This document shows positions 1-32,015 of a stretch of DNA of 32,015 nt, piece by piece. Position numbers and translations under genes: made by a program. The stretch covers positions 1 to 32,015 of the forward strand of contig CACJBQ010000008.1 in NCBI GenBank assembly GCA_902591695.1, written 5' to 3'. The stretch is from an uncultured Pelagibacteraceae bacterium (GTDB lineage: Bacteria > Pseudomonadota > Alphaproteobacteria > Pelagibacterales > Pelagibacteraceae). Positions within the stretch are counted from its first letter, which is position 1, and the number at the start of each line of letters is the position of its first letter. Under the pieces are notes generated by a model, which was not told where the DNA came from, searched no databases, and saw only the letters and a program-made list of their open reading frames with translations.

Positions 1-64
1 AATTAACAATGGATTTTTATATTATTGACATTATATAAGACCCTTCAAATTACATAATATTGTT

Positions 65-1888
65 GTGGAAAGAATAATTACTAAATCATTTGCTAGATTA
101 ATGGGTCGTGGAACACATAGAGGTTTCATAACATATGAAGAATTAAGCAAATCTCTTGGTAAAAGAAATCTATCTGATGAGAATTTATCTCAGGCGTTTA
201 TTCATATCTTAGATGAAAATATTACTTTAGTAGAAAAAAAATCTGATTTTAAAGTTTTAAGAAAAAAAGAAAACGCAGGTAAAGAGGAAGGAAAAACAAT
301 TGAAAAAAGTGATGATCCCATAAGAATGTATTTACGAGAAATGGGAGGAGTTGAATTACTCTCAAGAGAGGGTGAAATTGCAATTGCAAAAAGAATAGAG
401 GCGGGAAAAGATGTAATGTTAATTGCTTTATCACAAAGCCCAATTACGGCCCAACAATTTTTTGAATGGAATCAACAATTACAAAAAGATGAAATTTTAG
501 TTAGAGAAATTATAGATATTGATACAAATTATATGGAAGATGAGTCTACTGGACCAAGCGCAAAACAAAAAAATGCTGGTGAAGGTGATAAGGATGAAAG
601 TTCATCAGATGAAGATGAAGATTTTAACCCGACTCTAGCAGCAATGGAAACAGAGATTAAACCGAAAGTGCTTAAAACTGTTAATACGCTTACAAAAGAA
701 TACTCTAAGCTAATTAAATATCAAAAAGAAAAACTCGAATGTGTATTAAATTCAGAAAGTTTTTCAGCTGCCAAAGAAAAAGGATATGATAAAGTTGTTA
801 ATGATATTTTAGAAAATATTAAATCACTTCAATTATCCCCATCTGTATTAGAAGAACTTGTACAAAAACACTATGTAGAAAATAAAAAAATTATTTCTTT
901 AGAAGGTAATCTTTTAAGACTAGCAATGGATCAACAAATACCTAGAAATGAATTTATTAAATTTTATGTTGGCAATGAAATTAATCCTAATTTAAAAAAA
1001 TTTTTAGACACAAACTCTGTTTGGAAGCAATTTTTGAGTAAAAATAAAGAAGAATTTAAAAATATTAGAGAAAGATTAATTGAAATTAGTCACAAACTTG
1101 GAATATCTGTAACTGATTTTAAAAAACTTGTAAGTAGAATTCAAAAAGGAGAAAAGGAGTCACGAATTGCAAAAAAAGAAATGGTAGAAGCTAACTTGAG
1201 ATTAGTAATTTCAATTGCAAAAAAATATACAAATAGAGGTCTTCAATTCTTAGATTTGATTCAAGAAGGTAATATTGGATTGATGAAAGCAGTCGACAAA
1301 TTCGAGTACAGAAGAGGTTATAAATTCTCTACTTATGCAACATGGTGGATTAGGCAAGCAATAACTAGATCAATTGCAGATCAAGCAAGAACTATACGTA
1401 TTCCAGTTCATATGATTGAAACAATTAATAAAATTGTTAGAACTCAAAGATTAATTCTAAGTGAGTTTGGCAGAGAAGCAACTCCAGAGGAGCTTGCTAA
1501 AAAACTCAGAATGCCATTAGATAAAGTAAGAAAAGTTTTAAAAATTTCAAAAGAGCCAGTCTCATTAGAAAAACCTGTGGGAGATGAAGAAGATAGTAGT
1601 TTAGGAGATTTTATAGAAGATACAAAAGCTTTAGCTCCTCTTGAGCAAGCTATTAAATCAAACTTGGGCGAGGCAACAACAAAAATATTATCTACGCTCA
1701 CACCTAGAGAAGAAAGGGTTTTAAGAATGAGATTTGGGGTTGGAATGAATACTGACCATACATTAGAGGAAGTTGGTTTACAATTTTCAGTTACCAGAGA
1801 AAGAATTAGACAAATCGAGGCTAAGGCTTTAAGAAAATTAAAACACCCTAGTAGATCAAAGCAATTAAAAAGTTTCCTTGAAAGTTAG
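65..1888 (+). CDS. rpoD: RNA polymerase primary sigma factor (sigma-70)
   Basis: Primary sigma factor that directs core RNA polymerase to housekeeping promoters. Region 1.1-like sequence lies near residues 8-60, with [10 protein letters not shown] typical of alphaproteobacterial RpoD. Region 1.2 is at about 83-118 ([12 protein letters not shown]). A non-conserved acidic insert follows, with an EDEDED-type stretch near 180. Region 2 is at about 375-450 ([16 protein letters not shown], then [15 protein letters not shown]). Region 4 with its helix-turn-helix is at about 535-600 ([20 protein letters not shown]). At 607 aa it is close to E. coli RpoD (613). The start is a GTG at 65; an in-frame stop at 26-28 and no ATG in between limit the alternatives, and the next in-frame ATG is near 101. 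A TTGACA at 25-30 could be a -35 box, but no well-spaced -10 is obvious. In many proteobacteria rpoD follows dnaG, which would lie outside the window. Confidence 0.97.
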
Positions 1889-1892
1889 ATCT

Positions 1893-1967
1893 GGGCCGTT
1901 AGCTCAATAGTAGAGTACTGCATTGACATTGCAGGGGTAGTTGGAGCGTAACCAACACGGCCCACCA
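1893..1967 (+). tRNA. tRNA-Val (anticodon GAC) with atypical elbow
   Basis: Folds as a complete cloverleaf with encoded CCA. The acceptor 1893-1899 pairs perfectly with 1957-1963. The D stem is 1902-1905/1913-1916 and the anticodon stem 1918-1922/1930-1934, with loop TTGACAT (anticodon GAC at 1925-1927). The T stem is 1940-1944/1952-1956 and the discriminator is A1964. A35, C36 and A73 match known valine identity elements. The elbow is odd: the D loop is AATAGTA (A at position 18 instead of G) and the T loop is AGCGTAA instead of the TTCRANN pattern, so T54, T55 and A58 are all changed while G19 and C56 are kept. Perfect stems argue against decay. It lies 4 nt after the rpoD stop and may be co-transcribed with it. 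Confidence 0.85.
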
Positions 1968-2013
1968 TTTTTCTTTATTTTTTTATGGACTCTTTAAGCT
2001 TTGCATTTAAACA

Positions 2014-2039
2014 GCAAAAATAATTTAAATTATTTTTGC
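2014..2039. terminator. Palindromic bidirectional terminator between convergent units
   Basis: A perfect 26-nt palindrome with half-site GCAAAAATAATTT. It can fold as a hairpin on either strand, with an A-rich 5' arm and a T-rich 3' arm that supplies the U-tract in both directions. It sits where rpoD/tRNA-Val (+) meets the sugar cassette (-). It overlaps the stop codon (2030-2032) and last codons of the minus-strand glycosyltransferase. Confidence 0.65.
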
Positions 2040-3454
2040 AATCTAAGCTTATAATATGAAATTAATACAATAAAAAGTAGGCGTATCGTATTTGAAAAAA
2101 GTGAATTCATTTTTGTTTCGTTCTCTCTTCTCTCAAAATAAGTCACTGGGACTTCAATAATTTTTAAATTATTTTTATAAGCTCCAATTAATAAATCAAA
2201 ATCGCCCCAAAGATCTTTAGCACCCCATTTTGAGGTATCTTTTTTAATATTTTCCCAATCTTTTTTATAAAAAATTTTTGTACCACATAGAGTATCAGTT
2301 ATTTTTCTTTTAAATAGAACACCAAACAAGCTTGCAAAAAAACTATTTCCAATAAAATTAAATAATTTCATTGCACCATCTTTTTGGGGATAAATCATTC
2401 TTGTACAATTTATAAAGTCAGCATTTGTTTTTTTTAAAATTTTCAATGCAAACTCAATATCCTTAAAACTAACAGTTAAGTCAGCATCATAAATAACTAT
2501 TATCTCACCAGTTGCATTTTCAATCCCTTTATAAACATTTTCAGATTTGCATATACCAGGTCCATCATATTTAATAATTTTATTTTCATTTAAATTTTTT
2601 TTTAATTTTTCAATTTCACTTGAAGTATCATCTGTAGACATGTCATTACCAAATAGATATTCATACTTTTTATTAGACAAGCTTATTTCTTTTTCAAATA
2701 ATTTAATATTATTGGCTTCGTTTTTACATGGTATAATGAAAGAAACACTTAAATCATTTTTTTTTGTAAAATCTTGATTTATTTTTTTTAAAATAGTTAC
2801 ATTTTGTAAGCAAAATAAATTTAAGAAAGGCAATCTAAATAATTTATTAATTAAATTTGTTAAAAAAGGTATATTAATTGGTAATGCAATAATTCTTTCA
2901 TTTCTTACAACTTCTAAGTTACAAATTGTAAATAAATTATTTAGATATGATGAGGGTAAAAAGTTGTTTTTAAGTGGGGAAAAATCAAAAAAAAATTTTA
3001 AAATTTTTATTACTATCATCCAGACTCTATTTTTTGATAAGACTATAATTTTTGCATTATCATTGGCTATTTGTGATAATTTTAATAAATTTGATGTTGG
3101 ATTAGCCTGATGTTCTATATCTGCAATTATAATTGTATTACAGCTTCCAATTTCTTCATTAGAAATTTCATCTTTATAAAAAATATTATTATTATATTTT
3201 TTTTTATATTTTTCATCTATTTCTTTTACATAAATTTTACTAGATATAATATTTTTAGAGAGAACCGAATTACCAGCACAAAACATAAACACTTCTTTTG
3301 AATTATTGATGCAATTGTTTAAAAAATTTGAAACTTCAGTGAATAAAAAATTTTTTTTTTCTATAAAATTAAATCTTTTTTCAAAATTTTTTTTGAAAAA
3401 CTCAATACTTGATTTTAAGTAATAGCTACTTTCGGAAAGTTCTAAAATTTTCAT
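2030..3454 (-). CDS. Methyltransferase-like / family 2 glycosyltransferase fusion
   Basis: 474 aa, two parts. Residues about 235-474 are a GT-A glycosyltransferase of family 2, DPM/undecaprenyl-glycosyltransferase style: SFIIPCKNEANNI at about 238, a GNDMSTDDT segment at about 269, and the metal-binding YDADLTV with DAD at 323-325. A WGDFDLLIGAYK segment and a hydrophobic C-terminal stretch (FIVLISYYKL) suggest membrane association. Residues 1-230 resemble a degenerate class I SAM-dependent methyltransferase (MFCAGNSVLSK at about 57, IIIADIEHQANP at about 108), but the glycine-rich SAM loop is weak, so catalysis by this half is uncertain. It likely transfers a sugar to a lipid carrier or surface glycan; donor and acceptor are unknown. 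It overlaps the upstream epimerase gene by 29 nt, which implies translational coupling. Confidence 0.85.
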   Translation of the reverse strand: MKILELSESSYYLKSSIEFFKKNFEKRFNFIEKKNFLFTEVSNFLNNCINNSKEVFMFCAGNSVLSKNIISSKIYVKEIDEKYKKKYNNNIFYKDEISNEEIGSCNTIIIADIEHQANPTSNLLKLSQIANDNAKIIVLSKNRVWMIVIKILKFFFDFSPLKNNFLPSSYLNNLFTICNLEVVRNERIIALPINIPFLTNLINKLFRLPFLNLFCLQNVTILKKINQDFTKKNDLSVSFIIPCKNEANNIKLFEKEISLSNKKYEYLFGNDMSTDDTSSEIEKLKKNLNENKIIKYDGPGICKSENVYKGIENATGEIIVIYDADLTVSFKDIEFALKILKKTNADFINCTRMIYPQKDGAMKLFNFIGNSFFASLFGVLFKRKITDTLCGTKIFYKKDWENIKKDTSKWGAKDLWGDFDLLIGAYKNNLKIIEVPVTYFERRENETKMNSLFSNTIRLLFIVLISYYKLRLQK

Positions 3455-4475
3455 AGTCTAGCATTTCAAGAAGTATATCATCTATACTATATTTTATTTT
3501 CCATTTAGGATATCTTTTTTTAAATTTTCTCATATTAGTAATCCAAAATTTATGATCTCCAGATCTCTCAAAATTTACAATTTTAAAATTAATTTTTTTT
3601 TTTGTTATTTTTTCACATTTATTAATTGCCTCTAAAACTGAAATATTTGATTCTCTTCCCCCACCAATATTAAACACTTCACCTGGAATTGAAGGTTTCT
3701 TAAATAATTCCCAAATAATTGTTGATACATCGTATGAGCTTAAGTTATCCCTAACTTGCTTGCCTCCGTATCCATAAATATAATATTTTTTTTTATAATA
3801 TGCAGATTTAAAGAGATAAGATAAAAAACCATGCAATTCTACTCCCGCATGAGTTTCGCCTGTAAGACAGCCTGCTCTCAGGCAACAAGTTTTTAATCCA
3901 AAATACTTACCATATTCTTGAACTAATAAATCTCCAGATAATTTGGATATTCCAAACGGACTATGTTTTGAATTATCAATATTTAAATTTTCATCAAAAC
4001 CATTTTTATATTTATTCATTATCTCATATCTTGTATTTAATTCTTTATATTCAAAATTATTTACCAAATCTCCATATACTTTGTTTGTACTCAAATATAT
4101 AAAGATTGAATTTGGGCTATACTTTTTTAAACATTCAAGAATATTTAATGTGCCCACTGCATTTGTATGAAAGTCTAAATATGGATTGATTGCTGACCAA
4201 TCATGCGAAGGTTGCGCAGCAGCATGAACAATTAAACTATATTTATTTTCTTTAAATATATTCTCTAATTTTTTTTTATCTAAAATACTTATTGATTTAT
4301 GCTGAAATTTTTTATTTTTTTTAAGGCGAATTATATTATCTTCTATGCTTCCATTTTTTCCAAAAAATTTTCTTCGTTGATTATTATCAATACCAGTTAC
4401 GTTAAATTTTTTTTTTAAAAAAAAACTAGAAACTGAGTTTCCAATTAATCCACCTGAACCAGTTACTAATATCAT
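3426..4475 (-). CDS. NAD-dependent epimerase/dehydratase (CDP-tyvelose/paratose epimerase-like)
   Basis: 349-aa extended short-chain dehydrogenase that probably remodels a nucleotide sugar for surface polysaccharide. The N-terminal Rossmann motif GSGGLIG is at residues 6-12. The Ser/Thr motif STNKVYGD (129-136), the RYEIMNKYKNGFDENL-type segment and GGKQVRDNL match the CDP-paratose/tyvelose 2-epimerase group. The catalytic Tyr of the YxxxK motif is replaced by Phe: HSPFGISK places F174 where Tyr is expected, with K178 kept. From memory, a subgroup of this family shows FGxSK here, so this may be a family trait and not a defect. The substrate cannot be read from the sequence. It is the first gene of a two-gene minus-strand unit and its 3' end overlaps the GT2 gene. 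Confidence 0.87.
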   Translation of the reverse strand: MILVTGSGGLIGNSVSSFFLKKKFNVTGIDNNQRRKFFGKNGSIEDNIIRLKKNKKFQHKSISILDKKKLENIFKENKYSLIVHAAAQPSHDWSAINPYLDFHTNAVGTLNILECLKKYSPNSIFIYLSTNKVYGDLVNNFEYKELNTRYEIMNKYKNGFDENLNIDNSKHSPFGISKLSGDLLVQEYGKYFGLKTCCLRAGCLTGETHAGVELHGFLSYLFKSAYYKKKYYIYGYGGKQVRDNLSSYDVSTIIWELFKKPSIPGEVFNIGGGRESNISVLEAINKCEKITKKKINFKIVNFERSGDHKFWITNMRKFKKRYPKWKIKYSIDDILLEMLDYENFRTFRK

Positions 4476-4538
4476 GATTTTAATATTTTGTTACATTTTT
4501 AAGGTAAAATATACTTATTAATTTATTTATTATCTTAA

Positions 4539-4567
4539 TTGATAACATGCAATAAATGATATATTAA
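4539..4567 (+). promoter_or_regulatory. Putative promoter of the CAT-anticodon tRNA
   Basis: TTGATA at 4539-4544 resembles a -35 box. TATATT at 4560-4565 (15-nt spacer) or TATTAA at 4562-4567 (17-nt spacer) could serve as -10. The predicted start falls a few bases before the tRNA 5' end at 4579. The background is very AT-rich, so chance matches are likely. Confidence 0.4.
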
Positions 4568-4578
4568 AACTTAGATTT

Positions 4579-4655
4579 GGGCCTGTAGCTCAGTTGGTTA
4601 GAGCAGTACACTCATAATGTATTGGTCCCAGGTTCGAGTCCTGGCGGGCCCACCA
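4579..4655 (+). tRNA. tRNA with CAT anticodon (elongator Met or Ile2)
   Basis: Complete canonical cloverleaf with encoded CCA. The acceptor is GGGCCTG/CGGGCCC. The D loop AGTTGGTTA contains GG, the anticodon loop is CTCATAA (CAT at 4613-4615), the T loop is TTCGAGT, and the discriminator is A. A CAT anticodon fits elongator tRNA-Met, or tRNA-Ile2 if C34 is converted to lysidine by TilS. The GGGCCTG acceptor strand resembles alphaproteobacterial tRNA-Ile, so Ile2 cannot be excluded. It is not an initiator, because the 1-72 position is a normal G-C pair. Confidence 0.93.
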
Positions 4656-4667
4656 AATAATATTATT

Positions 4668-5258
4668 TCAGTTATTTGAAAATTCTTCTAAGGTTTTAAA
4701 CAAAATATTAATATCTCCATCATTTGAATTTAAAATTGATGAAAACTCCTCTTTTTGAGTTCTTGCTAAACTCAAACCTTCTATTATCAAATCTCTTATT
4801 AATGGATCGTCTGGATTTTTAGTGTATATCCTCCAATCAATTTTTACCTCAGGTCTATCAGAGGTTCCAATTAACAAGCTATTTACAATTGTATAGCTTT
4901 CATTCAGCACTTTTTTACCCTGGACTTCAATTTCTGGATTAGTGTATTCAGCTAGTCTACTTGAAAAACTTTTTAAAAAATAAGACTCAAATAACTTAGA
5001 GTACTTAATTTTTTGAATATCATCTAAATTTTTTCTTGCTGACCCAAGTGAATAAAAACCAACACCTGCGATATCTACAGTCTCTTTAGCTATTACTTTT
5101 AATTCGTTTATTTTATCTTCTTTAGATATATTTTTAGATAAAATATTAGACGCTCTATTTACCGTAGATTGAACAAATACATCTGGTTCTATCGAATAAG
5201 AATTTGAAAAAATTAATGAATAAAAAAATAAAACTAATAAAAATTGTCTAAATTTCAT
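4668..5258 (-). CDS. mlaC: MlaC-like periplasmic phospholipid-binding protein
   Basis: 196 aa with an N-terminal signal peptide (KFRQFLLVLFFYSLIFSNSYS). The body is MlaC/Ttg2D type: a helical start, DIAGVGFYSLGSARKNL near residue 76, YSKLFESYFLKSFSSRLAEY near 107, and the beta-sheet segment VKIDWRIYTKNPDDPLIRDLIIEG near 140-165. In the Mla pathway MlaC shuttles phospholipid across the periplasm between the outer-membrane MlaA complex and the inner-membrane MlaFEDB transporter. It lies 13 nt downstream of the mlaA stop, evidently in the same transcript. mlaFEDB is not in this window. Confidence 0.88.
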   Translation of the reverse strand: MKFRQFLLVLFFYSLIFSNSYSIEPDVFVQSTVNRASNILSKNISKEDKINELKVIAKETVDIAGVGFYSLGSARKNLDDIQKIKYSKLFESYFLKSFSSRLAEYTNPEIEVQGKKVLNESYTIVNSLLIGTSDRPEVKIDWRIYTKNPDDPLIRDLIIEGLSLARTQKEEFSSILNSNDGDINILFKTLEEFSNN

Positions 5259-5271
5259 TAAGTTTGTTAAA

Positions 5272-6060
5272 TTACTGAGTTTCTATCTCTTCCCAATCAC
5301 TATCATCTTGGGTTTCAATAATTTTATTTGTGTTTAAAATTTTTTGTTGTCTATCTTGTAAATATAAACTTTTTACTGAAGCATAAAAATCAATTGAATT
5401 TTTTTCTAAATTTTCTATTGCATCATAGTTTTTTGCTCTAAAATCTATTCCACTTGTAACTCTTGATGCATAATAATCAAAATCACTGAAATATTGTGTA
5501 TCGTTTGTAACCGTGACATTATACCAAGCGTCTCCACCAACCAAGCTTGCTACTGATGCAGTAGCATCTCTAACTGTACTTGGTCCTAAAACGGGTAAAA
5601 CTAAATAGCAACCAGGCCCAACGCCCATAGTTGCTAAAGACTGACCATAATCCTCTTTCTCATATTCAGGAAATCCTAAATGTTGAGCCACATCGATGAA
5701 ACCTAAAATACCAACTGTTGTGTTAATAACAAATCTACCAGAATTAATACCAGCTTTTTTTATTTCTCCTTGCAAAATATTATTTGGAATTGTTACAAGT
5801 GTAGATAGATTATCTAAAGAGTTGCTTACTCCAGTCTTGATTGGAGAAGGTAAGACTTTATATGCACTGGCAACAGGTCGAAATAATATTCCATCTAATG
5901 CCTGGTTAAAAGCAAATGTAGCTCTATTTAAATTTTCAAAACAGTCTTTAACATCAGAAGGTTGATTTTTTTTTAAAATTAACTCACCATCAGATCCAGC
6001 ATTTGCGCTGAATGCTGAAAATAAAAGTATAGTTACTATTAGTACCAATTTTCTAAACAT
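5272..6060 (-). CDS. mlaA: MlaA/VacJ-family outer-membrane lipid asymmetry protein
   Basis: 262 aa. Family segments include FENLNRATFAFNQALD near residue 41, VGILGFIDVAQHLG near 117, and the hallmark EDYGQSLATMGVGPGCYLVL near 136-157 followed by PVLGPSTVRD. MlaA removes mislocalised phospholipid from the outer leaflet of the outer membrane and passes it to MlaC, encoded next door. The signal peptide ends in SANAG, with no lipobox cysteine in the first 35 residues, whereas E. coli MlaA is a lipoprotein; this form may be soluble, or held only by its amphipathic ring. The C-terminal tail is acidic (DDSDWEEIETQ). The gene is transcribed divergently from the amidase across a 99-nt AT-rich spacer with no convincing promoter pair. 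Confidence 0.93.
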   Translation of the reverse strand: MFRKLVLIVTILLFSAFSANAGSDGELILKKNQPSDVKDCFENLNRATFAFNQALDGILFRPVASAYKVLPSPIKTGVSNSLDNLSTLVTIPNNILQGEIKKAGINSGRFVINTTVGILGFIDVAQHLGFPEYEKEDYGQSLATMGVGPGCYLVLPVLGPSTVRDATASVASLVGGDAWYNVTVTNDTQYFSDFDYYASRVTSGIDFRAKNYDAIENLEKNSIDFYASVKSLYLQDRQQKILNTNKIIETQDDSDWEEIETQ

Positions 6061-6159
6061 CGCTTCTTATATAATATATAAATTTTAAATGTAAATTAAG
6101 AATTATTTTATAAAAATGACAATAAAATGACTATAAAGTAGCCAAATTTATTTAATAAA

Positions 6160-6897
6160 ATGAGTATAAATACAACTCTGAATTACTCCCCTAATTTTGA
6201 TAAAAAAAAAAGAAAATTTAAACAAATTAGATTTATTATTTTTCATTACACTGGAATGAATGATGAAAAAGAAGCAATTAGAAAACTTACCAACAGCAAA
6301 TCAAAGGTCAGCAGTCATTACTTTATAAAAGATAATGGAAAGATAGTAACTTTAGTGCCAGAACTCTATGTAAGCTGGCATGGAGGAATTTCGTCATGGC
6401 AAAATTTTAAATCACTTAATAAACACTCAATAGGTATAGAAATAAGTAATCCTGGTCATAATTATAATTATAAAAAATTTTCAAAAAAACAAATTCATTC
6501 TATTCTAAAATTAACTAAATATTTAATTAAGAAATATAAAATTAAAAATAAATTTATTTTAGGACATTCTGATATTGCACCTTTTAGAAAAAAAGATCCT
6601 GGTGAAAAATTTCCTTGGAAATATTTATCAAAAAAAAAAGTTGGTTTGTGGCATGATTTAAATGAAAAAAAACTCATCAAAGTAAGAAAAAAAATAGTTG
6701 GTGAATATGAAAAAAATAATTTTGTTAAAAATTTATATAAAATTGGTTATTCAAAAGTTTTAAATAAAAATAGAAATAAAAATATTAAATTGCTTACAAG
6801 CGCTTTCCAAAGAAGATTTAGACAGGATTTGGTAAATGGGATAATTGATCAAGAATGTTTATTGATAAGTAAAAATCTTACTAAAAATCTAAAATAA
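6160..6897 (+). CDS. N-acetylmuramoyl-L-alanine amidase (AmpD/AmiD family, Amidase_2)
   Basis: 245 aa. The Zn-binding triad of the PGRP/T7-lysozyme-like amidase fold is visible: H29 in FHYTG, H136 in GHSDIAP and D146 in KDPGEKFPW. This matches H34/H154/D164 of AmpD. Such enzymes cut the MurNAc-L-Ala bond. There is no signal peptide or lipobox, so a cytoplasmic role in muropeptide recycling is the simplest reading, unlike the lipoprotein AmiD. The C-terminal 75 residues are Lys/Asn-rich and may be a degenerate peptidoglycan-binding helical domain (TSAFQRRFRQDLVNGIID), as in AmiD. The gene is followed 39 nt later by the RNase P RNA. Confidence 0.9.
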   Translation: MSINTTLNYSPNFDKKKRKFKQIRFIIFHYTGMNDEKEAIRKLTNSKSKVSSHYFIKDNGKIVTLVPELYVSWHGGISSWQNFKSLNKHSIGIEISNPGHNYNYKKFSKKQIHSILKLTKYLIKKYKIKNKFILGHSDIAPFRKKDPGEKFPWKYLSKKKVGLWHDLNEKKLIKVRKKIVGEYEKNNFVKNLYKIGYSKVLNKNRNKNIKLLTSAFQRRFRQDLVNGIIDQECLLISKNLTKNLK

Positions 6898-6936
6898 TTT
6901 TCCTTGAAAATTTTAAGTTTAGTATTAAATTGATGA

Positions 6937-7293
6937 TGCCAGATAAATGACTTATCGCTTTAAATTTATTTAAAGAGGAAAGTCCGGGCTCTACAAGGAC
7001 ACAGTGCCAGGTAATACCTGGCGGGGGAAACCCTAGGGACAGTGCCACAGAAAATAAACCGCCATAACATGGCAAGGGTGAAAAGGTGTGGTAAGAGCAC
7101 ACCGGTTCTATTGGTAACAATGAACGCTGGAAAACCCCACTGGGAGCAAGACTAAGTAGAGATGACATTGTTGAAAAACTAAAAGCCGTCCTTGGCTAGT
7201 CATCAGGGTTAGTTGCTTGAGCTTAAGAGTGATCTTAGGCCTAGACAAATGATAGGTTTTAATGACAGAACCCGGCTTATAGTTTATCTGGCA
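6937..7293 (+). ncRNA. rnpB: RNase P RNA component
   Basis: Catalytic RNA that trims tRNA 5' leaders. The diagnostic conserved regions are in order: GAGGAAAGTCCGGGCTC at 6975-6991, GGTGAAAAGGTG near 7077, GGTAAGAGCACACCGG near 7089, AGACAAATGA near 7243 and ACAGAACCCGGCTTAT at 7265-7280. The ends are set by the P1 helix: TGCCAGATAAA at 6937-6947 pairs with TTTATCTGGCA at 7283-7293. The two distant CCGGG/CCCGG elements form P4. Size and elements fit a type A bacterial molecule. The mature ends may extend a few nucleotides beyond P1. The 181 nt from here to mraZ hold the dcw promoter and operator. Confidence 0.96.
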
Positions 7294-7401
7294 CTTCAAA
7301 TAAAAATATCTCTATAAGTTTCTTAGTTTGTTCTCATTTCATAAGTACCAATGTCTATTTTCTTAATTATTAAAACAATAACAGTAATAAAATAATAGGT
7401 A

Positions 7402-7430
7402 TTGACGTATAGTTGTAAAACCCATAATAT
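7402..7430 (+). promoter_or_regulatory. Putative sigma-70 promoter of the dcw operon
   Basis: TTGACG at 7402-7407 is a near-consensus -35. TAATAT at 7425-7430 lies 17 nt further and CATAAT at 7423-7428 lies 15 nt further; either can act as -10. The -10 overlaps the first MraZ repeat, so bound MraZ would occlude RNA polymerase. This is the only clear promoter-like region before the 18-gene run. Confidence 0.6.
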
Positions 7431-7455
7431 CCCATAAATTCCCATTTATGTGGGA
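7420..7455. promoter_or_regulatory. MraZ operator: three TGGGN repeats on a 10-nt period
   Basis: CCCAT occurs at 7421, 7431 and 7441, exactly 10 nt apart. Read on the minus strand this is TGGGA-N5-TGGGA-N5-TGGGT, the TGGGN repeat with 5-nt spacers known as the MraZ binding site in E. coli and mycoplasmas. A fourth TGGGA lies in the opposite orientation at 7451-7455. The repeats lie directly upstream of mraZ and overlap the proposed -10, which fits autorepression. Confidence 0.82.
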
Positions 7456-7474
7456 ATAAAGGAATTTATGTTTT

Positions 7475-7933
7475 ATGTTTTTATCAACATACGAAAACAA
7501 ATTAGACAAAAAAGGGAGAGTATCTGTGCCTGCTAGTTTTAGGTCACATTTATCGAACTTAGGTTACAATGGTGTTATTTGTTATCCATCATTTAATAAC
7601 TCATCTATAGAAGCATGCTCCCAAGATAGAATTGAAAAAATTTCTTCAGCAATTGACTCTTTAAATCCCTTTGAGGAAAAAAGAGATTACTTTGCAACAT
7701 CAATATTAGCAGAAAGTATAAATTTACAATTTGATAGTGAGGGCAGAATTTCACTTTCATCAAAACTATTAAAACATGCAAAAATAAAAAATAGCATGTT
7801 GTTTGTTGGTCAAGGCCAAACATTTCAAATATGGGAACCAACAGCATTTGAAAAATTTAAGATAACAGCGAAAAAAAAAGCAAATATTAATCGTGGTAAT
7901 CTTAAATGGGAGCTTCAACATAACAAACAATAG
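7475..7933 (+). CDS. mraZ: Transcriptional regulator MraZ
   Basis: 152-aa dcw-operon repressor built of two SpoVT/AbrB-like DNA-binding repeats: FLSTYENKLDKKGRVSVPAS near residues 2-21 and INLQFDSEGRISLSSKLL near 85-102. It forms ring-shaped oligomers that contact successive TGGGN boxes in the major groove; the boxes lie 20-55 nt upstream of the gene. The start is ATG 7475, with AAAGGAA at 7458-7464 as ribosome binding site. An ATG at 7468 is in another frame that soon stops. Its stop TAG (7931-7933) overlaps the AGGGGAT ribosome binding site of ftsZ. Confidence 0.96.
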   Translation: MFLSTYENKLDKKGRVSVPASFRSHLSNLGYNGVICYPSFNNSSIEACSQDRIEKISSAIDSLNPFEEKRDYFATSILAESINLQFDSEGRISLSSKLLKHAKIKNSMLFVGQGQTFQIWEPTAFEKFKITAKKKANINRGNLKWELQHNKQ

Positions 7934-7943
7934 GGGATAAAAG

Positions 7944-9425
7944 ATGACAATTAACTTTAAAGCACCAGAGATAAAAGAGCTACAGCCGCGACTACTAGTT
8001 TTAGGAGTTGGTGGAGCTGGCGGAAATGCAATTAACGAAATGATAGAAAATAATCTACAAGGAGTAGAATTTATTGCAGTAAATACTGATGCTCAAGATT
8101 TGAAGCTTAGTAAAGCAAAAACAAGAATTCAAATTGGTTTAAATTTAACAAAAGGTTTAGGGGCCGGTGCAAAACTTGACATAGGACAAGCAGCTGCTGA
8201 TGAATCTTTAAATGAAATTGTAAACACACTTCAAGGTGCAAATATGGTTTTTATTGCAGCCGGTATGGGTGGTGGAACGGGTACTGGTGCTGCCCATGTC
8301 ATTGCAAGAGCCGCTAAAGAATTAAATATATTAACTGTAGGTGTTGTGACTCTTCCATTTTTATATGAAGGTCCCTCTAGAATGAGAAGAGCACAACAAG
8401 GTTTGGAAGAATTAAGAAAACATGTTGATACAATAATTGTTATTCCTAACCAAAATTTATTTAAAATTGCCAACGAGCAAACAACATTTGAAGAATCATT
8501 TAACCTTTCAAATAATGTTTTGATGCATGGTGTTCAAAGTATAACTGATTTGATGGTAAGACCTGGATTAATTAATCTCGATTTTGCTGATGTTGAAACT
8601 GTTATGGCAGCGATGGGAAAAGCTATGATGGGAACAGGTGAAGCTGAGGGAGAAGGTAGAGCTCTCAAAGCAGCAGAGATGGCAATTAGCAATCCATTAA
8701 TAGATGATTACACTTTAAAAGGCGCAAAAGGATTATTAGTAAATATCACTGGCGGCAAAGATCTTAAACTTTTTGAAGTTGATGAGGCTGTTAATAAAGT
8801 AAGAGCCGAAGTTGATCCTGAAGCAGAGTTAATTATCGGCGCAATTACTGATACAGAACTTGATGGAAAAATGAGAGTATCAATTGTTGCTACATCTTTA
8901 GATGGGCAACAGCCAGAATCAAAATCTGTTGTAAATATGGTTCATAGAATTCAAAACCGTAATCCGGGTTACTCTGATTTTTCAAACATGGGATCATCTC
9001 AATCTTTTAATTTTTCAAATACTACAACATCAAATCCAATTACACATGGTGCGAATGCTTTAAAACTTGAAAATGAGATAATCCAAGAACAACAAACTGA
9101 GAGTTCTCAAAATCAGATGATGAGTGAAGAAGTTGTCCAAAATACCAACATGGAAAGCGAGAGTATAGTTCAGGATAGTTCAGTTAATGAAATGGAGAAA
9201 TCTTTTGCTCAAGAAGCTATGGAAACTAACCATGAAGATCATCAAGATATTAACAACGAAGAAGAAACCTCTAATGATTTAAAAGAATTTGGAGTTGACT
9301 CAGATGCACCAGATTTATTTAGTTCAGAATCTGATAATTCAAGCCCTGAAGATTTATTGACTTCAGATGAAGAGAAAGAAGATGATCTTGAGATACCAGC
9401 ATTCTTAAGAAGACAAAAAAATTAA
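7944..9425 (+). CDS. ftsZ: Cell division GTPase FtsZ
   Basis: 493-aa tubulin homologue that polymerises into the Z ring. It has [10 protein letters not shown] at 21-30, the tubulin signature GGGTGTG at 109-115 and the synergy (T7) loop NLDFADV at 211-217. The conserved globular domain ends near residue 325. A long acidic, Gln/Asn/Ser-rich linker of about 150 residues follows, as in alphaproteobacteria, and then the conserved C-terminal peptide [14 protein letters not shown] that binds membrane tethers. Its position is unusual: it lies between mraZ and rsmH, 10 nt after mraZ, and not between ftsA and lpxC. The AGGGGAT Shine-Dalgarno overlapping the mraZ stop suggests translational coupling. 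MraZ should control FtsZ supply directly through the shared operator. Confidence 0.98.
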
Positions 9426-9443
9426 TGGTCTTCCAAGAGATAA

Positions 9444-10454
9444 ATGGACGCCACCATAGTACCGAAAATGCAAAAGCATTATCCGGTGCTGCTAAAAGAA
9501 ATTATTAGCGTTATTTCCCCTCAACATGGTGGCACATTTATCGATTGTACCTTCGGTCAAGGCGGTTATTCAAAAAAAATTTTAGATTTTGAAAATACAA
9601 ATGTAATAGCTCTTGATAGAGATAAAGAGAGTGAAAAAATTGCTACTCAAATAAAAGAAAAATTTGAAGATAGATTTATTTTTAAAAATATTAAATTTAG
9701 TCAATTAAATAATTTAAAGCTTAAAAACGAAAATATAAGAGGAGTAATTTTTGATCTTGGTTATTCCTATACTCAAATTAAAGATCCACAAAAAGGATTA
9801 TCCTTCGATGCTGATGGTCAATTAAATATGCAGTTAGGATTAAATAGTTACTCAGCAGATGATGCAATTAATAAACTTGATGAAAAGGAATTAGAAAAAA
9901 TTTTCAAATTTTTTGGTGATGAAAAAGAAGCAAAATATATTTCAAGAAATATTATAAAAGAGAGATCTAAAAGTAAAATTAATACTAAATCATTAGTAGA
10001 AATTATTGATAAATCAAAAAAAAGGAAAAATTTTAAAGTTCATAATGCAACCAAGGCATTTCAGGCTCTTAGAATATTTGTAAATAAAGAAATAAGTGAA
10101 TTAATTTATGGGCTTATTAATGCTGCTAAAGTATTAAAAAAAGGAGGGATTTTAGGGGTTGTTACATTTCATTCGTTAGAGGATAAAATAGTAAAATATT
10201 TTTTTAAAAGTCTCTCTGAAAATAAAAGTATTTCACGATATAGTCCTGTTGTAAAACAAGCAGATACATTATTTAACTTAATACAAAAAAAACCAATAAC
10301 TCCCTCGGATGAAGAGATAACTGAAAATCCACCATCAAGATCTGCTAAATTTAGATATGTAATAAAAAAAACTGATTTTTATAATTTTGATACAGATATA
10401 GAGGAGCAGTTTAAAAATTATATTGAAATTGAAAATTATGGAGACAAATTATGA
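9444..10454 (+). CDS. rsmH: 16S rRNA (cytosine-1402-N4)-methyltransferase RsmH
   Basis: 336 aa, close to the usual 310-350 (formerly mraW). The opening [19 protein letters not shown] leads to the SAM loop [17 protein letters not shown] at about 31-47. [20 protein letters not shown] lies near 105 and [17 protein letters not shown] near 195. [16 protein letters not shown] lies near 240 and the C-terminal [15 protein letters not shown] near 295. It makes the N4-methyl of m4Cm1402 in the ribosomal P site. The start ATG 9444 follows an AAGAGAT ribosome binding site. Its final codons overlap the ftsL start by 4 nt (ATGA). Confidence 0.96.
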
Positions 10455-10756
10455 AAAAATTTGTTCTAACAGCTGTAATTTTTTTTTTAGTCTTATCAAC
10501 TGCAATAATAAAAAATACCACCAAAGAGATTGAAGATGAAATCTTTACAATAAATGAAAATTTAAGAGTTTTAAAATCTGAATTTGAAAATGTATCCTTA
10601 GAGTATGATTACTTAAGTTCTGCAGAAAGATTACTTGAATATCAATCACAGTATTTTGAGAATGAATTAATTCAAAAAAGTATAAACGATATAAAAATCT
10701 ACAATATTTCAGATGATATAAATAAGATCCAAAATTTTAAAATTATTAAAGAGTAA
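10451..10756 (+). CDS. ftsL: Cell division protein FtsL
   Basis: 101-aa bitopic membrane protein. A short cytoplasmic start is followed by one membrane segment at about 4-20 ([17 protein letters not shown]). A periplasmic helix with heptad-like spacing follows ([20 protein letters not shown]), which can form a coiled coil. Identification rests on size, topology and position between rsmH and ftsI, since FtsL sequences diverge quickly. In the divisome FtsL pairs with FtsB and binds FtsQ and the FtsW-FtsI synthase. The start overlaps the rsmH stop (ATGA) and the stop overlaps the ftsI start (TAATG). Confidence 0.85.
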
Positions 10757-12447
10757 TGGCTGATAATAAATCTAAATTAATTATAGAAGACTATAAAAGC
10801 GATTTCATATTTAAGAAAAAAAAAAGTGGATTGAATATTCAATTTAATCGTGTAGCTTTTATTTTCTTTGTTTTTTTTATTATATATTTAATTTTCACAA
10901 TACACCTAGTTCACTTAGGTTCACGAAAGAGTAAATTAGAAAAAATAAATAATTTTCCTATATCTAAAAATCAGCTTTATAGAGCAGACATCATAGATAT
11001 TAATGGAAATTATTTAGCTAAGACAGTTAAATCGATTGATATTGGTTTAAAAACTTCTGATATAATAAATGAAAAAAAATTACTTCTAAGTTTAAATATT
11101 ATTTTTCCTGATAAAAATTTTGATGAAATTAAAAAAAAAATAAAAACCAAGAAATTTTTTTATTTAGAGAAGAAAATTTCAGAGGAAAATTATGAAAAAA
11201 TAATGAAATTAGGGGACAAATCTTTGGTTCCAGAAGAAAGAGTTTTAAGAATGTATCCACAAAAAAATCTTTTTAGTCATGTTTTGGGTCAGATAGATGA
11301 TGATAATAATGGTATTTCTGGATTGGAAAAATCGTTAAATGAGGAACTTATAAAATCTAAAGAGTCAATAAAACTTACCTTAGATAAAGATATTCAATTT
11401 TTAATTAGAAAAGAATTAATTAAATATCAGGAAATTTTTAAAAGCAAAGGTAGTGCAGCTATTTTAATGGATGTTAATAATGGCAATATTTTATCATTAG
11501 TTTCTTTGCCAGATTTTAATCCAAATGAAAGACAAAATATTACAGATGTAAATTATATTAACAGGGTAACTAAAGGGACATATGAACTTGGATCTGTATT
11601 TAAAGCATTTACTTTTGCTAGTGCTCTAAATGAAAAGGTAATTAAACCAGAGACTGAATTTTTAGATTTACCCAAATCAATAAAATGTGACAAATACAGA
11701 ATAGGGGAATACGACAATGAAATACCATCAGATTTAACCGCAGAGCAAATTTTAGTCAGATCTGGAAATATAGGGTCAGTAAAAATTGCCCAAAAAGTTG
11801 GCTCAGAGAAATTTAAATTATTTTTAGAAAAAGTTGGCGTGTTAAGTGATATTGATTTTGATATTGAAGAAGTAGCTCCTCAAAAAAATTATGATTTTGG
11901 AAAATGCAGATTGGCTACAGCTTCTTTTGGACATGGAATAGCAACTACAATTCTTCAATTAGCAAAAGGCTATTCTGTTTTATCAAATGGCGGGTATGAA
12001 ATTAAGCCAACATTAATTTATAAAGAAAATAATTTTAATAAAAAAAATATAAGAATATTAAATAGAGGTACTTCAGAACAAGTTGTTAGTGCTTTAAGAA
12101 AAATTGTAAATACAGAGGAAGGCACAGCTAAATTTGCAGATGTTCAAAATTACGAAATTGGTGGAAAAACAGGAACTGCTGATCAACCTGAGGGAGGAAC
12201 ATATTCTGAGGCAAAAATAAATACTTTTGCCTCCATTTTTCCTACATCAAATCCACAATTTGTTTTTGTTGTAATGCTAGATACTCCAAAGAAATCTAAA
12301 GATTATTATTATAAGTATAGACATCGAAAAGGAGGGTGGAAGGGCACACTTTATAATACTGCTGGCTGGACCTCAGTAGAGGTAGCTGGAAAAGTCATTG
12401 ATAAAATTGGGCCTATTTTAGCCACAAAATATATAGAGGTTAATTAA
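10756..12447 (+). CDS. ftsI: Septal peptidoglycan transpeptidase FtsI (PBP3)
   Basis: 563-aa class B penicillin-binding protein that crosslinks septal peptidoglycan with FtsW as glycosyltransferase partner. One N-terminal membrane anchor lies at about 33-52. The pedestal domain contains RMYPQKNLFSHVLGQ near 165. The transpeptidase motifs are complete: the active serine in S280-V-F-K283, SGN at 336-338 and KTG at 471-473 (GGKTGTADQ). Length is within the usual 550-600 range. The start codon shares one base with the ftsL stop, and only 2 nt separate it from murEF. Confidence 0.97.
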   Translation: MADNKSKLIIEDYKSDFIFKKKKSGLNIQFNRVAFIFFVFFIIYLIFTIHLVHLGSRKSKLEKINNFPISKNQLYRADIIDINGNYLAKTVKSIDIGLKTSDIINEKKLLLSLNIIFPDKNFDEIKKKIKTKKFFYLEKKISEENYEKIMKLGDKSLVPEERVLRMYPQKNLFSHVLGQIDDDNNGISGLEKSLNEELIKSKESIKLTLDKDIQFLIRKELIKYQEIFKSKGSAAILMDVNNGNILSLVSLPDFNPNERQNITDVNYINRVTKGTYELGSVFKAFTFASALNEKVIKPETEFLDLPKSIKCDKYRIGEYDNEIPSDLTAEQILVRSGNIGSVKIAQKVGSEKFKLFLEKVGVLSDIDFDIEEVAPQKNYDFGKCRLATASFGHGIATTILQLAKGYSVLSNGGYEIKPTLIYKENNFNKKNIRILNRGTSEQVVSALRKIVNTEEGTAKFADVQNYEIGGKTGTADQPEGGTYSEAKINTFASIFPTSNPQFVFVVMLDTPKKSKDYYYKYRHRKGGWKGTLYNTAGWTSVEVAGKVIDKIGPILATKYIEVN

Positions 12448-12449
12448 TT

Positions 12450-15293
12450 ATGCTTCTGGGAAACTACTTTCATAACATAAATAAAAATTACAAAAATGTT
12501 TCTTTTTCAGGAATTTCATTTGACACGAAGAGTGTTAAAAAAAATAATATTTTCTTTGCAATCAAAGGAAATAGTATTGATGGTAATAAATTTATTCCTA
12601 AAGCAATTAAAAAAGGATCTAAAATTATTGTTACTGAAAAAAAAGTAAATCAATTCCAAAATGGAATTTTGTATATTCATACAAATAATGTAAGAAAATT
12701 ATTAGCTGAAACTGCATTTAAAATTTATAATAAAAAACCAAAAAATTTAATTGCAGTTACTGGTACAAATGGAAAATCATCAGTTGCAGATTTTTATTAT
12801 CAAATATTAAAATTAAATAATAAAAAAGTTGCTTCAATTGGCACATTAGGTGTTAAATCAAAAAGTATTAATTTGAATTTATCTAATACCACAATAGATC
12901 CAATCAAGTTGGCTAAAATATTAAGTAATTTAAAAAATCAAAAAATAGAAAATGTAATTATGGAAGCCTCAAGCCATGGTTTAAAGCAAAATAGATTAGA
13001 TGGTTTAAAGTTTAATTCAGGTATATTTACTAATCTATCCCAGGATCATCTTGATTATCATAAAAATATAAAAAACTATTTAAATGCAAAACTTTATTTA
13101 TTTGAAAACCTAATCTCAAAAAGAGGAAATATAATTACTGATCAATTAATACCTGAGTTTAAAAACATAAAAAAAATTGCAATTAATAAAAAATTAAAAT
13201 TGTATGCACTTAATGATGAGAAAAACAATCTAAAGCTTTTATCTCATAATTTTAAAGGAGAGGGTCAATTTCTTAGAATTAAATCAAATAGTTTGATAAG
13301 GGATTTAAATTTAAATTTAATTGGAAAAATACAATTAAAAAATGTTTTGATGGCAATAATTGCAGCAAAATCTAGCGGTATTAGTTTAGATAAAATTTTA
13401 AATACAATTCCAAAATTAAAACCAGTTGCGGGAAGGTTTGAAAAAATTGGTAAAATTAAAAATCAATCAAAAGTAATTCTTGATTATGCTCATACGCCTG
13501 ATGCTTTAAAAACTTGTCTCTTAAATCTTAGAGAACAATTTCCTAATAAAGCAATCACAGTGCTATTCGGTTGTGGTGGAAATAGAGATCAAAATAAAAG
13601 ATCAAAAATGGGTAAAATAGCTAGTGATTTTTCAGACAGTATAATTCTTACAAATGATAACCCTAGATTTGAAAATCCTCAAAAAATACGAGGAGATATA
13701 AAAAAAGGTATTAAAAAAAAAAGAATTACTGAAATTGCTAATAGAGCAATAGCAATAAAACAAGCTATTCATAATTTGAATTCAGGTGATATTCTGTTAG
13801 TTGCTGGAAAAGGTCATGAGAAAACACAAGTTATTGGAAATAAGAAAATTTTCTTTTCTGATAGAAAAATAATTTTAAATACTATTAAGAATAAAAATAA
13901 TAATTTATCAAATAATTTAAAATTAAATGTGGTTAAAGAGGCAGTTAAAATTAAAAAATTATCTCCCTACACATCTTTAAAAACGGCAAGAATTAATTCT
14001 CAAGAAGTTACTAAAAACGATATTTTTTTTGCTATTAGAGGAAAAAAAAATGATGGTAATAAATATGTTGCTCAATCATTCAAGAGAAAAGCATCGTTAG
14101 CTGTAGTAAATAAAATCCAAAATAACTTAAATAAAAATCACCAGATTAAAGTAAAAAATACTTTAAAATTCCTAACAGATATTTCGAAAACTTTTAGAAA
14201 AAGTATTGATACAAATATTATAGCGATCACAGGTAGTTGTGGTAAAACTACACTTAAAGAATTGCTGGGCAATGTATTGAGTAAAATTTCAAAAGTAAGT
14301 ATTTCTCCAAAATCTTATAACAATAAATTTGGAGTTCCTTTGAGTCTTTTTAATTTAAAACAAAATGATGAATTTGGAATTTTAGAAGTTGGAATGGATA
14401 AAAAAGGTGAAATTGATTATTTATCAAAAATAATTGAACCAGATGTTGGAGTAATAACAAATATAAATTATGCACATGCTAAAAATTTTAAAAATATAAA
14501 ACAGATTGCTTTAGCAAAATCTGAAATTATTAACAATATTAAACCTTATGGTTATATTGTATTGAATGCAGATGATAATTTTTTTCAATTGCATAAAAAA
14601 ATTGCTAAAGAAAATAAAATTAAAGTAGTTTCTTTTGGTATTAAAAGTCAGAAAGCAGATATTAAATTAATTAATATAAAGCACTTTGGAAAAAAATTTA
14701 GAATTAATGTTAGATTAAATAATAAAAAAAAGTATTTCACAATATCAAACGATTTTCAAAACAATATATATAATACACTTTCTGCTCTAGCAGTTATTAG
14801 TATTTATAAAAATATATTTAAACTTAATGAAAATATTTTTCTCAATTTTAAAATTCCAGGAGGTAGGGGAGACCATTCTGTAGTAAAAATTAATAATAAA
14901 AAAATTAATTTAATTGATCAAAGTTATAATTCAAATCCTTTATCATTAAAATCATCAATAAAAAATTTTGATAAAATAAACTCAAAAAAATCAAATAAAT
15001 ATTTACTAATTGGTGACATGTTAGAGCTCGGTAGTCATTCTAAAAAACTTCATAAATCTATTGCTCCAATAATTAATCAAACCAAGATAGATAAGGTATT
15101 TGTGAAGGGTAAAATGGCATCTATAATATTTGAAAGTATCTCAAAAGCTAAAAAAGGCCGGATTTTATTTAACAAATCTCAAATTATTGAATTGATCAGA
15201 AAAGATTTAAACAATAATGATTATTTAATGATTAAAGCCTCACTTGCGACAGGATTCAACGACATAGTAAAAGACCTGAAAGGATTAAATTAA
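12450..15293 (+). CDS. murEF: Fused MurE-MurF (UDP-MurNAc-tripeptide synthetase / D-Ala-D-Ala ligase)
   Basis: One uninterrupted 947-aa reading frame carrying two Mur ligases. Residues 1-480 are MurE: P-loop TGTNGKSS at 104-111, the lysine expected to be carbamylated at K214 (YLNAKLYLF), and DNPR at 403-406, the motif associated with meso-diaminopimelate specificity. Residues about 495-947 are MurF: an N-terminal FFAIRGKKNDGNKY-type uridine-binding domain, P-loop TGSCGKTT at 594-601, and DQSYNSNPLSLKSSI near 828. MurE adds meso-DAP to UDP-MurNAc-L-Ala-D-Glu and MurF then adds D-Ala-D-Ala, so consecutive steps are joined. The linker (about 481-494) is Asn/Lys-rich. No internal stop or obvious re-initiation site is seen at the junction. 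Confidence 0.96.
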   Translation: MLLGNYFHNINKNYKNVSFSGISFDTKSVKKNNIFFAIKGNSIDGNKFIPKAIKKGSKIIVTEKKVNQFQNGILYIHTNNVRKLLAETAFKIYNKKPKNLIAVTGTNGKSSVADFYYQILKLNNKKVASIGTLGVKSKSINLNLSNTTIDPIKLAKILSNLKNQKIENVIMEASSHGLKQNRLDGLKFNSGIFTNLSQDHLDYHKNIKNYLNAKLYLFENLISKRGNIITDQLIPEFKNIKKIAINKKLKLYALNDEKNNLKLLSHNFKGEGQFLRIKSNSLIRDLNLNLIGKIQLKNVLMAIIAAKSSGISLDKILNTIPKLKPVAGRFEKIGKIKNQSKVILDYAHTPDALKTCLLNLREQFPNKAITVLFGCGGNRDQNKRSKMGKIASDFSDSIILTNDNPRFENPQKIRGDIKKGIKKKRITEIANRAIAIKQAIHNLNSGDILLVAGKGHEKTQVIGNKKIFFSDRKIILNTIKNKNNNLSNNLKLNVVKEAVKIKKLSPYTSLKTARINSQEVTKNDIFFAIRGKKNDGNKYVAQSFKRKASLAVVNKIQNNLNKNHQIKVKNTLKFLTDISKTFRKSIDTNIIAITGSCGKTTLKELLGNVLSKISKVSISPKSYNNKFGVPLSLFNLKQNDEFGILEVGMDKKGEIDYLSKIIEPDVGVITNINYAHAKNFKNIKQIALAKSEIINNIKPYGYIVLNADDNFFQLHKKIAKENKIKVVSFGIKSQKADIKLINIKHFGKKFRINVRLNNKKKYFTISNDFQNNIYNTLSALAVISIYKNIFKLNENIFLNFKIPGGRGDHSVVKINNKKINLIDQSYNSNPLSLKSSIKNFDKINSKKSNKYLLIGDMLELGSHSKKLHKSIAPIINQTKIDKVFVKGKMASIIFESISKAKKGRILFNKSQIIELIRKDLNNNDYLMIKASLATGFNDIVKDLKGLN

Positions 15294-16379
15294 ATGCTTT
15301 ATCAATTTTTATTAAATTTTGTAGATACTTTTAGTTTTTTAAATGTATTTAAATATTTAACTTTTAGAACAGGTTTATCTTTTTTCACCTCATTGGTTAT
15401 TGTACTGATTATTGGAGGTCCTTTTATTCAATTTTTTTCAAAACAAAAAATTTTAAATCCAATCCGGAACGATGGACCTGAAGATCATATAATTAAAAAA
15501 ATTGGTACACCAACTATGGGAGGTTTAATAATTTTATTCGGATTGTTGGTATCAGTAATATTTTGGGCTGATTTGTCAAATATTAATATTTTATTTTGCA
15601 TCTACATAGCAATTACTTTTGGTTTATTGGGAGCATACGATGACTTTAAGAAGATTAAATATAGCAACTCATCAGGAATTTCTTCAAAGTTTAAAATAAC
15701 TTCACAAATAATATTAGCAATTATTGGTGTAAGTTTTTTTGTTTATTTAAATGATTATCAAGATTTAAATAATTTATATTTTCCATTCTTTAAAAATTTA
15801 ATCATAAACCTTGGATGGTTTTTTATACCATTTGCAATATTTGTGATCATTGGTTCATCTAATGCTGTTAATCTTACGGATGGATTAGATGGTCTAGCAA
15901 CAGTGCCTGTGATATTAGTTGCAGCATGTTTTGCTTTTATAAGTTATGTTACTGGAAACATTGTATTTTCAAATTATTTACAAATACCCTATATAGAAGG
16001 AACTGGTGAAGTATCAATTTTTTGTGGAGCAATTATTGGCTCTTGTTTAGGTTTTTTATGGTTTAATGCTCCACCTGCTAAAATTTTCATGGGTGACACT
16101 GGCTCATTGTCTCTTGGAGGATCTTTAGGTGCAGTAGGAATTATCACTAAGCATGAAATTGTTTTAGCTATTACTGGTGGTCTTTTTGTACTAGAGGCAG
16201 TTTCAGTAATGGTTCAGGTGATCTCGTTCAAACTCACTGGAAAAAGAATTTTTAGAATGGCGCCTATTCATCATCATTTTGAAAAAAAGGGATGGCCGGA
16301 GTCTACAGTTGTAATTAGGTTTTGGATTATTTCTATCATCCTGGCAATGATTGGTTTAGCTACCTTAAAATTAAGATAA
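15294..16379 (+). CDS. mraY: Phospho-MurNAc-pentapeptide transferase MraY
   Basis: 361-aa polytopic membrane enzyme that moves phospho-MurNAc-pentapeptide onto undecaprenyl phosphate, giving lipid I. Catalytic and Mg-binding elements are visible: GAYDDFKK with D116/D117, NLTDGLDG at 193-200, FMGDTGSLSLGG near 263-274 and MAPIHHHFEKKGWPE near 322. Length equals the E. coli enzyme (360). About ten hydrophobic segments are apparent. It starts immediately after the murEF stop and its stop overlaps the murD start (TAATG). Confidence 0.98.
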   Translation: MLYQFLLNFVDTFSFLNVFKYLTFRTGLSFFTSLVIVLIIGGPFIQFFSKQKILNPIRNDGPEDHIIKKIGTPTMGGLIILFGLLVSVIFWADLSNINILFCIYIAITFGLLGAYDDFKKIKYSNSSGISSKFKITSQIILAIIGVSFFVYLNDYQDLNNLYFPFFKNLIINLGWFFIPFAIFVIIGSSNAVNLTDGLDGLATVPVILVAACFAFISYVTGNIVFSNYLQIPYIEGTGEVSIFCGAIIGSCLGFLWFNAPPAKIFMGDTGSLSLGGSLGAVGIITKHEIVLAITGGLFVLEAVSVMVQVISFKLTGKRIFRMAPIHHHFEKKGWPESTVVIRFWIISIILAMIGLATLKLR

Positions 16380-17677
16380 TGAAAATGTTTAATAATATTT
16401 TTTTAAGAAAAAAAATATTAATTTACGGTTTAGGAAAGAGTGGCATTTCATCTTATAAGTTTTTAAAAAATAAGTCCGATGTATATTTGTTTGATGACAA
16501 TCAGAAAATTAAATTAAAACTAAAAAAAAAAATTATAAAACTAGAGCAAATTAAAAAAATAAATTTTGATAGAATTATTATTAGTCCTGGAATTGATATC
16601 TCAAATTGTAAATTATCAAAATTTTTAAAGAAAAATTTTAAAAAAATTCATACCGACCTTGATGTTTTGTTTTCATTTTATAACAATGAAAGTATTACGA
16701 TTACTGGAACTAACGGTAAATCTACAACTGCTAAAATTTTAAATGATGCTTTAATCGATCAAAAAAGAGACTCAAGACTTATTGGGAATATTGGCAATCC
16801 AGCTTTATCAGAAAAAAATATTACAAAAAAAACAATCTTTGTAATAGAGGCTTCTTCTTATCAGCTAGATTACAGTAGCGTATTTCGATCAAAATATGCT
16901 GTAATTTTAAACATAACTGCAGACCACATTGACAGACATAAAAGTTTAAAAAATTATGTAAATGCAAAATTTAAATTATTAAAATCTCAAACAAGAGGAT
17001 CTTTTGCATATGTAAAAAAAGAGGATGAACTAATAACTAAAAAATTAAATAAAAATAAATATAGTTCAAAAATCTACAGAGTGCAGACCTCAAGTATAGA
17101 TAAAAAGTTTAATAAAATTACTAATAAATATTTTTTATCTGATGGCAATAAAGAAAATTTATCATTTATATTAAAAATTGCTCCAAGATTAAAACTTAAT
17201 TACAAAAAATTAATTAAAACCATTAATAAATTTAAAGGCCTAGATTTCAGACAACAAATTATATTTGATAAAAAAAATCTCACAATAATTAACGACTCTA
17301 AATCTACAAGCTTTGCTTCCTCGGAAAATATATTAAAAAATTTAAATCATGCATATTGGATCTTAGGAGGAATTCCCAAAAAAGGAGATAAATTTAAACT
17401 GTCAAAAATAAAGTGTAAAAATTTCAAAGCTTATATTTTTGGATCACATCATAGAAAATTTATAAAAATTTTAAAAAAAAAATTAAAAATTAAAAACTTT
17501 AAAAATTTACAAGAAACTCTTAAAGTTATTTTTTCAGAAATTAATATTCGACAATCTAAAAAAAATATTATTTTTTTCAGTCCAGCTGGAGCTTCATTTG
17601 ATAGTTTCAAAAATTTTGAAGATAGAGGGTATTATTTCAATCAGATAATTAAAAAATATATAAATGCAAAGCGATAG
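16379..17677 (+). CDS. murD: UDP-MurNAc-L-Ala:D-Glu ligase MurD
   Basis: 432 aa from ATG 16379. An upstream GTG at 16322 in the same frame lies deep inside mraY and gives a nonsense leader, so it was not used. The Rossmann-like start KILIYGLGKSGISSYKFL (12-29) is followed by P-loop GTNGKST at 110-116, VIEASSYQLDY near 168 and NITADHIDRHKSLKNY near 186. The enzyme adds D-glutamate to UDP-MurNAc-L-Ala in the cytoplasm. The C-terminal domain is short and Lys-rich but keeps FSPAGASFDSFKNFEDRG. The 3' end overlaps ftsW by 14 nt. Confidence 0.96.
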   Translation: MKMFNNIFLRKKILIYGLGKSGISSYKFLKNKSDVYLFDDNQKIKLKLKKKIIKLEQIKKINFDRIIISPGIDISNCKLSKFLKKNFKKIHTDLDVLFSFYNNESITITGTNGKSTTAKILNDALIDQKRDSRLIGNIGNPALSEKNITKKTIFVIEASSYQLDYSSVFRSKYAVILNITADHIDRHKSLKNYVNAKFKLLKSQTRGSFAYVKKEDELITKKLNKNKYSSKIYRVQTSSIDKKFNKITNKYFLSDGNKENLSFILKIAPRLKLNYKKLIKTINKFKGLDFRQQIIFDKKNLTIINDSKSTSFASSENILKNLNHAYWILGGIPKKGDKFKLSKIKCKNFKAYIFGSHHRKFIKILKKKLKIKNFKNLQETLKVIFSEINIRQSKKNIIFFSPAGASFDSFKNFEDRGYYFNQIIKKYINAKR

Positions 17678-18788
17678 TATTGTTTACAAATTTTATTATC
17701 AGTGGTGGAAAAACATAGATAAATCTATTTTTTTACTAATAAGTTTATTATTTATTATTGGATTATTTTTTTCTCTAGTTTCAACTTCTCTAATAGCTTC
17801 TGATAAGTTAGACACTAACAGTTATTTCTTCTTTTTTAAACATTTGATTTATGTGTTAATTGGAATATCTCTTATTTTTATATTTTCCTCATTAAATTCA
17901 GATCAATTATATAAATACTCTATTATTCTTTTTTTTATTTCACTTATTTCTTTATTTTTAGTTCCATTCATTGGTGTTGAAGTTAAAGGTTCTAAAAGAT
18001 GGATAGACTTATTTTTTTTACCAAGATTTCAGCCCATAGAAGTTCTAAAACCATTTTTGATAATAATTTTAGCAACTATTCTATGTGATATTAAATCAAA
18101 TATTTTATTTAAGTATTTGATATCTATTTTTTTGATATCTGTCATTTCTTTACTGTTAATAGCTCAACCAGATATCGGCCAAACATTATTGGTGGTATTT
18201 TGTTGGGCAGTTCTAATCTTCACATCAGGAATTAACATATATATTCTTTTAGTGATATTTATTACTGGTGCGTTTTTGCTTACTTATCTTATTATTTATG
18301 TTCCAAGATTTGATTATATCCAAGCACGTATTTTTTCATTTTTTAATAGAGAAGTAGGGACTCATAATTTTCAATCTGATAAAGCCTTAGAGTCGATAAC
18401 AAGTGGAGGTTTTTTCGGAAAAGGTGTAGGTGAAGGGGTTCTTAAAAATAGAGTACCTGAAGCCCACACTGACTATATTATTTCAGTAATTTCTGAAGAG
18501 TTTGGTGTTGTTGTCATAATGTTAATATTATTTTTGTTTTTGGTCTTAATTTATATGGTTTTTAAAAAAATTAGTTTTGAGACAAATGATAAAACTAAGC
18601 TTATTTTAATCGGATCTGTTAGTTTAATATTAATGCAGGCTACTATTCATATTGGGGTTAACATAAGATTATTTCCAACCACTGGAATGACTTTGCCTTT
18701 TTTAAGTTATGGTGGTTCATCGATAATAAGTACATCAATATTAGCTGGGATAATTTTAAATTTAACAAAAAGAAAAATAAATCAATAA
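17664..18788 (+). CDS. ftsW: Septal peptidoglycan glycosyltransferase FtsW
   Basis: 374-aa SEDS-family polytopic membrane protein, usual length, which polymerises lipid II at the septum with FtsI. Family marks are RFQPIEVLKPFLII near 119, LLIAQPDIGQTLLV near 165, the EAHTDYIISVISEEFG periplasmic-loop segment near 266 and the LPFLSYGGSS hallmark near 345. About ten hydrophobic helices are visible. It begins within the last 14 nt of murD and ends exactly before the murG start. Confidence 0.96.
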   Translation: MQSDSIVYKFYYQWWKNIDKSIFLLISLLFIIGLFFSLVSTSLIASDKLDTNSYFFFFKHLIYVLIGISLIFIFSSLNSDQLYKYSIILFFISLISLFLVPFIGVEVKGSKRWIDLFFLPRFQPIEVLKPFLIIILATILCDIKSNILFKYLISIFLISVISLLLIAQPDIGQTLLVVFCWAVLIFTSGINIYILLVIFITGAFLLTYLIIYVPRFDYIQARIFSFFNREVGTHNFQSDKALESITSGGFFGKGVGEGVLKNRVPEAHTDYIISVISEEFGVVVIMLILFLFLVLIYMVFKKISFETNDKTKLILIGSVSLILMQATIHIGVNIRLFPTTGMTLPFLSYGGSSIISTSILAGIILNLTKRKINQ

Positions 18789-19853
18789 ATGAAAAAAAAA
18801 GTTTTAATTTCTACAGGTGGATCTGGTGGTCATGTGGTTCCAGCAGTTACAATTTATAATCACTTAAAGAATACTCATGAAACCTTAATTTCTACTGATA
18901 AAAGAGGCCTCGAATATCTAGACAAAAGCTACAAAGCATTTGTAATTAATACTCCAAAATTAAATAATTACTTTCTACTTCCTTTTTCATTTTTAAAAAT
19001 ATTTTTTCTCACTGTAAAATCTTTTTTTCTTTTAAAAAAAAATAATATTTCAATTTTAATTTCTACAGGTGGATATATGTCTTTGCCAATATGTTTAGCA
19101 GCAAAAATATTGGGAATTAATATTTTTTTAATTGAACCAAATATGGTTCTTGGAAGAGCAAATAAATTTTTTTTAAATTTTTCAAGAAAATTAATATGCT
19201 ACTCAAAGAACTTAATTAATTTACCATCTGGAATTGATCACAAATTAACTACTATTAAACCTTTGATACGGAAAGAATATTATGAAACCAGCTCGTATCA
19301 AAAACACGACAATTTATTCACAATCATAATCATAGGAGGTAGTCAGGGTGCAAAAATCTTTGATGAGCTTTTAAATGAATCTTTTGTAAGTGTGGCAAAA
19401 CAAAAATCTATAAAAATTATTCATCAAACAAGCGAGAAAAATATTAATTTTTTAAAAGATTTTTATTTTCAAAATAATATTGAAAGTAGAGTTTTCAGTT
19501 TTGATCATAATCTTAGTGAGGTTTTAAAACAAGGAGACCTATGTATAACAAGAGCTGGAGCATCTAGTTTAGCAGAACTATCCTTTTTAAATATTCCATT
19601 TATAGCAATACCACTTCCGTCATCAAAAGATAATCATCAGTATGAAAACGCAAAATATTATGAGGAACAGGATTGTTGTTGGATAATTGATCAAAAAAAT
19701 TTTGACGGCCAAAAATTTGAGAAATTCTTACTAGAATTGACAAATAAAAGTCAGGATTACATGACAAAAAAAAATAATTTACAGAAATTAAATTATCAAA
19801 ATTCATGGAATAATGTTAATCAAAAAATATTAAAAATTATTAATGAAAATTAA
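18789..19853 (+). CDS. murG: Lipid II synthase MurG (UDP-GlcNAc transferase)
   Basis: 354-aa GT-B glycosyltransferase of family 28 that adds GlcNAc to lipid I at the inner face of the membrane. The N-terminal glycine-rich loop STGGSGGHVVPAVTI is at residues 8-22 and a second G loop STGGYMSLP is near 92. The C-terminal donor site has IIIGGSQGAKIFDELL near 180 and ITRAGASSLAELSFL near 253. IPLPSSKDNHQYENA near 275 is also conserved. Length is normal. It overlaps the murC start by 11 nt. Confidence 0.97.
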   Translation: MKKKVLISTGGSGGHVVPAVTIYNHLKNTHETLISTDKRGLEYLDKSYKAFVINTPKLNNYFLLPFSFLKIFFLTVKSFFLLKKNNISILISTGGYMSLPICLAAKILGINIFLIEPNMVLGRANKFFLNFSRKLICYSKNLINLPSGIDHKLTTIKPLIRKEYYETSSYQKHDNLFTIIIIGGSQGAKIFDELLNESFVSVAKQKSIKIIHQTSEKNINFLKDFYFQNNIESRVFSFDHNLSEVLKQGDLCITRAGASSLAELSFLNIPFIAIPLPSSKDNHQYENAKYYEEQDCCWIIDQKNFDGQKFEKFLLELTNKSQDYMTKKNNLQKLNYQNSWNNVNQKILKIINEN

Positions 19854-21240
19854 ATTAGCAAAAACTGAACTTATACATTTTGTAGGAATAGGTGGAATAG
19901 GTATGAGTGGCTTAGCACTTATTATGAAAGGTAAAGGTTTTAAAGTTCAAGGCAGCGATATTGCAAATAATAAAAATATTGAAAGATTAAGAAAAGAAAA
20001 AATAAAAGTTTTCATTGGACATAAGAAACAAAATATAGAAAAGGGTACTATCCTAGTTGTGTCTTCTGCTATTAAAAAAAATAATCCAGAGCTTCTTGCG
20101 GCCAAAAAAAAACAATTACCTATTTACAAAAGAGGAGAAATGTTAGCCAACATTGTCTCTTTAACGAAAAATATTGTAGTTGTTGGTTCGCACGGTAAAA
20201 CTACAACAACGTCATTGATAGCTTCTATATTTCAAGAGACAAAAATTGATCCTACAATTATCAATGGTGGTGTAATAAATTCGATTAATAATTCGGCAAA
20301 GCTTGGAAAAAGTGATTGGTCTATATTAGAAGCAGACGAGTCCGATGGAAGTTTTGTTTACATACCTCCAACATACTCAATCATCACTAACATAGATCGA
20401 GAGCATATGGATTATTATGGCACTATGGATAAATTAAATAAATATTTTGAAAATTTTGTTAATAAAGTCCCCTCATTTGGAAAATCATTTATTTGTTTAG
20501 ATGACAAAAATAATAGAAATTTAATTAAAAATATTAAAAATAAAAACTTCTATACATATGGTTTTAATAAAAAATCAAATTTTTGTATAAAAAATATAAA
20601 ACAATTAAAAGAATTTTCTGAGTTTGACTTAAATATAAAATTACCTAATAAAAAAAACCAAATAATAAAAAAATTCAAAATTCCATTATTGGGAAATCAT
20701 AACATTAAAAATTCTGTAGCTGCAGCTGCACTAGCTTTAACTGTTGGTCTACCAATTAATAATATAAAAAAAGGACTTAAAAATTTTAAAGGGGTTCAAA
20801 GAAGATTTAATAAAATTTTCAATTTTAATAATGTAGATTTTTATGATGATTACGCCCATCATCCTACAGAAATTAAAGAAGTGTTGGACGGTGTAAAAAA
20901 TGTTTATAAAGATTATGAAAAAATATGTATTTTTCAACCACATAGAATATCAAGATTAAAAGATTTAAAAAAAGAATTTACCTACGCTTTTAAAAATGCA
21001 GATAAAGTTATCTTGTTTCCAATTTATACTGCTGGTGAAAAATTAAAACTTGGATTTAGTTATAAAAATTTTGCGAAAGAAATAATTAAAAACTCAAGAG
21101 TTCAGCTATTTTTAGTTGATGATAGATTTCAATTAGCAAAATTTATTAAAGCAAACATATATGGAAAAAAAATTGTTATAGGAATGGGTGCGGGAACTAT
21201 TTCGAGTTGGATGCGAGAATTACCTAAATTGTTATCATGA
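19843..21240 (+). CDS. murC: UDP-N-acetylmuramate:L-alanine ligase MurC
   Basis: 465-aa Mur ligase catalysing the first amino-acid addition to UDP-MurNAc. HFVGIGGIGMSGLA at 12-25 forms the UDP-binding Rossmann loop and GSHGKTTTT at 115-123 is the ATP loop. LEADESDGSFVYI near 165, NIDREHMDYYG near 187 and DDYAHHPTEIKEV near 337 are all typical. Length matches the family (about 460-490). The start lies within the end of murG and the stop overlaps the murB start in an ATGA. Confidence 0.97.
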   Translation: MKIKLAKTELIHFVGIGGIGMSGLALIMKGKGFKVQGSDIANNKNIERLRKEKIKVFIGHKKQNIEKGTILVVSSAIKKNNPELLAAKKKQLPIYKRGEMLANIVSLTKNIVVVGSHGKTTTTSLIASIFQETKIDPTIINGGVINSINNSAKLGKSDWSILEADESDGSFVYIPPTYSIITNIDREHMDYYGTMDKLNKYFENFVNKVPSFGKSFICLDDKNNRNLIKNIKNKNFYTYGFNKKSNFCIKNIKQLKEFSEFDLNIKLPNKKNQIIKKFKIPLLGNHNIKNSVAAAALALTVGLPINNIKKGLKNFKGVQRRFNKIFNFNNVDFYDDYAHHPTEIKEVLDGVKNVYKDYEKICIFQPHRISRLKDLKKEFTYAFKNADKVILFPIYTAGEKLKLGFSYKNFAKEIIKNSRVQLFLVDDRFQLAKFIKANIYGKKIVIGMGAGTISSWMRELPKLLS

Positions 21241-22142
21241 AAATTGATTTAAAACAGCTGATTCCAGAATTTAATAATAATTTAAAGTTAGATTACGATC
21301 TAAAAAAAAAAAATTGGTTTAATATAGGAGGTAAAACTAAAGCATTCTATAAGGCAGGTGATTTAAAAGAATTAATTAAGTTTCTTAAAAAAATTCAAGA
21401 CAAAGAAAAAATATTTATATTAGGAGCTGGTTCTAATACACTTATATCCGATAACAAATTTGATGGAGTTGTAATCAAACTTACTAAAAATTTTAATAAT
21501 ATTTCTTTACATTCTGAGGAAATCATAGTCGCTGGTAGTGCTGTTACAGATAAATCTTTATCTGAATTTGCAATGAAGAATAGTTTAGGTGGTTTTGAGT
21601 TTCTCTCTTGTATACCTGGAACAATAGGTGGTGGTATTAAAATGAATGCAGGTTGTTTTCAAAGGGAATTCAAAGATATTCTTATTTCTATTCAAGCAGT
21701 AAATAAATCAGGTCAAGTAATTACTATACCTGCGAAAGATATTAATTTTAAATATAGAGATAGTGGATTATCTGAAGATCTTATTTTTTTAAGTGCATCA
21801 TTTAAAGGTTTTAAGAAAAATAAGAGTATAATAGAGAATGAAATAAGGTTACTTAAAGAAAAAAAAGATCGAGCTCAACCAACAAAAATTAGAACTAGTG
21901 GTAGCACATTTAAAAATCCCATAGGTCAATCTGATAAAAAAGTTTGGCAATTAATTAAAGAGTCTGTGCCGTTAGAAAAATCATTTGGAGATGCATCAAT
22001 TTCTCAAAAACACTGTAATTTTTTTGTAAATAAAGGTAATGCTAAATTTGAGGATATGAAAAAATTAATAAATTTTGTGTCTGAAAGTGTGTTTAAGAAA
22101 ACAGGAATTAAACTAGAAACTGAAATAAAAATATTAGAATAA
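21237..22142 (+). CDS. murB: UDP-N-acetylenolpyruvoylglucosamine reductase MurB
   Basis: 301-aa FAD enzyme reducing enolpyruvyl-UDP-GlcNAc to UDP-MurNAc. Of the type II (short) class, as in most alphaproteobacteria and Gram-positives. FNIGGKTKAFYKA at 28-40 opens the FAD domain, with LGAGSNTLISDNKFDGVVIK near 62 and FLSCIPGTIGGGIKMNAG near 122. RTSGSTFKNP near 219-228 carries the catalytic Ser, and KHCNFFVNKGNA near 257 and a C-terminal Glu (KLETEIKIL) complete the site. It starts in an ATGA overlap with murC. Confidence 0.97.
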   Translation: MKIDLKQLIPEFNNNLKLDYDLKKKNWFNIGGKTKAFYKAGDLKELIKFLKKIQDKEKIFILGAGSNTLISDNKFDGVVIKLTKNFNNISLHSEEIIVAGSAVTDKSLSEFAMKNSLGGFEFLSCIPGTIGGGIKMNAGCFQREFKDILISIQAVNKSGQVITIPAKDINFKYRDSGLSEDLIFLSASFKGFKKNKSIIENEIRLLKEKKDRAQPTKIRTSGSTFKNPIGQSDKKVWQLIKESVPLEKSFGDASISQKHCNFFVNKGNAKFEDMKKLINFVSESVFKKTGIKLETEIKILE

Positions 22143-22143
22143 T

Positions 22144-23058
22144 TTGAAAAAAAAAATATTAATAATATCAGGTGGGATATCGAAAGAGAGACTAATCAGT
22201 CTTGATACAGGGCAACAGGTTGCTAATGAGCTTAAAAAAAATGGTTACAGAGTTAAAATCACTGAACCGGATAATAATTTAAAAAAAAATATTAAATTTT
22301 TTAAACCAAATGTAATTTTTAATGCTTTGCATGGCCAATTTGGTGAGGATGGTTATATTCAAACTATTTTAGAGAGGTTTAAAATTCCTTATACGCATTC
22401 AGGTGTAATTGCATCGTCTATTGCAATGGACAAAGAAATTTCAAAAAAGATATTTATTAAAAATAAAATAAATACACCAAAATTTTTTACTTATTCTTAC
22501 GATGTTAAAAATGAAGATTTAATAAAAAAAATAAAAAAAAAATTAAGATTTCCAGTAGTAGCAAAGCCTTTAAATGAGGGTTCTAGTGTTAACGTATATA
22601 TTTGTAATGAAAAAAATATAATTAAAATTCTTAATTCAATAAAACAATATAAAAAGGTTATGATTGAAGAATTTATTGGTGGTAGGGAAATACAAGTTGC
22701 AATAATGGGAAATAAAAAACTCGGAGCAATAGAACTAAAACCAAAAAGAAAATTTTATGATTATCAAGCAAAATATAATTCCAGTGCGAAAACAAAACAT
22801 ATAATTCCAGTAAATTTACCCAAAGGTAAAATGGATATAGTTATGAATATGGCATATAAAGCTCATAATGTGATTGGTTGTCAGGGCGTCACAAGATCTG
22901 ATTTTAAATTTTTTAATAATAAATTTTATCTTCTAGAAATAAATACTCAACCAGGTATGACTAAACTTTCACTTGTGCCTGAAATTGCAGCATATAGAAA
23001 TATTAGTTTTTTAGAGTTAATCGAGTGGATAATGCATGATGCATCAAAGAAAAAGTAA
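22144..23058 (+). CDS. ddl: D-alanine--D-alanine ligase
   Basis: 304-aa ATP-grasp ligase producing the D-Ala-D-Ala used by MurF. SGGISKERLISLDTGQQV at 9-26 is the N-terminal motif with the catalytic Glu. Also visible are FNALHGQFGEDGYIQTILE near 59, YTHSGVIASSIAMDK near 83, FPVVAKPLNEGSSVNVYI near 134 and the C-terminal LLEINTQPGMTKLSLVPEIA near 259. The start is TTG 22144, one base after the murB stop; no in-frame ATG precedes the conserved SGG motif. It overlaps ftsQ by 23 nt at its 3' end. Confidence 0.97.
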   Translation: MKKKILIISGGISKERLISLDTGQQVANELKKNGYRVKITEPDNNLKKNIKFFKPNVIFNALHGQFGEDGYIQTILERFKIPYTHSGVIASSIAMDKEISKKIFIKNKINTPKFFTYSYDVKNEDLIKKIKKKLRFPVVAKPLNEGSSVNVYICNEKNIIKILNSIKQYKKVMIEEFIGGREIQVAIMGNKKLGAIELKPKRKFYDYQAKYNSSAKTKHIIPVNLPKGKMDIVMNMAYKAHNVIGCQGVTRSDFKFFNNKFYLLEINTQPGMTKLSLVPEIAAYRNISFLELIEWIMHDASKKK

Positions 23059-23710
23059 AAAGTTATTAATTTATTTTTTTTTGTTAATAATAATAAGTTC
23101 AACAAATAATATTTCACTAAGAAATTTAGAATTTCAAAAAGTTAGAAATATTGAAGTTTCAGGATTAGGCGAAATGGAAAATAAACTTGTAATAGATCAA
23201 ATAAAAAATCTTAACTTAAGTAATATTTTTTTTATTAATAAAGTAGAAATTAATAATTTAATAAGTTCAAATCCACTAATTGAAAAATATCAAATTTTTA
23301 AAAATTATCCATCAGCTATAAAAATTATGATTAAAAAAACAAATTTTATAGCCAAAATAAATCATAATAACGAAATATTTGTAATTGGTTCAAATGGCAA
23401 ATTAATACCTAATAATTTGCAAGCATCTGATTTGCCCTATATTTTTGGCAAACCAGAAATTAAAGAATTATTAAAATTTAAACAAATTGTAGATCAATCT
23501 AAATTTTCATTCGATGAAGTCGACAGTTTATATTTTTTTCCATCCAAAAGATGGGATATCAAATTAAAAAATAATATTTTATTAAAATTACCTAATAACT
23601 TAACACAAGAACACTTAAATAATTTATATCAATTTTTAGAAATACATAATGAAGAAAATTTAACTACTGTCGATGCAAGATTAGAAAATAAGATTATTTT
23701 AAATGAATAA
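23036..23710 (+). CDS. ftsQ: Cell division protein FtsQ
   Basis: 224-aa bitopic membrane protein, shorter than E. coli FtsQ (276). A basic start (HQRKSKK) and one membrane helix at about 9-21 are followed by a POTRA-like domain (RNIEVSGLGEMENKLVIDQI, about 37-56). The FtsQ beta domain follows, with YPSAIKIMIKKTNFIAKI near 90, GSNGKLIP near 122 and a closing VDARLENKIILNE. The family is identified by POTRA plus position after ddl, as in alphaproteobacteria. It links FtsL/FtsB to the early division proteins. The start ATG overlaps ddl by 23 nt; the end overlaps the FtsA-like gene by 8 nt. Confidence 0.9.
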   Translation: MMHQRKSKKLLIYFFLLIIISSTNNISLRNLEFQKVRNIEVSGLGEMENKLVIDQIKNLNLSNIFFINKVEINNLISSNPLIEKYQIFKNYPSAIKIMIKKTNFIAKINHNNEIFVIGSNGKLIPNNLQASDLPYIFGKPEIKELLKFKQIVDQSKFSFDEVDSLYFFPSKRWDIKLKNNILLKLPNNLTQEHLNNLYQFLEIHNEENLTTVDARLENKIILNE

Positions 23711-24404
23711 AGAAAATGATTTACAACATTACCTAAGCATTTCGCCGAACAAATTTGGTTTATATCTGTTTGATACAAAAAGTTTAAAAAATTTATATAA
23801 GGAAGAAATAACTTTTAATCGTGATAGAGATTTTTTTAATTATGATCTCTTAAAAAAATTTCTTGATGACAATGTGTTTAAAATTGAGAAATTAAATGGA
23901 AAATTTGTTGAAAATATTTTTTTTATTTTTGAAGATAAAAAAATTTTTAATTTAGAAATGGGAATTAAAAAAAAAAATTATAATACCTCACTAAAAAAAG
24001 AATACCTACAAAATTTGCTTACAGAGGCAAAAGATTTATTTAGAGAAAACTATCCCAATCAAGAAATTATGCATATGATAATTAATAAATATTTTATTAA
24101 TGATAAAAGCTATTTATCATACCAAGAAAATTTAAGTGGTGGTAATGTCGCTTTACAAATTCAATTTAAATCTATTTCAAGTAGTATTATTTATGATCTA
24201 AATAGGATTTTGGAAAACTATCAAATTAAAATCACAAAATATATTGATGGTACTTATGTAAAAAAATTTTTTGGTAATGAAGTGGAGTTACCTGAGAAGG
24301 CCCATCGGATTCTAAATGGCTATAATGAGAATGAGGTTACTTTTGTACCAAAAAACCCAAAAAAATTACCTTTTTTTGAAAAATTTTTTCAACTATTTAG
24401 TTAA
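23703..24404 (+). CDS. Truncated FtsA-like protein: 1C (SHS2) domain plus amphipathic tail
   Basis: 233 aa in the ftsA position (ftsQ upstream, lpxC downstream). FtsA is normally about 400-430 aa. Residues about 15-65 resemble the first strands of domain 1A, but the ATP phosphate loop is degenerate (FGLYLFDTKSLKNL with no DxGT). Residues about 68-180 fit domain 1C by eye: LLTEAKDLF, then MHMIINKYFINDKSYL, NLSGGNVALQIQF and SSSIIYDLNRILENYQIKI. These line up with E. coli VVHTAKSV, LHVIPQEYAID, GLSGVRMQAKVHL and DMAKNIVKAVERCGLKV. After IDGTYVKKFF the actin-like domains 2A/2B and the rest of 1A are missing. The last residues (NPKKLPFFEKFFQLFS) form a basic-aromatic amphipathic segment like the FtsA membrane-targeting helix. 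No frameshift or remnant is seen: only 64 nt separate it from lpxC. Function is inferred. Confidence 0.7.
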   Translation: MNKENDLQHYLSISPNKFGLYLFDTKSLKNLYKEEITFNRDRDFFNYDLLKKFLDDNVFKIEKLNGKFVENIFFIFEDKKIFNLEMGIKKKNYNTSLKKEYLQNLLTEAKDLFRENYPNQEIMHMIINKYFINDKSYLSYQENLSGGNVALQIQFKSISSSIIYDLNRILENYQIKITKYIDGTYVKKFFGNEVELPEKAHRILNGYNENEVTFVPKNPKKLPFFEKFFQLFS

Positions 24405-24437
24405 AATTGTTTTTTACCGTAACAATTGTTGTTTTTT
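24405..24437 (+). terminator. Weak hairpin with T-tract before lpxC
   Basis: AATTGTT at 24405-24411 pairs with AACAATT at 24421-24427 across a 9-nt loop, followed by GTTGTTTTTT ending at 24437. The stem has one G-C pair. AACAATTGTT at 24421-24430 is itself a palindrome and could be a protein site instead. It lies in the 64-nt gap between the FtsA-like gene and lpxC, one of the larger gaps in the operon, so it may attenuate or separate transcription. Confidence 0.35.
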
Positions 24438-24468
24438 AATTACTGATATTTCAAATTAAAAGTTCAAT

Positions 24469-25389
24469 GTGTCTTATCTAACTCAAAAAACAATAAAGAA
24501 AAACGTTACTTTTAGTGGTGTAGCATTACATAGTGGAGTTAATGTAAATGTAGTAATTAAACCAGCTGATCCAAATTTTGGTATTATTTTTAAAAGAACA
24601 GATTTAAAAGATAATAATTTAGTTTACCCAAATTTTGCAAATGTTTCAAACACATCTTTAAACACAACAATAGAAAATGAGTTTGGTGCAAAAGTTTCAA
24701 CAATTGAACATTTGATGGGAGCATTATTTGGATTAGGAATAGATAATGCTTTAATAGAAATAGACAATGAGGAAGTTCCAATTTTAGATGGTTCAGCCAA
24801 AGTTTTCATAGAAAAAATTATCTCTGCTGGTGTTGTAGTTAGCAATTCACCAATAAAAATAATTAAAATTAATAAAGAAATTACTTTTTCAGATGGTGAG
24901 AGATACATATCTATTAAGCCTTCCACGTTAAGCTTAGAAATAGACTTTGAATTAAAATATGAAAACCAAATTATTGGTAATCAAAGAAACAAATATAAAA
25001 TTTATGAGGATGACCTATCTGATGTTTATAATTCGAGAACCTATTGTTTGTTTGAAGATATCGAAAAAATAAAAAGAAATGGCTTAGCCAAAGGTGGAAG
25101 TTTAGAAAATGCTATCGTTGTAAATGATAAAGAAATTTTAAATCCAGAGGGATTGAGGAATGAAAAAGAATTTGTGAATCATAAAATATTAGATTGTATT
25201 GGAGATTTATATACCTCTGGTTATAGAATTGTAGCTAGTGTTACTTGTTCACAAGGTGGTCATTATTTGACTAATCAACTTTTAAGAAAAGTGTTCCAAA
25301 ATAAAGAGAATTTTTCTATCCTTGAAATTAAAGAAAAAAATCTCCCACATACCTTAATAAATAAAAATATTCTTAGATCGATAGCATAG
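24469..25389 (+). CDS. lpxC: UDP-3-O-acyl-N-acetylglucosamine deacetylase LpxC
   Basis: 306-aa zinc deacetylase, the committed step of lipid A synthesis, matching the family length (about 305). Zn ligands and neighbours are visible: H81 in TIEHLMGAL, H238 and D242 in VNHKILDCIGDLY, and the catalytic H265 in SQGGHYLTNQ. N-terminal QKTIKKNVTFSGVALHSG is characteristic. The start is GTG 24469; an ATG two bases upstream is out of frame and stops at once. There is no clear Shine-Dalgarno. Its presence shows that the organism makes lipid A and explains the outer-membrane genes nearby. Confidence 0.98.
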   Translation: MSYLTQKTIKKNVTFSGVALHSGVNVNVVIKPADPNFGIIFKRTDLKDNNLVYPNFANVSNTSLNTTIENEFGAKVSTIEHLMGALFGLGIDNALIEIDNEEVPILDGSAKVFIEKIISAGVVVSNSPIKIIKINKEITFSDGERYISIKPSTLSLEIDFELKYENQIIGNQRNKYKIYEDDLSDVYNSRTYCLFEDIEKIKRNGLAKGGSLENAIVVNDKEILNPEGLRNEKEFVNHKILDCIGDLYTSGYRIVASVTCSQGGHYLTNQLLRKVFQNKENFSILEIKEKNLPHTLINKNILRSIA

Positions 25390-25391
25390 TC

Positions 25392-25418
25392 AAAAAGATA
25401 ACTTTAAATTATCTTTTT
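25392..25418 (+). terminator. A/T-rich hairpin terminator after lpxC
   Basis: AAAAAGATAA (25392-25401) is perfectly complementary to TTATCTTTTT (25409-25418), with a 7-nt loop. The 3' arm itself provides the U-tract, a pattern usual in AT-rich genomes. It lies 2 nt after the lpxC stop and just before bamD, so it may end or attenuate the dcw transcript. TATAAA at 25425-25430 could start a bamD transcript, but it sits only 6 nt before the ATG. Confidence 0.55.
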
Positions 25419-25436
25419 AAAAAGTATAAATTAGTT

Positions 25437-26279
25437 ATGAAGGTAAAGATTTTTTTAAATTTAATTTTAATTATTTTTTTATGTATTTCCTGTTCAAAAA
25501 AAATAGAAAAAAAATCTGTTATTAATGAGAACAGTCTAGATTTACAAGTTTTTGAAGCTTACAAAGAAGGAATAAAATCTTTAGAAAGTGGTGATGTTTT
25601 GTTTGCCGCAAAAAAATTCAATGAAGTTGAAATAATGTTCCCCCAATCAACATGGGCGCCTAAATCAGCTTTAATGGCTGCTTACTCATATTATATACAA
25701 GACTATTATGGTGATGCTGTCGCTGAGTTAATTCGTTTTCAAAAAGTTTATCCGAAGCACAAAAATTTAGATTACTCATATTATTTATTAGCCCTTTGTT
25801 ATTATGAACAAATAGTCGACGAAAAGAAAGATTTACAAGCAATTATTAATGCAAAAGATACTTTTAATATTTTATTAAAAAATTACCCAAAAACTGAGTA
25901 TTCAATAGATGCAGATTTTAAATTAGATCTTATAAATGATATATTGGCTTCTAAAGAAATGTATATAGGAAGATATTACTTTAGTAAAAAAAAATGGATA
26001 CCAGCAATAAACAGATTTAGAACTGTAGTAGATGAATACGATACTACAATTTATGTAGAGGAGGCATTACATAGATTGGTTGAAGTTTACTTTATATTGG
26101 GTTTAAAACAAGAGTCTGAAAAGTATGCAAGTTTATTAGGATATAATTACAAATCATCTCAATGGTATAAAAAAACATATTCTGTCTTTAATAAGAATTA
26201 CAAAGAAATAAAAATTGAGAAAAAAAAGGAAAAGGCTTTTCTAAGTAAGTTTAAATCCCTCCTGGACCTAGATGAATAA
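25437..26279 (+). CDS. bamD: Outer-membrane assembly lipoprotein BamD
   Basis: 280 aa. The N-terminal signal FLNLILIIFLCISCSKK has a lipobox-like LCISC with C19 as the likely lipidated residue. Tandem TPR-like helices follow: EAYKEGIKSLESGDVLFAAK near 42, FNEVEIMFPQSTWAPKSALM near 62, VAELIRFQKVYPKHKNLDY near 96 and YYLALCYYEQIVDEKKD near 116. FRTVVDEYDTT near 198 closes the repeats. This is the YfiO/ComL architecture. BamD is the essential partner of BamA in beta-barrel insertion. lpxC-bamD adjacency is usual in alphaproteobacteria. The 3' end overlaps ligA by 8 nt, where many relatives carry recN. Confidence 0.93.
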   Translation: MKVKIFLNLILIIFLCISCSKKIEKKSVINENSLDLQVFEAYKEGIKSLESGDVLFAAKKFNEVEIMFPQSTWAPKSALMAAYSYYIQDYYGDAVAELIRFQKVYPKHKNLDYSYYLLALCYYEQIVDEKKDLQAIINAKDTFNILLKNYPKTEYSIDADFKLDLINDILASKEMYIGRYYFSKKKWIPAINRFRTVVDEYDTTIYVEEALHRLVEVYFILGLKQESEKYASLLGYNYKSSQWYKKTYSVFNKNYKEIKIEKKKEKAFLSKFKSLLDLDE

Positions 26280-28302
26280 AAAAGCAATTGAAAAAGATTA
26301 TAACAACAAAATAAAATTAATTAATAAACTTAATCAATTTTATTACAATAAAAGTAAACCTATTGTTCAAGATTTTGAATATGATGAATTAAAAAAAGAA
26401 ATATTTTCATTAGAAAAAAAATATGATTTTTTAAAATCAAAAGATTCTCCTTCACAAATTGTTGGTCACAAACCATCTAGAAATTTTAAAAAAGATATGC
26501 ATAGAATTCCTATGCTTTCACTCTCAAACGCTTTTACTGAGGATGATTTAATTAATTTTGAAAAAAAAATATTAAATTTCCTATCAAAAGATAGTAATTT
26601 TAAATTATTCTATAGTGCAGAACCTAAAATTGATGGAATTTCAGCATCTTTAACCTATAAACACGGCAAATTTTATAAAGGTCTATCTAGAGGAGACGGA
26701 AAAGAAGGCGAGGATATAACTGCAAATCTTTCAACTATAAAAGATATACCAAAAATTATTTTAGACGAGGATTTTCCTGAGGAAATTGATATTAGAGGCG
26801 AGGTTTTTATACAAAATAGTGATTTTGAAGATCTTAAGGAAAAATTTGCAAATCCAAGAAACGCAGCGTCTGGGTCTTTAAGACAAAAAAAAGCAGAAGA
26901 TACAAAAAAAATTCCTCTTAAATTTATTGCATATACTTTTGGTTATGAAAAGGGTTTGAAAATAAATAATCAGTATGATTTTCTTGATAAGCTCAAAGTA
27001 TGGGGATTTAAAATAAATCCTTTAAATAAATTAATTTCAGGAACAAAAAATTTAATTCAAAATTATAGTATTATTGAAAAACAAAGATCAAATCTAGATT
27101 TTGATATAGATGGTATTGTTTATAAAGTTAATGATTTTGCTCTTCAGCAAAGATTAGGTAATGTAGCAAATGCACCCAGATGGGCCATTGCTCATAAATT
27201 TTCCTCAAATAAAGCAACTTCATTAATTTTAGATATTGAAATCCAAATTGGAAGAACTGGGGCTTTAACTCCAGTTGCAAAAATCAAACCTATTAATATT
27301 GGTGGTGTATTAGTATCAAATGCTACTTTACATAATGAAGACGAAATAAATCGAAAAGACATAAGAATTGGTGATTTTGTAACTGTGGAAAGAGCCGGAG
27401 ATGTCATACCGCATATTCTATCTGTAGATTTGAAAAGAAGACCAAAATCAAGTTCCAAGTTTATATTTCCCTTAAAATGCCCATCTTGTGGATCTAAAAC
27501 TATTAAAGAATTTAATAAAATTACTAAAAAAATCGATGCAGTTAGAAGATGTTCTAGTGAAGGTTACTATTGTGATAAAATTTCAATTGAGAAATTAAAG
27601 CATTTTGTCTCGAAAGAAGCTTTTAATATTGATGGTTTTGGAAAAAAAATAGTTGAAGGATTTTGGAAATTAAAATTAATCAAATTTCCACAAGATATAT
27701 TTAAACTTGATTATAATAAAATAGAAAAACTGGAAGGTTGGGGTAGATTATCAGTAGAAAATTTAAAGTATTCCATAAATCAAAAAAGAAATATATCTTT
27801 AGAAAGATTTATATTTGCTTTAGGAATTAGACATATTGGACTAGAGAATGCAAAGTTACTATCTAAACATTTTATATCATTACGAAATTTTCAAAATTTG
27901 ACTAAAAAAAATAATTATAATGATTTACTAAATATAGATGGAATTGGAGAAACACAAGTAAGTTCGATAAAAAGTTTTTTTGCAAATAAAACTAATGTGA
28001 AAGTTCTAAGCGAATTGGGTAAAGTGCTTAAAATAAAAAATGCAACCCTAAGTCAAAGTGATGGAATATTAAAAAATAAGTCATTTTTAGTAACTGGTAA
28101 ATTAAATGGTATTAGTAGAGCTGAAGTTAAGTCATTAATTGAAGAAAACTCAGGAACCACAGTTAGCAGCGTCTCAAATAGATTGGATTATTTAATTATT
28201 GGAGAAAAGCCTACAAAAAGAAAAGTGGAAAGTGCTAAAGAACTTAAAATTAAAATTATTAAACAAGAAGAATTTTTGCAGATGCTAAATAAAGCTAGCT
28301 AA
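26272..28302 (+). CDS. ligA: NAD-dependent DNA ligase LigA
   Basis: 676-aa replicative DNA ligase, full length (E. coli 671). An Ia NMN-binding region lies at 1-70 and the adenylation domain has the active lysine K119 in EPKIDGISAS. RGEVFIQNSDFEDL near 177 and FANPRNAASGSLRQ near 191 follow. The OB fold includes GRTGALTPVAKIKP near 328. A four-Cys zinc finger near 403-434 (CPSCGSK, then RRCSSEGYYC) has a somewhat enlarged spacing between Cys pairs. Helix-hairpin-helix repeats (about 440-590) and a C-terminal BRCT domain (about 600-676, FLVTGKLNGISRAEVKSLIE) complete it. The start overlaps bamD by 8 nt. The 3' end overlaps the convergent pepP-like gene by 18 nt. Confidence 0.98.
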   Translation: MNKKAIEKDYNNKIKLINKLNQFYYNKSKPIVQDFEYDELKKEIFSLEKKYDFLKSKDSPSQIVGHKPSRNFKKDMHRIPMLSLSNAFTEDDLINFEKKILNFLSKDSNFKLFYSAEPKIDGISASLTYKHGKFYKGLSRGDGKEGEDITANLSTIKDIPKIILDEDFPEEIDIRGEVFIQNSDFEDLKEKFANPRNAASGSLRQKKAEDTKKIPLKFIAYTFGYEKGLKINNQYDFLDKLKVWGFKINPLNKLISGTKNLIQNYSIIEKQRSNLDFDIDGIVYKVNDFALQQRLGNVANAPRWAIAHKFSSNKATSLILDIEIQIGRTGALTPVAKIKPINIGGVLVSNATLHNEDEINRKDIRIGDFVTVERAGDVIPHILSVDLKRRPKSSSKFIFPLKCPSCGSKTIKEFNKITKKIDAVRRCSSEGYYCDKISIEKLKHFVSKEAFNIDGFGKKIVEGFWKLKLIKFPQDIFKLDYNKIEKLEGWGRLSVENLKYSINQKRNISLERFIFALGIRHIGLENAKLLSKHFISLRNFQNLTKKNNYNDLLNIDGIGETQVSSIKSFFANKTNVKVLSELGKVLKIKNATLSQSDGILKNKSFLVTGKLNGISRAEVKSLIEENSGTTVSSVSNRLDYLIIGEKPTKRKVESAKELKIKIIKQEEFLQMLNKAS

Positions 28303-29979
28303 CCATTTTCTTTCGTCTTTTTTTAAGTAATTTGATATTTTTTTATAAACCTCTAAATGATATTTAAAAAGATAATCTTTTTCTGAAGTAGTTAATAAAT
28401 TAAAATTTATCAAATCTTTTTCAATAGGTACCATTGTTAAGTTTTTAAATGTTAATTTATTACTTTTTTTGGTTACGTATACTAAGTTTTCTATTCGGAT
28501 ACCAAAATTATTTTCTTTATAGTAGCCTGGTTCGTTACTTAAAATCATACCTTCTTTAATTTTTACTTTATTTATTTTTGTAATTGATTGTGGACCTTCA
28601 TGGACATTTAGAAAAAAACCAACACCATGTCCAGTGCCGTGAGCATAATCTAAATTACTCTCTCTCAAAAATTTTCTTGCTCTTTTATCAATTTTTTTTC
28701 CTGTGTTATCTTTATTAATATTAGTTGTAGAAACAGCAATATGTCCTTTTAAAACTTTAGTAAAAATATTTTTTATGTTTTGGTTTTGATTTGTAAAACA
28801 AATTGTTCTTGTTACATCAGTTGTGCCATATTTATATTGCCCACCTGAGTCACAAAGAAAAATATCTTTTTTGTTTATAATTCTACAATTTTCTTTTTTT
28901 GCCCGATAATGTACAATAGCACCATTTTTACCTGAACCTGCAATTGTATCGAAACTAGGATAAAGAAAATTTTTATTCATTTTTCTAAATCTTTCTAATT
29001 TTTTAGCTGCCTCTACCTCAGTAATTTTATTTTTATTAATTTCTTTAATCCAATAAATAAATTTTGTTAAGGCTACTCCATCTAAAATGTGAGCATTAAT
29101 CATATTATCAATTTCTGCTTTATTTTTTATTGCTTTTAAATAATAAGAAGGGTCTTCTCTGCTAACAATTTTATATTTTGAATTAATTAGATTTTCGTAA
29201 AATATTGAACATGATTTATCATCAATAATAAATTTTTTTCCTTTAAGTTTAAATAATTTATTTGGTAATTCCTTAATATCTAAAAACTGATTTAATTTAA
29301 TAGTTTTATTATTTATTAATTTTTTACATTTTTCCATATTACTGATTAATAATATTTTTTTTGTTTTGCTTATTATTAATCTTGAATTGGGAACAGGGCT
29401 GTTTGGACCATCTCCTCCTCTTATATTTAATATCCACGCAACATTCTCTGGAGCACTTATAAAAATATAATCCGATTTATTTTTTTTTAGATATTTTGAA
29501 ATTTTGTTAATTTTAGAACTGGCACTTTCACCTACTATATTTTTATTTAAAGAAAAAAAAGGGATATTAGCGTTTACTTTTTGTTTTTTAATTTTGTCAA
29601 TTAAATTTTCATTAATATATTTAATGGTATTATTTTTTAAAAAATAATTTTTAATTTGAGAATTTGTAAATAATTTTGGATCAATACCTAAAGTTAAATT
29701 TTTAAATAAATTACAATTAATTAATTTTTCGAATCCATAAATTTTAAAATTTTTTCCACTTTCTGCATGACTTTGAATTGTATATCTTCCATCAGTAAAT
29801 AAATAGTTTTTATGTTTTAATATTATAGCTAATCCAGCTGAGCCACTGAAATTTGATATAATTTTTAATCTGTTAATTTTTGAATATTCAGTAAAATAGT
29901 CATCATTTTTTGGTATGACATATCCATCAATCTTATATTTTTTAAATTTTTTCCTTAATAGTTTAATGTATTGTCTCAT
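28285..29979 (-). CDS. pepP: Xaa-Pro aminopeptidase (M24 family)
   Basis: 564 aa, the three-domain aminopeptidase P2 type, cleaving N-terminal residues that precede proline. An N-terminal creatinase-like domain starts near residue 17 (IDGYVIPKNDDYFTEY). The C-terminal pita-bread domain carries the dimetal ligands: Asp in LCDSGGQYKYGTTDVTRTI near 374-388, His in AHGTGHGVGFFLNVHEGP near 450, and Glu in LSNEPGYYKENNFGIRIENL near 483-502. No signal peptide, so cytoplasmic. It is downstream of uvrD with a 4-nt overlap (ATGA) and is co-transcribed on the minus strand. The gene symbol is by family; paralogues cannot be excluded. Confidence 0.93.
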   Translation of the reverse strand: MRQYIKLLRKKFKKYKIDGYVIPKNDDYFTEYSKINRLKIISNFSGSAGLAIILKHKNYLFTDGRYTIQSHAESGKNFKIYGFEKLINCNLFKNLTLGIDPKLFTNSQIKNYFLKNNTIKYINENLIDKIKKQKVNANIPFFSLNKNIVGESASSKINKISKYLKKNKSDYIFISAPENVAWILNIRGGDGPNSPVPNSRLIISKTKKILLISNMEKCKKLINNKTIKLNQFLDIKELPNKLFKLKGKKFIIDDKSCSIFYENLINSKYKIVSREDPSYYLKAIKNKAEIDNMINAHILDGVALTKFIYWIKEINKNKITEVEAAKKLERFRKMNKNFLYPSFDTIAGSGKNGAIVHYRAKKENCRIINKKDIFLCDSGGQYKYGTTDVTRTICFTNQNQNIKNIFTKVLKGHIAVSTTNINKDNTGKKIDKRARKFLRESNLDYAHGTGHGVGFFLNVHEGPQSITKINKVKIKEGMILSNEPGYYKENNFGIRIENLVYVTKKSNKLTFKNLTMVPIEKDLINFNLLTTSEKDYLFKYHLEVYKKISNYLKKDERKWLASFI

Positions 29980-32012
29980 TTAATTCTTTTTTGGTATCTT
30001 ATCCAACCTGGACTTCTTGTACCTTCCTCAATTTCAAAATCTTGATTAAAATCAAAATCGTCATCATTATTTATCTCTTCATCAAAAAACGAATTTTTCT
30101 CTAGGTTTTTTTCTGGCAATTCATCTATAAATCTTGAGGCCATACTATCTATCCAGTCTCCTTGATAAAATCTATTCATCGAAAATGATATTATTGCTTT
30201 TTTCTTTGCTCTAGTAATCCCAACATAAGCTAAACGTCTTTCTTCTTCCAATCCACTTTGTCCTTTTTCCTCTATAGATTTTTGATGTGGAAACAATCCT
30301 TCTTCCCAACCCGGAAGAAAAACAACATCAAATTCTAATCCTTTTGCAGCGTGCATTGTCATCATGTTAATTTTCTCACCATCCCATTCTTGATCCACAG
30401 AAGTTGCTAATGACACATGTTCTAAAAAACTTTCTAAATTATCAAATTCTTTCATTGCACTTAATAGTTCTTTAATATTTTCTAATCTATTTTCGTTATC
30501 CAAATCTTTTTTATTTTTTAACATTGCTGAATATCCAGACTCATCTAATACAATTTGCAATAACTTTATATGATTAGTTTTTTTTAAAGCTAAATCATTT
30601 CTCCACTTAGCTAATGAATTCATAAATAAATTTAAACCTATTTTCGCTTTTGGTTTAATTAAATTTAGCTCAAGCATTTTAATTGAAGCTCTTTCTAAAT
30701 TTAAATTATTTTCTTTAGCAAATTCATGAATACTTTTTAAAGTACTATCTCCTAAAGATCTCTTTGGATTATTTACAATTCTTTCAAACGCCAGATCATC
30801 TTTTTCTTGATAAATTAATCTTAAATAAGCAACACAATCTTTAATTTCTGCTCTTTCATAAAATTTTGTACCACCTAATATTCTATAAGGCATGCCGATT
30901 TTAAGAAAACGCTCTTCAAACTCACGTGTTTGAAAAATAGCTCTAACTAGTATTGCAATATTATTATAAGAAAATTTTTTTTTGATTTTTTTTTCTATTT
31001 CATCAGAAACACCAACTGCTTCATCTTTACCATTTTTAAAACAGTTTAATTTAACTAAATCACCTTCTTCCATAGTAGTAATTAAAGTTTTACCAACTCT
31101 ATTTTGATTATTAGAAATAAGGTTTGAAGCGACAGATAGAATATTTTGAGAAGATCTATAATTTTGTTCTAATCTTATTACTTTTGTATTTTTATAAACT
31201 TGATCGAATTCTAAGAAATTTTTAATTTCCGCTCCCCTCCAACTATAAATAGATTGATCATCATCTCCAACGCAACAAATATTTTTGTTTTTTTCTGATA
31301 AAAGATTAAGCCATTTACTTTGAATAAAATTTGTATCTTGATATTCATCAACAAGTATATATTTAAAATTTTTTGAGTATATTTCTCTAATATCTGAATT
31401 AAATTCTAAAATTTTTACAGCATGTAAGATGAGGTCACCAAAATCACAAGAGTTTAATTCAGTTAGTTTTTGCTGATAAATTTTATAAAGCGGAAGAATT
31501 GTTTTTTCGTAAATATCTTTTTTATTTATTATCACTTCATTAGGATAAAAACCTTTATTTTTCCAACGATCAATTATTGCCAATATAAATCTTGGAGACA
31601 ACTGTTTAATGTCAATATTTTCAGCTTTACAAATATTTTTTATAAGTCTTATTTGATCGTCAGTGTCAACGATAGTAAAATTATAATTTAGATTTGCAGC
31701 AGATGCATGTTTTCTTAATAATTTTGCACAAATGGAGTGAAATGTGCCAAGCCAAGATAGCCCAACAGCAGTTGAACCAAGTATTTTACTTACTCTATTT
31801 TGCATTTCTTTAGCAGCTTTGTTAGTAAATGTGACTGCTAAGATTTGATTTGGAAATGCCTTTTTTTCTTTAATAATATTAGCAATTCTAGAAGTTAAAA
31901 CTTTTGTTTTTCCAGATCCAGCCCCTGCAACAATTAAAAGTGGACCATCTGTATGTAGAACCGCTTCTTTTTGGGCATCATTCAAATTTTTTAAATAATC
32001 TTTGTTTATCAT
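29976..32012 (-). CDS. uvrD: UvrD/PcrA-type superfamily 1A DNA helicase
   Basis: 678-aa 3'-5' helicase acting in nucleotide excision and mismatch repair. Helicase motifs are in order: Q motif LNDAQKEAV, Walker A GAGSGKT at 30-36, Ia FTNKAAKEMQNRV, motif II VDEYQDTN near 217, motif III GDDDQSIYSWRGAEI near 249, and motif IV RLEQNYRSSQ near 276. Motif V TMHAAKGLEFDVVFLPG lies near 557 and motif VI EEERRLAYVGITRAKK near 592. The protein ends soon after an acidic stretch and RSPGWIRYQKRIK, where longer relatives continue into a Tudor-like domain. It starts 3 nt from the window edge, so its promoter is outside. The gene itself is complete. Confidence 0.97.
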   Translation of the reverse strand: MINKDYLKNLNDAQKEAVLHTDGPLLIVAGAGSGKTKVLTSRIANIIKEKKAFPNQILAVTFTNKAAKEMQNRVSKILGSTAVGLSWLGTFHSICAKLLRKHASAANLNYNFTIVDTDDQIRLIKNICKAENIDIKQLSPRFILAIIDRWKNKGFYPNEVIINKKDIYEKTILPLYKIYQQKLTELNSCDFGDLILHAVKILEFNSDIREIYSKNFKYILVDEYQDTNFIQSKWLNLLSEKNKNICCVGDDDQSIYSWRGAEIKNFLEFDQVYKNTKVIRLEQNYRSSQNILSVASNLISNNQNRVGKTLITTMEEGDLVKLNCFKNGKDEAVGVSDEIEKKIKKKFSYNNIAILVRAIFQTREFEERFLKIGMPYRILGGTKFYERAEIKDCVAYLRLIYQEKDDLAFERIVNNPKRSLGDSTLKSIHEFAKENNLNLERASIKMLELNLIKPKAKIGLNLFMNSLAKWRNDLALKKTNHIKLLQIVLDESGYSAMLKNKKDLDNENRLENIKELLSAMKEFDNLESFLEHVSLATSVDQEWDGEKINMMTMHAAKGLEFDVVFLPGWEEGLFPHQKSIEEKGQSGLEEERRLAYVGITRAKKKAIISFSMNRFYQGDWIDSMASRFIDELPEKNLEKNSFFDEEINNDDDFDFNQDFEIEEGTRSPGWIRYQKRIK

Positions 32013-32015
32013 TTA

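Follow-up and report, generated by a model that had tools for sequence, protein, structure and literature searches.

The 233-aa protein encoded between ftsQ and lpxC in the window (the whole stretch of 32,015 nucleotides of Pelagibacteraceae, or SAR11, DNA that was analysed) descends from the division protein FtsA. The whole contiguous domain 2 (2A and 2B) has been excised from it, leaving a folded half made of domains 1A and 1C together with a C-terminal helix. At least 150 of 399 genomes sampled from the genus carry this form, and in the main clade of reduced genes it is under purifying selection. A wider picture, in which FtsA was repeatedly cut to its 1A-1C half at the same boundary, cells divide with an FtsA that uses neither ATP nor filaments and no longer holds FtsZ, and the conserved FtsZ tail is held by an undescribed anchor, is put forward here tentatively, as a conjecture that we hold to be somewhat more doubtful than sound.

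The reduced gene (23703..24404, + strand; recognised from its open reading frame, profile searches and a structural model as domain 1A, domain 1C and a C-terminal tail without domain 2) overlaps ftsQ (23036..23710, + strand; Pfam POTRA_1 and FtsQ_DivIB_C above cut-off) by 8 nt; downstream of it lies lpxC (24469..25389, + strand; TIGR00325, 280.9 bits versus a cut-off of 187.25). This confirms the position, length and overlap that an earlier note on this DNA had given for the gene. Upstream of it the order is mraZ, ftsZ, rsmH, ftsL, ftsI, a murE-murF fusion, mraY, murD, ftsW, murG, murC, murB, ddl, and ftsQ. Of these window frames and lpxC, NCBIfam cut-offs are passed by mraZ, rsmH, murE, murF, mraY, ddl, and lpxC; below their cut-offs, ftsW and murG have NCBIfam matches and the ftsI frame has matches to penicillin-binding protein families, and four frames are taken to be ftsL, murD, murC, and murB from gene order. 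A 493-aa ftsZ (7944..9425, + strand) is above cut-off and encodes its C-terminal peptide at 9384-9422. Rather than following ftsA, it is flanked by mraZ and rsmH some 14 kb upstream of that gene, and the same placement before rsmH was seen in 36 of the 40 family loci fetched, these being the loci that reach that spot. Additionally, murE and murF form one 947-aa frame (12450-15293) that matches both TIGR01085 and TIGR01143 above cut-off. An ftsA frame lies between ddl and lpxC in all 41 loci checked, 20 of them full-length and 21 reduced.

Descent from FtsA and the parts kept

When the 233-aa protein was searched as a single sequence, TIGR01174 (FtsA) was its sole NCBIfam match at E ≤10 (E 0.0017, 17.5 bits, protein residues 60-181 against profile positions 59-178). 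This score is below the curated score of 175.85 bits, which none of the 399 genus genomes passes, indicating that the cut-off cannot tell short from long forms here. Pfam gave no FtsA match for the single sequence, and a single-sequence search of the PDB returned unrelated weak matches and nothing else. Single-sequence searches alone are thus insufficient to show descent from FtsA, and profile and fold searches are needed. A profile of 74 sequences of the reduced family found three PDB sequences at E ≤10, all of them FtsA (E 1.1e-4 to 0.0047), and aligned to full-length FtsA of the genus over residues 1-189 with a probability of 100 and an E of 4e-39. An AlphaFold model built with the family alignment as input reached a pLDDT of 87 and a pTM of 0.81. 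The top 19 rows of a Foldseek search of the PDB with this model were FtsA (best E 2.4e-11), followed by PilM and GspL/EpsL. With VIA-align, model residues 4-206 were superposed on residues 6-388 of E. coli FtsA (7q6d), with 201 residues aligned, a Z of 12.5 and an rmsd of 3.6; the alignment spans FtsA 6-388, and both ends of domain 1A are therefore covered, though the protein is about 150 residues shorter. As a control, a full-length relative (L029, 371 aa) aligned 335 residues to 7q6f_A with a Z of 30.4. Chance similarity to FtsA is ruled out, as FtsA ranks first in both the profile and the fold searches. The by-eye pairing of the protein with domain 1C in the earlier note is reproduced by the alignment of the 74-sequence profile to PDB FtsA, and a structural match, which that note had made decisive, is present in the 19 top Foldseek rows.

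The N-terminal part of domain 1A (residues 6-79; 23718..23939, + strand) comprises model strands 7-14, 17-24, and 29-37, a helix at 47-65 and a strand at 71-76, and is followed by domain 1C (23940..24176, + strand) with a strand at 82-91, a helix at 99-116, and strands at 120-132 and 148-159; the boundaries of these two parts were placed by eye. The middle part of domain 1A (residues 160-190; 24180..24272, + strand; helix 160-171, strand 176-182, helix 183-189) stops where domain 2 starts in full-length relatives. At the junction (24270..24287, + strand), the 138-159 aa of domain 2 that are present in 31 full-length genus members are absent. Beyond it lies the last helix of domain 1A (residues 196-204; 24288..24314, + strand), which closes the alignment to solved FtsAs on its C-terminal side and has a sequence counterpart in full-length tails. 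The reduced proteins thus track full-length ones up to the helix of Y185, pass over the stretch with the phosphate-2 region, domain 2B and the adenosine loop, and pick up again with the last 1A helix and the tail. Next is a conserved G-x-N-x-x-E-V segment (24318..24341, + strand) in which E211 is invariant in 74 sequences, and which the closest full-length FtsAs likewise carry in their tails. The protein ends in an aromatic helix (residues 223-233; 24369..24401, + strand) that is predicted, from conservation and the model, to be membrane-targeting. Among the 74 sequences F229 is invariant and F225 and F232 occur in at least 90%. The model places a helix at 224-232 with low confidence, and the hydrophobic moment of the tail is 0.57, ranking about 10th of 223 windows, and is not the maximum of the protein. 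The tails of the two forms are nearly alike, reading GYNENEVTFVPKNPKKLPFFEKFFQLFS in the window protein versus GLNKQEVVIVPKKQIKQGFFEKLFHFFS in a full-length FtsA (L012).

The ATP motifs have been lost in two ways: the phosphate-2 and adenosine regions are gone with domain 2, and the D and G of phosphate-1, in the N-terminal part of domain 1A, are replaced in the window protein by S12 and S14. The corresponding D11 and G13 are invariant in full-length genus members (35 of 35). In the reduced rows, the D11 position is most often occupied by S, F, Y, I, or L (these five cover 75 of 89 rows) and the G13 position by S, N, T, E, or D (83 of 89 rows). E62 and H124 are kept in all 89 reduced rows, and in 35 of 35 and 34 of 35 full-length rows, respectively. 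The earlier note had described the protein as domain 1C and a tail without the actin core; 1C/SHS2 is indeed retained, but so is domain 1A, from its first strand to its last helix. Its further statement that the ATP-binding loops and 2B are missing agrees with the absent domain 2 and the replaced phosphate-1 residues, and the basic-aromatic, FtsA-like tail that it proposed appears, judged by sequence, to be retained as an aromatic tail. In one full-length FtsA (L247, genome G419, on a contig of 1,308,759 bases) the phosphate-2 region reads DIA versus DIG in its close relative L250, a possible sign, at the level of sequence, of decay of the ATP site in a full-length sister group.

Distribution, selection and origin of the reduced gene

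Among 399 genus genomes sampled, at least 150 carry the reduced form and 96 have an FtsA frame that reaches domain 2, and no genome is in both lists. The count of at least 150 refers to matches listed with E ≤1.9e-39, none in a frame longer than 246 aa; some are cut by contig ends and one (in G156) has internal stops. Among the remaining genomes there is either no match or a weaker one beyond those listed. Of the 96 frames reaching domain 2, 93 are 370-406 aa long, those of G308, G208, and G319 are shorter (193, 319, and 337 aa), and that of G010 has one internal stop. Among the 57 genomes that are at least 90% complete, 34 have the reduced form (33 listed and G012) and 18 the full-length form (17 and G053); of the remaining 5, G094, G096, G123, and G184 lack an LpxC match and G134 has lpxC at a contig end. 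Outside the genus, FtsA was found in all 15 other genomes of the same family, in two of which the frame is short (320 and 216 aa) and lies near a contig end, and in at least 43 of 53 genomes of the sister family, the other 10 having none among the matches listed. A total of 80 named loci were found through LpxC in a scan seeded from reduced-type genomes and thus biased toward the reduced type; 54 have a complete reduced gene in a frame of 220-244 aa, in 20 the contig stops within the gene, and 6 have no match. The earlier note took full-length ftsA at this locus in close relatives as a sign of a strain-specific deletion. Such genes do exist (96 of 399), but the short form occurs in at least 150 of 399 genomes and is therefore not a strain-specific deletion.

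Contig ends fall inside reduced ftsA or just after it (≤770 bases before lpxC) in 26 named single-cell loci (from L078-L153) out of 80, a number that the ranking of short loci may inflate; the region corresponds to about 23820-24406 in the window. In those 80 loci, no contig ends within ftsQ, and 2 end in the 1.5 kb that follow. Positions of about 23880-24000 in the window are 88% A+T with a run of 11 A, yet ftsQ is more A+T-rich overall.

The ratio dN/dS of reduced genes has a median of 0.19 and a range of 0.14-0.33 (74 pairs with dS >0.1, Nei-Gojobori), against a median of 0.175 for 17 pairs of full-length genes. The 76 reduced pairs with unsaturated synonymous change come from 50 genes of the main clade, and none includes the eight genes assigned to smaller reduced clades; three pairs from those clades gave ratios of about 0.14, 0.32, and 0.46, near saturation. 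Purifying selection thus acts on the reduced gene in the main clade, in line with the suggestion of the earlier note that this is a working reduced protein. That the gene is instead a decaying ftsA pseudogene could be argued from two genomes, G012 (a single contig of 1,343,202 bases), in which the reduced gene is split over two frames, and G156, with 9 stops within the matched stretch. The dN/dS values of the 74 main-clade pairs lead to rejection of this reading for the main clade, and the constant length (of 89 distinct complete reduced genes, 80 encode 232-235 aa), the invariant residues and the kept tail further make it highly improbable. The split in G012 (L014, 1443-2142) consists of two overlapping frames near homopolymer runs and may reflect a sequencing error, slippage or true damage. 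Still less credible is a split FtsA with domain 2 encoded elsewhere in the genome. A domain-2 profile of 16 genus sequences, which found both of two full-length controls (E 6.8e-44 and 6.7e-36), gave nothing at E ≤10 in 16 of 17 reduced-type genomes, among them five single-contig assemblies (G012, G098, G401, G314, and G416). The single weak place, in G009 (E 0.16 and 7.5), lies in a 654-aa frame that is probably DnaK, and gene splitting is rejected by this search. Moreover, the window's own genome, in an assembly that is 68% complete, yielded no second FtsA; in this assembly and in the domain-2 search of the 17 reduced-type genomes, the complete ftsA elsewhere that would have spoken against the earlier note did not appear.

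Repeated excision at one domain boundary is favoured over a single origin, although it is not proved. A tree of 11 flanking genes (41 loci, 4,660 columns, 37 of 38 inner branches at ≥95) needs 4 changes to account for the reduced form, at least 3 of them forced, and rejects a single reduced clade with a p of 1.7e-59 (39 rows, two poorly filled rows having been dropped). A smaller Ddl and LpxC tree (110 rows) needs 2 changes, 1 of them forced. The competing possibility is a single loss of domain 2, after which the short allele displaced the full-length ftsA of other lineages. This is consistent with the position of the junction, which by eye differs by only a few residues between clades, and with the tree of domain 1: a single reduced clade is not rejected by it (p 0.41), 18 of the 21 reduced rows, among them that of G423, form one group in it at 94/93, and placing the main reduced clade with its sisters from the flanking-gene tree is rejected (p 1.7e-6). 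The domain-1 test did not reject a third arrangement, in which clade I is taken out of the flanking-tree clade (p 0.11). In a tree of domain 1A alone, a branch with support of 87/83 keeps the 21 reduced rows together, 1A and 1C alone each reject the flanking grouping (p 0.027 and 0.012, respectively), and the FtsQ tree does not reject one reduced clade (p 0.22). Against a single loss, in addition to the flanking genes, stands domain 1C, a part far from domain 2 in FtsA, which on its own needs 4 changes and rejects one reduced clade (p 0.0035). The clearest case is G423, whose reduced gene most resembles the full-length one of G041, its sister in the flanking tree (42% in domain 1 and 80% in the tail, versus 34% in domain 1 to the best reduced gene); a domain-1 tree in which this pair is kept together is not rejected (p 0.17). 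Domain 1A contacts domain 2 and ATP in FtsA, such that their shared loss could make unrelated short forms look alike. The tests were picked after the trees were known and their p-values are thus descriptive. On this evidence, one loss followed by gene replacement is considered rather unlikely, and repeated excision is the preferred reading.

A putative membrane adaptor and the anchoring of FtsZ

In FtsA, the site for the C-terminal peptide of FtsZ is domain 2B. Without domain 2, the short protein would not close on ATP, would form no longitudinal 2A-2B filament contacts and would offer no 2B site for the FtsZ tail. According to one published account, the cytoplasmic tail of FtsN binds the IA-IC cleft of FtsA, protofilaments form through IIA-IIB longitudinal contacts, and the double filament is joined through IC-IC lateral contacts (PMC7613929). 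A second source describes a C-terminal helix of FtsA that binds the membrane and binding of FtsA to the C-terminal peptide of FtsZ (PMC5832921). Set against the contacts mapped in solved FtsAs, the short form still has the FtsN-type cleft, the lateral contact and the tail helix; ATP closure, the longitudinal contacts and the FtsZ site are gone. We infer, with somewhat better than even confidence, that the reduced protein is an ATP-independent, non-polymerising membrane adaptor that keeps the 1A-1C cleft, with FtsZ held by another partner. In the simplest reading, the short form would work as a constitutive adaptor in which the 1A-1C cleft and 1C-1C contacts link late division proteins to the membrane, and FtsZ, with its unchanged C-terminal peptide, would be anchored by a partner other than short FtsA.

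Loss of the FtsZ tail as a change accompanying the loss of domain 2 is rejected, since the C-terminal peptide, ten residues followed by N or H, is conserved in all 25 genus loci (13 reduced and 12 full-length) obtained from a search of 34 genomes, three of which had no FtsZ match and one of which (G008) had a match left out of the loci. Candidate replacement anchors were sought in 26 genomes. SepF was above cut-off in none, with weak matches in 7 (E 0.067-0.091), and FtsX_ECD was likewise above cut-off in none, with 2 weak matches, in a test that is insensitive in that its control also missed Caulobacter. With sub-threshold matches at best, neither SepF nor FtsX was accepted as a replacement anchor. 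No FtsN was recognised among 18 SPOR domain matches in 17 of the 26 genomes, with 8 genomes above cut-off. Of these 18 frames, 15 belong to one lipoprotein-like family and the other three are L295, L299, and L301. Members of the family are about 250-285 aa long, with a lipoprotein-like start and a C-terminal SPOR match, and by eye are not FtsN by layout. The family (L284-L294, L296-L298, and L300) occurs in 14 of the 23 genus genomes examined and in G454, and matched no NCBIfam family at E 1e-5.

An unchanged FtsZ peptide fits equally well a reduced protein that binds FtsZ by a new site. Such a protein would still tether FtsZ, without ATP or filaments, through domain 1A, domain 1C or the G-x-N-x-x-E-V segment, and with no FtsN recognised and no other FtsZ anchor found, an FtsZ site on the short protein is a serious rival. 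It gains from the persistence of the peptide in 13 of 13 reduced-type genus loci examined, from the lack of a SepF above cut-off in 26 genomes and from the invariance of E211 in 74 sequences despite its position outside the well-modelled fold. The pre-tail segment, however, also occurs in the closest full-length FtsAs, alongside domain 2, and hence did not arise to replace 2B. In addition, the FtsZ peptide has other partners in other bacteria (PMC5832921). A new FtsZ site is accordingly regarded as a possible but not a probable explanation, and the adaptor reading, with FtsZ held elsewhere, is retained.

Comparison with known systems

Among the matches listed in a literature search, judged by titles and abstract openings, no paper on a shortened FtsA or on the FtsA of SAR11 was found. 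Models of FtsA function are built on filaments that depend on ATP, tether FtsZ and respond to FtsN. In the reduced protein, evolution has apparently removed the half responsible for ATP, filaments and FtsZ binding and has kept the half that binds FtsN in other bacteria. The functions of FtsA would thereby be cleanly separated, and the occurrence of short- and long-form species within one genus allows them to be compared, making testable the long debate on whether polymerisation or partner binding is the essential activity of FtsA. The loss of domain 2 also raises the question of what anchors the Z-ring in short-form SAR11 cells. If true, this reading would apply to much of a bacterial group that ranks among the most abundant in the ocean.

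The closest known system is FtsA itself (PDB 1E4F, 4A2B, 7Q6D, 7Q6F, and 7Q6I), with which the reduced protein shares the slot after ftsQ, domain 1A, domain 1C, which in both stands in place of actin 1B, and the aromatic C-terminal helix, and which it matches by both profile and fold. It differs in lacking 2A and 2B, in its changed phosphate-1 residues and in its length, 233 aa versus 370-420 aa for most full-length relatives listed. PilM of the type IV pilus (2YCH and 5EOU) is also a fold match (VIA Z up to 10.2), and its IA-IC cleft is bound by PilN (PMC7613929). Unlike the reduced protein, PilM is a two-domain protein that has been solved with bound ATP or ADP. The next fold match after FtsA is the cytoplasmic domain of GspL/EpsL from type II secretion (4PHT, 1YF5, and 1W97; VIA Z 10.4-10.8), which belongs to a different machine and whose likeness to the reduced protein, as modelled, appears to be one of fold. 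GspL/EpsL is anchored by a transmembrane segment and is an actin-fold adaptor rather than a working ATPase, providing a precedent for a stripped actin fold.
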